Source: Kribbella antiqua (GTDB lineage: Bacteria > Actinomycetota > Actinomycetes > Propionibacteriales > Kribbellaceae). Taken from it: DNA of 64,000 nt. The stretch spans positions 372,001 to 436,000 of the forward strand of contig NZ_SLWR01000008.1 in NCBI RefSeq assembly GCF_004345665.1. Reading direction: 5' to 3'. This document shows, piece by piece, positions 1-64,000 of the stretch (position 1 is the stretch's first letter; each line of letters opens with the position of its first letter). A model generated the notes under the pieces. The model did no database searches and was not told where the DNA came from. It saw only the letters and a program-made list of their open reading frames with translations. The position numbers and the translations under genes were made by a program.

Positions 1-1226
1 ACCCAAACCAGCAGTCGCCTCCGGTTGGGACCGAGCGCTGGTTGATCGGCAGTAGTTGCCGAGTGCTGTCTGCTGGCAGGCGGCGAAGAGGTGATCGTCT
101 GCAGATCGTTTGGTGCCGTGGTAGCCGCTCGCGGGTGCTGAGAGCTGCGCCCGCCCCCCGCTGCTTCTCGCTCATGGCGCTCCCCGCCGGAAGCTGCCGG
201 ACGAGGCGCCGCGGGACCGGGCGCCGCGGGACCGGCTGCCGCGGGACTGGGGGTCGCAGGGGCGGTGGTCGACGGGGCGGGGGCCGCGGGAGTAGGCGTT
301 GCGGGACTGGTTGTGCCGGGGGCGGGTGTTGCAGGGCTGGGGGTTCGGGGAGTGGGGGGCGGTTGGGTGGTGGGGCCAGTGGGGGTCCAGGGGGGTGGGA
401 GGGGTGGGAGTTGGTCGAAGACTTCGGGGGTGTCGGGGGTGGTGGTCCAAGGGGTGGTGCCTGGGGGTGGGAGGGCGCCTGAGGCGGCGAGTAGGCGGGC
501 GGCGGTGTGGGCGGATTCGGGGCGGTGGGAGGGGTCGGTCGCCGTACTGCGGTGGATGAAGTCGGCCAGTGGGCCGTCTACGTGTGGGAGTTTGCCGTCG
601 GCGCCGGGGCGTTCGCCGGTGAGGAGTTCGGCGGCGACCGCTCCTACGGTGTACAGGTCCTGACGTGGGTCCGGGTCGGCGCCGGCCAACTGCTCGGGAG
701 CGATGTAGCCCGGGGTACCGAGGACTGTGCTGTGGCGGGTCATCCGGGGTTCGTCGAGGAGGCCGGCGACGCCGAAGTCGGACAGGCGGAGGTGTGGGCG
801 GCCGGTTCCCGTGACGTCGAGCAGGAGGTTGGCGGGCTTCAGGTCGCGATGTACGACGCCGGCCGCGTGGACCGCCGAGAGGCCGTGAAGGAGCTGGTCC
901 AGCAGTACGGCGACGTACGACGGCGGGAGCGGGCCGTGGTCCCCGAGCAGGGTGGCGACTGAACCGCCGCGGACCAGGTCCATCGCGAACACGACCTTGT
1001 CGTCGTCCGCGGCCCAGCCGTGCGGCGCGACCACGTGCGGGTGCTCGATCCGCAACGACTGCTCCCGCACGAACCGCAGCAGCGTCGCCGCGTCGTGCTG
1101 CCCGAGAACCTTCGCGGCGACGTACGCCGACCTCCGCAGATCCCAGGCCCGCCAGACCGAGCCCATCCCGCCGGTCCCGATCAGGTCGATCAGCCGATAC
1201 CGCCCAGCAAACGCCTCCACCGGCAC
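1..1226 (-). CDS. Serine/threonine protein kinase, 3' part beyond window
   Basis: Leftward gene running off the left edge; about 408 N-terminal residues are visible. Residues about 8-265 form a Hanks-type kinase domain: glycine loop GTGGMGSVW near 16-24, VAAK lysine near 39, catalytic HRDLKPAN near 126, DFG near 150, APE near 176. All catalytic residues are present, so it should phosphorylate Ser/Thr on protein substrates. The kinase domain is followed by a Pro/Thr/Ala-rich linker of over 100 residues and, at the window edge, a basic RRRLL stretch. This is the usual layout of a PknB-like receptor kinase before its membrane helix; the helix itself is not visible. I chose the GTG at 1226, with GGTGGAG upstream, since it begins 8 residues before the conserved YRLIDLIG. 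The target is unknown. Confidence 0.92.
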   Translation of the reverse strand, partial: MPVEAFAGRYRLIDLIGTGGMGSVWRAWDLRRSAYVAAKVLGQHDAATLLRFVREQSLRIEHPHVVAPHGWAADDDKVVFAMDLVRGGSVATLLGDHGPLPPSYVAVLLDQLLHGLSAVHAAGVVHRDLKPANLLLDVTGTGRPHLRLSDFGVAGLLDEPRMTRHSTVLGTPGYIAPEQLAGADPDPRQDLYTVGAVAAELLTGERPGADGKLPHVDGPLADFIHRSTATDPSHRPESAHTAARLLAASGALPPPGTTPWTTTPDTPEVFDQLPPLPPPWTPTGPTTQPPPTPRTPSPATPAPGTTSPATPTPAAPAPSTTAPATPSPAAAGPAAPGPAAPRPAASGGERHEREAAGGGRSSQHPRAATTAPNDLQTITSSPPASRQHSATTADQPALGPNRRRLLVW

Positions 1227-1379
1227 GAAAATACAGCTCCACCCGCCCACCGAACCCCCGGACGCGACCTTTCGCCGCCATCCGCGCGGGTTCCACGGTC
1301 AAGTCGCCCACCACCTGTGTGCCGTCAGGCCGGCGGCAGGACGCGCGGGCGTGATGGGTGAGGACTGCGGCGCGGCGAT

Positions 1380-1890
1380 CCTGCGGGAGTGGCGTGGCGG
1401 CGCGGCGGCGTGGCGGTGTGCGGTGTGGTGGTTGGGGGCGGCGGTGCGGGGCTGGCGTGGCGGGGCGGCGGCGTGGGGGTGTTGTGGTGCGGCGTGGGGC
1501 GGCGTGGGCTGCTGTGGGCTGGGTCGTCAGCGGGCAGCGGGCTGGCGGTGGGGGCGGCGGTCCCGGCGTGGCGGTTGCGGTGCGGTGGTGGGGGGCGGCG
1601 GTGCGGGGCTGGCGTGGCGGGGCGGCCGCGTGGGGGTGTTGTTGTGCGGCGTGGGCTGCTGTGGGCTGGGTCGTCAGCGGGCTGGCGGTGGGGGCGGCGG
1701 TGCCGGCGTGGCGGTGTTGCGGTGCGGTGGTGGGCGCGGCGGTGCGAGGCTGGCGCGGCGGGGCGGCGGCGTGGGGGGTGTTGTGGTGCGGTGTGCGGGC
1801 GGCGGGGCCGCTGTGGGTTGGGTCGTCAGCGGGCAGGGGGCAGGGGGCTGGTGGTGGGGGCGGGGCAATCGGGTTGCTGTGGGTGGGGAA
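1380..1890. repeat. G-rich imperfect tandem repeat, about 150-bp unit
   Basis: The gene-free stretch 1227-1909 is dominated by a low-complexity block that is G-rich on the + strand and almost free of A. Landmarks recur at about 140-157 bp: GGGTCGTCAG begins near 1521, 1668 and 1820; GCGGTGCGGGGCTGG-like strings begin near 1441, 1598 and 1739. Three full copies and partial ends are visible. Spacings of 147, 152, 157 and 141 bp are mostly not multiples of three, which argues against a coding repeat. Long open frames across it come from base composition. Nothing else is recognisable between the kinase start and the MFS gene. Confidence 0.75.
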
Positions 1891-1909
1891 ATCGATTTGA
1901 CTGCGAAGG

Positions 1910-3109
1910 ATGACCGACGGTCGGGGGAGAGGCACCCGCACGGAGTTGCGTCGCGTGGTCGCCGCGCTGGCGATCACCTCGACAGTTGGATACGGCGTCC
2001 TGACCTACGCCTTCAGCGCACTCCTGGGCCCGATGAGCGCCGAGCTCAGGATCTCAACCACAACCGCCGTTGGCGCGTCGACCACCGCAGTGCTGGTGAG
2101 CGGCCTGATGTCCATCCCCGTCGGCCGGTGGCTCGACGCCAGAGGCGGACGCGGGCTGATGGCATCTGGCTCGCTGCTCGGCGCGATCGCCGTACTCGGG
2201 TGGTCGCAGGTGCAGAACACCCTTCAGCTGTACGGCGTTTTCGTCGCGGTCGGCGTCGCGTCGGCGATGGTGCTCTACCCGCCGGCGTTCGCGGTCGTGG
2301 TGGCGGTCGCCGATCCGGCCGCGCGTACGAAGGCCATCCTCAGCATCACGATCGTCGGCGGCTTCGCCAGCTCCATCTTCATCCCGCTCACCGGCCACCT
2401 CGCCGCAGACTACGGCTGGCGCGCTGCCCTCGTCGACCTCGCCGCAGCCCTGGCCGTCACCACCATCCCCCTCCACGCCTTCCTCATCCCGCGCACGACG
2501 CCCGCGCCGCGCACCACCACCAAAACCCCCAAGACCCCTGCAAGGGTCCTCAAAGACCCCGGATTCTGGTTGCTCGCAGGCGCGTTCGTGGTGCACAGCG
2601 CCGCGCTGGCAATGATCTCGGTACACCTGGTGCTGTACCTGATCGGCCTCGGCCACCCGCCCGCCCGCGCAGCAACCCTGGCCGGCCTGCTCGGCCTGCT
2701 GTCCGTCACCGGCCGCCTCGTCACCAGCCTGTCCGCGCGGTGGTTGCCGATGGCCACCATCACCGCCACAGTGCTCGGCATCCAGGGCCTGTCGATCTCA
2801 CTGCTCCCGGTCGTCGGCAAACACCTCAGCGGCGCGATCGTGTGCCTGGTGCTGTTCGGGCTCGGTTTCGGCGTCTCGTCGATCGCGACCCCGGCGATCC
2901 TGCTCGACCGGTACGGCGCCGACGGGTACGCGACCATCAGCGGGATCCTGACCACCCCGGTCACCATCGCCAAGGCCGTCGGACCGCTCGGCGGCGCCGT
3001 CGTGGCCAACGCCCTCGGCTACCGCGACATGGTCCTGACCGTCGCGGCCGGCTGCCTCGTGGCAGCAACTGCCCTGGCCCTGACGCCGCGACCAAGTACC
3101 ACGATGTGA
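1910..3109 (+). CDS. MFS transporter
   Basis: A 399-residue polytopic protein with about 12 hydrophobic segments in two halves joined by a Pro/Thr/Lys-rich loop near residues 196-210. The GRWLDARGGR loop near residues 72-81 matches the MFS loop 2-3 signature. This supports a major facilitator, probably a monocarboxylate- or drug-type carrier; the substrate cannot be read from sequence. The ATG at 1910 has GAAGG very close to it, so the exact start is uncertain; an in-frame TTG about 12 codons in is an alternative. It stands alone between the repeat block and the FMN riboswitch, whose promoter must lie in the short gap after it. Confidence 0.82.
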   Translation: MTDGRGRGTRTELRRVVAALAITSTVGYGVLTYAFSALLGPMSAELRISTTTAVGASTTAVLVSGLMSIPVGRWLDARGGRGLMASGSLLGAIAVLGWSQVQNTLQLYGVFVAVGVASAMVLYPPAFAVVVAVADPAARTKAILSITIVGGFASSIFIPLTGHLAADYGWRAALVDLAAALAVTTIPLHAFLIPRTTPAPRTTTKTPKTPARVLKDPGFWLLAGAFVVHSAALAMISVHLVLYLIGLGHPPARAATLAGLLGLLSVTGRLVTSLSARWLPMATITATVLGIQGLSISLLPVVGKHLSGAIVCLVLFGLGFGVSSIATPAILLDRYGADGYATISGILTTPVTIAKAVGPLGGAVVANALGYRDMVLTVAAGCLVAATALALTPRPSTTM

Positions 3110-3166
3110 CCTGGCTCCTGGCGCGCTGGCCTGGCAGGGGCATACTTGAACCACGAGTGAACCCAC

Positions 3167-3300
3167 TCGCGTGCTCCGGGGTCGGTGTAATTCCGAGCCG
3201 GCGGTAACAGTCCGCGACCCGGCCGCAGCAGTTCGGCGGCCGGTTGACCTGGTGGAATTCCAGGACCGACGGTGAAAGTCCGGATGGGAGGCGCACGCGA
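3167..3300 (+). ncRNA. FMN riboswitch (RFN element)
   Basis: This matches the conserved FMN aptamer: GGTGTAATTCCGAGCCGGCGGT, split here as GGTGTAATTCC and GAGCCGGCGGT, then CCGCGACCC, GGTGGAATTCCAGGACCGAC and GTCCGGATGGGAG. The closing P1 helix is an 8-bp perfect pair, TCGCGTGC at 3167-3174 with GCACGCGA at 3293-3300. It lies 100 nt before the ribD start. FMN binding is known to reduce expression of such rib operons. In actinobacteria this is usually through ribosome-site sequestration, and no U-run terminator is seen here. A -10-like CATACT at 3141-3146 would start the transcript just upstream. Confidence 0.97.
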
Positions 3301-3400
3301 TCGGCGGAGCGCGCCAACGGGCCTGTCACCAAGCCCGCCTGGAGCGAGTCGCCGGTTGTCACGAGCCCCGGAGTGCGTCCGTGACGACGAGGGACCGTGT

Positions 3401-4438
3401 GTGAACAACGCTTCGCCGATCGATGTCGCCTGGATGCGGCGTGCGGTCGAGCTGGCTGCCCGGGGCATCGGCAGCACCCACCCGAACCCGGTGGTGGGCT
3501 GTGTCATCACCGGCAAGGACGGGCATCCGGTCGGTGAGGGCTTCCACGCCGTTGCCGGTGGCCCCCATGCCGAGGTCGAGGCGCTGCGGATGGCGGGAGA
3601 CGCGGCTCGCGGCGGTACGGCGTACGTGACCCTGGAGCCCTGCAATCACACCGGCCGGACCGGGCCGTGTGCCGACGCGTTGATCGAGGCCGGAGTCGCC
3701 CGCGTGGTGTACGCCGTACCGGACCCGAACAACGAGGCGGCCGGTGGCGCCGAAAAGCTCAAGAGCAAGAACATCCAGGTCGAGCAGGGCGTGCTGCAGA
3801 CCGAAGCCGAAGCCGTCAACCACGTCTGGCTGCACAGCGTGCGGATGGGTCGGCCGTTCGTCACCTGGAAGTTCGCCACCACCCTCGACGGCCGCAGCGC
3901 GGCGCCGGACCGGACCAGTAAGTGGATCACCGGGCCGCTCGCGCGGGCCGACGTACACCGGAAGCGAGCCGAGTGCGACGCGATTGCCGTCGGCACCCAG
4001 ACCGTGCTGGACGACGACCCTGAGCTGACCGTCCGGGACGAGTACGACGTGCCGGCCGAGCGGCAGCCGCTGCGCGTCGTCGTCGGCGACCGTGAGGTAC
4101 CGCTGACCGCGAAGGTCCGCAACGACCGCGCGCCGACCCTGATCCTGCCCACCCACGACCCTGCCGAGGTGCTCCGGCAGCTGGACGACCACCACATCCG
4201 GCACCTCTGGCTCGAGGGCGGCCCGACGCTGGCCGCCGCGTTCCTCCGCGCCCGCCTGGTCGACCAGATCGTCGCGTACATCGCCCCGGCCGTGCTCGGT
4301 TCCGGGTACGCCGCGATCGGCGACCTCGGCGCGGAATCTATCGACCACCTGCGGCGGTTCAAGCTAGCGGACGTCACCCGCCTCGGCGACGACGTCCGGC
4401 TGACCCTGACGCCGCTCGATCCGCAAAGGACGCACTGA
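3401..4438 (+). CDS. ribD: Riboflavin biosynthesis deaminase/reductase RibD
   Basis: Bifunctional 345-residue enzyme. The N-terminal cytidine-deaminase-like domain deaminates the GTP-derived pyrimidine and the C-terminal RibD_C domain reduces it with NADPH, the second and third steps of riboflavin synthesis. Visible signatures are THPNPVVG near residues 26-33, the zinc motif HAEVEAL near 56, PCNHTGRTGPC near 79-89, and TLDGRSA plus SKWITG in the reductase half. The open frame extends upstream into the riboswitch, so I chose the GTG at 3401: GAGGGA lies 6-8 nt before it and the protein then starts at the family's usual place. The stop abuts the ribE start. Confidence 0.95.
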   Translation: MNNASPIDVAWMRRAVELAARGIGSTHPNPVVGCVITGKDGHPVGEGFHAVAGGPHAEVEALRMAGDAARGGTAYVTLEPCNHTGRTGPCADALIEAGVARVVYAVPDPNNEAAGGAEKLKSKNIQVEQGVLQTEAEAVNHVWLHSVRMGRPFVTWKFATTLDGRSAAPDRTSKWITGPLARADVHRKRAECDAIAVGTQTVLDDDPELTVRDEYDVPAERQPLRVVVGDREVPLTAKVRNDRAPTLILPTHDPAEVLRQLDDHHIRHLWLEGGPTLAAAFLRARLVDQIVAYIAPAVLGSGYAAIGDLGAESIDHLRRFKLADVTRLGDDVRLTLTPLDPQRTH

Positions 4439-5041
4439 ATGTTCACCGGAATCGTCGAGGAGCTCGGCACTGTCGAGGCGCTCGACCTGCTCCCAGGTGA
4501 CGCCGCCCGGCTCACCATTCGAGGTCCCAAGGTCACCGAGGACGCGCACCACGGCGACTCGATCGCGGTCAACGGCTGTTGCCTGACCGTGGTCGAGACC
4601 GGCGACGGAACTTTCACCGCCGACGTCATGAGCGAGACGCTGAAGCGCACCAGCCTCGGCCAGGCCGCGAAGGGCTCGCACGTCAACCTGGAGCGGGCAG
4701 TCGCAGCGCACGCGCGCCTCGGCGGGCACATCGTCCAGGGCCACGTCGACGGCGTCGGCACGATCGCGAGCCGTACGCCGTCCGAGCACTGGGAGGACGT
4801 CCGGATCGCCGCCGACGCGAGCATCCTCAAGTACATCGCCGAGAAGGGCTCGATCGCGATCGACGGAGTGTCCCTCACCGTCACTGGCGTGGACGACGCC
4901 ACCGGCACCTTCGGTGTCAGCCTGATCCCGACCACCCTCGAGCTCACCGTGCTCGGCCGCAACCAGGTGGGCGACCTGGTCAACCTCGAAGTCGACGTGA
5001 TCGCCAAGTACGTCGAGCGACTCCTGGGAGGCGACAAGTGA
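4439..5041 (+). CDS. ribE: Riboflavin synthase, alpha subunit
   Basis: A 200-residue riboflavin synthase that dismutates two 6,7-dimethyl-8-ribityllumazine molecules to riboflavin and the ribityl-pyrimidine. It shows the diagnostic N-terminus MFTGIVEELG and the internal duplication of two barrel domains: NGCCLTVV and FTADVMSETL in the first half, DGVSLTVTGV and FGVSLIPTTL in the second. The second half carries HIVQGHVDG. Length is typical. It starts directly after the ribD stop and overlaps the next gene by 4 nt (GTGA), so it belongs to the FMN-controlled rib operon. Some nomenclatures call this gene ribC. Confidence 0.96.
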   Translation: MFTGIVEELGTVEALDLLPGDAARLTIRGPKVTEDAHHGDSIAVNGCCLTVVETGDGTFTADVMSETLKRTSLGQAAKGSHVNLERAVAAHARLGGHIVQGHVDGVGTIASRTPSEHWEDVRIAADASILKYIAEKGSIAIDGVSLTVTGVDDATGTFGVSLIPTTLELTVLGRNQVGDLVNLEVDVIAKYVERLLGGDK

Positions 5042-5712
5042 ACCCGGTCGATTGGCTGCTCCACGCACAGGTGGAGATCGCCGGCTCGCCGGTGCTGGTC
5101 CGCGAGATCGTCGGCAACGTGTTCGGTCTCGGCAGCGCTCTGTTCGGCATGCGCCGGCTGGTCGCCGCCTGGCCGGTCGGCATCGTCGGCAACGTGCTGC
5201 TGTTCACGGTCTTCGTCGGCGGGATCTTCGACACCCCGCAGGACAAGGACCTCTGGGGCCAGGCCGGCCGTCAGGTGTTCTTCGCGATCGTGAGCCTCTA
5301 CGGCTGGTACCGCTGGTACCAGACCCGCCACGCCGGCGCCGACAAGGCAGTCCAGCCGCGTTGGGCGACCGCACGCGAGCGGCTCGAGCTGCTCGGCATC
5401 GGGGTCGTGCTCTACGCGATCGCGTACGTCGTACTCCGCGAACTCGGCTCCTGGGGACCGCAGTGGGACGCGTGGATCCTGACCGGTTCGATCCTGGCGA
5501 CGTACGGGATGGCCCGGGGGTTCGTCGAGTTCTGGCTGATCTGGATCGCTGTCGACGTGGTCGGCGTACCGCTGCTGGTGCAGGCGAAGTTCTATCCGTC
5601 GGCGACGATGTACATCGTTTACGGGCTGTTCTGCGTGCTCGGTTTCGCGTCCTGGTGGAAGATCCAGAACCGCGAGCGGGTCTCGACTCCGGAACCAGTG
5701 GTGGTGGGCTGA
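5038..5712 (+). CDS. ribM: PnuC-family riboflavin transporter RibM/PnuX
   Basis: A 224-residue membrane protein with about seven hydrophobic helices and PnuC-family features: the LFGMRRL region near residues 32-38 and the W-rich YGWYRWYQT segment near 89-97. PnuC relatives import vitamins by facilitated diffusion. When encoded inside FMN-riboswitch rib operons of actinobacteria they are known as RibM (PnuX) and carry riboflavin, so context drives the substrate call. The GTG start overlaps the ribE stop (GTGA), indicating translational coupling; the ribBA start follows 1 nt after its stop. A nicotinamide riboside substrate is possible but unlikely here. Confidence 0.88.
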
Positions 5713-5713
5713 C

Positions 5714-6951
<1,238 letters not shown>

Positions 6952-6952
<1 letters not shown>

Positions 6953-7422
6953 TGTCGGGCAGCGGAGCACCCACGATCGAAACCCCCCGCGTCGAAGGGG
7001 CCCGCGTCGCGATCGTCGCGGCCCAATGGCACCCGAAGGTCACCGACGCCCTGGTCGCCGGCGCCATCCGGGCCCTGGACGAGGCCGGCGTCACCGACTA
7101 CACGGTGATCCGGGTGCCGGGCTCCTTCGAACTCCCGGTCGCGTCGTTGCACGCGGCAAAGAACGGGTACGACGCGGTGGTCGCGCTGGGCGTGGTGATC
7201 CGGGGCGACACCCCGCACTTCGAGTACGTCTGCCAGGCGGCGACCGAAGGTCTGATGCAGGTCGGCGTGACCACCGGGATCCCGATCGGCTTCGGCGTAC
7301 TCACGTGCGACAACGACCCACAGGCACTGGACCGAGCCGGCCTCCCCGACAGCCGCGAAGACAAGGGCTACGAAGCAACCCAAGCAGCCCTCTCCACCCT
7401 GGTAGCCATCCGCAACCTGTAG
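6952..7422 (+). CDS. ribH: 6,7-dimethyl-8-ribityllumazine synthase
   Basis: A 156-residue lumazine synthase, the penultimate riboflavin step, condensing the ribityl-pyrimidine with the RibBA butanone phosphate. Diagnostic motifs are VPGSFELPV near residues 60-68, [14 protein letters not shown] near 82-95 with the catalytic His, and [12 protein letters not shown] near 110-121. It is the last gene of the rib operon; the start overlaps the ribBA stop and a clear intrinsic terminator follows 12 nt after its stop. Confidence 0.97.
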
Positions 7423-7433
7423 ATCCTCCCCAC

Positions 7434-7473
7434 GCCTGAATCGCATCGAATGTTGTGATTCAGGTGCCTTTTT
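7434..7473 (+). terminator. Intrinsic terminator of the rib operon
   Basis: An 8-bp perfect stem, CCTGAATC at 7435-7442 pairing with GATTCAGG at 7457-7464, is followed by GTGCC and a run of five T at 7469-7473. It sits immediately after ribH and before the next start codon. This is the clearest Rho-independent terminator in the window. Confidence 0.85.
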
Positions 7474-7501
7474 GCTTGGTCGTTACGTAATCTCTGTCGG
7501 T

Positions 7502-8131
7502 ATGGATTGGCACGAGTGGCACGGGGACTATGACGTACCTGGGTCTTCGCTGGCGCGGCGGCTGGAAGTCGTCCAGGGGCAGGTTCGGTCGGCGCTGGAT
7601 GGGTGTCCGCCTGGGCCGTTGCAGGTCGTGAGCATGTGTGCTGGTGAGGGGCGCGACCTGCTGGAGGTGCTGCCGAAACATCCGCGGCGGGATGACGTAC
7701 GGGCGCGGCTCGTCGAGCTGGATCCGCGCAGTACGGCGATAGCCGAGGAGACGGCCCGGTCAACAGGTCTGACGCAGGTCGAGGTGGTCGAAGGGGATGC
7801 GGCCCTGACCGACAACTACGCGGGGATGGTGCCGGCCGACGTCGTACTGGTGTGTGGAGTGTTCGGCAACATCTCCGACGAAGACATCGAACGGACCATC
7901 GACACCTGCCGCGCACTGAGCAAGAGCGGCGGTACGACGATCTGGACCCGGCACCGCGGCGAACCGGACCTGGTGCCGACGATCTGCGACTGGTTCGAGG
8001 AGCGCGGCTTCGAACGGCTCTACCTCTCACCGCCCGACGCCGGCTTCGGTGTCGGCGCGCACCGCTTCACAGATCCGCCCCAACCTCTCACCCCAGGCCA
8101 ATCCATGTTCACCTTCGCGAGCCAGCGGTGA
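7502..8131 (+). CDS. SAM-dependent methyltransferase family protein
   Basis: A 209-residue protein with a Rossmann-type SAM motif VVSMCAGEGRDLLEVL near residues 43-58, an acidic VELDPRS near 74 that would bind the SAM ribose, and later VVLVCGVFGNI. The fold is class I methyltransferase; the substrate is unknown. I chose the ATG at 7502 rather than the upstream TTG at 7472, because the latter overlaps the rib terminator. No strong ribosome site precedes it. The last 4 nt overlap the following MFS gene (GTGA), so the two are probably co-expressed and may act on one compound. Confidence 0.78.
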   Translation: MDWHEWHGDYDVPGSSLARRLEVVQGQVRSALDGCPPGPLQVVSMCAGEGRDLLEVLPKHPRRDDVRARLVELDPRSTAIAEETARSTGLTQVEVVEGDAALTDNYAGMVPADVVLVCGVFGNISDEDIERTIDTCRALSKSGGTTIWTRHRGEPDLVPTICDWFEERGFERLYLSPPDAGFGVGAHRFTDPPQPLTPGQSMFTFASQR

Positions 8132-9300
8132 ACTACCGCCCGCTGATCTGGCTTGCCGTCGCGGCGTTCTCGACCGGGATCGACGGATATGTGCTGGCCG
8201 GTCTGCTCCCCGCCATCGCCGACGACCTGAACGTCGTACCAGCGGTCGCCGGACAGTTGATGTCGGCGTTCGCGCTGACCTCCGCACTCGCCGCCCCGCT
8301 GCTCAGCACCGTGACGAGCCGCTGGGAGCGGCGCAGGACCATCGCGATCGCTCTGGCCGTCTTCGTGCTCGGCAACCTCATCGTCGCCGCGGCGCCGAAC
8401 TACCCGATCGCGCTCGGCGGCCGGATCGTCGCGGCGCTCGGCGGATGCCTGCTCAATGCCGCCGTGAGCGCGTACGTGATCGCGCTGACGCCGGCCAAGG
8501 ATCACGGCAAGGGGCTGTCGTTCGTACTCGGTGGCTGGATGGCCGCGACCGCGCTCGGCGTACCGGTCGGCTTGGTGATCGGGCAGTCGAACTGGCGGTT
8601 CCCGATGATTCTGGTCGCAGTCGTCGGCAGCGTCGCGCTGGTCGGCATCCTGCTCAAGCTCCCGCGCTTGCATCTGCCGTCCGCAACACTGGCCGAGCGC
8701 TTGCGACCCCTCGGGCAGCCACGCCTGCTGGCCGGTCTCCTCGTCACGACCGGCATCCTCTGCAGCAGCTACACCTGCTTCACGTATGCGTCGCTCATCC
8801 TGCACCGGGCGTTCCCGGCCGAATGGATGATGATCCTGATCATGTTCGGCTATGGCCTCGCCAGCATGCTCGGCAACGCGGTCACCGGCCGGCTCGCGGA
8901 CCGATTCACGCCGCTTCGGGTGCTGACCGTCGTACTGATCGGGCTTTTCACCAACGCAGTGCTGGGAGCCCTGGCGTTCAGGTTCGCTCCGCTGGGCGTC
9001 CTCGCGGTCGCGGGCCTGGTGTGGTTCTTCGCCGCCGGAATCGGCAACGGCGGCGCGGCCGTCCCTCAGCAGGCCCGCCTCGCCGCCTTCGCCCCGGACT
9101 CCGCCGCCATCGTGATGGCCCTCAACGGCAGCGCCATCTCGCTCGGCGCCGCCCTCGGAGGTGGTCTCGGCGGCGTGACGCTGGCCGCCGCCTCATCGCC
9201 GTACGACCTGCTTGCCGTCGCCGCCGTCGTCCTGGCCCTGACCCTGGGCCTCCACCTCATCGTCGCCAAGACTCGCCAGTACGACGAGGTGGTCTCCTAG
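8128..9300 (+). CDS. MFS transporter, drug-efflux type
   Basis: A 390-residue major facilitator with about 12 membrane helices. The N-terminal GIDGYVLAGLLPAIADDL stretch and the SRWERRRTIAIAL loop resemble the DHA1 sugar/drug efflux (AraJ/YdhP-like) group. The upstream frame is open, but the GTG at 8128 is preferred because it overlaps the methyltransferase stop (GTGA) and puts the first helix at the expected place. Its stop TAG lies in a CTAG that also holds the stop of the opposing gene, so the two converge with a 4-nt overlap and no terminator between them. Confidence 0.85.
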   Translation: MNYRPLIWLAVAAFSTGIDGYVLAGLLPAIADDLNVVPAVAGQLMSAFALTSALAAPLLSTVTSRWERRRTIAIALAVFVLGNLIVAAAPNYPIALGGRIVAALGGCLLNAAVSAYVIALTPAKDHGKGLSFVLGGWMAATALGVPVGLVIGQSNWRFPMILVAVVGSVALVGILLKLPRLHLPSATLAERLRPLGQPRLLAGLLVTTGILCSSYTCFTYASLILHRAFPAEWMMILIMFGYGLASMLGNAVTGRLADRFTPLRVLTVVLIGLFTNAVLGALAFRFAPLGVLAVAGLVWFFAAGIGNGGAAVPQQARLAAFAPDSAAIVMALNGSAISLGAALGGGLGGVTLAAASSPYDLLAVAAVVLALTLGLHLIVAKTRQYDEVVS

Positions 9301-10259
9301 CCGATCCGGGTGTGCTGCATTTGCCAGTTGGGGAGCCAGGTTTTGCCGCCGTCGGTTGAGAAGGATTGTTCCCAGGAGGCTTTGTCGGTGCCGGGGGTCC
9401 AGGTGAAGCGGACGTCGATGGGTTGGCCTTCCCAGGTGTCGGGGGCGTCGAAGATGCCGGTGCCGTCTTCGCGGAAGGAGCCGACGACGGGGGTTTCGAG
9501 TTGGCCGCGGAGGCTGTTGATCCAGTGGATCGCCCAGGTCTTCGACGAAGGGTTGTAGATGCGCAGGGTCGCGCCGCGGAAGCCTTCGGTTGGGAACCAG
9601 CCTTCGTCGAAGGAGATGGCGCCGTCGAAGTACGTCGTTACTTCCATCTCGGACTGGAAGTCGTACCACTCAGCAGGCTCCCCCAGCGCGGGCTTGCGGC
9701 GGCGATTCGCCATGTCCCAACGCCCGACGAGGAAGTCGAAGTCGCCGGTCACCTTCGGCACATCCAAAGCAGGTGGCGGTGTCTCCCGGCGAGTGAACTC
9801 CATGATCCAGTTGGTTTCCCAGGTCTCACCCCCGTCGTTCGAGTAGCTCTGCTCCCAGTGCGCCGACGACTCGGTGATGTCCGACCATGAGTAGCTCGCC
9901 AGGATCGGCTGCCCGTCGACCTCGTCCTCGCCGACCAGCCAGCAGTTGGAGCCGTCGTCCGACCAGCGGCCGCGCACTGGCGGATACAGCCGCATCGTCC
10001 GGCTGTCGACCCACCAAATGCTCCACTCCTGTGAGACCGGGTCGAACAGCCGCACCGAGAGCCCGTACGACGACTTGGTCGGAAACCGCATCTCGTCGAT
10101 GCTGATGGCTCCGTCGAAGTACGTCCGGGCCGTCGTCGTCCCGTCGTACTCGAGCCACTCGTCGGAGCCCTGGAACACCTTCGTCAAAGTCCGGTGCCGG
10201 ACGTCGAAGTCCCCGTTCAGGAAGTCGAAGTCGCCAGTCACCTTGGTCCATGTGGTCAT
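9297..10259 (-). CDS. Unknown protein with two tandem homologous domains
   Basis: A 320-residue soluble protein made of two copies of an approximately 155-residue domain. Each copy runs VTGDFDFL, then TYFDGAIS.DE..FPT, an R.Y/F.P....W.I.W segment, DG..., GQPI, WEQS.S.DGG.TW and a closing NW.M..TR. There is no signal peptide or membrane helix. I do not recognise the family with certainty; the short beta-rich repeats suggest a beta-barrel or calycin-like fold. It is divergent from a WYL regulator across only 62 bp, the usual arrangement of a regulator with its target, so its expression is probably tied to that regulator. Confidence 0.75.
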   Translation of the reverse strand: MTTWTKVTGDFDFLNGDFDVRHRTLTKVFQGSDEWLEYDGTTTARTYFDGAISIDEMRFPTKSSYGLSVRLFDPVSQEWSIWWVDSRTMRLYPPVRGRWSDDGSNCWLVGEDEVDGQPILASYSWSDITESSAHWEQSYSNDGGETWETNWIMEFTRRETPPPALDVPKVTGDFDFLVGRWDMANRRRKPALGEPAEWYDFQSEMEVTTYFDGAISFDEGWFPTEGFRGATLRIYNPSSKTWAIHWINSLRGQLETPVVGSFREDGTGIFDAPDTWEGQPIDVRFTWTPGTDKASWEQSFSTDGGKTWLPNWQMQHTRIG

Positions 10260-10321
10260 GCCGCCAGCCTCGCCTCTATACCTGACAGCACCTGGCAGCG
10301 TTAAGGACTAGCCTGAGGGAT

Positions 10322-11290
10322 ATGCGTTCGAGCCGGCTGCTGTCGATCCTGCTGTTGCTGCAGACCCGCAGGCGGTTGACCGCGCGCGAGCTCGCGGACG
10401 AGCTGGAGGTCTCACTCCGGACCATCTATCGCGACGTCGAAGCACTCGCGGCGGCCGGCGTTCCGGTGTACGCCGACCAAGGCCGAGCCGGCGGCTATCG
10501 GCTGGTGGAGGGCTACCGCACCCGCCTCACCGGATTGAACGAGCAGGAAGCGGCAGCGCTCTTCCTGGTCGGCATGCCCGGAGCGGCGGCCGCACTCGGG
10601 CTGACGGAGCAGACGAGTGCGGCCGAGCTTAAGCTGTTGGCTGCGCTGGCGCCGGACCAGCGTGATCGCGCCGGGCGACTGAAGAACCGCTTCCACCTCG
10701 ACCTGCCGGCTTGGTACCAGGACGCCGAGAACTCGCCCTACCTCGCGCCGGTCGCGGACGCCGTACTGCACGATCGCCGGATCAAGGTCCTCTACCGCCG
10801 CTGGGAGGCTCCGCGCGAGGTCGAGCGCGTGCTCGAACCGTACGGGCTCGTGTTGAAGAACGGCAGCTGGTACGTCGTTGCCGCCACTGCCGGCGGGATG
10901 CGCACGTACCGGGTCTCCAGCATCCTCGCGCTCACACCGACCGATGAGGAGTTCGAGCGGGCGGACGGCTTCGATCTCGCGGGGTTCTGGCAGGAGCACC
11001 TGGATCAGTTCGACCAGGCCCGGTTCACCGCGGAGGCCGTCGTACGGGTGTCGGGGCCGCTCGTCGCGCGGATGCATGACGTGTCGTTTCCGCTGCTGGT
11101 GAAGGCGGTTGCGGCGGCGGAGCCGGCGGAGGACGGAAGCGTGACGGTCACGGTGCCGATCGAGTCGGTGGGCAATGCGGCCGCCGCCTTCTGCCGGTTT
11201 GGCGACGCGCTGGAGGTGCTCGAGCCACCGGAACTGCGGGCCGAGCTGGCCAAACTCGGCCGCACTCTGGCCGGCATCTACGAGTCCTGA
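10322..11290 (+). CDS. WYL-domain transcriptional regulator (YafY type)
   Basis: A 322-residue regulator. An N-terminal winged helix-turn-helix (about 1-60) includes TARELADELEVSLRTIYRDVEAL, seen as TARELADELEVS and LRTIYRDVEAL, followed by AGVPVYADQGRAGGYRL. A WYL effector domain follows, with the SWYVVAA segment near residues 181-187. WYL regulators sense small molecules or nucleic acids and often control a divergent neighbour, here the two-domain protein at 9297-10259. The 62-bp gap would hold both promoters. The 3' end overlaps the opposing MarR gene by 13 nt. Confidence 0.92.
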   Translation: MRSSRLLSILLLLQTRRRLTARELADELEVSLRTIYRDVEALAAAGVPVYADQGRAGGYRLVEGYRTRLTGLNEQEAAALFLVGMPGAAAALGLTEQTSAAELKLLAALAPDQRDRAGRLKNRFHLDLPAWYQDAENSPYLAPVADAVLHDRRIKVLYRRWEAPREVERVLEPYGLVLKNGSWYVVAATAGGMRTYRVSSILALTPTDEEFERADGFDLAGFWQEHLDQFDQARFTAEAVVRVSGPLVARMHDVSFPLLVKAVAAAEPAEDGSVTVTVPIESVGNAAAAFCRFGDALEVLEPPELRAELAKLGRTLAGIYES

Positions 11291-11763
11291 GTCAGCTTCC
11301 CGTTGGCGGTGCGGCCGGCTTCGGTGCAGCGCTGGAGGAAGCCGGCGATCAGGTCCAGCTCGGCGTCGGTGTAGTCGGTCAGTACGTCGTCCATCGCGCC
11401 GATCATCGGCTGGTAGAGCCGGAAGACCTCCATGCCCCGGTCGGGAAGCACGCGGATGGTGACGCTCCGGCGGTCCCCGCGCGCCCGGTCCCGGACGATC
11501 CAGCCGGCCCGCTCGAGCCGATCCAGGATGCCGGTGAGCGTGGCCGGGTGCAGGCCTGCTTGCCGGGCGAGCGCGCTCGGGGTGAGCGGTCCGTTCCGTG
11601 ACAGAACGTCGAGGCAGTCCAGATCGACGTCCTTCAGCGCCAGCTTGCCGCCGACCTGGTGGTTGAGCAGGGCGAGCTGGATCCGCAGGTCGCGCAGCGC
11701 GGCCTTGATCTCGTTGCCGGTCCGCCGGCGGTGACGCGCGTCACCGGGTTGTGTCTGTTCCAT
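11278..11763 (-). CDS. MarR-family transcriptional regulator
   Basis: A 161-residue winged-helix regulator. The recognition region reads LTPSALARQAGLHPATLTG near residues 60-78, followed by LDRLERAGWIVRDRARGDRRSV, seen here as LDRLERAGWIV and the wing DRARGDRRS. The length is normal for MarR dimers. It is divergent from an oxidoreductase/DUF1772 pair with 67 bp between starts, so it most likely represses both itself and that pair. The tail overlaps the end of the WYL gene on the opposite strand. Confidence 0.9.
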   Translation of the reverse strand: MEQTQPGDARHRRRTGNEIKAALRDLRIQLALLNHQVGGKLALKDVDLDCLDVLSRNGPLTPSALARQAGLHPATLTGILDRLERAGWIVRDRARGDRRSVTIRVLPDRGMEVFRLYQPMIGAMDDVLTDYTDAELDLIAGFLQRCTEAGRTANGKLTQDS

Positions 11764-11767
11764 ATCT

Positions 11768-11791
11768 TATGAGTTCCGTACTATATGAGTT
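11768..11791. promoter_or_regulatory. Direct repeat in MarR/oxidoreductase divergent promoter
   Basis: TATGAGTT occurs at 11768-11775 and again at 11784-11791, 16 bp apart, in an AT-rich patch immediately beside the MarR start codon. It is a candidate binding site or -10 region for the divergent genes. It is not a clean palindrome, so assignment to MarR is inference. Confidence 0.4.
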
Positions 11792-11830
11792 ACAGAGATC
11801 CTTACGACGAGCACGGTACAGGGAGTTCGG

Positions 11831-12469
11831 ATGAAGATCACGGTTTTCGGAGCGACCGGCGGGATCGGCGGTCAGGTAGTGCGGCAGGCGCTGGAGGCAG
11901 GGCACAAGGTCTCGGCGGTCGTACGCGCGTCGTCGTCGTACGACCTCGTGGATCCATCGCTCGAGGTGGTGCGGGTGGCGGGGCTGACCGACGCCGGGCC
12001 GCTGTTCGACGCGGTCGACGGGAGTGACGCCGTCATCTCCGGGGTCGGGCCGCGGGGCCGCAAGGACGGGCCGGTCGCGTCTGGCAGTACCCGTTCGATC
12101 CTCGCCGCGATGTCCCAGGCCGGCGTACGGCGCTTTGTCGCGGTGAGTGCGGCGCCACTCGGGCCGGTCCCGCCGGACGAGAGCTTCCTCAACCGGCGCG
12201 TGATCCTGCCGATGATCAACGCCTTCGCGGCCGACGTGTACGCCGACCTGCGGGTGATGGAGGCGGACATCCTCAGCAGCGCCACGGACTGGACGATCGT
12301 CCGCCCGCCGAAGCTCACCAGCAAGAGCTTGACCGGGACCTACCGCACCGTCATCGGCGGCACTGTCTCCCGCGGCTACAGCATCTCGCGGGCCGATGTC
12401 GCACATCTGATGCTCGCGGCCGTCGGCAACCCGGCGATGGTCAACCAGCCGGTCGGGGTGGCGTACTGA
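11831..12469 (+). CDS. NAD(P)H-binding oxidoreductase, NmrA/atypical SDR type
   Basis: A 212-residue Rossmann-fold protein starting with the dinucleotide motif VFGATGGIGGQVV near residues 5-17, then AVVRASSS. A segment RFVAVSAAPLG near 104-114 matches the SDR catalytic-strand region, but the YxxxK pair is not obvious, as is usual in NmrA-like reductases or sensors. It is the first gene of a two-gene unit; the stop overlaps the next ATG (TGATG). Together with the divergent MarR gene it resembles stress- or quinone-responsive modules, but the substrate cannot be told. Confidence 0.85.
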   Translation: MKITVFGATGGIGGQVVRQALEAGHKVSAVVRASSSYDLVDPSLEVVRVAGLTDAGPLFDAVDGSDAVISGVGPRGRKDGPVASGSTRSILAAMSQAGVRRFVAVSAAPLGPVPPDESFLNRRVILPMINAFAADVYADLRVMEADILSSATDWTIVRPPKLTSKSLTGTYRTVIGGTVSRGYSISRADVAHLMLAAVGNPAMVNQPVGVAY

Positions 12470-12963
12470 TGGACAAGTTGTTGCGCACGGCAAGTCTGTT
12501 GTTCAGCGGACTCTTCGCCGGCTTCCTGCTCGGCGTACTCGTGCTGGAGAGCTCACTCCGCGAGTACGACGCCGCCGTCTACACCCAGGTCCGTCAGGTC
12601 GAGCTCGACTCGCTCGACACCCTCGCATCGGTCACGTTGATCCCGGCAATCATCACCACCGTGGTCCTCGCGATCCGGGCCAGAGGCAACAATCGCCGGT
12701 TGGTGCTGATGGCGGCCGCGTTGTTGCTGGTGGTGTTCGCCACCACGCTCGCGATCAACCTCCCGATCAACGCCGACCAAGGCGACTGGTCCGTGCAAAA
12801 CCCACCGGCCGACTGGGCAAGCCTGCGCGACCGCTGGCAGGTCGCCCACTTGGTCCGCACGGTCGCAGCAATCCTGGCCTTCGCCTCCCTGATCACAGCC
12901 ACGCTGAGCCGCCCGACCCCAGTACCCCGTCCAACCCCCGAGGCCATCAACGCCGGTCGCTAG
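12469..12963 (+). CDS. DUF1772-family membrane protein
   Basis: A 164-residue protein with four hydrophobic helices (about 9-27, 58-75, 83-100, 127-146). The RDRWQVAHLVRTVAAILAF stretch near 122-140 is the recognisable DUF1772 (anthrone-oxygenase-like) motif with Trp, His and Arg. The family is of uncertain function; a few members are anthrone oxygenases. The start overlaps the oxidoreductase stop, so the pair are translated together. A small stem GGTCGC/GCGACC lies about 35 nt after the stop. Confidence 0.72.
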   Translation: MDKLLRTASLLFSGLFAGFLLGVLVLESSLREYDAAVYTQVRQVELDSLDTLASVTLIPAIITTVVLAIRARGNNRRLVLMAAALLLVVFATTLAINLPINADQGDWSVQNPPADWASLRDRWQVAHLVRTVAAILAFASLITATLSRPTPVPRPTPEAINAGR

Positions 12964-13119
12964 CCGCTCAAGCCACCGCGGTTTCCGGAAACTTTTGGTC
13001 GCTGGGCGCGACCTTATGTTCCGAAAAGGCCGGGGAAGGTCGGGGCGCGGGCGGGTCGGGCCCCGGGGGGATGGGGAACGCAGGGGAATGGTGAGCGGGC
13101 CGGGCGGTGGGCTGCTGCC

Positions 13120-13205
13120 ATTTCATGGGTTAACCCTTGACGTTGTGGGTTGCCCGCTCGCATGCCGGGGGAGAACCCACAACGCAAGGGGTTAACCCAT
13201 GAAAT
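13120..13205. repeat. Long composite palindrome, copy 1
   Basis: Arms of 32 bp at 13120-13151 and 13174-13205 are inverted copies matching at 29 of 32 positions, with a 22-nt centre. Each arm contains ATGGGTTAACCC, six variable bases, then TTGTGGGTT; the GGGTTAACCC core is itself a perfect 10-bp palindrome. It lies between the convergent ends of the DUF1772 gene and the DmpA-like gene. It could act as a bidirectional terminator, but there is no T-run. The same two-part architecture occurs at 24496-24580. Confidence 0.88.
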
Positions 13206-13221
13206 GCGTCGCGGGTTCGGG

Positions 13222-14265
13222 TCAGCTGAGGGTGCCCGCGGAGGCGAGGCGGCTGCGGACGAGGTCGTGGGAGACGGCGTGGGCGGTGTGGCCTTGGAAG
13301 CCGGTTGTGGTGGTGGCCATGGTGAGGGAGTTGAGCAGCGCTTCCTCGACCGACTCCGTGGTGGCCTGGAATGGGGCGCGGAGGTCCCGGTCGGAGAAGC
13401 CTGGGGTGCGGTTGGTGGTGAAGGCGATGGCGTAGTCGCCGCTGCCGGGGGCGTAGTCGGAGCCGACGCGGCCCATCGCGAAGATCGCGCGCCGGGCGAC
13501 GCGGCCGACTTGGCGGGCGTCGAGCGGGAGGTCGGTGGCGACCACGATCATGCAGGAGTTGCCGTCGTCCGGGCCAGGATCGTCGCCGCGGCTCGCGTCC
13601 CGGCGATCGCTCATCTCCCGGACGCCGGGGTCAGCGTCGCCAGCGGCCGGGATCGGGGTGCCGAGGACGGTGAGCGTGCCGGAGAAGTTGGTTTGGACGA
13701 GGACGCCGATCGTGCCTGAGCTGACCGCGCGAGACGACGTACCGATGCCGGCTTTGAAGCCCAGGGCGGCGGTGCCGGTGCCGGCTCCGACGCAACCCTC
13801 GGCCGGGAGGTCGGTGGAAGCGGAGTCGAGCGCGGCGTGGACATCGTCGGGGGTGATCGGGCGGCGGCGGATGTCGGAGAGATGGCCGTCGTTCGTCTCG
13901 CCGACGACCGGATTGAGGCTGGTCGCCAAAGGGTCCCGGTCGAGCAGCCAGGTCAACAGCGCGTCCGCGACCCGGAAGACGCTGAGCGTGCCGGTGAGCA
14001 GGATCGGAGTCTCGATCACGCCCAGCTCGTCCACCTGGGTGGAGCCGACGAGCTTCCCGTAACCGTTGCCGACAGCAATCGCAGCCGGAAGCCCGCCCGC
14101 AAACCCGTCCGGCACGATCGCGGTGACGCCGGTCTGAAGCTCACCGGTGGAGATCGTGGTCTGCCCGACACGAACCCCTGGTACGTCGGTGATCGCATTC
14201 AACGGACCGGTCGGAAGCGTGCCGACGGTCACACCGAGTTCACGGACTCTCCGGGGTATCTGCAT
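13222..14265 (-). CDS. P1/S58 family peptidase (DmpA-like)
   Basis: A 347-residue N-terminal nucleophile hydrolase of the L-aminopeptidase/D-amidase (DmpA) family. The start has the typical NAITDVPGVRVGQTT near residues 23-37, followed by GNGYGKLVGSTQV, and later VGAGTGT..GFKAGIGTSS. The self-cleavage/nucleophile site is in the GNSCMIVVATD segment near residues 235-245, with the serine after GN. The family processes small peptides or amides; the precursor is expected to split at this serine. The start codon overlaps the possible first ATG of the divergent metallo-hydrolase gene. Confidence 0.9.
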   Translation of the reverse strand: MQIPRRVRELGVTVGTLPTGPLNAITDVPGVRVGQTTISTGELQTGVTAIVPDGFAGGLPAAIAVGNGYGKLVGSTQVDELGVIETPILLTGTLSVFRVADALLTWLLDRDPLATSLNPVVGETNDGHLSDIRRRPITPDDVHAALDSASTDLPAEGCVGAGTGTAALGFKAGIGTSSRAVSSGTIGVLVQTNFSGTLTVLGTPIPAAGDADPGVREMSDRRDASRGDDPGPDDGNSCMIVVATDLPLDARQVGRVARRAIFAMGRVGSDYAPGSGDYAIAFTTNRTPGFSDRDLRAPFQATTESVEEALLNSLTMATTTTGFQGHTAHAVSHDLVRSRLASAGTLS

Positions 14266-14284
14266 GCCAGCTATCGTCGGGCAA

Positions 14285-14992
14285 ATGCTGCAGCAGGTGA
14301 GCGGGCGGGTCTGGATCTATCCCCACGACCCCGACCCGGACGCGATCCGGCCGTCGGTCGCGGTGATCGCGGACGAGCGGGGCAGCGTGCTGATCGACGC
14401 CGGCAACAGCCCCGAGCATGCGGGGGCCATCCAAGCGGCGATCGCAGAGGCTGGGCTGCCGGCGCCGAAGTGGCTGGTCTACACGCATCACCACTGGGAC
14501 CACATCTGGGGAGCCTGCGCCTGGCCTGACGTGACCGTGGTCGCTCATGAAGCCGCCGTCGACATCCTGGCCAAAGAGGCCGAGCGCCCCTGGAGCCACC
14601 GCTACCTCCGCGACCAGGTCGAGGAGAACCCGAAGCTCGGACCCAGCTTCCGCGCCCGGGCCCTCGCCGTACCGGACTGGACGGACTTCCGCATCGTCCT
14701 CCCGGATCAGACCTTCGACGACACCCTCACGCTCCCGACAGGCGTCGTACTGCGTCATGTCGGCGGCAAGCACGCGCCTGACTCCCTCGTCGCGATCGAC
14801 TCCGGCGTCATCCTCCTGGGCGACTGTTTCTACCCGCCGCCGTTCCACCTCCGCGGCCCGGACGACACCGTCGACCACGGTCTGATCAAGCGTCTCTTCG
14901 GCGAGCGTCACACCTGGTACGTCGATGCTCACTCAGCTCCGCGCCGTCCGGGAACCGGACCTGGGGGTGGAGAGGCCGGCGTGGCCATCTAG
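14285..14992 (+). CDS. Metallo-beta-lactamase-fold hydrolase
   Basis: A 235-residue MBL-fold protein. The metal site YTHHHWDHIWGA (HxHxDH variant) lies near residues 63-74, preceded by LIDAGNSPEH; LLGDCFY near 177-183 provides the bridging aspartate. It probably cleaves an ester or thioester such as a glyoxalase-type substrate; specificity is unknown. Start choice is open: ATG 14264 overlaps the start codon of the opposite gene, so I prefer ATG 14285, though its ribosome site is weak. It ends just before hisE and may be in the same transcript. Confidence 0.85.
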   Translation: MLQQVSGRVWIYPHDPDPDAIRPSVAVIADERGSVLIDAGNSPEHAGAIQAAIAEAGLPAPKWLVYTHHHWDHIWGACAWPDVTVVAHEAAVDILAKEAERPWSHRYLRDQVEENPKLGPSFRARALAVPDWTDFRIVLPDQTFDDTLTLPTGVVLRHVGGKHAPDSLVAIDSGVILLGDCFYPPPFHLRGPDDTVDHGLIKRLFGERHTWYVDAHSAPRRPGTGPGGGEAGVAI

Positions 14993-15004
14993 GCTGGGCG
15001 GGCG

Positions 15005-15268
15005 ATGAAGAGCTTTGAGGAACTGTTTGCCGAGCTGGGCGAGAAGGCGCTGACGCGGCCGGAGGGATCCGGGACCGTGGCCGCGCTGGATGCCGGCGTG
15101 CACGCGATCGGCAAGAAGCTGGTCGAGGAGGCCGCCGAGTCCTGGATGGCCGCCGAGTACGAGAGCAAGGAGCGGGCCGCGGAGGAGCTGTCCCAGCTGC
15201 TCTACCACGCGCAGGTGATGATGCACGCGCTCGGCCTGGACCTCGACGACGTCTACCGACATCTGTAG
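15005..15268 (+). CDS. hisE: Phosphoribosyl-ATP pyrophosphatase
   Basis: An 87-residue protein of the MazG-like superfamily that hydrolyses phosphoribosyl-ATP to phosphoribosyl-AMP, the second histidine step. [18 protein letters not shown] near residues 38-55 and the [14 protein letters not shown] helix near 60-73 hold the conserved metal-binding acidic residues. Size is that of a stand-alone actinobacterial HisE. hisG follows 49 nt later; hisE-hisG adjacency is standard in actinobacteria, where the remaining his genes lie elsewhere. Confidence 0.96.
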
Positions 15269-15317
15269 GAGCCACCCACAGATTCCGGTATTCACCTCTT
15301 CAGGAAAGGGCAGTGTC

Positions 15318-16166
15318 ATGCTGCGCGTCGCAGTACCCAACAAGGGCTCGCTGAGCGAGGCCGCCACCGAGATTTTGATCGAAGCCGGCTACAAACAGCG
15401 CCGGACCACCAAGGACCTCGCGCTCACCGACGCCGCGAACGAGGTCGAGTTCTACTACCTCCGCCCGCGCGACATCGCCGTGTACGTCGGTGAGGGCACC
15501 CTCGACGTCGGCATCTCCGGCCGTGACCTGGTGCTCGACTCGCACGCCGACGCCGAGGTGATCATGGAGCTCGGCTTCGGCGGGTCCACCTTCCGGTTCG
15601 CCGGCCCGCCCGGGGTCGCCGACTCGGTCAAGGACCTGGCCGGCAAGCGGATCGCCACGTCGTACGCCGGAGTCCTCCAGGACCACCTGGCCGAGAACGG
15701 GGTCGAGGCCTCGGTCGTCCGCCTGGACGGAGCGGTCGAGTCGGCCGTTCAGCTGGGCGTCGCGGACGTGATCGCGGACGTCGTCGAGACCGGTACGACG
15801 CTGCGCCAGGCCGGGCTGGAGGTGTTCGGCGACGCGATCCTGAAGTCCGAGGCGGTGCTGATCAAGCGGCACGGCGTGGAGATGCCGCCGAACGGGCTGC
15901 AGCAGCTGGTACGACGGCTCGAGGGCGTCCTGATCGCGCGGAACTACGTGATGATGGACTACGACATCCGCGCCGAAGCCGTCGACGCGGCCACTGCCTT
16001 GGCGCCCGGCCTCGAGTCGCCGACCGTGTCGCCGCTGCACCGGGAAGGCTGGGTCGCCGTCCGGGTGATGGTGCTCAAGGCCGACGCGCAGCGCATCATG
16101 GATCAGCTCTGGGAGGTCGGTGCTCGTGCCATCCTCACCACGGATATCCACGCCTGCCGGATCTGA
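15318..16166 (+). CDS. hisG: ATP phosphoribosyltransferase, long form
   Basis: A 282-residue HisG, catalysing the committed histidine step from ATP and PRPP. It begins LRVAVPNKGSL; the PRPP loop is VVETGTTLRQAGL near 155-167. The last 75 residues form the ACT-like regulatory domain of long-form HisG, which mediates histidine feedback and needs no HisZ. AGGAAAGG lies upstream of the ATG. The next gene starts one base after its stop. Confidence 0.97.
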   Translation: MLRVAVPNKGSLSEAATEILIEAGYKQRRTTKDLALTDAANEVEFYYLRPRDIAVYVGEGTLDVGISGRDLVLDSHADAEVIMELGFGGSTFRFAGPPGVADSVKDLAGKRIATSYAGVLQDHLAENGVEASVVRLDGAVESAVQLGVADVIADVVETGTTLRQAGLEVFGDAILKSEAVLIKRHGVEMPPNGLQQLVRRLEGVLIARNYVMMDYDIRAEAVDAATALAPGLESPTVSPLHREGWVAVRVMVLKADAQRIMDQLWEVGARAILTTDIHACRI

Positions 16167-16167
16167 C

Positions 16168-16617
16168 ATGCTCTGGTCCTTCCACCCGCGGATTGTCGCC
16201 GTCATGGCGGGCGGAATGGGACTGTCGCTGGTGGCGATCTTCGGAGTGATCTGGTTCCGGTTGCCGGATGACGCGCGGGAGACGTTCAGCTGGTTCCAGC
16301 GGCTGACGTTGCTCGCCTTCTTCGGCGCGGTGCTATGGATCCTGTACCGGCTGGCGACACTGCGGGTGACGGCGTACGACGATCGGCTCCGGGTCCGCAA
16401 CGTGTTCAAGTCCTACACACTTCCGTGGACCGAGGTGTCGGCGTTGCGGTTCCGGCCGGGGGACGCGTGGCTCCAGCTGTTCGATGCCGACGGCAACCGC
16501 CTGGGCATCCTCGCGGTCCAGACCGCCGAGGGCGCCCGGGCGTCACGTGCGGCGAAGGAGCTGGCGGCGGTCGCCCGCGAGCATGGGGCCGGGCCTAGGC
16601 AGACACCCGGAACGTAG
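16168..16617 (+). CDS. PH-domain membrane protein downstream of hisG
   Basis: A 149-residue protein with two hydrophobic helices (about 8-26 and 42-59) followed by a bacterial PH-like domain that includes the LRVTAYDDRLRVRN strands and PWTEVSALRF. A small membrane PH protein following hisG is a frequent actinobacterial arrangement; the function is unknown. The start is the ATG at 16168, one base after the hisG stop. The last 23 nt overlap the opposing aldose epimerase gene. Confidence 0.8.
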   Translation: MLWSFHPRIVAVMAGGMGLSLVAIFGVIWFRLPDDARETFSWFQRLTLLAFFGAVLWILYRLATLRVTAYDDRLRVRNVFKSYTLPWTEVSALRFRPGDAWLQLFDADGNRLGILAVQTAEGARASRAAKELAAVAREHGAGPRQTPGT

Positions 16618-17479
16618 TCGTGTGTGAGTCGCCGGGCTTCAGGACGACCAGGTTCTGCCCGGTGATGAAGGCGTTCGGCGGACACGTCATCGGCTCGACG
16701 GCGAGCGCCGTACGGCCGATCGCGCCGCCGGTGTAGAGCTGCATCCATGCGGTGTCACTGGTGAGGACAGACCTCGCGCCGGAGTCCGGGTCGGTCAGCG
16801 TCACGGACCACTCGCCGCCGCCCAGCCCGGTGAACGAGTTGTCGATGTCGAGATCCCCGATCGCCCGTGGGCTGTGGAAGTCGTACGGCGAACCGGCGAC
16901 CGGCGACAGCCCGATCGGCGTCATCCGCTCCGGCGACACCTCCAGCCACTCGGCCGCGCTGAACTCCAGCACGCACTCGTCGATTGAGCGCCCCACGCTT
17001 AGATAGGGATGCGCTCCATACCCGTACGGCGCATCCGACGCGCCGACGTTGGTCGCGCTGGCAGTCACCGCGAGCCCGTCGGCCAGCTCGTATCGGATCT
17101 TCAGCTCGAGCTGATGCGGGTACCCCGGCTGGCCGTGCAGCCGATGCCCGACCTCGACCACCGCCTCGTTCGACCCGTCGTCGAGGCGTTCCCAGTTCGC
17201 CCAGCGCGTCAGGCCGTGAATGGCGTTCCGGCGGGCCGGCTCGGTCAGGTAGAGCTCGTAGTCGACGCCCTCGAACGTGTACTTGCCGTCGGTGATCCGG
17301 TTCGGCCAGGGGAACAGGTGCTGCCCGATCCCGGCGTGTGCCATCTCATCTTCGCCGTACCCGAGCAGCACCTCACGCCCGTCGTACGTGAGCCCACGCA
17401 GCCCGCCGCCGACACTCACCACCGTCCCGGTGTATCCACCGGCCCGAACCACCCACTGCTCCCCGGAAGGCAGAATCAT
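16595..17479 (-). CDS. Aldose 1-epimerase family protein
   Basis: A 294-residue galactose mutarotase-superfamily protein. Family landmarks include GQHLFPWPNRI near residues 52-62, NAIHGLTRWANW near 85-96 with the catalytic-type His, YGYGAHPYL near 152-160 and a late AVEPMTCPPNAF near 259-270. It interconverts sugar anomers or binds a related sugar; the precise substrate is open. Its 3' end overlaps the PH-domain gene on the other strand; its start faces the YCII gene across 92 bp. Confidence 0.9.
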   Translation of the reverse strand: MILPSGEQWVVRAGGYTGTVVSVGGGLRGLTYDGREVLLGYGEDEMAHAGIGQHLFPWPNRITDGKYTFEGVDYELYLTEPARRNAIHGLTRWANWERLDDGSNEAVVEVGHRLHGQPGYPHQLELKIRYELADGLAVTASATNVGASDAPYGYGAHPYLSVGRSIDECVLEFSAAEWLEVSPERMTPIGLSPVAGSPYDFHSPRAIGDLDIDNSFTGLGGGEWSVTLTDPDSGARSVLTSDTAWMQLYTGGAIGRTALAVEPMTCPPNAFITGQNLVVLKPGDSHTTTFRVSA

Positions 17480-17571
17480 GACCCCATCCTCACAAATTCC
17501 TGGCCGACTGTGTCCATCGGCGCCGACGCCGTTCGTGGTGATGCTGTAAACACGCTGACAGGAGGTTGGAC

Positions 17572-17925
17572 ATGAGGTATTTGCTGCTGATCAACGCCGG
17601 CGAGCTCGACCTGACCGGTGGGGCGGTCGGGTGTGAGCCGGAGGACTGGATGCGGTTCGACAAGGAGATTCAGGAGTCAGGTGTGGTCGTCGCGTCCGAG
17701 TCGCTCGCGGATCTGGTCACCGCGACGCGGGTGCAGGTGGACAACGACGGCAAGCGGACGGTGACCGACGGGCCGTTCGCCGAGACGCGGGAGGTGCTCG
17801 GCGGGTTCTACGTGATCGACGTACCGGACCTCGACGTCGCCCTCGACTGGGCCGCCCGCTGCCCCGGCTCCCGCGCCGGTGGCTCGGTCGTCGTACGCCC
17901 GGTCGCCGAGTTCCCGGGAGCCTGA
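17572..17925 (+). CDS. YCII-domain (DGPF) protein, ECF42 partner
   Basis: A 117-residue YCII-fold protein with MRYLLLINAGE at the start, the family DGPFAETREVLGGFYVIDV near residues 66-84, and a closing VVRPVAEF. Start ATG 17572 follows a strong AGGAGG at 17559-17564. The stop is 2 nt before the sigma factor start. DGPF/YCII proteins are the defining genomic partners of ECF42 sigma factors; their biochemical role is unsettled, and some relatives bind small chlorinated or dicarbonyl compounds. Confidence 0.9.
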   Translation: MRYLLLINAGELDLTGGAVGCEPEDWMRFDKEIQESGVVVASESLADLVTATRVQVDNDGKRTVTDGPFAETREVLGGFYVIDVPDLDVALDWAARCPGSRAGGSVVVRPVAEFPGA

Positions 17926-17927
17926 GA

Positions 17928-19148
17928 ATGGACCAGGTCGAGGCGGTGTTCCGGGAGGAGCGTGGGCGGTTGCTGGCCGCGCTCTGCCGGCGGTACGGCG
18001 ACCTCGACCTGGCTGAGGAGGTTACGTCCGAGGCGATCGAGGCGGCGCTGGTCCGCTGGCCGGTCGACGGCGTACCGCCGAACCCGGGCGGGTGGCTGAT
18101 GACCACGGCGCGGCGGAAGGCGGTTGACCGGTTGCGTCGTGACCAGGTGTACGCCGCCAAGCTCGCCGTGATGCAGGTCGAAGCCGACCGGGCCGCGCCG
18201 CCTGCCACGGGTGACGAGTTGCCGGATGAGCGGTTGCAACTGTTCTTCACCTGCGCTCATCCGGCGCTCGCCGCCGAGGACCGCGGTGCGCTGACGCTGC
18301 GGTGCCTGGCCGGGCTGACCACGCCGGAGGTCGCGCGGGCGTACCTGGTCCCGGTCGCGACGATGGCGAAGCGGATCGTCCGGGCGAAGAAGAAGATCCG
18401 AGAGGCGCGGATCCCGTTCCGCGTCCCCGGCGCGGATGAACTGCCGGAGCGGCTGCCGGGTGTCCTGCAGGTGATCTACTCGATCTTCACCGAGGGCTAT
18501 GCGGCCAGCTCGGGCCCGTTCCTGCAGCGCATCGACGTCGCCGAGGAGGCGATCCGGCTGGCCCGGATCCTGCACCGCCTCCTTCCCGGCGAACGGGAAG
18601 TCATCGGGCTATTGGGTTTGATGCTGCTGACGCACGCCCGCCGCGACGCTCGCACAGGTCCTGGTGGCGCGTTGATCCTCCTGGAGGAGCAGGACCGCGG
18701 CCGTTGGGATCGAGCCATGATCGAGGAAGGCCGGGAACTGGTCGTCGCCGCGCTCACCGGCGGCCCGGCCGGACCGTACGCCGTGCAGGCCGCGATCGCC
18801 GCGGTTCACGACGAGGCCGCGGATTTCGCCACCACCGACTGGCCGCAGATCGTTGCCCTGTACGACGTCCTGTTCACGATCGACCCGTCACCGGTCGTCG
18901 CGCTCAACCGGGCAGCCGCAATCGCGATGCGCGACGGCCCCGAGGCCGGCCTAGCGCTGCTCGACGAACTCGCCGATGAGCCGAGATTGCGCGCGTACCA
19001 CCCGTATGCCCTGGCCCGGGCGGATCTGCTGCACCGCCTCGGCCGGTTGCCCGAGGCAACCACAGCCTATGAGGAGGCGCTGGCGTCGGCCGGTACCGAA
19101 CCAGAACGAGAGCACGTACGCCGCCGGATCGAGGAGACACAGCCATGA
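17928..19148 (+). CDS. ECF sigma factor, group ECF42, with long C-terminal extension
   Basis: A 406-residue sigma-70-like factor. Residues about 5-75 form region 2 (DLAEEVTSEAIEAALVRW, then PGGWLMTTARRKAVDRLRR), and about 105-160 form region 4 with the HTH LTTPEVARAYLVPVATMAKRI. The remaining 240 residues are the helical, TPR-like extension typical of ECF42 (PFLQRIDVAEEAIRLARIL, TDWPQIVALYDVL, NRAAAIAMRDGP). No anti-sigma gene is adjacent; in this group the extension itself is thought to set activity. It lies between the YCII partner and a methyltransferase that it overlaps by 4 nt. Confidence 0.93.
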   Translation: MDQVEAVFREERGRLLAALCRRYGDLDLAEEVTSEAIEAALVRWPVDGVPPNPGGWLMTTARRKAVDRLRRDQVYAAKLAVMQVEADRAAPPATGDELPDERLQLFFTCAHPALAAEDRGALTLRCLAGLTTPEVARAYLVPVATMAKRIVRAKKKIREARIPFRVPGADELPERLPGVLQVIYSIFTEGYAASSGPFLQRIDVAEEAIRLARILHRLLPGEREVIGLLGLMLLTHARRDARTGPGGALILLEEQDRGRWDRAMIEEGRELVVAALTGGPAGPYAVQAAIAAVHDEAADFATTDWPQIVALYDVLFTIDPSPVVALNRAAAIAMRDGPEAGLALLDELADEPRLRAYHPYALARADLLHRLGRLPEATTAYEEALASAGTEPEREHVRRRIEETQP

Positions 19149-19951
19149 CGGATGACGAGCGTCTCGCGCGGGTAGCGCGCGGCTGGGACGAGGCGGCCGA
19201 CGGCTACGAGGAGTACTTCGTACCGCGCTTCGCACCCTGGGTGAAGGCGGCTGTCGATGCGATCGGCGACGTACCCGAAGGCCCGGTCCTCGTACCGTGC
19301 TGCGGGACATTTCCCGAGCTGGACCTGCTGGCGGAGCGATTCCCGGATCGCGCGATCGCCGGGATCGACCTGTCCGCCGGGATGGTCCGCCGGGCTCGCG
19401 AGCGAGCGGCTCGCCTGAACCTCCCAGGCGTCGAGGTGGTGCAGGGTGACGCATCCACGCTTGATCCACGGTGGTCGGAATCGTGTGCCGCCGTCGTCTC
19501 GGTGTTCGGTCTCCAGCAGCTCCCCGACCCGGAGACAGCGGTGCGCTCGTGGCTGGATGCGCTGCGCCCAGGCGGCCAGCTTTGTGTCGTCTTCTGGCCG
19601 GAGACCACCGAGGAGGCCGGGCCGTTCGCGTTGGTCGCGAGTCTGGTCGGTGAGCGCGGTGACTTCTCCTGGGAGGATCGCCTGGCCGCCGTACTCGGTG
19701 AAGTCGAACGCGACGAACTGGTTTCGTATCCGATGACTCACGAGGGCGGGGCGTCGTACTTCGACGCTGCCAACCACTCCGGATCGATGCGGGCTCTGGC
19801 TCTCGCCCGCGGCGACGATTTCATCGCGCGGCTGCGGCAACAATTCCTGGCGCAGGCGCCAGCAGGGGAGTGGACGCACCACCCGCGAGCGCGGCTGATC
19901 GTGGTCAGGAAGCCGCTGAGTCGTGCGGAGGCAGCGCCACCGACTTCGTGA
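19145..19951 (+). CDS. SAM-dependent methyltransferase in ECF42 operon
   Basis: A 268-residue class I methyltransferase. The SAM loop is VLVPCCGTFPELDLLAE near residues 48-64 (a Cys-rich variant of the GxGxG motif), then AGIDLSAGMVRRARERA near 75-91, VVQGDAST near 99-106 and LRPGGQL near 140-146. It starts inside the sigma gene's stop (ATGA), so it belongs to the YCII-ECF42 operon. The last 47 nt overlap the opposing P-loop kinase gene. The substrate is unknown. Confidence 0.85.
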   Translation: MTDDERLARVARGWDEAADGYEEYFVPRFAPWVKAAVDAIGDVPEGPVLVPCCGTFPELDLLAERFPDRAIAGIDLSAGMVRRARERAARLNLPGVEVVQGDASTLDPRWSESCAAVVSVFGLQQLPDPETAVRSWLDALRPGGQLCVVFWPETTEEAGPFALVASLVGERGDFSWEDRLAAVLGEVERDELVSYPMTHEGGASYFDAANHSGSMRALALARGDDFIARLRQQFLAQAPAGEWTHHPRARLIVVRKPLSRAEAAPPTS

Positions 19952-20570
19952 CGAGTTCGAGTTCGGGGTCGTGCGGGATCGACGGGTCGCCGTCGATGAT
20001 GACGTGCGCCCGCGAGCGAGTGGCCTGCTCGGCGAAGTGATCGCGCTCCCAGCGCATCCACTCGAGCCAGTGGTCCCGCAACGCCTCGCCGTCGCGGGCG
20101 ATGCCGCGCTCGAGGCGGATCTCGTTCGACGTCTCGATCCAGAGCCGCAGCGACTGCCAGCGGTCGGCGTCCTGGTCGCAGGAGGTGACACCTTCGACGA
20201 TCAGGAGCTCGACTGTCACCGGTACGACGTGGAGTTCGGCGTACGCACCGAGATGCCAGTCGTAGCGCCGGTAGCGTCCTTCGCGGCCGTCGGCGATCCG
20301 CTGCAGCACGTGGTCGCGCAGCAGGCCGAATCCGCGGACGGCACCGGCCCAGCCGTCGTACAGGTCGTCCATGTGCAGGACGAGGGTGTGGAGTCCGCGG
20401 GCCTCGGCGCGGGCCGCGACGTTCGCGGCGAGGGTGGACTTGCCGGAGCCGGCGGGTCCGTCGATGCTGATCAGCCGGGTCCGGCCGAGCCGCGGTGCGG
20501 TCGCCTGGACGTGGTCCAGCAGGGAGTCGATGGTCAGCGGGGCAGTGGTACCGGTCTCAGTTGATTCCAT
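19905..20570 (-). CDS. P-loop nucleoside kinase-like ATPase
   Basis: A 221-residue P-loop NTPase resembling uridine kinase/phosphoribulokinase-type kinases. Walker A GPAGSGKST lies near residues 39-47, LHMDDLYDGWAG near 65-76 is the kinase DDLYDG motif, and LLIVEGV near 121-127 is the Walker-B-like strand. The substrate is unknown. Its start overlaps the end of the upstream membrane-protein gene by 14 nt, indicating coupling, and its 3' end overlaps the methyltransferase gene on the opposite strand by 47 nt, one of the longest gene overlaps here. Confidence 0.85.
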   Translation of the reverse strand: MESTETGTTAPLTIDSLLDHVQATAPRLGRTRLISIDGPAGSGKSTLAANVAARAEARGLHTLVLHMDDLYDGWAGAVRGFGLLRDHVLQRIADGREGRYRRYDWHLGAYAELHVVPVTVELLIVEGVTSCDQDADRWQSLRLWIETSNEIRLERGIARDGEALRDHWLEWMRWERDHFAEQATRSRAHVIIDGDPSIPHDPELELVTKSVALPPHDSAAS

Positions 20571-21051
20571 GGCGCTTCAGGATGTCCTCGATCTCGTCGA
20601 ACTCCGACGATTCCTGCTGCTTCGCCTTCGACCCCTTTGTCGGCTTGGCAGCTTTGGCGGGAGCGGCCGAGGCGGGTGCGGGACCCGTCGCGGTCAGCTC
20701 ACCCGCGGGCGAGGCGGGCTTCTTCTTCGCTGTGTCTGGTTCCCCACGGCGGCCCCGGGCAATCCCGGAGACGACGTACAGCACGACGGAGACGCCGAAC
20801 AGCGCGACGCCGGCCCACACGGTCGGGGAGAAGATCAGGTGCGTGACCCAGCTGACCGCGGAGCGTACGACGTCCCAGACCAGCTCCAGCAGACCGGTCA
20901 GGTACAGCGAGACCGGCAGCAGGGACCAGGCCACGCCACGCACCCCGGCCGCAGCCCCGCGGCGCCGCCAGGCGGCCCACGAGCCGATAAGCCCGAGCAG
21001 CGTCAGGCCCACACAGAAGGGCAGCAGCGTCAAATCGTTGAAGTCAGGCAC
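20557..21051 (-). CDS. Membrane protein with conserved acidic C-terminus, unknown function
   Basis: A 164-residue protein with three hydrophobic segments (about 8-27, 42-58, 78-96), then a basic Ala/Lys/Pro-rich linker and a short ending EFDEIEDILKRHGI. The open frame extends farther upstream, but I prefer the GTG at 21051 because the preceding residues are basic and low-complexity while MPDFNDLTLLPF leads directly into the first helix. It is tandem with and overlaps the P-loop kinase gene. The family is not recognised. Confidence 0.68.
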   Translation of the reverse strand: MPDFNDLTLLPFCVGLTLLGLIGSWAAWRRRGAAAGVRGVAWSLLPVSLYLTGLLELVWDVVRSAVSWVTHLIFSPTVWAGVALFGVSVVLYVVSGIARGRRGEPDTAKKKPASPAGELTATGPAPASAAPAKAAKPTKGSKAKQQESSEFDEIEDILKRHGIN

Positions 21052-21232
21052 ATACCCAGGCTCGCACAGTCGCAGGAGGAACCAAGCCGGGATCAGCCCT
21101 GACCCCACCCTGAAACCCAACTCCGGGCGAGCTGCGGACCGCCAGGCCATCACAACGGGAGCGGGACCGGTCGGGCGAGCCTGACGGCGGCCTGACTGGC
21201 GCGATTGTGATGGGCTGGCGGTCCGGACCCCA

Positions 21233-21314
21233 CCACTCACCAACCTCCGCCTTCACGTCGCGGGTGGGCTTGGGTGAGCGTGGGGTGCGTCGGTGCGGCC
21301 CGGTTGGTGAGTGG
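21233..21314. repeat. 13-bp perfect inverted repeat in divergent intergenic region
   Basis: CCACTCACCAACC at 21233-21245 is the exact reverse complement of GGTTGGTGAGTGG at 21302-21314, separated by 56 nt. It lies between the divergent starts of the membrane-protein gene (21051) and the SseB-like gene (21342). It could be two copies of one operator or the base of an RNA stem. Otherwise I see nothing in 21052-21341. Confidence 0.7.
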
Positions 21315-21341
21315 GGGAGGTCCGCAGGAGAGAATGCCTGC

Positions 21342-21833
21342 GTGCAACCAGAGCGGCGCCTTGCTTTCACCGGGTTCGACAACGACGACGGGTCGGCGGA
21401 TCCCGCGCTGGCCCGGGCCCTCGCGGAGGGTGACGAGGGCGCGACGCTGGCCGCGCTGACCAAGGCGCGGCTGCTGGTGCCGGTGGTCGCGATGCTCGGC
21501 GAGATCGAGTACGACGAAAACGGCCTGGCCCACGACAAGACCTCGGACATGGCCGTTGCGCTACTGCAAGGGCAGGACGGCCGCAACGCCCTACTCGCCT
21601 TCACCAGCACCGAGAGCCTGGCCCGGTGGAGTCCCGAGGCCAGGCCCATGCCGGCCCAAACCCAGTTGGTCGCAACCGCCGCAGTCCAGGAAGGCGCGGC
21701 CGCCATCGTCCTCGACGTAGCCGGACCGGCCCCCGCCGTGATCGAAACAGAGGACGTACGCCGCCTAGCCGCCGGTCTCCAGGTCATCCGCCTGGAAGAC
21801 GGCACCCACGCCTGGATCCAACCCGCCAACTGA
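21342..21833 (+). CDS. SseB-family protein
   Basis: A 163-residue soluble protein with the actinobacterial SseB-like fold: LAFTGFDNDDGSADPAL at the N-terminus, LLVPVVAMLGE near residues 44-54, the DMAVALLQGQDGRNALLAFTS block near 68-88 and SLARWSPEARPMP near 91-103. The family name comes from enhanced serine sensitivity/type III proteins, but the actinobacterial members have no known function. I chose GTG 21342 with AGGAG 11 nt upstream; an earlier start would cross the inverted repeat. Confidence 0.82.
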   Translation: MQPERRLAFTGFDNDDGSADPALARALAEGDEGATLAALTKARLLVPVVAMLGEIEYDENGLAHDKTSDMAVALLQGQDGRNALLAFTSTESLARWSPEARPMPAQTQLVATAAVQEGAAAIVLDVAGPAPAVIETEDVRRLAAGLQVIRLEDGTHAWIQPAN

Positions 21834-22086
21834 CCATCCCCGACCGGCTGATCCTCCGCTTTGCGGAAGATCACTGCCACGGAGCGCAAAGTTTGTTCCG
21901 GAAAGCGGGTGCGGTCAGCCCACCGGTGAGCTGAGGGCGTCCATGGGGGCGGGAGCGCATCGCGAGGCGGGCGGTGATTGCGGTGGTCGGGAGGACCAGA
22001 GCTCGCGGGGCGTGCCGTTGACGATCACCCGCACGCGATCACCCGGCTTCGACGAACCCACGAGCCGGTGAGCTGGACGGGTGCGT
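21834..22086. other. Gene-free stretch with a short hairpin
   Basis: After the SseB-like gene there is a 7-bp pair CTTTGCG/CGCAAAG near 21851-21886 that may help end transcription. A leftward open frame here (about 21915-22148) contains GDRVRVIVNGTPRELW, which looks protein-like, but it has no ribosome site and overlaps the end of the next gene. I regard it as a possible gene remnant and do not call it. Confidence 0.4.
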
Positions 22087-22347
22087 TCATCGGTCGGCCT
22101 CGCGGTGGTACGACTCGTGCTTCCACCAGACGAAGGCGACGATCGCACCGAGTCCGAGGTCGGAGAACAGCCACCATGGCCAGTCGAAGTTCCCGAAGGC
22201 AGCCATGGTCATCCAGACCACGAACTGCACGACGCAGCTGACCAGCCAGATGCCGGAGACGATCCGTAGGCCGGTAGTTAGGCGGCGGTCGGTGTCGCTG
22301 AGCTCGGCGTGGCCGGGCAACAGGACGGCGTTGAGGAAAGAGTTCAT
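22087..22347 (-). CDS. Small membrane protein, unknown function
   Basis: An 86-residue protein with two hydrophobic helices (about 26-47 and 56-72) and Trp-rich ends (DWPWWLF, VWWKHE). The ATG at 22347 has AGGTGA 5 nt upstream and is preferred to the GTG three codons earlier. It is divergent from the TetR gene at 22486, which is therefore its likely regulator. A transporter or accessory role is possible, but I cannot name a family. Confidence 0.65.
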   Translation of the reverse strand: MNSFLNAVLLPGHAELSDTDRRLTTGLRIVSGIWLVSCVVQFVVWMTMAAFGNFDWPWWLFSDLGLGAIVAFVWWKHESYHREADR

Positions 22348-22485
22348 CGGAATCACCTGCTAATCACGGGAGTGTTGTGAAATAGCGTATGGATTGAACA
22401 GTTTCGGCGCCGGGAGTCCAGGACCCGTCTGTCCGGTGGTGCTAGCTCCCCTGTGTGTCGTCGTACGTACGCGAGGATGGAAGGT

Positions 22486-23190
22486 ATGAGCGATGAGCTG
22501 CCGCCGGGGCTGGCGTTGTCGTGGGGTGTGCACCCAGTGCAGCGGCGCGGGCCCAAGCCGGCCCTGAGTGTCGAGCAGATCGTCGACACCGGGATCGAGT
22601 TCGGCGACAGCCAGGGGTTCGAGGCGATCTCACTGCAGAAGATCGCGGCTCACCTCGGCGTCAGCACCAACGCGATGTACCGGTACGTGCGCTCGAAGGA
22701 CGAGCTGATCGTGCTCGTCCAGGACAAGGCGTTCGGCTTGCCACCTGAGCTGCCGGAAGGGTGGCGGGAGGCTGCGACCGCGTGGGTGCATGCTCAGGTC
22801 GAGCGATTCACTGAGCGTCCGTGGCTGCTCGACGTACCGATTCGTGGCGCGCCGGTGACGCCCAACTCGTTGCGGTGGGTCGAGGTCATGCTGCAGGCGC
22901 TGGAGAGCACCGGGCTGAGCATGCACGACAACCTCGGGTGCCTGCTGCTCCTGAACGGGTTCGCCCACAACTATGCGAGCCTGGTCCGCCAGCTCGGGGC
23001 CAGCGATGACATGGCTGTCCAGGCGGAGGCGGTCGGGCGGTTCCTCGTACCGCGGCTGATTGACGGCGACTACCCGATGCTCACCGCGCTCTACACCAAC
23101 CAGGAGTACGAGGACGGCATCGACGACGACCTCGAGTTCGGACTGGCGCGCATCCTCGACGGAATCCAGGTCCTGATCGACTCCCACTGA
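22486..23190 (+). CDS. TetR-family transcriptional regulator
   Basis: A 234-residue TetR regulator. The HTH is in FEAISLQKIAAHLGVSTNAMYRYV near residues 45-68, seen as SLQKIAAHLGVS and NAMYRYVRSKDEL. The C-terminal ligand domain contains LLLLNGFAHNYASLVRQL. I chose ATG 22486; in-frame upstream codons lie in the AT-poor leader. The divergent small membrane protein is its probable target. A CGTACGTACG perfect palindrome (22463-22472) lies just before the start and could be the operator. A strong terminator follows the gene. Confidence 0.9.
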   Translation: MSDELPPGLALSWGVHPVQRRGPKPALSVEQIVDTGIEFGDSQGFEAISLQKIAAHLGVSTNAMYRYVRSKDELIVLVQDKAFGLPPELPEGWREAATAWVHAQVERFTERPWLLDVPIRGAPVTPNSLRWVEVMLQALESTGLSMHDNLGCLLLLNGFAHNYASLVRQLGASDDMAVQAEAVGRFLVPRLIDGDYPMLTALYTNQEYEDGIDDDLEFGLARILDGIQVLIDSH

Positions 23191-23197
23191 CCTCTTA

Positions 23198-23239
23198 CGT
23201 CCGAAGAAGTGTGGCCGATAGGCCTCAGTTCTTCGGACG
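23198..23239. terminator. Bidirectional terminator between TetR and glycosidase genes
   Basis: An 11-bp perfect stem, CGTCCGAAGAA at 23198-23208 with TTCTTCGGACG at 23229-23239, encloses a 20-nt loop that itself can form GGCC-GATA-GGCC. It lies 7 nt after the TetR stop and 12 nt before the end of the convergent glycosidase gene, so it can serve both strands. Confidence 0.75.
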
Positions 23240-23251
23240 CAACGGGGGTTG

Positions 23252-24418
23252 CTAGGGCAAGGCGATCCTGACCGGGCCGTCGGCGCGGGCGGCGACCCAT
23301 TGCAAGTGGAATTCGCTGCCTGGGGCAACTTCCGGACGCCGCTCCGGCTGCGTGCGGAGGTTGATCGGCGCGGTCAGCGTGCTGGCCGGCTGTCGCTCTA
23401 TCCCGGTCGATCGACAGGAGGCGATCACGTCGGCGAGCGCTTGTGCAGCCGGCTTGCGCTGGTGGTCGACGGTGAACAACCCCAGGTCGTACTCACGGTC
23501 CGGAAAATCCAGCAGCCGACGGTCGATGTCATGCGACGACCACCAGGTCACACCCCACAACGCCGGATTCCCGAGCACCAACTCGACCGTACGGCGCGTG
23601 AACTCCGCCTGCAGCTCCACCGGGATATCGGGCCCCGGTACGCCGATCTCCTGCAGCCACACGGGTCGCGCCGGGTCGAGCGAGGTCGCCGCCGCCAGCT
23701 CGACCAGGTAGTCCGCGTGGCTGAGCGTGGCCGGCCCAAGAGGACCGTCCACTCGTGAGACCCCGTTGAAAACCCACGAGTGGACAGTGCTCAGATCACC
23801 CAGCTCCACGACGTCAACGGGGTGGAACGGGTGGTCGTCCTTGTACCAGGCGTCGTCGAACACCGAGTGCAACGCGAGTACGCCGGGCGCCGCCTTCTTC
23901 GCCGTGGCCAGCAGGTCCTGCGCCCAGCTCGTCGAACTCTCGAAGCTGGTCGAGCTGTCCGGCCAGAGGTTGTTCACCTCGTTCCCGAGCGTGATCGCGA
24001 AGACGTTCGGCTTCGACGCCACCGCGCGCGAGACGCCATCGACGTACGACGTCAATCCGTCGCGGACGGCCGGATCGGCGAAGAGGCTCGCCTTGTGCCA
24101 GGTCAGGACCCACGACGGCAGGAAGTCGAAGCTGGACAAGTGGCCCTGGATCAGGTCGACCGCGACACTCAGCCCGTGCTCGGCGGCGGCGTCGATGGTG
24201 TCCAGCAGGTCCTCGATCGCCCGGTCCCGGATGATCGCCCGGTTGGGCTGGATCCACGGCCAGATCGGGAACACCCGGACGTGGTCCAGACCCAGCCCGG
24301 CCAGGTCGGCGAAGTCCCGCCGGACCGCGGCGCCGTCGTAGTCGAGCCAGCTGTAGAACCAGCCGGCCGAGGGGACGTAGTTCGCGCCGAACCGGGGCCG
24401 GGCGGGATCGGAAGACAT
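23252..24418 (-). CDS. Clan GH-A glycoside hydrolase (GH5-like)
   Basis: A 388-residue cytoplasmic glycosidase without a signal peptide. The (beta/alpha)8 features include NYVPSAGWFYSW near residues 13-24, VRVFPIWPWIQPN near 51-63, the acid/base in LGNEVNN near 165-171 and the nucleophile in VWLQEIGVPG near 275-284. A WWSSHD segment follows. It probably hydrolyses a beta-mannoside or beta-glucoside brought in by the neighbouring ABC system. I chose the ATG at 24418 because a LacI-type operator lies 11 bp upstream of it. It is in tandem with lacI but separated by the palindrome at 24496-24580. Confidence 0.85.
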   Translation of the reverse strand: MSSDPARPRFGANYVPSAGWFYSWLDYDGAAVRRDFADLAGLGLDHVRVFPIWPWIQPNRAIIRDRAIEDLLDTIDAAAEHGLSVAVDLIQGHLSSFDFLPSWVLTWHKASLFADPAVRDGLTSYVDGVSRAVASKPNVFAITLGNEVNNLWPDSSTSFESSTSWAQDLLATAKKAAPGVLALHSVFDDAWYKDDHPFHPVDVVELGDLSTVHSWVFNGVSRVDGPLGPATLSHADYLVELAAATSLDPARPVWLQEIGVPGPDIPVELQAEFTRRTVELVLGNPALWGVTWWSSHDIDRRLLDFPDREYDLGLFTVDHQRKPAAQALADVIASCRSTGIERQPASTLTAPINLRTQPERRPEVAPGSEFHLQWVAARADGPVRIALP

Positions 24419-24428
24419 GCGCACGATG

Positions 24429-24442
24429 CTAAAACGGTTTAG
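24429..24442. promoter_or_regulatory. LacI-type operator before glycosidase
   Basis: CTAAAACGGTTTAG is a near-perfect palindrome of the LacI family type with a central CG. It ends 11 bp upstream of the glycosidase start on the minus strand. A related TATACCGGTTTA lies at the ABC promoter (25713-25724). Common control by the LacI protein encoded between them is the simplest reading. Confidence 0.72.
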
Positions 24443-24495
24443 GCCGCTACGCCAAACGACCCCCACGCCCCACCCCTCACCCCGGCCCTCCCACG

Positions 24496-24580
24496 TTTGG
24501 TGGGTCCACCAGTCAAATGGTGGGTTCGCCGCCTGCATTCGGGTGGGGAACCCACAAGCTGATGGGTGAACCCATCGAAT
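24496..24580. repeat. Long composite palindrome, copy 2
   Basis: Inverted arms at about 24496-24530 and 24545-24580 match at roughly 70 percent. Each arm has the two-part design seen at 13120-13205: here GGTGGGTCCACC, 7 nt, TGGTGGGTTCGCC on the left, and as reverse complement of the right GATGGGTTCACCC, 6 nt, TTGTGGGTTCCCC. It lies between the end of lacI and the start of the glycosidase gene, both leftward, so it could terminate lacI transcription or bind a protein. Confidence 0.82.
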
Positions 24581-24629
24581 GGGACGGTGGAGAGGGCGGG
24601 GGCGGAGGGGATCCCGCGGGTTGGGTGGG

Positions 24630-25655
24630 TCAGGCGGGGCGGGGTGGGGGAGCGGTGGACTCGCGGACCGTGAGGACTGGGTCCGGCGTACGGCGGTTGA
24701 TCACCTGGGCGGGAGCGGCGATCGTCTCGAGCAGGACCTCGGCGGCCTGGCGGCCGAAGTCGAAGGTGTCCCGGGACAGTGCGGTGAGCGCCGGGTGCAT
24801 CAGCTGGGTCAGGATCGAGTCGTCGAACGCCACGATCGACAGGTCGCCCGGCACCGAGACGCCCATCTCCATCGCGACCCCGAGCCCGGCCACGGCCATG
24901 ACGTCAGAGTCGTAGACGATCGCGGTCGGCCGCTGCGCCTGGGACAGCAGCTTCCGGGTGATCGCGGCGCCTTCCGCGTCGCTGAAGTCCGTCGGCAGCG
25001 ACGGCGAGTCGACCAGGCCCAACCGTGGTGCTGCGTCCCGGAGGGCCCGGATCCGGCGCTGGGTGTGCTGGAAGTTCGGCGTACCGGCGACGTGGGCGAT
25101 TCTGCGGTGCCCGAGCGCGGCCAGGTATTCCACGATCGAGAGCATCGCCTCGCGGTCGTCGGCCCAGACCGACGGCAACGCGCCCTTCCCGCCGCGGCCG
25201 CCGATCACCACGGCCGGCAGCTCGAGCGCCTTCAGCTCATCGATCCGCGGGTCCTTGACGGTCAGGTCGACCAGGATCACGCCGTCCACCCGGTGCTCCG
25301 AGGCCCAGCGCCGGTACACCTCGATCTCGGCCGCGGTGTCCTCGACGATCAGCAGTTGCAGCGAGATCGACTCCGCGGACAGCCCCGACTGCACGCCGGA
25401 CAGCAGGTGTGCGAAGAACGGCTCCACGCCGAGCGTCCGGGCCGGTCGCGCGATCACCATGCCGACCGAGTCCACCCGGGATGCGCCGAGTGCGCGGGCG
25501 GCGCTGTGCGGCCGCCAGCTCATCTGCTCGGCGATCCGCAGGATCCGCTCCCTGGTGGCATCGCTCACCCCGGGCCGTCCGTTCAGCGCGAACGACACCG
25601 CGCCCTTGGACACCCCCGCCCGGTTGGCGATGTCCGCGATCGTCGGTCTGACCAC
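24630..25655 (-). CDS. LacI-family transcriptional repressor
   Basis: A 341-residue LacI/GalR regulator. N-terminal HTH and hinge: TIADIANRAGVSKGAVSFAL near residues 5-24, NGRPGVSDATRERI, then SAARALGASR. A periplasmic-binding-protein-like effector domain follows, with VDGVILVDL, GHRRIAHVAG near 185-194 and DLSIVAFDDS near 277-286. GTG start with GGGGAGG 6 nt upstream. It is divergent from the ABC operon, and candidate operators lie at the ABC promoter and before the glycosidase. It presumably releases DNA when the imported sugar or its derivative binds. Confidence 0.95.
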   Translation of the reverse strand: MVRPTIADIANRAGVSKGAVSFALNGRPGVSDATRERILRIAEQMSWRPHSAARALGASRVDSVGMVIARPARTLGVEPFFAHLLSGVQSGLSAESISLQLLIVEDTAAEIEVYRRWASEHRVDGVILVDLTVKDPRIDELKALELPAVVIGGRGGKGALPSVWADDREAMLSIVEYLAALGHRRIAHVAGTPNFQHTQRRIRALRDAAPRLGLVDSPSLPTDFSDAEGAAITRKLLSQAQRPTAIVYDSDVMAVAGLGVAMEMGVSVPGDLSIVAFDDSILTQLMHPALTALSRDTFDFGRQAAEVLLETIAAPAQVINRRTPDPVLTVRESTAPPPRPA

Positions 25656-25674
25656 GTCGTACCTCCCCTTGCCC

Positions 25675-25704
25675 TTGACAGCGGATTCTACGATCCCGGA
25701 TAGT
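25675..25704 (+). promoter_or_regulatory. Promoter of the sugar ABC operon
   Basis: A consensus -35 TTGACA at 25675-25680 and -10 GATAGT at 25699-25704 are separated by 18 bp, predicting a start near 25711. The LacI-type operator follows immediately, so repression by blocking initiation is expected. Confidence 0.7.
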
Positions 25705-25712
25705 GCAGGAGC

Positions 25713-25724
25713 TATACCGGTTTA
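25713..25724. promoter_or_regulatory. LacI-type operator at ABC promoter
   Basis: TATACCGGTTTA differs at one position from the palindrome TAAACCGGTTTA. It lies at about +3 to +14 of the predicted transcript and 19 bp before the solute-binding protein start. Confidence 0.7.
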
Positions 25725-25743
25725 TCAAACCCAGGAGATTTCC

Positions 25744-27036
25744 ATGCGTAGACGTCGTCTGGCACCGGTGGCAGCTCTTGCCGCCGCGGCACTCACTCTC
25801 GCCGGTTGCGGCCTCGGGTCGGACGGGTCCGGCAGCAGCGCCGCGACCCCGACCGTCGACGCGAACGCGAAGGTGACCGGTGAGGTCAGCTTCCAGACCT
25901 GGGCGCTGAAGCCGAAGTTCACCTCGTACGTCGAGAACCTGATCAAGGAGTTCGAGGCGAAGTACCCGGGTACGCACGTGACCTGGCTGGACCAGCCCGG
26001 CGACGGCTACGACAAGAAGGTGCTGAGCCAGGCCTCGGCCGGCCAGCTCCCGGACGTGGTGAACCTGCCGCCGGACTTCGCGCTCCCGCTGGCCAAGCAG
26101 CAGATGCTGCTCGACGTCGGCGCCGCCGATCCGAAGATCAAGGACGAGTACGTCGAGGGCGGCGTACAGGCGTATCAGTACCAGGGACTCAACGGCACGT
26201 TCGGCTACCCGTGGTACCTGAACACCGACATCGACTACTGGAACGCGACCAAGTTCGCCGCGGCCGGACTGGACGTGAAGAACCCGCCGAAGACCTTCGA
26301 CGAGTTGCTCGCGGCCGCCAAGGTGATGCACGACAAGACCGGCGGCAAGGAGTACCTGATGAGCCGGCTGCCCGGCATCGGTGACTTCACCAACGCCGGA
26401 GTGAAGATCCTGTCCGACGACGGCAAGAAGTTCGTCTTCAACACCCCCGAGGCCGCCGCGCTGCTGGACAAGTACCGCGACGCCTACAAGGCCGGCTACC
26501 TGCCCCGCGACATCCTGACCCAGGAGTACCTGGGCAACTCCAAGCTCTTCACCCAGGGCAAGGTCGCCTGGACCACCGGCGGTGGCAACGCGATCCAGGA
26601 CTTCGTCAAGGACAACCCGTCGCTGAAGGGCAAGGTCGTCCCGTCGCCCGCGCTGGACACCCCGCCGCTGTACGTGCAGGGCCTGTCGGTGTCGGCGAAG
26701 ACGAAGAACCAGGCGGCCGCGATCGCGCTGGCCCGGTTCGTCACCAACGCCGAGAACCAGGCCGCGTTCGCCAAGATCGTGAACATCTTCCCGTCCACCA
26801 AGGCGTCGGCTCAGGACCCGTACTTCTCCAAGAGCGACGGTACGCCGGAGTCGGACGCGAAGGTACTGGCGTTCGAGTCGCTGGCCAAGGCGAAGGTGCT
26901 CACCCCGCCGATCATCAGCGGTGCGACGAACGACTTCATCGGCCAGCAGATCTCGCTCGCCATCTCCGGCAAGATCTCGTCGCAGAAGGCCCTTGACGCC
27001 GCGGTGGCCAAGGCCAACGAGCTGCTCACCCAGTAA
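25744..27036 (+). CDS. ABC transporter sugar-binding lipoprotein
   Basis: A 430-residue solute-binding protein of the carbohydrate-type (MalE-like) ABC importers. A basic RRRR start, a hydrophobic stretch and the lipobox LAGC (Cys near residue 23) give a lipoprotein signal. Domain features include TFGYPWYLNTDIDYWN near 156-171 and a late VQGLSVSAKTKNQAAAIALARF, split as VQGLSVSAKTK and AAAIALARF. AGGAGA lies upstream of ATG 25744. It should deliver an oligosaccharide to the two permeases that follow; no ATPase gene is in the operon, so a shared MsiK-type ATPase is likely. Confidence 0.94.
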   Translation: MRRRRLAPVAALAAAALTLAGCGLGSDGSGSSAATPTVDANAKVTGEVSFQTWALKPKFTSYVENLIKEFEAKYPGTHVTWLDQPGDGYDKKVLSQASAGQLPDVVNLPPDFALPLAKQQMLLDVGAADPKIKDEYVEGGVQAYQYQGLNGTFGYPWYLNTDIDYWNATKFAAAGLDVKNPPKTFDELLAAAKVMHDKTGGKEYLMSRLPGIGDFTNAGVKILSDDGKKFVFNTPEAAALLDKYRDAYKAGYLPRDILTQEYLGNSKLFTQGKVAWTTGGGNAIQDFVKDNPSLKGKVVPSPALDTPPLYVQGLSVSAKTKNQAAAIALARFVTNAENQAAFAKIVNIFPSTKASAQDPYFSKSDGTPESDAKVLAFESLAKAKVLTPPIISGATNDFIGQQISLAISGKISSQKALDAAVAKANELLTQ

Positions 27037-27914
27037 TGCGCTACAACCGTTGGTTCACCCCGTGGGTGCTGGTGATTCCAGCACTCGCCTGGTTGATGGT
27101 GTTCAACCTGTGGCCGTCGATCAACACCGTGATCCTGTCGTTCACCAACGCCAGGCCGATCGGCGGCGGTACCTTCGTCGGGCTGCGGAACTTCGAGCGC
27201 CTGCTGCATGACGATCAGCTGCGCTGGGCGTTGCTGAACAGCGTCATCTACATGGTGGTCTGCCTGCCGTTCCTGACCATCCTGCCGCTGCTGCTCGCCG
27301 TACTGGTGGAGAAGAAGTTGCCCGGCATCACCTTCTTCCGTACGGCGTTCTACACGCCCGTGGTGGCGTCGGCAGTGGTGGTGGCGCTGATCTGGCAGTG
27401 GATCCTGGACGACCGCGGTCTGGTCAACGGGCTGGCCGAGAAGCTCGGTGTCATCTCGGGGCCGTTGCCGTTCCTCAGCGACCAGTGGTTGTTGTTGCTG
27501 AGCGCAATCAGTCTGACGATCTGGAAGGGGCTCGGGTACTACATGATCATCTACCTGGCCGCCCTCGGGAACGTCGGCCGCGACCTGCACGAGGCAGCGG
27601 CGGTCGATGGCGCGGGGCCGTGCCGGCGGTTCGTGCACATCACGATTCCGGGAGTGCGCGGGACGATGATCCTGATCTCGATCCTGATCTCGGTGTCGGC
27701 GCTGCGGGTGTTCTCCGAGCTGTTCATCCTCAGTGGCGGCAAGGGCGGTCCGGGCGGCCGGGACAACTCGGTCGTGATGCTGATCCAGCAGTACAGCCAG
27801 GGTTTCGAGGGCAACCTCGGGTACGCGTCGGCGCTGTCGATCGTGCTGTTCTTCGTCACCGTCGTACCGATGCTGGTGCTGGCCAGGCTGAATCGTCGTG
27901 GAGCTGAAGCATGA
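27036..27914 (+). CDS. Sugar ABC permease, MalF-like subunit
   Basis: A 292-residue integral membrane protein with six helices. The cytoplasmic EAA loop, EAAAVDGAGPCRRFVHITIP near residues 187-206, contacts the ATPase. The ATG overlaps the lipoprotein stop (TAATG). It pairs with the permease at 27991. The short GAGCGG-rich element separates the two permeases, which is unusual because such genes normally overlap. Confidence 0.94.
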   Translation: MRYNRWFTPWVLVIPALAWLMVFNLWPSINTVILSFTNARPIGGGTFVGLRNFERLLHDDQLRWALLNSVIYMVVCLPFLTILPLLLAVLVEKKLPGITFFRTAFYTPVVASAVVVALIWQWILDDRGLVNGLAEKLGVISGPLPFLSDQWLLLLSAISLTIWKGLGYYMIIYLAALGNVGRDLHEAAAVDGAGPCRRFVHITIPGVRGTMILISILISVSALRVFSELFILSGGKGGPGGRDNSVVMLIQQYSQGFEGNLGYASALSIVLFFVTVVPMLVLARLNRRGAEA

Positions 27915-27995
27915 ACGAGCGGAGCGAGTTCATCATCAAGCACAGTGTGCCTCGTGTCTCATCCGCGCCCGGAGCGAAGCGAGGACGTGGATGAG
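27912..27995. repeat. REP-like double palindrome between permease genes
   Basis: Two hairpins share a GAGCGAAGCGAG-type core. TGAAC...GTTCA at 27912-27932 encloses GAGCGGAGCGA, and CTCATCC...GGATGAG at 27958-27995 encloses CGGAGCGAAGCGAGG. The first includes the stop codon of the upstream permease; the second includes the ATG of the downstream permease and its GAGGA. This looks like a mobile short extragenic palindrome inserted at the junction. The family assignment rests on form only. Confidence 0.7.
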
Positions 27996-28902
27996 CATAG
28001 TGACCGATCCGGCCCGGCCGGCCGTGGCTCCTGAAGCCCCTCCGGCTACACGGCGGAAGGGTTCTTTCGGGTTCAACACCATCTCGACGCGCGAGAAGGT
28101 GGTTCGTTACGTCCTGCTGGTGTTCGTGCTGCTGATCACCATCGGGCCGTTCCTGTGGCAGCTGTCCACGTCGCTGAAGGGATCCGGGGAGGACATCTAC
28201 ACCCGGATCCCGCGGCTGCTGCCGGCGCAACCGACGCTCGACCACTACGGCGCGGTGGCCGACACCATCCCGGTCTGGGACTATGCGAAGAACTCGCTGG
28301 TGGTCGCCGTACTGGTTGTCGGCGGCAACGTTCTCGGTGCGTCGCTGGCCGGGTTCGCGTTGTCCCGGTTGCAGTTCCGCGGCCGGCGGATCGTGCTCGG
28401 GCTCTTTCTCGCGACGCTCGTACTGCCCGGTGAGGTGACGATCATTTCGCAGTACGTCACCGTGCGGGAGTTCGGTCTTGCGAACACACTGTTCGGGGTC
28501 GCGCTGCCCGGCATGATCGGCGCGTTGAACGTGCTGCTGATGTACAACGCGTTCCGGGCGCTGCCGATCGAGGTCGACCAGGCCGCGATCGTGGACGGCG
28601 CGAACGCCTGGCAGCGGTTCGTCTACATCGGCCTGCCGTCGGTGCGGGGGACCATCAGCGTGGTCGCGATCTTCGCATTCATCGGCGCCTGGGACGACTT
28701 CCTCTGGCCGCTGATCGTGCTCACCGACCCGAACAAGTACACGCTGACCGTCGGCCTGCAGTACCTGTCCGGCACCTTCAGCAACAACCCGCGGCTGATT
28801 GCCGCGGGCACCATGATCGCGTTCGTACCGATCGTGATCGTGTTCGCGACCCTGCAACGCTTCTTCTTCAAGGGCGTGGAGGAGGGTGCCGTCAAGGGCT
28901 GA
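27991..28902 (+). CDS. Sugar ABC permease, MalG-like subunit
   Basis: A 303-residue permease with six helices. The EAA loop equivalent is IEVDQAAIVDGANAWQRF near residues 191-208. I chose ATG 27991 (MSIVTDPARP); earlier in-frame codons would translate the REP-like element. The 45-residue N-terminal tail before the first helix is Pro/Ala-rich. With the MalF-like partner it forms the channel of the LacI-controlled importer. Confidence 0.93.
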   Translation: MSIVTDPARPAVAPEAPPATRRKGSFGFNTISTREKVVRYVLLVFVLLITIGPFLWQLSTSLKGSGEDIYTRIPRLLPAQPTLDHYGAVADTIPVWDYAKNSLVVAVLVVGGNVLGASLAGFALSRLQFRGRRIVLGLFLATLVLPGEVTIISQYVTVREFGLANTLFGVALPGMIGALNVLLMYNAFRALPIEVDQAAIVDGANAWQRFVYIGLPSVRGTISVVAIFAFIGAWDDFLWPLIVLTDPNKYTLTVGLQYLSGTFSNNPRLIAAGTMIAFVPIVIVFATLQRFFFKGVEEGAVKG

Positions 28903-28913
28903 CTGGTCGTGGC

Positions 28914-28947
28914 ATCGATTGACAATCGATAGGTAGCAGTTGATAGT
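28914..28947 (+). promoter_or_regulatory. Promoter of DUF2975/Xre pair with palindromic operator
   Basis: -35 TTGACA (28919-28924) and -10 GATAGT (28942-28947) with 17-bp spacing predict a start at about 28954, which is the A of the ATG. No Shine-Dalgarno precedes the gene, so the mRNA is probably leaderless. The perfect palindrome ATCGATT-GAC-AATCGAT (28914-28930) covers the -35; a second half site TCGATT lies at 28947-28952. These are likely sites for the encoded Xre protein. Confidence 0.68.
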
Positions 28948-28953
28948 CGATTC

Positions 28954-29433
28954 ATGTCTGTCGTGAATCGGGTGGTGTGGCCGCTCAGGGTCCTGCTGGT
29001 GATGCTGTTCGCCGGGCTGATGGTGGCACAGGTGATGAGCATGCCGGGTCAGTTCGCGTACATGGCTCGGGAGAACCCCGACCTGGCCTATCTGCGCTGG
29101 CCGCTGACGATCTGGTCGATCCTGGAACTGCTGTGCGTCCAGGTCGTCATCGTCTGCACGTGGAAGCTCCTCACCCTCGTCACGTCCGACCGCATCTTCA
29201 GCGAGCAGTCCTTCGCTTGGGTCGACGCGATCATCTGGGCCCTCGGTGCGGCCTGGGTGCTGTTCTTCGGGGTGTTCCTCTACCTCGGGTTCCTGGCGAA
29301 CGACCCGGGCTTGCCGATCTTGATGTTCGGCATGGTGCTGGTCGGCGGCGTACTGGTGCTGCTGGTGGTCGTCCTGCGAGCCCTGCTCCGGCAGGCGACC
29401 ACGCTGCACACCGACATGGAAGCAGTCATCTGA
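28954..29433 (+). CDS. DUF2975 membrane protein
   Basis: A 159-residue protein with four hydrophobic helices (about 8-27, 48-70, 90-110, 117-140) and the DUF2975 layout. The segment SDRIFSEQSFAWVDAIIW near residues 76-93 is the conserved F(S/T)xE motif. Such proteins are nearly always encoded with a small Cro/C1-type regulator, here overlapping by one base (TGATG). Their function is unknown; the pair may sense membrane state. Confidence 0.85.
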   Translation: MSVVNRVVWPLRVLLVMLFAGLMVAQVMSMPGQFAYMARENPDLAYLRWPLTIWSILELLCVQVVIVCTWKLLTLVTSDRIFSEQSFAWVDAIIWALGAAWVLFFGVFLYLGFLANDPGLPILMFGMVLVGGVLVLLVVVLRALLRQATTLHTDMEAVI

Positions 29434-29642
29434 TGCCCATCGTCGTACGCATCGACGTCGAACTGGCAAAGCGCAAAATGTCTGTAGGCGAGTTCGCCGA
29501 GAAAGTCGGCCTCACCCCCGCCAACATCGCCGTCCTCAAGAACGGCCGAGCCAAAGCCGTCCGCTTCACCACCCTCGAAGCCATGTGCCGAGTCCTCAAC
29601 TGCCAACCCGGCGACCTCCTCGAATGGGTAGCCGACGAGTAG
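29433..29642 (+). CDS. Small Xre/Cro-type HTH regulator (YozG-like)
   Basis: A 69-residue one-domain repressor: MSVGEFAEKVGLTPANIAVLKNGRAKAVRF holds the HTH (residues about 16-45), seen as MSVGEFAEKVGLTPAN and LKNGRAKAV, and the tail LNCQPGDLLEW is typical of the YozG group. Its start overlaps the DUF2975 stop. It probably autoregulates through the ATCGATT palindrome upstream of the pair. Confidence 0.9.
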   Translation: MPIVVRIDVELAKRKMSVGEFAEKVGLTPANIAVLKNGRAKAVRFTTLEAMCRVLNCQPGDLLEWVADE

Positions 29643-29673
29643 TGGCTTCCTTCGCGCTGGTCGCGGGCGGAGA

Positions 29674-30960
29674 ATGGCAACAGTCGTCGTCGTTGGGGGG
29701 ACCATGGGCGTCGGGTCTCAGTCGACCGTTGCAGGCCGAACCAAGTTGCTCGGTCAAGGCGTCGTGCGCGGCCTGAGCGCCTTCGTAGCTGGATTCCAAG
29801 CCACTGCCTGGGATCAGAAGGCGGATGCGGAGACCGACGCCTTCCTCCGCGAGGTCAGCGAGTTGCGCTCCCTGGCGGACGCGGACAGCCCGCGGATCGA
29901 AGCGCTGCTGAAGACCAGGCGAGAGTTTCTCCGCTCCCAGTTCGCGGTGCAGATGATCGCGAACCGGCTGACGCTGATCCTCGGCATCGCGGCCGTGTTC
30001 GTGCCTGGACTGGTCGTCGCACTCGAGGCTCCGCGAGGTGATGAGAACCCGGTCTGGGTCTTCGTCCTCATGCTGCTCGGGCTCTCGATCATCGCGACTT
30101 GGCCCGCCGTAGCTCTTGAGACGCTGACCGGCCGGGAGCGAGCCGGGCTGATCTGGATGGCGCTGGTGCTGTCGACGTACAGTGCGGTCGCCGTCGTGAA
30201 CGTGGCGGCGCCGGACCGCAGCGATCCTGAGATCACAATCCGCTTCCCCTTCGTCGCTGCGGTCGCTGCCTGGACGGGGTTGGCCATCGTGATCGTCGCG
30301 CGCGTGTACGTCGTCGCCTGGAATCGAGCGGAGCTCAACCGGGTCTGGACGGAGCAGCGGGTCGAGGCGGCCGTGGTCATGAAACTGCTCCGCGTCCTTC
30401 AGATCCTCGAACACGCGACCGAGGCCGACGACAACGCCAGTCGGCCGATGAAGTCAACGGGTGCGGCCCGGGCGTTGCTGGCTGACGCGGCGCAGGCGGT
30501 GAACGACTATCTGCCCAGGCTGATCGACGGCCGTCGCGCGTACGGCGCCGACGCCAGGACGATCGCCCGCGAAGCGGCGGCGGCCCTCCTCGGCCTGAGA
30601 TCCGCGGTCACGCTCCCGGGCGGCTGCGTCCGTGACGAGGACCTCCAACGGGTGAAGACTGCCGTCGAGGCCTGGGCCATCGGCAGCCTCGCCGATCTGC
30701 CGCGAGAGGCACCACCCGAGGGCGAGTCCATGGAGTACGAGCGCCGGCGCTCGGGCCTCCGTCACGTCACGCGCACCCTCGCGCTGGGCGCCGTACCGCT
30801 CGTCCTCATGGTTGTGGTGACGCTCCTGCCGCTCGAACTGTCAGGAGCCGTGTCCGACGCTCTCACCCCATTCGCCGTCACCTGGCTCCTGTTGTCCGTC
30901 GCCGCCGTCTTCGCCCCCGCGGACGTCAAGCTGGACAGCAAAACCCTCTTCAATCGCTGA
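29674..30960 (+). CDS. Unknown multi-pass membrane protein with central soluble domain
   Basis: A protein of 428 residues (or 418 from the ATG at 29704). It has a helical charged region (about 45-90), four hydrophobic helices between about 100 and 225, a soluble helical stretch of about 130 residues (VEAAVVMKLLRVLQILEH onward), and two closing helices near 375-415. Start choice is uncertain: 29674 has GGAGA directly against it and 29704 follows a G-run. No family is recognised and no neighbour is clearly linked. It ends just before a CCCCCCGGGGG sequence. Confidence 0.65.
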   Translation: MATVVVVGGTMGVGSQSTVAGRTKLLGQGVVRGLSAFVAGFQATAWDQKADAETDAFLREVSELRSLADADSPRIEALLKTRREFLRSQFAVQMIANRLTLILGIAAVFVPGLVVALEAPRGDENPVWVFVLMLLGLSIIATWPAVALETLTGRERAGLIWMALVLSTYSAVAVVNVAAPDRSDPEITIRFPFVAAVAAWTGLAIVIVARVYVVAWNRAELNRVWTEQRVEAAVVMKLLRVLQILEHATEADDNASRPMKSTGAARALLADAAQAVNDYLPRLIDGRRAYGADARTIAREAAAALLGLRSAVTLPGGCVRDEDLQRVKTAVEAWAIGSLADLPREAPPEGESMEYERRRSGLRHVTRTLALGAVPLVLMVVVTLLPLELSGAVSDALTPFAVTWLLLSVAAVFAPADVKLDSKTLFNR

Positions 30961-31043
30961 AGGCGCCCCCCGGGGGAGTCACATCGGCGCCGCGTCGGGG
31001 CTCATAGGGGTGTGCGAACGACGTACCTGTTGAGGAGGACCTG

Positions 31044-31178
31044 ATGCAGTTCGTGTTGGTGACGCGGCCGCGATGCCAACAGGTGGGATGTGGCGGTCGT
31101 CCCGGTCGGCGATCGTTTAGCGTCGGCGTGGCTCACGGGCTGATCGCGACCGTTTCGTCGTACGAACCAGAAGGATGA
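31044..31178 (+). CDS. Possible small ORF before GH43 gene
   Basis: A 44-codon frame starting MQFVLVTRPRCQQ has an ideal GAGGAGG Shine-Dalgarno (31032-31038) 5 nt before its ATG. It ends 9 nt before the GH43 start codon. The product is Arg/Gly-rich with two cysteines and matches nothing I know. It may be a short protein, a leader peptide that couples translation to the GH43 gene (whose own ribosome site is weak), or chance. It is otherwise the only item of note in 30961-31187. Confidence 0.4.
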   Translation: MQFVLVTRPRCQQVGCGGRPGRRSFSVGVAHGLIATVSSYEPEG

Positions 31179-31187
31179 CCGCGTCTG

Positions 31188-32147
31188 ATGAAGACCACTT
31201 CGCAGCAAAACTACGTGGGCTACCTCTACGCGCACTTCAAGCGCGAGTCTCCCGATGGTGAGCAAATCTACTTCGCGTTGAGCGACGGCAACGACCCACT
31301 GCACTTCGACGATCTCAACGGCGGCAAGCCGGTCCTGTACTCCACCCTGGGCGAATGCGGCGTCCGCGACCCGCACATCGTGCGTTCCCCGGAGGGCGAC
31401 CGGTTCTACCTGGTCGCGACCGACCTGCGCATTTACGCCAGCCGCGACTGGGAGCGGCACCAGCGGCGAGGCAGCCGCTCGATCATGGTCTGGGAGTCGG
31501 AGGATTTGGTGAATTGGGGCGACGGCAGACTCGTCGAGGTCGCGCCGCCCGAGGCCGGCAACACGTGGGCGCCGGAGGCGGTCTGGGATCCCGAACAGGA
31601 TGCCTACCTCGTGCACTGGTCCTCGACGCTGTACGACAACCCGGAGCACGAGGGTGAGAGCTACAACCGGATCATGGCTGCGACCACCCGCGACTTCCGC
31701 GAGTTCTCCGAGCCGCGCGTCTGGATCGACCGAGGGTGGCAGACGATCGATGCCACGGTCATCGACCACGAGGGCGTCTTCTACCGCTTCCTGAAGGACG
31801 AACGCGGCCGTACCGGCGACGCACCGCACGGCAAGTCCATCTTCTCCGAAACCTCGACCTCGCTGACGGCCGCCGACTGGAAGCCGCTGGCCGAAGGCAT
31901 CGGCCTCGGCCCAATCAGCCAGGGCGAGGGCCCACTGGTGTACAAGTCGAACACTGAGAACAAGTGGTTCCTCTGGATCGACGAGTTCACCCCGGACCGC
32001 CGCTACGTCCCCTTCGAAACAACCGACCTCACCACCGGCGAGTGGACCCCCTCCCAGGACTACCGCCTACCACCAGATCCCTGCCACGGCGTCGTACTCC
32101 CGATAACCGCCGAAGAGTACTCACGCCTCCGCACGACTTGGACCTGA
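31188..32147 (+). CDS. Glycoside hydrolase family 43-type enzyme
   Basis: A 319-residue five-bladed beta-propeller glycosidase without a signal peptide. It begins GYLYAHF; GVRDPHIVRSPEGDRFYLVA near residues 57-76 contains the general-base Asp in RDP; the APEAVWDPEQDAYLVHWS block near 126-143 has the catalytic Glu; WQTIDATVI near 182-190 has the third acidic residue. The family removes arabinose or xylose from plant polysaccharides. It is monocistronic and convergent with the DUF1844 gene; no regulator is adjacent. Confidence 0.88.
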   Translation: MKTTSQQNYVGYLYAHFKRESPDGEQIYFALSDGNDPLHFDDLNGGKPVLYSTLGECGVRDPHIVRSPEGDRFYLVATDLRIYASRDWERHQRRGSRSIMVWESEDLVNWGDGRLVEVAPPEAGNTWAPEAVWDPEQDAYLVHWSSTLYDNPEHEGESYNRIMAATTRDFREFSEPRVWIDRGWQTIDATVIDHEGVFYRFLKDERGRTGDAPHGKSIFSETSTSLTAADWKPLAEGIGLGPISQGEGPLVYKSNTENKWFLWIDEFTPDRRYVPFETTDLTTGEWTPSQDYRLPPDPCHGVVLPITAEEYSRLRTTWT

Positions 32148-32230
32148 GTCGCCGACCCAGAGGCGCGCCCGGAACGGCTTCAGATGTCAGGCTCTGATGA
32201 TGTCTTGCGGTAGCGCGCGTGGGTGGGGAG

Positions 32231-32632
32231 TTACCTGTTGGCGGCGGAGGGGTGGACTGGGCCGGTGTACTTCTCGCCGGGGCCGGCGCCTGGGTCGTCG
32301 GGGATGGACGAGGATTCGCGGAAGGCGAGTTGGAGGGAGCGGAGGCCGTCCCTCAGAGGCGCGGCGTGGTGGTGGCCGAGGGAGGGGGCGGAGGCGTCCA
32401 GGAGGCCGGCCAGGGCGTCGATGAGGGAGCGGGCCTCGTCGAGGTCCTTGTGGTCGGGGAGGTCTTCGGCCAGGCCGAGGTTGACCGCGGCGGCGCTCAT
32501 CAGGTGCAGGGCGGCGGTCGAGATGATCTCCACGCTGGGTACGTCGGCGATGTCGCGGGACACGGTCGACAGCGGGTCCGGCCGGGTGCCGTCGGAGGGG
32601 CCGGACTGCGAAGTGGAGAGTTCGTCGGTCAT
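32231..32632 (-). CDS. DUF1844-domain protein
   Basis: A 133-residue acidic soluble protein. Residues about 25-90 form the DUF1844 block (DIADVPSVEIISTAALHLMSAAAVNLG, seen as VPSVEIISTAALHLMSAA, then DLDEARSLIDALAGLL). The gene is a regular divergent neighbour of infC in actinobacteria. Its function is unknown; a link to ribosome or translation functions is suggested only by position. The tail is Pro/Gly-rich and variable. Confidence 0.88.
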   Translation of the reverse strand: MTDELSTSQSGPSDGTRPDPLSTVSRDIADVPSVEIISTAALHLMSAAAVNLGLAEDLPDHKDLDEARSLIDALAGLLDASAPSLGHHHAAPLRDGLRSLQLAFRESSSIPDDPGAGPGEKYTGPVHPSAANR

Positions 32633-32668
32633 GCTGCTACTCTTGCATGGCGACCGACCCGGTCCGTT

Positions 32669-32701
32669 GGTGACCCCTGAGCGGAATACTCGAGGGTCAC
32701 C
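32669..32701. promoter_or_regulatory. Strong hairpin between DUF1844 and infC
   Basis: GGTGACCC at 32669-32676 pairs perfectly with GGGTCACC at 32694-32701, and an inner GAG/CTC extends the stem after a small internal loop. It lies 36 bp upstream of the DUF1844 start and at the distal end of the infC leader, so it could act on either transcript. Confidence 0.55.
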
Positions 32702-32854
32702 GGTGGTTCAGGTCAAAGCGGAGGGCCACCTCCCACCCAGTCGATGAACAGTCGGCGGGTCCCGGTCACGCCGAAGCTCCGGAGCAGTCCGGTGCCGAGG
32801 CGAACGTACGGCGTCCCACCCGGAGGGGTTGGAGCGTCGTCGATCTGGGAATTG

Positions 32855-32891
32855 GGCCTTCGTGTGAATCGCACGAGGGCCTTTGTCGTTT
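32855..32891 (+). terminator. Attenuator-like hairpin in infC leader
   Basis: GGCCTTCGTG (32855-32864) pairs with CACGAGGGCC (32872-32881) with a single G-U wobble and a 7-nt loop, followed at once by TTTGTCGTTT. It lies 58 nt before the infC ribosome site. Leader attenuation by L20 or IF3 is known for this operon in other bacteria, so this is a plausible control point; no alternative antiterminator was worked out. Confidence 0.6.
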
Positions 32892-32948
32892 CCAGGTCCA
32901 AGAGCGAGGTGGCACCGATACGAGCACAACCCAGGAGGACCCATCACC

Positions 32949-33632
32949 ATTGAACTGCGCGTCAACGAGCGCATCCGCGTTCCCGAGGTGCGACTGGTCG
33001 GACCGAACGGTGAGCAGGTAGGCATCGTCCGGATCGAGGACGCACTTCGGCTGGCACAGGAGGCCGATCTCGACCTGGTCGAGGTCGCGGCGACCGCCCG
33101 GCCTCCGGTCTGCAAGCTGATGGATTTCGGCAAGTACAAGTACGAGACCGCGCAGAAGGCGCGCGAGTCCCGCCGGAACCAGTCCAACACGGTCATCAAA
33201 GAGATGAAGCTGCGGCCGAAGATCGACCCGCACGACTACGAGACCAAGAAGGGTCACGTCGTCCGGTTCCTGCGTGCCGGGGACAAGGTCAAGATCACCA
33301 TCATGTTCCGCGGTCGTGAGCAGTCCCGGCCGGAGCTCGGCTTCCGGCTGCTGCAGCGGCTGGCCGAGGACGTCAGCGAGCTCGGCTTCGTCGAGTCCTC
33401 GCCGCGGCAGGACGGCCGGAACATGATCATGGTGCTCGGACCGCACAAGAAGAAGTCCGAGGCGCGCGTGGACGTGGAGGCCGAGAAGGCGAAGAAGCAG
33501 GCCGAGCGTGAGGCCGAGCAGCAGGCGGAGCGTGCGGAACGCGCCGAGCAGGTTCAGGCACACGAAGCCGAGCGCGCCGCCGGTTCCACGAAGAAGCCGA
33601 AGGGTCCGGCAGACAACCTCGACCCGGAGTGA
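32949..33632 (+). CDS. infC: Translation initiation factor IF-3, probable AUU start
   Basis: A 227-residue IF-3. The N-domain begins [16 protein letters not shown], with [10 protein letters not shown] and [16 protein letters not shown]; the C-domain has [16 protein letters not shown] and [14 protein letters not shown]. No ATG, GTG or TTG lies between AGGAGG (32933-32938) and the conserved N-terminus. ATT at 32949 is 10 nt after it; ATC at 32943 and CTG at 32955 are alternatives. The next GTG (32985) would remove the RVNERIRV motif. infC is known for non-AUG starts through which IF-3 limits its own synthesis. An extra charged helix of about 50 residues ends the protein. It heads infC-rpmI-rplT. 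Confidence 0.95.
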
Positions 33633-33723
33633 CGAACAGCTCCGGCGTTGAGACAACCAAAGCCGCCGGAGCACCGTCACACCGAAGATCGAGTCAACGA
33701 AGAAACTCAGGAGCACAACAGCT

Positions 33724-33918
33724 ATGCCGAAGATGAAGACCCACTCGGGGATGAAGAAGCGCGTCCGCGTCACCGGCTCGGGCAAGATCCGCCGCGAGCA
33801 GACCGGCAAGCGTCACCTCGCCGAGGCGAAGCCGACCAAGCGCAAGCGCCGCCTGTCCGGCACCGTCGAGGTCGCGTCGACGCACGTGAAGAAGGCCAAG
33901 AAGCTTCTCGGCATCTGA
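33724..33918 (+). CDS. rpmI: Ribosomal protein bL35
   Basis: A 64-residue basic protein of the large subunit, with the bL35 start [20 protein letters not shown] and the typical RRLSGT and LLGI ending. AGGAG lies 8 nt before the ATG. It is in the conserved infC-rpmI-rplT order; the 91-nt gap after infC holds no other gene. Confidence 0.98.
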
Positions 33919-34018
33919 CGTCCCTTCAGGCCGCCGCCCCCATCCCGCCCTTCCCCGAACACCCCCGCCGAGTGGGCACCATCTCTCTTCGGCGCAGAAG
34001 CACAAGGAGTAACACCTC

Positions 34019-34408
34019 ATGGCACGCGTGAAGCGGGCAGTCAACGCCCACAAGAAGCGCCGGGTCGTACTGGAGCAGGCCAGCGGTTACCGCGGCCAGC
34101 GCTCGCGGCTGTACCGCAAGGCCAAGGAGCAGGTCACCCACTCGCTCGTCTACGCCTACCGGGACCGCAAGGCGCGCAAGGGCGACTTCCGCAAGCTGTG
34201 GATCCAGCGCATCAACGCCGCGGTCCGCGCCGAGGACCTGACCTACAACCGGTTCATCCAGGGCCTGCGGCTGGCCGAGGTCGAGGTCGACCGGAAGATC
34301 CTCGCCGACCTGGCCGTCAACGACCCGGCCGCGTTCTCCGCGCTGGTTCAGGTGGCCAAGGCTGCCCTGCCGGCCGACGTGAACGCGCCGAAGACCGACG
34401 CGGCCTGA
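34019..34408 (+). CDS. rplT: Ribosomal protein bL20
   Basis: A 129-residue large-subunit assembly protein: [15 protein letters not shown] start, [17 protein letters not shown] near residues 23-39, [12 protein letters not shown] near 58-69. In several bacteria L20 binds its own leader mRNA to repress this operon. AAGGAG lies 10 nt before the ATG. The 100-nt gap after rpmI holds a C-rich stretch with no gene. Confidence 0.98.
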
Positions 34409-34439
34409 GCGACACCCCTGAAGTAAGCAAGCACCTCAA

Positions 34440-35252
34440 GTGGCGAGCCCTGGTCTGCTGACCGCGCAATCCGTGCGGATCAAGCAGGCCAAACGGCTCG
34501 CCACTCGTGCGTTCCGGCGCAAGTCCGGCCGCTTCCTGGTCGAAGGCCCGCAGGCCGTCCGGGAAGCCCTCGAGCACCGCGAGCTCGTCATCGAGGTGTA
34601 CGCCGAACCCGACGTCGCCACGCGGCATCGCGACCTGCGCGACCTCGCGACGGTCGCCGGCGTCCGCTGGTTCGAGGTCGACCGCGCCGCGATCGAGGCC
34701 CTCAGCGAAACCGTCACCTCCCAAGGCGTCGTCGCGGTCTGCTCACTGGTCGACGTCACCTTGGATCAAGCAGTACGACGTACCGCCCGGCTGGTCGCGG
34801 TTGGCGTACAGGTCCGGGACCCCGGCAACGTCGGGACGCTCATTCGGACGGCGGACGCGGCCGGAGCCGATGCCGTCGTACTGTCGGCCGAGTCCGTCGA
34901 CCCGCACAACCCGAAGGCGGTCCGGGCCAGCGTCGGCAGCATCTTCCACGTGCCGATCACCACCGACGTCGATATCACGGCCGCGACCAAGTCCTGGCGC
35001 GACCAAGGTCTGCAGGTACTCGCGGCCGACGGCTACGGCTCCACGGATCTCGACAGCTGCATCGACGACGGCACGCTGGCCCAGCCGACCGTCTGGCTCT
35101 TCGGCAACGAGGCGCACGGCCTCCCGGACGGGTACGACGCCATCGTCGACCGCTCGGTGAAAGTGCCGATCTACGGCCGGGCCGAGTCGCTCAACCTCGC
35201 GACCGCCGCCGCCATTTGTCTGTACGCGTCGGCGCGGGCGCAGCGGCGATGA
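34440..35252 (+). CDS. TrmH/SpoU-family RNA methyltransferase
   Basis: A 270-residue SPOUT 2'-O-ribose methyltransferase. An N-terminal L30e-like RNA-binding region (RFLVEGPQAVREAL near residues 31-44) precedes the knotted SAM domain with motif 1 VQVRDPGNVGTLIRTADAAG near 123-142, motif 2 VWLFGNEAHGLP near 217-228 and motif 3 VPIYGRAESLNLATAAAI near 241-258. It probably modifies rRNA. The start is GTG 34440, 31 nt after rplT, and its stop overlaps the PHP gene (ATGA). Confidence 0.93.
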   Translation: MASPGLLTAQSVRIKQAKRLATRAFRRKSGRFLVEGPQAVREALEHRELVIEVYAEPDVATRHRDLRDLATVAGVRWFEVDRAAIEALSETVTSQGVVAVCSLVDVTLDQAVRRTARLVAVGVQVRDPGNVGTLIRTADAAGADAVVLSAESVDPHNPKAVRASVGSIFHVPITTDVDITAATKSWRDQGLQVLAADGYGSTDLDSCIDDGTLAQPTVWLFGNEAHGLPDGYDAIVDRSVKVPIYGRAESLNLATAAAICLYASARAQRR

Positions 35253-36142
35253 CGGACCTGCCGTTCGACCTGCCGGGGCGGTTCTGGCGAGGGAATCTGC
35301 ACACGCATTCGAACCGCTCGGACGGAGCGTTGTCGCCTGCGGACACCGCCCGGATCTATCGGGAGGCTGGCTACGACTTCGTGGCGATCACCGACCACTT
35401 CCGGCCGGAATACGGCTTCCCGGTGACGGACACGCGGGAGTTGCGCGCCGACGGGTTCACCACGTTGGTCGGCGCCGAGTTGCATGCGCCGCGCACCGAG
35501 GCGGGACAGTCGTGGCACATCGTGGCGGTGGGGTTGCCGCTGGATTTCGCGGCGCCGGGGGAGACGGAGACCGGGCCCGAGCTGGCCCGGCGCGCGCGGA
35601 CCGCAGGCGCGTTCATCGGGATGGCCCATCCGGCGGCGTCGCTGCTGACGGCGGCCGATGCCGAGAGCCTGGACGCGGCCCACTCGGTCGAGGTCTACAA
35701 CGCGCTCGCCGACCGCGAGAACCGTGGCAACAGCTGGCACCTCACCGATGTCTTGCTGAACCGCGGTCACCGGCTGACGACGTACGCCGCCGACGACGCG
35801 CACCTGCAACCCCAGGACCCGCCGCCCTGCCAGGCCTGGGTCCAGGTCCGCGCCGAAACACTCGAACCGGACGCGCTCCTGACCGCGCTGAAGGCCGGCC
35901 ACTTCTACTCCAGCACCGGCCCCGAGCTGTACGACGTACACACCGAAGACGACGTCGTCATCATCCGCTGCTCACCCGCCACAAAGATCCTGCTCACTGG
36001 CGGCACCCCCGGCGCAGAGGTTGCCCAAGGCACCGACCTCACCGAGTGCACCTTCCCCCTGACCATGTTCCACAACACCCACTGCCGCATCACCATCGAA
36101 GACGCCACCGGCCACCGCGCCTGGACGAACTCGATCTACTGA
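35249..36142 (+). CDS. PHP-domain metal-dependent phosphoesterase
   Basis: A 297-residue PHP-fold hydrolase. Metal motifs: NLHTHSNRSDG near residues 14-24, ITDHFRPEYG near 50-59, HPAAS near 131-135 and a late DDAHL near 184-188. The domain cleaves phosphate esters of nucleotides or sugars; the substrate is unknown. A beta-rich C-terminus follows, including KAGHFYSSTGPE. It starts in an ATGA overlap with the RNA methyltransferase gene and its stop abuts the stop of the convergent TetR gene without a base between them. Confidence 0.9.
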   Translation: MTDLPFDLPGRFWRGNLHTHSNRSDGALSPADTARIYREAGYDFVAITDHFRPEYGFPVTDTRELRADGFTTLVGAELHAPRTEAGQSWHIVAVGLPLDFAAPGETETGPELARRARTAGAFIGMAHPAASLLTAADAESLDAAHSVEVYNALADRENRGNSWHLTDVLLNRGHRLTTYAADDAHLQPQDPPPCQAWVQVRAETLEPDALLTALKAGHFYSSTGPELYDVHTEDDVVIIRCSPATKILLTGGTPGAEVAQGTDLTECTFPLTMFHNTHCRITIEDATGHRAWTNSIY

Positions 36143-36847
36143 CTACTTCCTAAGGCGGGCCTCGAGGCCCTCGAGGACGGTGTCGAGGCCGAAGGCGAAG
36201 GACTCGTTGTAGATGCTGGCCATGTCGCGGCCGGTGTAGCGCTCGACGGACTCACGCATCTCGGGGTGGTCCGCGATGACGGTTCGAGTCTGTTCCAGCA
36301 CCTCGCCGGCCCAGTCGTCGACCGAATCGCCGCGCTTGCGGGCCTCCGTGCGTACGGCGGCCTCGGCGCTGACCGAGCCGAGTACGTACGACATCACGCT
36401 GCTCATCGCGTGGTCGATGTCGCGGCCAGTGAAACCGGCGGCGCGGAACAGGGCGATGCCGCGCCCGCCGAGTGACATCGCGTTCGGCCCGAGGCTCGGC
36501 CGGGAGTAGATGACCTCGGCCAGCCAGGGGTGCCGCAACACCGCGGCGCGCAGGCTGTGGCCGAACAGCAGGGCGCCGGACCGCCAGCCGGCCAGGTCCG
36601 GATCCGGTACGTCGACCTCGCCGTACACCTCGTCGATGACCAGCTCGATCAGGTCGTCCTTGGTCTGGACATGCCAGTAGAGGCTGGTCGCGCCGGCGCC
36701 GAGCTTGGCGGCGAGCTTCCGCATACTCAGGCCGGCCACGCCCTCCTCGTCCAGGGTCGCGATCGCCGCCTGCACGATTTGCTCCCGGCTGAGCGTCTCC
36801 CGGGCCGGGGCCGCGGCTCGCGACCGGGTCCAGATCGATTCCTTCAT
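36143..36847 (-). CDS. TetR/AcrR-family repressor of adjacent efflux pump
   Basis: A 234-residue TetR regulator. HTH: SMRKLAAKLGAGATSLYWHV near residues 41-60, after EQIVQAAIATLDEEG. The C-terminal half resembles the TetR/ActR ligand domain (LRAAVLRHPWLAEVI). It is divergent from an MFS drug pump across 55 bp that hold two near-identical palindromes, so it should repress both genes and release when the pump's substrate binds. Confidence 0.94.
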   Translation of the reverse strand: MKESIWTRSRAAAPARETLSREQIVQAAIATLDEEGVAGLSMRKLAAKLGAGATSLYWHVQTKDDLIELVIDEVYGEVDVPDPDLAGWRSGALLFGHSLRAAVLRHPWLAEVIYSRPSLGPNAMSLGGRGIALFRAAGFTGRDIDHAMSSVMSYVLGSVSAEAAVRTEARKRGDSVDDWAGEVLEQTRTVIADHPEMRESVERYTGRDMASIYNESFAFGLDTVLEGLEARLRK

Positions 36848-36865
36848 GACGCCATCCTAATAACC

Positions 36866-36904
36866 ACTCGCACACTGTGCGAGTGTGTCGTACAGTGTGC
36901 GAGT
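36866..36904. promoter_or_regulatory. Paired TetR operators
   Basis: Site 1 at 36866-36884 is a perfect palindrome, ACTCGCACA-C-TGTGCGAGT. Site 2 at 36886-36904 has the core TCGTACA-G-TGTGCGA, one mismatch from site 1. Their centres are 20 bp apart, about two helical turns. Site 2 overlaps the likely -10 TACAGT (36891-36896) and the GTG of the pump gene. Confidence 0.85.
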
Positions 36905-38411
36905 GACTAGTACACCGTTCGAGTCCACCGCGACCGGTCATCCGCGACGCTGGTGGATCCTGCTGATCCTGTGCCTGAGCCTGATGGTGCTGGTGGTCGA
37001 CAACACCGTGCTCAACCTGGCCATCCCGTCCCTGATGCGGGATCTGTCCGCCACCCCTGCCGACGTGCAGTGGATCATCGACGCCTACATCTTGGCGTTC
37101 GCCGGCCTGCTGCTGACAGCGGGCAGCCTGTCCGACCGGTTCGGCCGGCGGAAGATGCTGATCCTCGGTCTGGTCCTGTTCGGCGCGGCGTCGATGCTGG
37201 CCACGCTGGCCGAGACGCCGTGGCAGCTGATCCTCTGCCGCGGGCTGATGGGCGTCGGCGGTTCGCTGCTGATGCCCAGCACGCTGTCGTTGCTGTTCAC
37301 GGTGTTCCCGCCGGAGGAGCAGCGCAAGGCGATGGCCGGCTGGTCGATGGTCGCGATGCTCGGTGTCGTGGCCGGTCCGACCGTTGGCGGCGTACTGCTG
37401 AACCACTTCTGGTGGGGTTCGATCTTTCTGATCAACGTGCCGATCGCCGTACTCGCGATCATCGGGGCGCTGGCGCTGATACCGGAGTCGAAGGGTCCGG
37501 CGCGGGACGTCGACCCTGCTGGTGCGGTGCTGTCGATCATCGGGATGGCGGCGATCGTCTGGGCGATCATTTCGATCCCGGCCGACGGATTCGGCTCGGC
37601 GAAGGTGCTCGGTGGGTTGGCTGTCGGTGTGGTGGCGCTGACCGGGTTCGCCTTGTGGGAGAAGCGGAGTGAGCATCCGATGGTGCCGCTCGCGCTGTTC
37701 CGGGATCGGCGATTCAGTGGGACGAGCTTCTCGATCGTGCTGCTGTCGTTCACCGCCGGTGGGTTGCTGCTGGCCCTGACGCAGTACCTGCAATTCGTGC
37801 TCGGGTACAGCCCGCTGAAGGCCGGTCTGGCGTTGATCCCGTACGCCGTTTCCGCCGTCGTCTTCAACGGACTCGGGGCGACGCTGGGCAAGAAGATGGC
37901 GGATCGCACGCTGATCGCGATCGGCCTGGTGATCATCGCGGGCAGCTTCGGCATCCTGACCCAGGTCTCCGACTCGACCGGCTACGGCCTGCTGATCATC
38001 GGGCTGCTGGTCATGGGTGTCGGCGGTGGTCTGGCCGGTCCGGCGGCGTACACGCTGCTCATGCAGGCCGTTCCGCCGGAGCACCGGGGTGTCGGGTCGG
38101 CGATGAACGACACCGTCCAGCAAACGGGTGCCGCGCTGTCGGTCGCCGTACTGGGCAGTGTGCTGGCGGCGGCGTACTCCTCGTCGCTGCCGGACTCAGT
38201 GCCGGAGGCCGCCCGCAAGTCGATCGCGGACACGCTCGCTCTCGGCCCGGACTTCGTGGCAGCGGCCCGGCATGCCTTCACCGACGCGATGTCCATCTCG
38301 ATGCTGGTCGGCTGCATCGGCGCGGTGGCCGGTGCCGTGGTCGCCCTGGCCGTGCTGCCTCGCAAGGCGGCTGAGGATGCGGAGTTGGTCGACCAAACGG
38401 TTAATCAGTAA
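36903..38411 (+). CDS. MFS multidrug efflux transporter, DHA2/EmrB-QacA type
   Basis: A 502-residue transporter with about 14 membrane helices. Signatures: VDNTVLNLAIPSL near residues 29-41 (motif D1), WIIDAYILAFAGLLLTAG, seen as WIIDAYILAFAG, loop DRFGRRKML near 78-86, and GPTVGGVLL near motif C. These place it in the 14-TMS drug:H+ antiporter group. I chose the GTG at 36903; a -10 element ends 7 nt upstream, so the message would be leaderless. It is repressed by the divergent TetR. Confidence 0.93.
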   Translation: MTSTPFESTATGHPRRWWILLILCLSLMVLVVDNTVLNLAIPSLMRDLSATPADVQWIIDAYILAFAGLLLTAGSLSDRFGRRKMLILGLVLFGAASMLATLAETPWQLILCRGLMGVGGSLLMPSTLSLLFTVFPPEEQRKAMAGWSMVAMLGVVAGPTVGGVLLNHFWWGSIFLINVPIAVLAIIGALALIPESKGPARDVDPAGAVLSIIGMAAIVWAIISIPADGFGSAKVLGGLAVGVVALTGFALWEKRSEHPMVPLALFRDRRFSGTSFSIVLLSFTAGGLLLALTQYLQFVLGYSPLKAGLALIPYAVSAVVFNGLGATLGKKMADRTLIAIGLVIIAGSFGILTQVSDSTGYGLLIIGLLVMGVGGGLAGPAAYTLLMQAVPPEHRGVGSAMNDTVQQTGAALSVAVLGSVLAAAYSSSLPDSVPEAARKSIADTLALGPDFVAAARHAFTDAMSISMLVGCIGAVAGAVVALAVLPRKAAEDAELVDQTVNQ

Positions 38412-38420
38412 TGGTTTTCA
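38406..38420. promoter_or_regulatory. Zur/Fur-like half-matching box
   Basis: Read on the minus strand this is TGAAAAC-C-ATTACTG. The left arm and centre fit the actinobacterial Zur pattern TGAAAAT-N-ATTTTCA; the right arm fits poorly. It overlaps the MFS stop and lies 44 bp before the His-rich gene, in the right place for its promoter. I treat zinc control as a hypothesis. Confidence 0.4.
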
Positions 38421-38430
38421 TTTCTGTTAG

Positions 38431-38459
38431 GCTGCCTCCTCTTGAGCGGAGGAGGCAGC
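38431..38459 (+). promoter_or_regulatory. Hairpin sequestering the Shine-Dalgarno of the His-rich gene
   Basis: GCTGCCTCCTC (38431-38441) pairs perfectly over 11 bp with GAGGAGGCAGC (38449-38459) around a 7-nt loop. The right arm is the ribosome site GGAGGAGG of the gene starting at 38464. Without opening, translation should be blocked. There is no T-run, so it is not a terminator for the preceding MFS gene. Confidence 0.8.
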
Positions 38460-38463
38460 ACAG

Positions 38464-39015
38464 ATGTCCAACGAGCACGGTCATGGGCACGGTCATGGTC
38501 ATGGGCACGGCCACGGGCACGATCACGAGCATGGGGTCGTCGCCCGCTGGCTGGGCCGGGCCGAGCAGCGGCTGAACGACAGGTTGAAGAGCGGCCGGGC
38601 CAAGCGGCTGACCGCGCTCGGGCTGAAGGCGGCGGCGGTCACCATCCGGGCCGCCGCCTTCGTCGTCTGCCCCGGCGACGACATCGCCGCGGCCGCGATG
38701 CCCGCGGTCGGTCACTTGGCCGGCCATGATGACCAGCATCACCACGAGGAGTACGCCGTACTGCCGAAGCAACCTGTGGTCGTCGCGAGGCTCCCGATGG
38801 ATCGTCAGGTGGGCGGCCCTGACCCCGGATCGAACCCTCTGCCAAGCAAGCCGGTCGACGCGGACCCGACCGGCTGGGACGTCGCGAACCTCTACCAAAC
38901 CTTCGTCGTGGAAGGCATCGCCGCCCCAGGCTCAACGGCTCCCGCCACCCCGGATCACCGCCAGCCACCACCCCCAGCCAACCGCGCCCGGGTCGGCCCC
39001 GAAACAACCCGCTGA
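38464..39015 (+). CDS. Histidine-rich putative metal-binding protein
   Basis: A 183-residue protein starting MSNEHGHGHGHG, with eleven His in the first 23 residues as HG/HD/HE repeats. This suggests binding of zinc, nickel or cobalt. A helical basic region (RAEQRLNDRLKSGRAKRL) and a hydrophobic segment with VCPGDD near residues 65-70 follow, then a second cluster GHDDQHHHEEY near 87-97 and a Pro-rich tail. There is no clear signal peptide. The family is unknown to me. The Shine-Dalgarno is locked in a perfect hairpin and a Zur-like box lies upstream, so expression may answer to metal. Confidence 0.78.
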   Translation: MSNEHGHGHGHGHGHGHGHDHEHGVVARWLGRAEQRLNDRLKSGRAKRLTALGLKAAAVTIRAAAFVVCPGDDIAAAAMPAVGHLAGHDDQHHHEEYAVLPKQPVVVARLPMDRQVGGPDPGSNPLPSKPVDADPTGWDVANLYQTFVVEGIAAPGSTAPATPDHRQPPPPANRARVGPETTR

Positions 39016-39541
39016 CCGGGGAGCGCCACCCACCTGTTTCGGCAGGCCAGACTCCCCAAACCGGCCAGACCGAGGAACGAGCACGGGTTCTGCTGGTTCG
39101 CGGACGGTTTCCTCCCCAGGACGGGTGGCGCGGGCCGGGCGGCATCACCCGGGACTGTGCAGATCGACAGGACATATACGCCCACTGGCTGGGTTGCGGC
39201 CGATGGCGTGAGCGTAGGTGCGCCTGCCGAACGCAGACACGTCCTGTCCAAATGTCCCCTGCGCTCAGAGCATGCGCCCACAGCGCCACAGACCAGTCAG
39301 AAGTGCCGGTTACCCACTCAGGTTCCGAGGGGGTAAACCTTCCAGTTCAGGGGTCAGCGCACGAGCTTGCGGGCTGCGGAGGGAGAATCTGGGTCCGCAA
39401 CCGACGAGCGGGAGGGTCGGCGCCTGGGGTTGCGCGAGCGGACGGGAGCCGGGGTGTGTGGATGGCCGATTCACGGTTGGGGGCTGGACCTTCCTAGACT
39501 GCCTTGAGCAGTTTGTGGAACCAGCACCCGAGAGCGAGCCA
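39016..39541. other. 525-bp gene-free region with several hairpins before pheS
   Basis: No credible gene is seen. Stems: GACAGGAC (39166-39173) with GTCCTGTC (39241-39248), enclosing ACGCC/GGCGT (39178-39182/39205-39209) and GCGTAGG with CCT and ACGC (39212-39234), which together could form a three-way junction; GGTTACCC (39308-39315) with GGGTAAACC (39331-39339); TGCGGA (39375-39380) with TCCGCA (39394-39399). A TAGACT -10-like element is at 39495-39500. No T-box specifier or Phe-rich leader peptide was found. Confidence 0.45.
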
Positions 39542-40651
39542 ATGTCCGGTCCCAATACGCAGTACGACCCGGTCGAAGTGACACCGTTGCATGCCGAAGA
39601 GGTGGAGCGGACCCGGGACGAGGCGCTGAAGGCGTTTGCCGAGGCGGCCGATCTGGCTGCCCTGCAGGAGGCGAAGGTCGCGCATCTCGGGGAGAAGTCG
39701 CCGATCGCGCTGGCCAATCGGGAGATCGGCGCGCTGCCGCCGCAGGGCCGGAAGGAAGCCGGTCAGCGGATCGGCGCCGCCCGGAAGGCGATCAACGAGG
39801 CGTTCGCTGCCCGGCTCGCCGTACTGGAGGCCGAGCACGAGGAGCGGATGCTCGCCACCGAGCGGGTCGACGTGACGCTGCCGTGGCACACGCCTGAGCT
39901 CGGCGCGCGGCACCCGCTCTCGCTGATCTCCGAGCAGATCGCGGACGTCTTCACCGCGCTCGGCTGGGACGTCGCCGAGGGTCCCGAGATCGAGGCCGAA
40001 TGGCTGAACTTCGACGCCCTGAACTTCCAGCCGGACCACCCGGCCCGCCAGATGCAGGACACCTTCTTCGTGGAGCCGGCCGGTTCGGGCAAGGTGCTGC
40101 GGACCCACACCTCGCCGGTGCAGGCGCGGTCGATGCTGACCCGCAAGCCGCCGATCTATGTGATCTGCCCGGGCCGCGTGTTCCGCACCGACGAGCTGGA
40201 CGCGACCCACACCCCGGTCTTCTACCAGGTCGAAGGCCTGGTTGTGGACGAAGGCATCACCCTCGCGCACCTCAAGGGCACCCTCGACCACTTCGTCGTC
40301 TCGATGTTCGGCGAGGGCCTGGAGGCGCGGCTGCGGCCGAACTTCTTCCCGTTCACCGAGCCGTCCGCCGAGGTCGACCTGAAGTGCTTCGTCTGCCGCG
40401 GCGCGTCCGTCGGCAACCCCGACCGCCCGTGCCGGACCTGCGGTAGCGAAGGCTGGATCGAGTGGGGCGGCTGCGGCGTGGTGAACCCGCGCGTCCTGCA
40501 GGCCTGCGGCATCGACACCGACCGGTACTCCGGCTTCGCCTTCGGGATGGGCCTGGAGCGGACGCTGATGTTCCGCAACGGCGTCGAGGACATGCGGGAC
40601 ATGGTCGAGGGTGATGTGCGGTTCAGCCGCCAGTTCGGGATGGAGATCTGA
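39542..40651 (+). CDS. pheS: Phenylalanyl-tRNA synthetase alpha subunit
   Basis: A 369-residue class II synthetase subunit. An N-terminal coiled coil (about 12-100) for tRNA contact is followed by the catalytic domain: [10 protein letters not shown] near residues 125-134, [10 protein letters not shown]-like [33 protein letters not shown] near 211-230 and motif 3 [17 protein letters not shown] near 332-348. A Cys cluster, CFVC and CRTC near 281-300, may bind zinc as in related sequences. The ATG at 39542 is preferred although the frame is open far upstream. The stop overlaps pheT (TGATG). Confidence 0.97.
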
Positions 40652-43233
40652 TGCGGGTCCCACTGTCATGGCTTCGTGAGTACGTCGACCTGCCGGCCGG
40701 CGTGACGGGTCGCGACGTCGCGGAGAAGCTGATCCGGGCCGGCCTCGAGGTGGAGACCGTCGAGGAGTCGGACCTGACCGGCCCGCTGGTCGTCGGCAAG
40801 GTGCTCACGTACGAGAACGAGCCGCAGAAGAACGGCAAGACCATCCGCTGGTGCTCGCTGGACATCGGCAAGGACGAGCCGCAGTGGGTCGTCTGCGGTG
40901 CGCACAACTTCGAGGTCGGCGACCTGGTCGTGGTCGTGCTGCCAGGCGCCGTCCTGCCGGGTGGCTTCGCGATCTCCGCGCGGAAGACTTATGGGCACGT
41001 CTCGAATGGCATGATCTGCTCCAGCTCGGAGCTCGGCCTTGGTGACGACGGTACGCACGGCATCGTCGTACTCGAGCCAGGTGAGGCGACGCCGGGTGAC
41101 GACGCGATCGAGCTGCTGGCGCTGCGGGACGACGTACTCGACATCGCGGTCACCCCCGACCGCGGCTACTGCCTGTCCATCCGGGGTGTCGCCCGCGAGG
41201 CCGCGACGGCGTACGGCGTAGCGCTGAAGGATCCAGCGGATCTCGACGTCAACGGAAATCGAAGCGGCGGCTACCCGGTCCGGGTGGACGACGCCGAGGC
41301 GTGCAGCGTGTTCGTCACGCGAACGGTCACGGGCATCGACGCGAAGGCGCAGTCGCCGCGCTGGCTGCAGAAGCGGCTGCTCGCGGCGGGCATGCGGCCG
41401 ATCTCCATCGGCGTGGACGTGACCAACTACGTCATGCTCGAGCTCGGCCAGCCGATCCACGGCTACGACAAGGCCCGGCTGTCCGGCGAGATCGTCGTAC
41501 GGCGGGCCAACGCCGGCGAGAAGCTGATGACGCTGGACGACCAGACCCGTGAGCTGGACGCCGAGGATCTGCTGATCACCGACGACTCCGGCGCGATCGG
41601 CATCGCCGGGGTGATGGGTGGTGCGACCACCGAGATCTCGGACGCGACCACGGATGTGGTGATCGAGGCCGCGCATTTCCACCCGATCGTGATCGCCCGG
41701 GCGTCGCGGCGGCACAAGCTGTCGTCGGAGGCGTCGCGGCGGTTCGAGCGCGAGGTCGACCCGCTGCTGCCGCGGTACGCCGCTCAGCGGGTGGCCGACC
41801 TGCTGGCCGAGCTGGCCGGCGGCACGATCCTGGCCGACGAGACCATCGTCGACACCCACGCTTTGCCGGAGCCGGTGACGATCCGGGCTGACCACGCGGC
41901 CCGCGTCGCCGGTGCGCCGATCACGATCGAGGAGACGGTCCGCCACCTGGAGTCCGTCGGCTGCACCGTGGCTCCGGCTGAGCACGGCGCGCGCCCCGCG
42001 TCGCTGGCGGCGGGCGTGCACTCACCGGCCCTCGTCGTGGAGCCTCGCGCCGGGGCAGCCACCGGTGGTGGCGCGGCGCTGGCCGGGGACGACCTGATCA
42101 CCGTGACGCCGCCGTCGTGGCGGCCGGACCTACGGGACCCGAACGACTTCGCCGAAGAGGTCATCCGGCTGTTCGGCTACGACAACGTGCCGTCGATCCT
42201 GCCGCCCGCGCCGGGTGGTCAGGGCCTGACGGTGTCGCAGCGGCGCCGCCGCCGGATCGCGACCGCGCTGGTCGGCGCCGGTCTGACCGAAGTCGTCTCG
42301 TACCCGTTCATCGGTGCGGCCGACTTCGACGCGATGGGCCTGCCCGCCGAGGACCCACGTCGTACGACGGTCAAGCTGGTCAACCCGCTGTCCGACGAAG
42401 AACCGTCGATGCAGACCACGCTGCTGCCGACGCTGCTCCGGACGGCCGAGCGCAACGTCGGCCGCGGCGCATCCGACCTGGCGATCTTCCAGACCGGCCT
42501 GGTCTTCCTGCCCAAGCCGGAGTCGAAGCCCGCGCCGCTGCCGTCCGTCGCGCAGCGCCCGAGCGACGCCGAAGTCCAGTCCCTGTACGACGCTCTGCCG
42601 GACCAGCCGCTCCACCTCGGTGTGGTGCTGACCGGCTCGAGCACGCCGACCGGCTGGTGGGGCAAGGGTCAGCCAGTCGGGTGGGCGGACGCCGTCCAGC
42701 TGGCTCGGACCGTTGCCACCGCAGTCGGAGTCGAGCCAGTCGTCAGGAACACAGAGCTGGCGCCCTGGCATCCGGGCCGGTGCGCCGAGCTGTCCGTGGA
42801 TGGCAAAGTGATCGGTCATGCGGGCGAGCTGCATCCGAAGGTGTGCCAGGCGTTCGGTCTACCGGCCCGCTCGTGTGCGGCCGAGCTCGATCTCGACGCC
42901 TTGATCGCGGCCGGTCCGTCGTCGATCACGGCCGAGCCGTTCTCGTCGTACCCGGTCGCCAAGGAGGATGTGGCGCTGATCGTCCCGGCCGAGGTCGCCG
43001 CGGCGGAGGTCGAGGCGGCGCTGGTCGAGGGCGCGGGCGAGCTGCTCGAGTCGATCCGGCTGTTCGACCTCTACACCGGCGAGCAGATCGGCGAAGGCAA
43101 GAAGTCGTTAGCGTTCGCGCTCCGCTTCCGGGCCGCCGACCGGACGCTGAAGGAGAACGAGGTCGCCGACGTCCGCCAAGCAGCCGTCCAGGTAGCAGTC
43201 GACCGCTTCGGCGCTGTCCAGCGGGTCGGCTAA
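40651..43233 (+). CDS. pheT: Phenylalanyl-tRNA synthetase beta subunit
   Basis: An 860-residue subunit that with PheS forms the alpha2beta2 enzyme. In order: B1 start [19 protein letters not shown]-like tRNA-binding domain with [12 protein letters not shown] near 86-97; B3/B4 editing region with [20 protein letters not shown] near 254-273 and [14 protein letters not shown]5; catalytic-like core with SYPFIGA; C-terminal FDX-ACB domain ending [17 protein letters not shown]5 carries an Ala/Gly-rich insert of about 37 residues (near 447-483) before the conserved TPPSWRPDL. The insert is in frame and the gene otherwise looks normal. Confidence 0.97.
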
Positions 43234-43236
43234 GAC

Positions 43237-44778
43237 ATGAACGGCGGGCACCCGCGAGTGGCGGTCGCCGCGCCCAACGCAGCAGCAGCTGAGGCCGGCG
43301 TTCGCGTCGCGGCCGAAGGTGGGAACGCGGTGGATGCCGCGATCGCCGCGACGTTGGTGACGATGGTGAACGAGATCGGTGTGGTCTCGCCTGCCTCCGG
43401 CGGGTTCGTCACGCTGCAGGTCGCCGGTGGTGAGGCGGTCACCATCGACGGCTGGGTCGAGATGCCCGGCCGCGGCCTGTCCACCGACCAGTTCGGCCGC
43501 GGGGTCTGGGACGTCACCACCGACTACGGCGGCGGTACGACGACAACCGTCGGCCACGGCTCCGTCGCGACCCCCGGCGGGATGAAGGCGCTCGACCTCG
43601 CGCACCAGCGTTCAGGCAAAGCGCCCTGGCGCGAGGTCGTCCAGCCCGCGATCGACGTCGCCCGGAACGGCTTCCCGCTGAGCCGGACCTCGGGCTACTA
43701 CCTTGGCTACACCCACGAGATCATCTTCGGCTGGCATCAGCCGAGCCACCGCGTCGTGCACGATCAGGACGGCGTGGTGATCAAGGCCGGCAGCACGATC
43801 GTGATCCCTGAGCTCGCCGAGGCGCTCGAGCTGATCGCCCGCGAAGGCGCCGAGACGATGTACACCGGCGACCTCGCCCAGCTCCTGATCCGCGACATGG
43901 CCGAGAACGACGGCATCCTCACCGCGGAGGACTTGGCCGCCTACGAGGCCGTCGTACGCCCGGCGCTGGTCGTGAAGCAGAACGGGTGGCGCCTCGCCAC
44001 GAACCCGCCGCCGGCCGTCGGGGGAGTGGCGATCGCGGCCATGCTCGCGCTACTGGACGGCGTACCGGCGGATGGCAGCTGGACTCCGGCCGAGCTCGAC
44101 CGGCTCGTCGAGGTGCAACACGCCGTACTCGGGCAGCGGCTGGCTGAGCTCGATGAGGAAGACGTACGCGCGCTCGAAGGCCAGAAGCTGCTGGACCTAG
44201 CCTCGGCTGGCGATCTGAGAGCGCTGACTTCACCTAGTACGGCGACTGTGTCGGTGGTGGACGACGAAGGCGACGCCTGCGCGATCACGGTCTCGTCCGG
44301 CTACGGCTCCGGCGTACTCACGCCAGGCACCGGCATCTGGCTGAACAACGCGCTCGGCGAGCAGGAGCTGCTGCACGGCGGCCCGCACAGCCTCGCGCCC
44401 GGGACACGGCTGACGTCGAACATGGCGCCGAGTGTCGCCCGCCGCGAGACCGACGGCGCCGTACTCGCGATCAGCTCCCCGGGATCGGACCGGATCCCGA
44501 CCGCGATCGCGCAGGTCTACGCCCTCTACACGCACGGTGGGCTGCCGCTCGCGGAGGCCGTCGAGCACCCGCGGCTGCATGTCCGGGTGCGGCAGGATGT
44601 CGTGGTCGACTACGAGGACGACCTGCCCGTGTCCGGGTCGACGTCGCTGCCGACACGCCCGATGCCGCCACACTCGATGTACTTCGGTGGGGTCGCCGCC
44701 GCGTTCTGGGATCCTGCTGACGGATTGCGAGCAGTCGGTGACCCACGTCGTACCGGAGCTGTTGCAATTTCGCCTTGA
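43237..44778 (+). CDS. Gamma-glutamyltransferase-family protein
   Basis: A 513-residue Ntn-hydrolase of the GGT family without a signal peptide. N-terminal landmarks are AAAEAGVRVAAEGGNAVDAA near residues 14-33 and SPASGGFV near 51-58. The nucleophile region STATVSVVD near 334-342 corresponds to TTHFSVVD of classical GGTs, with the Thr near 335 as autocleavage residue but the following Thr-His replaced by Ala-Thr. SNMAPSVA and SSPGSDRIPTAI follow. It may be a cephalosporin-acylase-like or peptide gamma-glutamyl hydrolase. It starts 3 nt after pheT. Confidence 0.87.
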   Translation: MNGGHPRVAVAAPNAAAAEAGVRVAAEGGNAVDAAIAATLVTMVNEIGVVSPASGGFVTLQVAGGEAVTIDGWVEMPGRGLSTDQFGRGVWDVTTDYGGGTTTTVGHGSVATPGGMKALDLAHQRSGKAPWREVVQPAIDVARNGFPLSRTSGYYLGYTHEIIFGWHQPSHRVVHDQDGVVIKAGSTIVIPELAEALELIAREGAETMYTGDLAQLLIRDMAENDGILTAEDLAAYEAVVRPALVVKQNGWRLATNPPPAVGGVAIAAMLALLDGVPADGSWTPAELDRLVEVQHAVLGQRLAELDEEDVRALEGQKLLDLASAGDLRALTSPSTATVSVVDDEGDACAITVSSGYGSGVLTPGTGIWLNNALGEQELLHGGPHSLAPGTRLTSNMAPSVARRETDGAVLAISSPGSDRIPTAIAQVYALYTHGGLPLAEAVEHPRLHVRVRQDVVVDYEDDLPVSGSTSLPTRPMPPHSMYFGGVAAAFWDPADGLRAVGDPRRTGAVAISP

Positions 44779-44795
44779 GCCTGATCCGAAACACA

Positions 44796-44814
44796 ACTCG
44801 GCTGTGCGCCGAGT
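44796..44814 (+). terminator. Small hairpin after GGT-family gene
   Basis: ACTCGGC (44796-44802) pairs perfectly with GCCGAGT (44808-44814) around a 5-nt loop. It lies 18 nt after the stop of the GGT-family gene and before the GT2 operon. No T-run follows, so it is only a candidate terminator or stabiliser. Confidence 0.4.
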
Positions 44815-44867
44815 ACAGTCATTGACGCCTCAGAACTGTTACGCCTGAACTGGAAGGTCTGCGCACC

Positions 44868-45839
44868 ATGCGGGAAACGGCCCCCGAGCTCTCCGTCGTT
44901 GTTCCGATGTACGACGAAGAGGAAGTGCTGCCGATCTTCTTCGAGCGGATGCACCCGCTGCTCGACGGCCTCGGCATCACCTACGAGCTCCTGGTTGTCG
45001 ACGACGGAAGCCGCGACGCGACCGCGGCGATGCTGCTGAAAGCCGCCGAGGACTGGCCGGAGCTGCGGGTCGTCCGGCTGCTGCGCAACAGCGGTCACCA
45101 AGCCGCCCAGTCGGCCGGCTTCCGCCGCGCCCGCGGCCAGTACGTCGTCACCATCGACGCCGACCTGCAGGACCCGCCGGAGGTCATCGCGGAGTTCATC
45201 GAGGCGGCCGAGAAGGAGGACGTCGATGTCGTGTACGGCGTCCGGTCGGACCGCACCAGCGACTCCTGGGCCAAGCGCACCACGGCCCGGGGCTACTACC
45301 GGCTGATGTCGCGGCTGGTCGGCAAGCAGATCCCGTTCGACGCGGCGGACTTCCGGCTGGTGTCGCGCCGGGTCGTCGACGCGGTGAATGCGCTGCCGGA
45401 CGACGGCCGGGTGTTCCGCCTGGTCATCCCGTGGCTGGGCTTCCCGAGCACCCAGGTCAAGTACGTCCGCGCCGAGCGAGCCGCTGGTACGACGAAGTAC
45501 AACCTGAGCAAGATGCTCCGGCTCACCTTCGACAGCATCACCGCGTTCTCGGCGGCGCCGCTGCGACTGGCGACCTGGCTCGGACTTCTCGGTGGCACGC
45601 TGTCCGCGCTGTTCGTGGTGGGTGCGCTGATCGTCAAGCTCTCCGGCCGGGGCATCCCCGGTTGGACGTCGACCGTGCTCGCCGTCAGCGTGATCGGCGC
45701 GATCCAGTTGCTCTGCCTCGGCCTGCTGGGTGAGTACGTCGCTCGGTTGTTCCAGTCGAGCCAGCGGCGGCCGCAGTTCCTCGTCGGATACGACAGCCTC
45801 GAAGACCACGGACACCAGGAACCGGTACACCATCAATGA
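44868..45839 (+). CDS. GT2 glycosyltransferase, polyprenyl-phosphate sugar synthase type
   Basis: A 323-residue GT-A glycosyltransferase resembling ArnC/GtrB/DPM1 enzymes. Motifs: SVVVPMYDEEEVLP near residues 9-22, LLVVDDGSRDAT near 42-53, the DxD in TIDADLQDPP near 96-105, and the membrane-proximal ERAAGTTKYNLSKM near 204-217. Two C-terminal helices (about 236-258 and 268-292) anchor it. It probably loads a sugar from a nucleotide onto a polyprenyl phosphate at the inner membrane face. It overlaps the next gene by 4 nt (ATGA), which likely uses the lipid-linked sugar. Confidence 0.92.
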   Translation: MRETAPELSVVVPMYDEEEVLPIFFERMHPLLDGLGITYELLVVDDGSRDATAAMLLKAAEDWPELRVVRLLRNSGHQAAQSAGFRRARGQYVVTIDADLQDPPEVIAEFIEAAEKEDVDVVYGVRSDRTSDSWAKRTTARGYYRLMSRLVGKQIPFDAADFRLVSRRVVDAVNALPDDGRVFRLVIPWLGFPSTQVKYVRAERAAGTTKYNLSKMLRLTFDSITAFSAAPLRLATWLGLLGGTLSALFVVGALIVKLSGRGIPGWTSTVLAVSVIGAIQLLCLGLLGEYVARLFQSSQRRPQFLVGYDSLEDHGHQEPVHHQ

Positions 45840-48052
45840 GGCGGGCTTTCCCGTGGCTGCTGCCCCTGGCAGTCGCGGTCTACGGTCTCGCCTCGGTGGA
45901 TGTCTCAGCAACACCCATCCTCAAGTACTTCGGGTACTTCGCCCTGGGCGTCGCCCTGCCGGGAATCCTGCTGCTGCGGGCGGCCTGGCGTAGTACGGGC
46001 AACTGGGCCGAGGACTTCGGCCTTGGTTCCGTCGTCGGTGCCGCCTGGCAGATGATCGGCTGGGCGATCTTCACCGCCGTCGGCGTGCAGCGGTGGTTGA
46101 TCGTCTGGCCGGCGATCGTGCTGGTTCTGTTCGCCGCGGTGCCGACGCTGCGTCGGCACTGGCGGATCGAGCGACCGAACCCGCTGCCGGTGCTCTGGAG
46201 CTGGGGAGTCGCGATCGCGTGTGCGGTGGTGCTCGGGGGAACCACCCTCGGGGTGATGGCGTACCACCTGATGCCGCCGGAGGGAAACGCCTACTACCAG
46301 GACCTGCTCTACCACCTGTCGATGCTGAACGAACTGATGCGGGCGGTGCCGCCGGAGCTCCCACAGGTGGCGGGCCTGCGGTTGGACTACCACTGGTTCG
46401 CCAACGCAGACATGGCCGGCGCGGTCGACATCACCCGGCTCTCGCCGGCCATGGTGCTGTTCCGGCTGTGGCTGCTGCCGTGGCTGGTCGTCGTACTGCT
46501 GACGTGCGCGACGCTGGCCCGGACGGTCAGCCGTACGTGGTGGACCGGCGTACTCGCGGCTGGTGCGCTCGCGGCGCCGCAGTTGTACCTGTTCTTCGAC
46601 ACGACCGCGAACCTGTCGGCGCCGCTGAACTTTCTCAGTCCTTCGCAGACGTTCTGCATGACCGCGTGCCTCGCCGCGGCCGTGTTCCTGATCGAGTTGC
46701 TGTTCAGGGGTGCGAGTGGCGGGCTGTGGGTGGTCACGCTGGCCGTGGTGCTGCTTGGCGGTGGTTCGAAGCCGACCGTGCTGCCGCTGCTGGTCGGGGC
46801 TGTCGGGTTGTCGGCGGTTTTCCTGCTCTTTCATCAGCGCCGGTTCCCTTGGCGGGCTGTTGTCGCCGGAGCGCTGCTGGTGGTGGCGGGCGTCGGCGCG
46901 TTCCTGACGGTTGCCGGCAGCACGAATGGGTCGGGTCTGCAGTTCCTCGCCATCCTCAAGTCGGCCGGCGAGTACTTGCCGGCGACCGGAGACCGCACTC
47001 CGCCGGGGGAGGGTGGGCTGGTCCTGCCCGCGCTCGAGCACGGCGCTTATGTCGCCGTGACCGTACTGTTCTTGCTGCTGTTGATCAGTCAGGCAGCGGC
47101 GGTCGCGGGCTTCGGGCTGTTCGGCAAGCTACGGCGTGATCCGGCGGCCTGGTTTCTGCTCGGCGCGCTGATCGCGGGCTGGGCCGGCTATCTGCTGATC
47201 GACCATCCGTCGCTGAGTGAGGGCTATTTCGTCCACACCGCCATGCCGTTCAGCATCGCGGCCGCGACCTGGGTTGCTGCGAACGCCGCCCGTACGGCGA
47301 AGCAACCGTGGGTGCTCTTGGCAGTCGGCGTGGTGGTCGCCACCGGCTATGCCGCCGTACTGATGCTGACCGATGCCTACGAGGTCGGGACGCAGTCGCA
47401 GAAGTTGTGGCTGGTCGCCCGGCCGCTGCTGCTCGCGATCGGTATGACCATCGTGCTGGTCCTGCTCTGGCGTTTCGTCGTACGACGGCCGGGCGGCGTG
47501 ATCATCGTCGTCGTGACCCTGCTGCTGCTCGGGTCGATCAAGTCGTTCGCGTACAACGTCGTGCATGGGGACACCGAACGGGCGCACGTCTTCAACGCGC
47601 CGCGTTGGTGGGTGTATCCGGACGAGGAGTCGGCGGCGATCTGGCTGGGGCAGAACTCCGCGCCGACCGACGTGGTGGCGTCGAACACCTGGTGCCGACC
47701 CGCCGGTTCGCAGGCGCCGGGGTGCGATGCGCGCGGGTACATCATCAGCGGGATCGCGGGGCGGCGGACGCTGATCGAAGGATGGGCGTACACGAACCAG
47801 GCGATGGCGCAGCAGGGGGTCGACGGCAAGCGGTACAACATGCAGCCGTCGCCGTGGCCCGACCGGGTCGCGATCACGAACGAGGCGCTCCGGCAACCGA
47901 CGCCGCAGGTGTTGCAGCGGCTGCAGGACGACTACCACGTGCGCTGGCTGTTCGCCGACGGCCGCGACGGGGTCATCAACTGGCGGCTCGACAAGCTGGC
48001 CCGGCTGCGACACAGCGTCGGCGACGTACGAATCTACGAACTCGGAAAGTGA
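45836..48052 (+). CDS. Polytopic membrane protein, GT-C glycosyltransferase-like
   Basis: A 738-residue protein with about 12-13 membrane helices over residues 1-580, then an extracytoplasmic domain (about 590-738) with SNTWCRPAGS..PGC and RWLFADGRDG. The first large loop (about 140-190) has acidic and aromatic residues (EGNAYYQDLLYHLSMLNEL region), as GT-C enzymes do. It is coupled to the GT2 gene, so it probably transfers a polyprenyl-linked sugar outside the cell. The large wall protein encoded immediately downstream is the obvious candidate acceptor, by inference. No characterised family can be named. Confidence 0.78.
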   Translation: MRRAFPWLLPLAVAVYGLASVDVSATPILKYFGYFALGVALPGILLLRAAWRSTGNWAEDFGLGSVVGAAWQMIGWAIFTAVGVQRWLIVWPAIVLVLFAAVPTLRRHWRIERPNPLPVLWSWGVAIACAVVLGGTTLGVMAYHLMPPEGNAYYQDLLYHLSMLNELMRAVPPELPQVAGLRLDYHWFANADMAGAVDITRLSPAMVLFRLWLLPWLVVVLLTCATLARTVSRTWWTGVLAAGALAAPQLYLFFDTTANLSAPLNFLSPSQTFCMTACLAAAVFLIELLFRGASGGLWVVTLAVVLLGGGSKPTVLPLLVGAVGLSAVFLLFHQRRFPWRAVVAGALLVVAGVGAFLTVAGSTNGSGLQFLAILKSAGEYLPATGDRTPPGEGGLVLPALEHGAYVAVTVLFLLLLISQAAAVAGFGLFGKLRRDPAAWFLLGALIAGWAGYLLIDHPSLSEGYFVHTAMPFSIAAATWVAANAARTAKQPWVLLAVGVVVATGYAAVLMLTDAYEVGTQSQKLWLVARPLLLAIGMTIVLVLLWRFVVRRPGGVIIVVVTLLLLGSIKSFAYNVVHGDTERAHVFNAPRWWVYPDEESAAIWLGQNSAPTDVVASNTWCRPAGSQAPGCDARGYIISGIAGRRTLIEGWAYTNQAMAQQGVDGKRYNMQPSPWPDRVAITNEALRQPTPQVLQRLQDDYHVRWLFADGRDGVINWRLDKLARLRHSVGDVRIYELGK

Positions 48053-48154
48053 TTAGCCCGTAACATCGAGTTGGCGTAGACCGTTACCTCTACGCTGGCC
48101 CGCCCGCCCCGTGGCCGACGCATGCGGAAACGTGAGTGCTCGGGAGGGCGGCAA

Positions 48155-51100
48155 ATGCGGGCGACGTCCATGCTGCTGGTTGTCGGCCTGCTGTCGCTCG
48201 GCGCGGTCGACGCAGCCGCGTATCAGGTGCCTTCAGCACCTTTCGCGCAAGGTACGGCTGCGACGGCGATCATGCCTGGCTCTGGGCTGAAGCAGACGAT
48301 CACGGTCACCGGGCAAACCGAGTTGCTGGATGCAACCACCGCGGGTGTGCGCGGCACCGGTCCGACCACCTACGCACCGCCGATCGCGCGTACGACGCCG
48401 GCCCAGGATCTCCTGGTCAACACCGGGACCTGTGCGTCCACCGGCAGTTGCGGTGACCGCGGCACCGTGACGATCGCCTTCTCCGAGCCCGTTCGCAACC
48501 CGGTCCTGCACTTCGCCGGCATCGGCGGCGCCGTCACTCAAACCGTGAGCGGCAACCCCACCGCCCAGTCCGAGCTGCACTCGGTGCTCAAGCTCACCAC
48601 CGCCGGGTTGAGCCTCACCAAGGTTGGCCAGGGCAACAACCTCGCCGTCACCAGCGACACCGTGACCGCCGCCAATCACGACGCCGGCCCGAACTGCATC
48701 AACAACAAGATCGGCACCGGCCCAGACGCCTCGGCGACGGCCGCCTGCGGTTCGGTCCGCGTCAACGGCGTCGCCACCAAGATCACCTTCGACGTCACCG
48801 CGTTCTTCACCAAGCACCCGAAGCTCCCCGCCTTCAACACCCCGAGCTCCGGCGACGCGTTCTCGATCCTCGCGTCGACCGGCGAGGACTTCGGTGACGC
48901 ACCCACGTCGTACGGCGCCGCCTGGTCGGTGCTCAGCGATCTTCGCCTCGGCAAGGACGCCACCGAGGACAACGCGACCGTTGCCAACGGCACCACCGGC
49001 CCGGCGATGCCCGACCAGGCCGACGACGGCGTCACCTTCAAGCCACTCCGAACCAACTCGACCGCTTACTCCGCCGAGCTGGCACTCACCGGCGCCTCGA
49101 AGGCCGGCCGCGCGTGCGCCTGGATCGACCTCGACCGCAACGGCTCGTTCCAGCCGGCCGAACGCGCCTGCGCCGGCTTCGCCGCCGGCCAAGGTGCCGT
49201 CACGCTTAACTGGTCGAAGTACTCGCGCCCGACGGCTGGAGCGTCGTACGCGCGGGTCCGGGTCGGCTACAACAGCGCGCTGGTCGAGAAGCCGACCGGT
49301 GCCGCCGACTCCGGTGAGGTCGAGGACCACGCGATCCTGATCGCGCCGCCGCCACCGCCGGTCCTGCTCGACGACACCGCGACCACCGCATTCAACACCG
49401 GCCTGACGGTTGATGTCCTCGGCAACGACAAGCCGGGCGATCCGAGTACGCCGCTCAAGCCCGGCTCACTGTGCCTGATCGGCGACGACGAGTGCGTGCC
49501 GATGGTGAACGTCGTCGGGCAAGCCAAGTACGTCGCCAAGCCCGACGGCAAGATCGACATCGAACCGGTGCCGGGCTTCGCTGGCCTGGCCAAGCCCGTC
49601 ACCTACCTGGTTGCCGACAGCAACGGCACCACCGGCACGGCCACACTCACGCTCACCGTCGCACTCCCGGCCAAGCCGGTCGCGACGCCCGACACCGCGA
49701 CCACCCCGCAGAACGTCAGCGTCTCCGTCAAGCCGCTCGGCAACGACCGCGCCGCGCCCGGCGTCACGCTGATCCCCGGCTCGGTCGTACTCCGCGACCC
49801 GGCCGACACCACCTTCAAGAGGAAGGTCGTCATCGCCGGCGAGGGCACGTACGCCGTCAAGCCGAACGGCGGCGTGGACTTCATCCCGCTGCGGCAGTTC
49901 ACTGGCGTCGGCACCTCTCTCGGCTACCGCGTCACGGACAGCACGCAGCAGAACGCCGAGTCGACCTTGACCGTCACAGTCACGCCAGTGACCCCGAAGG
50001 CGAGTGGCGACTCGGTGTCGACGCCGTTCGACACGGACATCGTCGTACCGGTGCTGGACAACGTCCTGCCCGGATCGCCGGACGCTCCGCTGGATCCAGC
50101 GAGTCTGCGACTGGTTGATCACGGCAAACTTGTCGACAAGGTGACCGTGCCGCGGCAGGGCACCTTCTTGATTGCCGACGGCAAGGTGACGTTCCGGCCG
50201 GTGCACGGGTTCAAGGGAGTCGCGACGCCACAGACCTATCAGGTGGCCGACCTGAACGGGACGCCGGCGCGAGCCGAGCTGACCGTGTCCGTCGACGCGC
50301 CCGGTCCGCCGGTGGCGAACCCGGATGCGATCACGACGCTGCAGGGTGGTTCGGTCCTGATCGGCGTACTGGACAACGACAAGCCTGGGCCGACCGGGTC
50401 CGCGCTGGTGCTGGACAGCGTGCGGCTGATCGCCTCGGGCAAGCCAATGCCGACTCTCAGCGTCGCGGGACAAGGCAAGTACACGGCGAAGCCTGACGGT
50501 CAGGTCCTCTTCGAGCCGCTGCCGGCCTTCAGTGGTACGGCGACGCCGGTCAGCTACCAGGTTGCTGACGGCAACGGGGCGATCGGGAAGTCGACGCTCG
50601 CGGTCCAGGTGACCAAGGTGCAGCCGGATGCGTCGGACGACACGGCGCGAGCGTCCTATGACGCGACCATCACTGTCGCCGTGCTGACGAACGACAGTGC
50701 GGGCGATCCGGCGGTGCCGCTGGTGCCGAGCAGCGTGCGGGTGCTCGACCCGAAGACGCAGGAGCCGAAGACCAAGGTCGTCGTCGACGGCGAGGCGTCG
50801 TACACGGTGACGCAGGAGGGGAAGATCGAGGTTGATCCGCTGCCGACCTACACCGGTGTCGCGGCGCCGATCACCTACCGCGTCTCGGATGTCAACGGCA
50901 CGCTGGCCACTGCGACGCTGACCGTCAACATCGCGAAGCCGGACCCGCCGACCGCGAAGCCCGACACGGCCACCGGCAAGCAGAACGTCCGGCTGGTCCT
51001 CGATCCGCTCGCCAACGACACGGCAGGCGAGGGCACGGGCCTCGACCCGGTCAGCGTGGTCCTGGTCGATCCGGCCGATGGCTCACTGAAGAAGCTGGTC

Positions 51101-53899
51101 AAGGTCGCAGGCCAGGGCAGCTACCAGGTGAATCTCGACGGCACCGTGACCGTTGATCCGCTGCCGGGCTTCACGGGTACGGCGACCCCGGTGACGTATC
51201 GCGTGTCGGACTGGTTCGACCAGGCGGCTCGGTCGACCATCACCGTCACCATCACGCCCATTACTCCGGTGGCGGCTGACGACACCGCGACGACGCCGTA
51301 CGACAAGACTGTCAAGGTCAAGGTGCTGGCGAACGACAAGCCGGGTGACACCTCGGCGCCATTGCTACCGAGCTCGCTGCTGCTGACCGATCCGGCCGAT
51401 GGGATGCTCAAGGCAACTGTGACGATCCCGAACGAGGGCGTCTACACCGCTGCCGGGGGAGTGGTGTCCTTCGATCCAGGCGCGACCTTCCGCGGTCCAG
51501 GGACTGTGCTGACGTATCAAGTGGCCGACAGCAACGGAACGTTGACGACCGCGACGCTGTGGATCACGGTCGGTCTGCCGCCGATCGCCGTCGCCGACTC
51601 CGCGTCGACGCAGCAGGACGTCCCGGTGACCGTGAACGTCCTGTCCAACGACAGCCCGGGCACGGACGCGAAGCTCGACCCGTCCACGGTTGGGCTGCTC
51701 GATCCCGCGGCCCGGACGGCCGGCTACTTGAAGAAGGTCACCGTCCCCGGGCAGGGCACTTACACCGTGCAGCCCAGCGGCGCGGTCGTCTTCGATCCGC
51801 TGCCGGCCTTCCGCGGCAAGGCGCTGGCGATCAACTACCGCGTCGCCGACTCGAACGACAACGTCGCCGCTTCCACGCTGACCATGCAGGTCACGCCGAT
51901 CTGGCCGGTCACCGTCGACGACTCGGCGATCACGCCGTACAACCAGCCGATCGCGGTGAACGTGCTGGCCAACGACAAGCCCGGCGATCCGTCGGCGCCG
52001 CTGGTCCGGTCGAGCCTGGTGCTCAAGGATCCCGCGGGTGGTGGGTATCGCAAGAAGGTGACCCAGGCCGGTGAAGGCAGCTACGCCGCGGGCGACGACG
52101 GGTCGATCACCTTCACGCCGGTCAAGGACTACCAGGGCGTGACGACGCCGGCGACGTACCGGATCACGGACGACAACGGCACGACCGCAGAGGGCCTGCT
52201 CTTCCTGACCGTGGGCAAGGGCCCCGAGGCCGCGGCCGATTCGGGTACGACGAAGCAGAACGTCACCATGACTCTGGACCCGCTGGCCAACGACAAGCCG
52301 GGGACGGACGCCGAACTCGAGAAGACGTCGGTCCAGGTGTACGCGGGACAGTGGGGGCGGGCGGCAACAGTCTCGGGACAGGGCACCTTCACAGTCGACA
52401 AGGTCACCGGGCAGCTCAAGCTCGACCCGCTCGCGACGTTCCGCGGTGTCGCCTCGGTCGCCTATCGCGTGACGGACACGAGCGGCAACACGACCGCGTC
52501 GACTGTCGCGGTGACGGTCCAGCCGGTTGTTCCAGTCGTCGTGGATGACAAGGCGACTACGCCGTTCGAGACCGCGGTGACCGTGGCCGTGCTGGCGAAC
52601 GACAAGCCTGGTGACGCGTCGGCGTCGCTGCACGAGGTGCGGTTGATCGACCCGGTGTCCGGTGATCCCGTGCCGTCGCTGGAGGTGGCGGGCGAGGGCA
52701 CATACACCGTGCAGCCCGATGGCGGGATCCGGCTCACGCCTGTCGACGGGTTCGCCGGTACGGCGACGCCGGTCGGCTATCAAGTTGCCGACAGCAACGG
52801 GAGCATCGGGACGGCTGCGTTGACCGTGACCGTCCAGGCTCGGCCCGTGGCGACCCCCGATGCGGCGCGGACCAAGCAGCATCTGCCGGTGACCGTGGAT
52901 CCGCTGGCGAACGACAAGCCGGGGCCTGGAGCATCGTTGGATCCGGCAACGGTCTTGCTCGTCGGCCCGTCGGGTCTCGTGGATCGCTTGGTCGCCGCTG
53001 GTCAGGGCGAGTTCGCAGTTGCCAATGGCAAGGTCACGTTCAGCCCGGTGCCGACGTTCACCGGCACCGCGCGGCCGGCGGCGTACGAGGTGAAGGACAG
53101 CAACCACAACGCGGCCCGCGCGACGATCACGGCGACGGTGGTTCCGGTGCGTCCGGTGGCCGTCGACGACAGCGCGCGTACAGGCTTTGGCAAGGCAGTT
53201 GTCGTTCAGGTGCTGGGCAACGACAAGGCCGGTGATCAGTCGGCGCCGCTCATGCCGGAGTCCGTCGTACTGCGTGATCCGGCGGACGGGCAGGACAAGA
53301 AGTCGGTGACCATCGCGGATGAGGGCCGCTTTGCGGTCGGCTCCGATGGTGTGGTCACCTTCACCCCTGCCGAAGACTTCAGCGGTACGACGAGATCGGT
53401 CGCCTACCGGGTCACCGACGCCAACGGCAGCGCGGACGCGGCACTGCTCGAGGTCACTGTCGCCGAGCCGATCCTCGCCACGGCCACTGAGGACACCGGC
53501 ACCGGTACGCCGGGCAACCCGGTCGCGGTGAACCCGCTCCTTAACGACGGCGGCGGATCGCCGAGCACAGTCTGCCTCCGCACCGGCCCCGCCACCTGCA
53601 CGAAGCAGTACGTCGACGCCGACGGCACCTGGAGTGTCGACTCCAACGGCACGATCAAGCTGGTCCCGGCGTCTGGCTTCACCGGCATGGCCAAGGTCAC
53701 CTACGAGCGGACCGACGCGGAGGGCACGGTCGTCGCTGCCCCGGTGCGATTCCGGGTCGGCGCCCCACCGACACCGGACGTCGACGTCGTCGAGACCATC
53801 CCGGCCACCGGCGGCCCGCCTGCTGTCTTGCTGACTCTCGGCGCGCTGCTCACCGCCCTGGGCGCGACCCTGGCCGCCATCTCCCGACGCTCGCGCTGA
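48155..53899 (+). CDS. Giant CshA-type fibril repeat surface protein with sortase signal
   Basis: A 1914-residue secreted protein. Signal peptide at residues 1-23 (MLLVVGLLSLGAVDAAA). N-terminal adhesin-like domain to about 250; a GEVED-type domain ending SGEVEDHAI near 386-394; then 14 CshA repeats of about 104 residues from about 404 to 1860. A typical repeat is DD.A.TPY...V.V.VLANDKPGD.SAPL, ...G.GTYTV...G.I.F.P...F.G.ATP..Y.V.DSNG. Repeats alternate between two types. The end has IPATGG, a hydrophobic helix and RRSR, a sortase-type wall anchor. I chose ATG 48155 with GGGAGGG upstream. It is expected to form extended adhesive fibrils and may be glycosylated by the products of the two genes upstream. 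Confidence 0.93.
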   Translation: MRATSMLLVVGLLSLGAVDAAAYQVPSAPFAQGTAATAIMPGSGLKQTITVTGQTELLDATTAGVRGTGPTTYAPPIARTTPAQDLLVNTGTCASTGSCGDRGTVTIAFSEPVRNPVLHFAGIGGAVTQTVSGNPTAQSELHSVLKLTTAGLSLTKVGQGNNLAVTSDTVTAANHDAGPNCINNKIGTGPDASATAACGSVRVNGVATKITFDVTAFFTKHPKLPAFNTPSSGDAFSILASTGEDFGDAPTSYGAAWSVLSDLRLGKDATEDNATVANGTTGPAMPDQADDGVTFKPLRTNSTAYSAELALTGASKAGRACAWIDLDRNGSFQPAERACAGFAAGQGAVTLNWSKYSRPTAGASYARVRVGYNSALVEKPTGAADSGEVEDHAILIAPPPPPVLLDDTATTAFNTGLTVDVLGNDKPGDPSTPLKPGSLCLIGDDECVPMVNVVGQAKYVAKPDGKIDIEPVPGFAGLAKPVTYLVADSNGTTGTATLTLTVALPAKPVATPDTATTPQNVSVSVKPLGNDRAAPGVTLIPGSVVLRDPADTTFKRKVVIAGEGTYAVKPNGGVDFIPLRQFTGVGTSLGYRVTDSTQQNAESTLTVTVTPVTPKASGDSVSTPFDTDIVVPVLDNVLPGSPDAPLDPASLRLVDHGKLVDKVTVPRQGTFLIADGKVTFRPVHGFKGVATPQTYQVADLNGTPARAELTVSVDAPGPPVANPDAITTLQGGSVLIGVLDNDKPGPTGSALVLDSVRLIASGKPMPTLSVAGQGKYTAKPDGQVLFEPLPAFSGTATPVSYQVADGNGAIGKSTLAVQVTKVQPDASDDTARASYDATITVAVLTNDSAGDPAVPLVPSSVRVLDPKTQEPKTKVVVDGEASYTVTQEGKIEVDPLPTYTGVAAPITYRVSDVNGTLATATLTVNIAKPDPPTAKPDTATGKQNVRLVLDPLANDTAGEGTGLDPVSVVLVDPADGSLKKLVKVAGQGSYQVNLDGTVTVDPLPGFTGTATPVTYRVSDWFDQAARSTITVTITPITPVAADDTATTPYDKTVKVKVLANDKPGDTSAPLLPSSLLLTDPADGMLKATVTIPNEGVYTAAGGVVSFDPGATFRGPGTVLTYQVADSNGTLTTATLWITVGLPPIAVADSASTQQDVPVTVNVLSNDSPGTDAKLDPSTVGLLDPAARTAGYLKKVTVPGQGTYTVQPSGAVVFDPLPAFRGKALAINYRVADSNDNVAASTLTMQVTPIWPVTVDDSAITPYNQPIAVNVLANDKPGDPSAPLVRSSLVLKDPAGGGYRKKVTQAGEGSYAAGDDGSITFTPVKDYQGVTTPATYRITDDNGTTAEGLLFLTVGKGPEAAADSGTTKQNVTMTLDPLANDKPGTDAELEKTSVQVYAGQWGRAATVSGQGTFTVDKVTGQLKLDPLATFRGVASVAYRVTDTSGNTTASTVAVTVQPVVPVVVDDKATTPFETAVTVAVLANDKPGDASASLHEVRLIDPVSGDPVPSLEVAGEGTYTVQPDGGIRLTPVDGFAGTATPVGYQVADSNGSIGTAALTVTVQARPVATPDAARTKQHLPVTVDPLANDKPGPGASLDPATVLLVGPSGLVDRLVAAGQGEFAVANGKVTFSPVPTFTGTARPAAYEVKDSNHNAARATITATVVPVRPVAVDDSARTGFGKAVVVQVLGNDKAGDQSAPLMPESVVLRDPADGQDKKSVTIADEGRFAVGSDGVVTFTPAEDFSGTTRSVAYRVTDANGSADAALLEVTVAEPILATATEDTGTGTPGNPVAVNPLLNDGGGSPSTVCLRTGPATCTKQYVDADGTWSVDSNGTIKLVPASGFTGMAKVTYERTDAEGTVVAAPVRFRVGAPPTPDVDVVETIPATGGPPAVLLTLGALLTALGATLAAISRRSR

Positions 53900-53994
53900 C
53901 CGGATTTCCAGCACTCACCAACCACGCACAACGCACCGAGCTGACGCTCAGCCGTCGGCTCCGACCAGCCGTCGGCGAGGGCCGGAAGTCGTGC

Positions 53995-54501
53995 CTACAG
54001 GCTTTTGATCAGGGTGATCTCGTCGCGGTAGTCGTCGTCGGCGAGGCGGATCGCGCGTGGGTGCCGGCCGACCACGTGATAGCCGAGTGGTTGGTAGAAG
54101 TTCTCGAGGCCGGTGCCGCCGCGGATCGTCAGCTGGAGCTGCAGCAGTCCAAGGTCGACGGCAGATCCGCGCAGCCCTTCCATCAGCAGCCGTCCCGCGC
54201 CGTTGCCCTGGTACGCCGGGTGGACCATCAGCCGGAGCACCGTGCGCCAATGGGCGCCTCGACTCACCAGCAGCCCCATCCCGACGTACCGCTCCCCGTT
54301 GTGCAGCACGCCCAGCAGGTCGAGCCCGGCGGCCACGCGCCCGAGCGCCGCGTCGAGCGCGTCGGCAACCTTCTCGACCGGCGCCGGTGCGGTGAACCCG
54401 ACCGCGCCACCCGCATCGGTAGCCGCCACCCAGGTATCCAGCAGGTCCGCCCGCAGCCCAGGCGCCAACGTCTCGTCCGGTTCCACCACCAGGTATTTCA
54501 C
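53995..54501 (-). CDS. GNAT-family N-acetyltransferase
   Basis: A 168-residue acetyl-CoA-dependent acyltransferase. Motif A is VLRLMVHPAYQGNGAGRLLMEG near residues 87-108, seen as LMVHPAYQGNGAGRLL, and motif B ends ENFYQPLGYHVVGRHPR near 133-149. The substrate is unknown. GGAGGCGG lies upstream of the ATG. It is divergent from the alpha/beta hydrolase, and a 21-bp palindrome lies just before its start. It converges on the fibril gene; the 95-bp gap has only a short GCTGA/TCAGC stem. Confidence 0.9.
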   Translation of the reverse strand: MKYLVVEPDETLAPGLRADLLDTWVAATDAGGAVGFTAPAPVEKVADALDAALGRVAAGLDLLGVLHNGERYVGMGLLVSRGAHWRTVLRLMVHPAYQGNGAGRLLMEGLRGSAVDLGLLQLQLTIRGGTGLENFYQPLGYHVVGRHPRAIRLADDDYRDEITLIKSL

Positions 54502-54510
54502 ACCGCCTCC

Positions 54511-54531
54511 ATCTGCGACTGAGTTGCAGAT
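54511..54531. promoter_or_regulatory. 21-bp palindrome in GNAT/hydrolase divergent promoter
   Basis: ATCTGCGACT-G-AGTTGCAGAT has arms matching at 9 of 10 positions. It lies 9 bp before the GNAT start and 36 bp before the hydrolase start. It is a good candidate operator for a dimeric regulator encoded elsewhere. Confidence 0.65.
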
Positions 54532-54567
54532 AGTCTACGGTCCGCCGAGGTGGGTACACCGGGCTAC

Positions 54568-55431
54568 ATGGCTACCGTCACACACAAAACCGTCAACGTC
54601 GGCGGCGTCGACATCTTCTACCGCGAAGCCGGCCCGCCCGACGCTCCCGTCGTACTGCTGCCGCACGGCTACCCGTCCTCGTCCTTCCAGTACCGCGCCC
54701 TCATGCCCGCCCTCGCCGACGAATGGCGGCTGCTGGCGCCTGACTTCCCCGGGTTCGGGTACAGCGAGGCGCCGGCCGATTTCGACTACAGCTTCGGCGG
54801 TTATGCGGACCTGCTTGACGGGTTCGTCAAGGCATTGGGGGTGGAGCGGTTCGCGCTCTATCTCTTCGACTACGGCTCGCAAGCCGGTTTCCAGCTCGCC
54901 CTGAAGGACCCGGCGCGCATCGTCGCGCTGATCATCCAGAACGGTGACGCCTACGAGGAGACACTCGGGCCGAAGTACGACGCGTTGAAGGCGCACTGGG
55001 CCAACCCGTCGGACGAGCTCGCGCAAGCCGTCAGTTTCGAGGGCCTTCGCGAGGAGGTGCTCGGCGAGGTGGCACCTGAGGTTGCCGAGCGGATCAGCCC
55101 TGACCTCTGGCAGCTCGCCTGGCCGCTGATGCGCGACCACCGCGACATCATGGTCGGCTTCTTCGCTGAAATCGCCGAGAGCGTACGGCGGTTCCCGGAG
55201 TACCAGGCGTATCTGCGCAAGCATCAGCCGCCGACGCTGATCGTGTGGGGACCGCAGGACGGTTACATGCCGGCAGAGTCGGCCCGCGCGTACCTGACCG
55301 ACGTACCTGATGCTGAGCTGCACCTGTTCGAGGACGGCGGTCACTGGTTGCTGGAGACGCACCTCGACGAGGTCGTGGCGCGTCTCCGGCCGTTCCTCAC
55401 TCGTGTGCGTGCAGCGGCGGGACCGTGGTGA
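54568..55431 (+). CDS. Alpha/beta hydrolase, epoxide hydrolase/dehalogenase-like
   Basis: A 287-residue alpha/beta hydrolase. HGYPSSSFQYR near residues 36-46 gives the oxyanion HGxP motif; the nucleophile elbow LFDYGSQAG near 101-109 carries Asp instead of Ser, as in epoxide hydrolases and haloalkane dehalogenases; WGPQDGYMP near 228-236 and the catalytic His in GGHWLLE near 260-266 complete the triad. A cap domain lies between. I prefer ATG 54568 to the GTG at 54550. Its tail overlaps the ECF41 sigma gene on the other strand by 35 nt. Confidence 0.9.
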   Translation: MATVTHKTVNVGGVDIFYREAGPPDAPVVLLPHGYPSSSFQYRALMPALADEWRLLAPDFPGFGYSEAPADFDYSFGGYADLLDGFVKALGVERFALYLFDYGSQAGFQLALKDPARIVALIIQNGDAYEETLGPKYDALKAHWANPSDELAQAVSFEGLREEVLGEVAPEVAERISPDLWQLAWPLMRDHRDIMVGFFAEIAESVRRFPEYQAYLRKHQPPTLIVWGPQDGYMPAESARAYLTDVPDAELHLFEDGGHWLLETHLDEVVARLRPFLTRVRAAAGPW

Positions 55432-56277
55432 GCTTGTCCGGGTTGCGGATGAGGTAGAGGTCGGTGATCGCGTCGTCGGTGGTCTCCATGAAGATCACCG
55501 TGTCCGGCTCGTCGTCGAAGTAGGCGATGTACGCGGACTGACCGTTCAGGGTCGACATCCGGATCTCGTAGCCTTCGTTCCGCGCCAGCACACCGAACAG
55601 CCAGCGGGCGATCTTGTCCGCGCCGTGGATCGGGCGCAGCGCCGCCTGCTTCTTGCCGCCGCCGTCGCTGATCAGGACCGCGTCCGGCGCGAGCAGCGAC
55701 ACCACCTGATGGAAGTCGCCGGATCCGGCGGCCGCCATGAACTGCATGGTGAGCTCGTTGTGCCGCGCCTTGTCCACCGGCCGCCGCGGCTGCCGCGCCT
55801 CGACGTGCGACCGGGCCCGGTGAGCCAGCTGCCGTACGGCGGTCTCCGACCGGCCGAGCGTTTCGGCGATCTCGTCGTACGGGAGATCGAACACCTCACG
55901 CAGGACGAACGTGGCGCGCTCGAGCGGCGTGAGGGTCTCGAGTACGACGAGCATCGCCATGCTGACCGAGTCCGCCAGCTCGACAGTGTCGGCGGGGTCG
56001 TCTCCGATGGGCGTCAGCGGCTCCGGCAACCACGGGCCGACGTACTGCTCCCGCCGCGCCTTCTGCTCGCGCAGCCGGTTGAGCGCGAGCCGGGTGGTGA
56101 TGCGGATCAGGTACGCGCGGGTGTCCCGCACCTCCTCGTGATCCACCCCTGCCCACCGCAACCAGGCCTCCTGTACGACGTCCTCCGCGTCGCTCACGCT
56201 GCCCACCACCCGGTACGCCGCGCCAACCAGCACCGACCGATGCTCATCGAACTCACGCGCCAAGGTCTCTTCCGTAC

Positions 56278-56281
<4 letters not shown>
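55397..56281 (-). CDS. ECF sigma factor, group ECF41 (SigJ-like)
   Basis: A 294-residue sigma factor. Region 2: GSVSDAEDVVQEAWLRW and DTRAYLIRITTRLALNRLR; region 4: LPYDEIAETLGRSETAVRQLAHRAR. A SnoaL-like C-terminal domain (about 180-290) bears the ECF41 marks DGGGK near 206-210 and NPDKL near 279-283. In this group that domain regulates sigma activity in place of an anti-sigma factor. The GTG at 56281 overlaps the stop of the carboxymuconolactone decarboxylase-like gene (GTGA), the usual ECF41 partner. Confidence 0.95.
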
Positions 56282-59292
<3,011 letters not shown>

Positions 59293-59296
<4 letters not shown>

Positions 59297-60176
59297 GTAT
59301 CACCACGACTCACGCGCAAGCCGTCGAGAAGGCCGCTGTTCTCACCGAGGCGCTGCCCTGGCTGAAGCAGTTCCACGGCAAGACCGTTGTGGTGAAGTAC
59401 GGCGGCAACGCCATGGTGGACGACGAGCTCAAGCGCGCGTTCGCCGAGGACATCGTCTTCCTCAGGTACGCCGGTGTCCGGGTCGTCGTCGTCCACGGCG
59501 GCGGGCCGCAGATCAGTGACATGCTCGGTCGCCTCGGCATCGACAGCGAGTTCCGTGGCGGCCTGCGGGTCACCACACCGGAGGCGATGGACGTCGTCGG
59601 CATGGTTCTGGTCGGCAAGGTCGGCCGGGAGCTGGTCGGTCTGCTGAACGCTCATGGCCCGTTCGCCGTCGGCATGTCCGGCGAGGACGCCGGTCTGTTC
59701 ACCGCGGAACGCCGTACGGCGATCGTGGACGGCGAGTCGGTCGACATCGGGCTGGTCGGCGACGTGGTCGACGTACGGCCGGAAGCGGTGATCGACCTGA
59801 TCGACGCGGGCCGGATCCCGGTGGTGTCGACGATCGCGCCGGACGAGGACGGCCAGGCGCACAACGTCAACGCCGACACCGCCGCGGCTGCGTTGGCCGT
59901 CGCGCTCGGCGCGGAGAAGCTCGTCGTACTGACCGATGTGGCCGGGCTGTACCGGAACTGGCCGGACAGCGACGAGATCATCACCCAGATCGACGCCGCC
60001 GAGCTGGCCGAACTGCTGCCGTCGCTGGCGTCCGGGATGGTGCCGAAGATGGAGGCCTGCCTGCGCGCGGTCGAGTCGGGCGTCTCCCGCGCGACCGTGA
60101 TCGACGGCCGGGTGCCGCACTCGCTCCTACTCGAGATCTTCACAGACGCCGGAAGCGGAACCCAGGTGATTCCCTC

Positions 60177-60180
<4 letters not shown>
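59293..60180 (+). CDS. argB: Acetylglutamate kinase
   Basis: A 295-residue amino-acid kinase that phosphorylates N-acetylglutamate. VVKYGGNAM near residues 34-42, VHGGGPQI near 66-73, [25 protein letters not shown] near 193-204, VLTDVAGLY near 214-222 and GGM-type [10 protein letters not shown] near 248-257. It is probably the arginine-feedback-regulated step, since the N-terminal helix of sensitive enzymes is present. It overlaps argJ and argD by 4 nt each (ATGA). Confidence 0.97.

Positions 60181-64000
<3,820 letters not shown>

Follow-up and report, generated by a model that had tools for sequence, protein, structure and literature searches.

A hairpin past the stop codon of an MFS transporter gene shares its 3' arm with the Shine-Dalgarno of a His-rich protein gene in Kribbella antiqua

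Introduction

In the lysozyme gene of phage T4 (gene e), the Shine-Dalgarno is sequestered in long early transcripts, which stay silent, and free in short late ones, which are translated, according to the part of the source available to us (PMC3014915). A parallel with IS10/IS200 was set aside; the word "read-through" is absent from the excerpt of PMC8450116 that we had. A different kind of structure comes from mycobacteria, for which the available portion of a review describes "I-shaped" terminators that have no U-tract and lie no more than 50 bp from a stop codon, and names Rho-dependent termination as the dominant mode (PMC12288462). Termination by hairpins without a U-tract is disputed, as far as the excerpts at hand show. 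One paper in that review's reference list reportedly states in its title that a U-tract is required for termination.

Here we describe a junction between two genes in a 64,000-nucleotide stretch of K. antiqua DNA (the window, meaning the whole stretch that was analyzed). The original prediction for this junction was of metal-responsive control at the level of the transcript, in which a metal, a chaperone, or a protein might open a stem that buries the Shine-Dalgarno of a His-rich protein gene. It did not mention two features that are central to our analysis: the stop codon of an MFS transporter gene lies 19 nt 5' of the hairpin, and a -10-like element overlaps the hairpin's 5' arm.

Results

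The K. antiqua genome is 8.1 Mb in size, and the G+C content of the 1.64 Mb that we analyzed is about 68%. The gene order in the window is tetR (minus strand), MFS transporter, His-rich gene, pheS, and pheT, the last two identified from their own sequence without a family search, and tetR, the MFS gene, and pheS co-occur in relatives. Packed into the 52 nt between the MFS stop codon (38409-38411) and the ATG of the His-rich gene (38464) are a -10-like element, a perfect 11-bp stem, a Shine-Dalgarno, and the greater part of a Zur-type box. The features of the locus are as follows.

36894-38411, plus strand: MFS transporter gene; start codon uncertain, stop codon TAA at 38409-38411, Pfam MFS_1 with E 2.9e-56
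38406-38420, plus strand: degenerate Zur-type box CAGTAATGGTTTTCA, right half intact; includes the MFS stop codon
38425-38433, plus strand: predicted extended -10 element TGT-TAGGCT, from sequence; a TGN-TARGNT motif 7 nt past a box is also present in the relative G022
38431-38441, plus strand: 5' arm of the hairpin, GCTGCCTCCTC, from sequence and folding; overlaps the -10 element
38448-38455, plus strand: Shine-Dalgarno GGAGGAGG, from sequence; 8 nt 5' of the ATG
38449-38459, plus strand: 3' arm of the hairpin, GAGGAGGCAGC, from sequence and folding; contains most of the Shine-Dalgarno
38464-39015, plus strand: gene for a 183-aa protein with an HG-repeat N-terminus; orphan family with two clear members (dN 0.19, dS 1.6)

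The 11-bp stem burying the Shine-Dalgarno is present as originally described. Its arms form 11 perfect pairs around a 7-nt loop, with an extra wobble pair between U38442 and G38448, and the computed energy of the stem alone is -23.1 kcal/mol; a 221-nt region that includes other helices folds with a z score of -4.28. The repeat finder, with its minimum of 12, missed this stem. An Rfam search of the region returned no family near threshold (best match 20.9 bits, where the cut-off is 60; E 0.19).

We compared the stem with other gene starts in 1,641,048 bases, or 20% of the genome, consisting of the window and 80 further stretches (L095-L174). This is a non-random sample, in which simple codon-composition rules that miss many genes gave 856 starts with a Shine-Dalgarno core. 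A perfect stem of at least 8 bp covering the core was found at only one of these 856 called starts, that of the window's gene. When upstream segments were swapped among genes, the expectation was 0.05 stems of at least 11 bp per 856 starts (40 permutations, maximum 1), which scales to about 0.25 such stems by chance in the whole genome. We conclude that the stem is unusual at a gene start, yet within chance genome-wide. A looser scan returned two more stems that include both a Shine-Dalgarno core and a start codon, one of 19 bp in L118 and one of 12 bp in L154. We rejected both frames as gene starts; they look antisense because their third-position G+C (0.68 and 0.55, respectively) is below that of their own first position, and the corresponding third-position value for the window's gene is 0.83.

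We also counted where long stems fall relative to the ends of genes. Of 68 perfect hairpins of at least 11 bp (loop 3 to 8) in the 1.64 Mb, 37, including the one described here, are positioned between -4 and 31 nt beyond the stop codon of one of 787 genes called by the same kind of simple rules, which again miss many genes. Random places fall at that distance 3.2% of the time (1,026/32,400; binomial p about 3e-37). Another rule for merging neighboring stems had given 51 stems of at least 11 bp and is superseded by the count of 68. None of the 37 post-stop hairpins is followed by a T-run (at least 5 T in the next 8 bases), and under a looser gene call and reach, one of 44 post-stop hairpins (again out of 68) has one. 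The hairpin after the MFS gene fits this description, with its 19-nt distance from the stop codon and 2 T in the next 8 bases, and hence no U-tract. Since more than half of the long stems sit in this position, compared with 3.2% of random places, we conclude that the hairpin is ordinary among post-stop hairpins and that its sole oddity is the arm that it shares with a Shine-Dalgarno. A consensus scan of 38200-38700 that requires a T-run found no terminator-like site. The two relatives with the highest MFS identity, G015 (91%) and G005 (90%), have a different U-less GC hairpin 7 to 9 nt past the MFS stop codon. The long U-less hairpins clustered after stop codons (37/68 in L095-L174 and the window) could serve as a starting point for studying how transcription ends in the genus.

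The overlap between the -10-like element and the 5' arm makes the position of the transcription start important. From sequence, we predict that the His-rich gene has a promoter of its own and that its transcription would start at about 38439-38442, 6 to 9 nt after the -10 element. This candidate promoter has no clear -35, and a consensus scan for sigma-70 promoters across 38200-38700 came back empty; the bases at the usual start positions, 38439-38442, are C, T, C, and T, with no purine among them. The computed cost of opening the Shine-Dalgarno is 15 to 21 kcal/mol if the RNA begins at or upstream of 38431 and 3.0 to 4.1 kcal/mol for starts at 38439-38442. Intermediate starts cost 12 to 15 kcal/mol at 38434, where the RNA would retain a 9-bp stem, 8 to 9 kcal/mol at 38436, and 5 to 6 kcal/mol at 38438. 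In these computations, a transcript from near 38440 is without most of the 5' arm and the stem cannot form, so that opening costs about 3 kcal/mol where read-through RNA needs about 18. Even for a start at 38440, the Shine-Dalgarno is only 43 to 44% unpaired on average. Half of the hairpin, then, probably lies outside the His-rich gene's own transcript.

The partial Zur box of the original prediction was scored with a matrix derived from 71 sites that differ from a pattern at no more than one position, taken from 19 of 38 genus genomes (G000-G018; the sites listed for G019-G024 were left out). Its right half, at 14.2 bits, is intact; its left half is degenerate, and the whole site scores 3.4 bits. 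Because at least 127 places in the 1.64 Mb outscore it, one of them inside the window (counting at most 30 places per segment), the box alone is not significant, and the claim stands for the right half and is lost in background for the site as a whole. The orthologous gene in G022 has a fuller box, TGGAAATGGTTTTCG, which scores 14.9 bits, with 3 higher-scoring places in the 1.64 Mb of the window's genome. Upstream of the G022 gene, TTAATGGAAATGGTTTTCG is followed by 7 nt and then TAAGGT with TGG before it; upstream of the window's gene, AATCAGTAATGGTTTTCA is followed by 7 nt and then TAGGCT with TGT before it. The order of box, 7 nt, and TGN-TARGNT is therefore common to both genes, despite their differing upstream genes and loci. 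As regards the proposed metal link, the fuller box and identical spacing in G022 favor its Zur part, whereas the part that placed metal control at the transcript level was not supported (see Discussion).

Zur-type boxes occur in all 38 genus genomes, and elsewhere in the K. antiqua genome they are found at znuA/YibE_F, at a solute-binding protein, and at a CobW_C gene. As this genome has four FUR-family genes, we assigned Zur among them by neighborhood: one adjoins znuB- and znuC-like genes, and this group lies about 3 kb from the znuA with the Zur-type box, on the same contig. On the strength of these patterns, Zur control is plausible for the His-rich family and weakly supported for the window's gene.

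Absence of the hairpin from orthologous loci had been named at the outset as grounds for giving up the original prediction, and the one clear orthologue that we found provides such grounds. Alignment of the upstream region did not find the hairpin in G022, which has this orthologue, and it was found in none of 28 post-MFS regions of relatives, where the His-rich gene itself is absent. These 28 are what is left of 30 MFS loci after removal of the window and of L090, which has no downstream DNA; G003, G009, and a partial match in G007 gave no locus. Our search extended to 300 nt past the MFS stop codon or to pheS, and six regions (L066, L067, L081, L085, L086, and L087) have another stem of at least 8 bp, none resembling the window's. 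Among the 38 genus genomes, only the window's own contains the exact sequence of the stem core. The interval between the MFS gene and pheS, 38412-39541 in the window, ranges from 38 to 1350 nt with differing contents among the 18 loci with pheS in reach, which places the His-rich gene in a variable slot; in the five relatives compared, this interval contains nothing that matches the window's sequence between about 38360 and 39428-39461. Given that the absence from G022 concerns only one orthologue, at another locus, the stem may have a species-specific role.

The HG-repeat start of the product, claimed in the original prediction, was borne out: the N-terminus of the protein is MSNEHGHGHGHGHGHGHGHDHEHG. 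Between the window and G022, where the only clear orthologue in 38 genus genomes stands at another locus, dN is 0.19 and dS is 1.6, the latter near saturation, and this coding constraint makes it very likely that the frame is a genuine gene. Searches with the whole protein matched 21 of the 38 genus genomes, those besides the window and G022 weakly and via the HG tail; without the tail, two of the 38 matched. No clear orthologue beyond G022 was found in draws from the genus and family (38), order (391), and class (394). The order gave two matches with E values of 3.7e-6 and 6.7e-4, both at 26% identity and one interrupted by a stop, and the class gave one, at 40% over 59 residues (E 7.8e-4). 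Two short peptide patterns yielded no confirmed relative in genome contigs or viral contigs, and DNA-level matches were rejected as orthologues, being mostly HG-repeat coding DNA of other genes. Pfam and NCBIfam searches found no family, a PDB sequence search found nothing below E 0.08, and the predicted structure was of poor quality, with a mean pLDDT of 35. The protein may bind zinc.

Some observations concern the relatives of this protein and its tail. In G022, the codon aligned to the ATG is ATT (L002:2065-2067, minus strand), and there is no in-frame ATG, GTG, or TTG from the upstream stop to the His tail, so that either translation starts at an uncommon ATT codon or the sequence contains an error. 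HG tails recur, and the YibE_F gene at the znuA box carries one: a Zur-type box at L030:1501-1515 lies between znuA and this divergent YibE/F-family gene with an HG-repeat N-terminus (L030:1531-2820), and among the matches listed, a box lies 106 to 120 nt from an HG-repeat stretch in at least 10 other genus genomes. A 599-aa frame in another genus genome (L003:1444-3243) has a similar HG-repeat N-terminus and appears PHP-like by eye.

Discussion

The explanation that we propose, and whose chances we consider evenly balanced, is that this is a post-stop hairpin of the MFS gene whose 3' arm is shared as the Shine-Dalgarno of the next gene, which is read from its own promoter. The U-less hairpin would either end MFS transcription or silence read-through RNA: with its 3' arm serving as the Shine-Dalgarno of the His-rich gene, RNA reading through from the MFS gene would be untranslatable for that gene. 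The His-rich gene would instead be transcribed from the promoter whose -10 element overlaps the 5' arm, and the Shine-Dalgarno of this short transcript would be open or nearly so because the 5' arm is missing. Zinc-loaded Zur probably binds the box just 5' of the -10 element, in which case the gene would be expressed at low zinc. Termination and Zur binding are steps that we infer.

A chance or neutral stem, in which GGAGGAGG lies opposite CCTCCTC by accident within the short stretch separating the MFS and His-rich genes, is a possibility to be taken seriously, although we rather doubt it. Since a Shine-Dalgarno in a 3' arm occurs at one of 856 starts, the sharing could be accidental, and the permutation null of 0.05 per 856 starts, or about 0.25 genome-wide, agrees with this, as do the absence of the stem from G022 and from the 28 post-MFS regions and the exact occurrence of its core in one of 38 genus genomes. 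What argues against chance is the position of the hairpin, 19 nt past a stop codon, which fits a strongly enriched class.

We consider it unlikely that promoter-level Zur repression alone accounts for the metal link, with the hairpin uninvolved. G022 fits such an account, having the box and the extended -10 element without the hairpin, and so do the boxes at the znuA/YibE_F and CobW_C genes of this genome and the presence of such boxes in all 38 genus genomes, but the window's own box is a 3.4-bit site with a degenerate left half.

The original prediction, that the stem locks the Shine-Dalgarno in the main transcript until a metal, chaperone, or protein opens it, now seems very improbable. It has in its favor a very stable stem over the Shine-Dalgarno whenever the RNA has both arms, and a His-rich product. 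Against it, the hairpin is missing from G022, the region has no Rfam match near threshold, a transcript from the predicted promoter, whose -10 element overlaps the 5' arm, would be without that arm, and a perfect stem of -23 kcal/mol seems to offer no evident ligand site. A metal-sensing RNA switch is unlikely because hairpins of this kind cluster after stop codons, half of this one probably falls outside the gene's own transcript, and a relative does without it. That the inverted repeat instead serves as an operator in the DNA, bound by a repressor over the transcription start, is a reading we would hardly credit: the 29-bp palindrome does begin inside the -10 element, but an exact pattern search (exact matches only) found no second copy of the core palindrome in the 38 genus genomes, and the palindrome is absent from the G022 promoter.

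The shared post-stop hairpin that we favor allows a further, tentative suggestion, namely, that the 52-nt junction could be a double lock in which zinc-loaded Zur blocks the short, translatable transcript and the 29-nt element, besides supplying the downstream edge of the promoter and the Shine-Dalgarno, stops read-through from the efflux gene or keeps it silent. If so, the His-rich protein would be made only once Zur leaves, and the logic of T4 gene e would be found in a chromosomal metal gene.

Comparison with known systems helps to place the element. Like metal-sensing riboswitches, a class that we cite from general knowledge, it puts RNA structure over the Shine-Dalgarno of a possible metal-binding gene, but unlike them it has no Rfam match near threshold and is not kept in G022. 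If our explanation is right, it carries a warning that a Shine-Dalgarno inside a strong stem is not necessarily a riboswitch where a promoter overlaps the 5' arm. The locus resembles the actinobacterial Zur regulon, as far as the available part of its description goes (PMC6103462), in its 7-1-7 type of box, and elsewhere in this genome znuA, CobW_C, and an HG-tailed YibE_F gene stand at such boxes; the locus differs in that the target is an orphan His-rich protein and the window's box is half degenerate. Our explanation would also point to a pair of His-rich proteins without a Pfam or NCBIfam family that are possibly under Zur.

With the mycobacterial I-shaped terminators, in what we have of that review (PMC12288462), the hairpin shares a perfect GC-rich stem less than 50 nt past a stop codon and the lack of a U-tract; it differs in that its 3' arm doubles as the next gene's Shine-Dalgarno, and its role as a terminator is putative. 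The original prediction knew of no described system with such a layout, but T4 gene e, in the portion of the source at hand (PMC3014915), has a stem that sequesters the Shine-Dalgarno and whose 5' strand lies in the promoter, so that only RNA from an upstream promoter forms the stem, as is predicted here. By comparison with T4, the K. antiqua case, which is computed only, concerns a bacterial chromosomal gene with another type of promoter and a stem 19 nt past the stop codon of another gene. Taking the gene e layout together with the U-less terminators of mycobacteria, as these partial sources present them, we read the element as a putative terminator or insulator against MFS read-through, by which a closely placed downstream gene would be shielded from its neighbor's transcription while keeping its own control.
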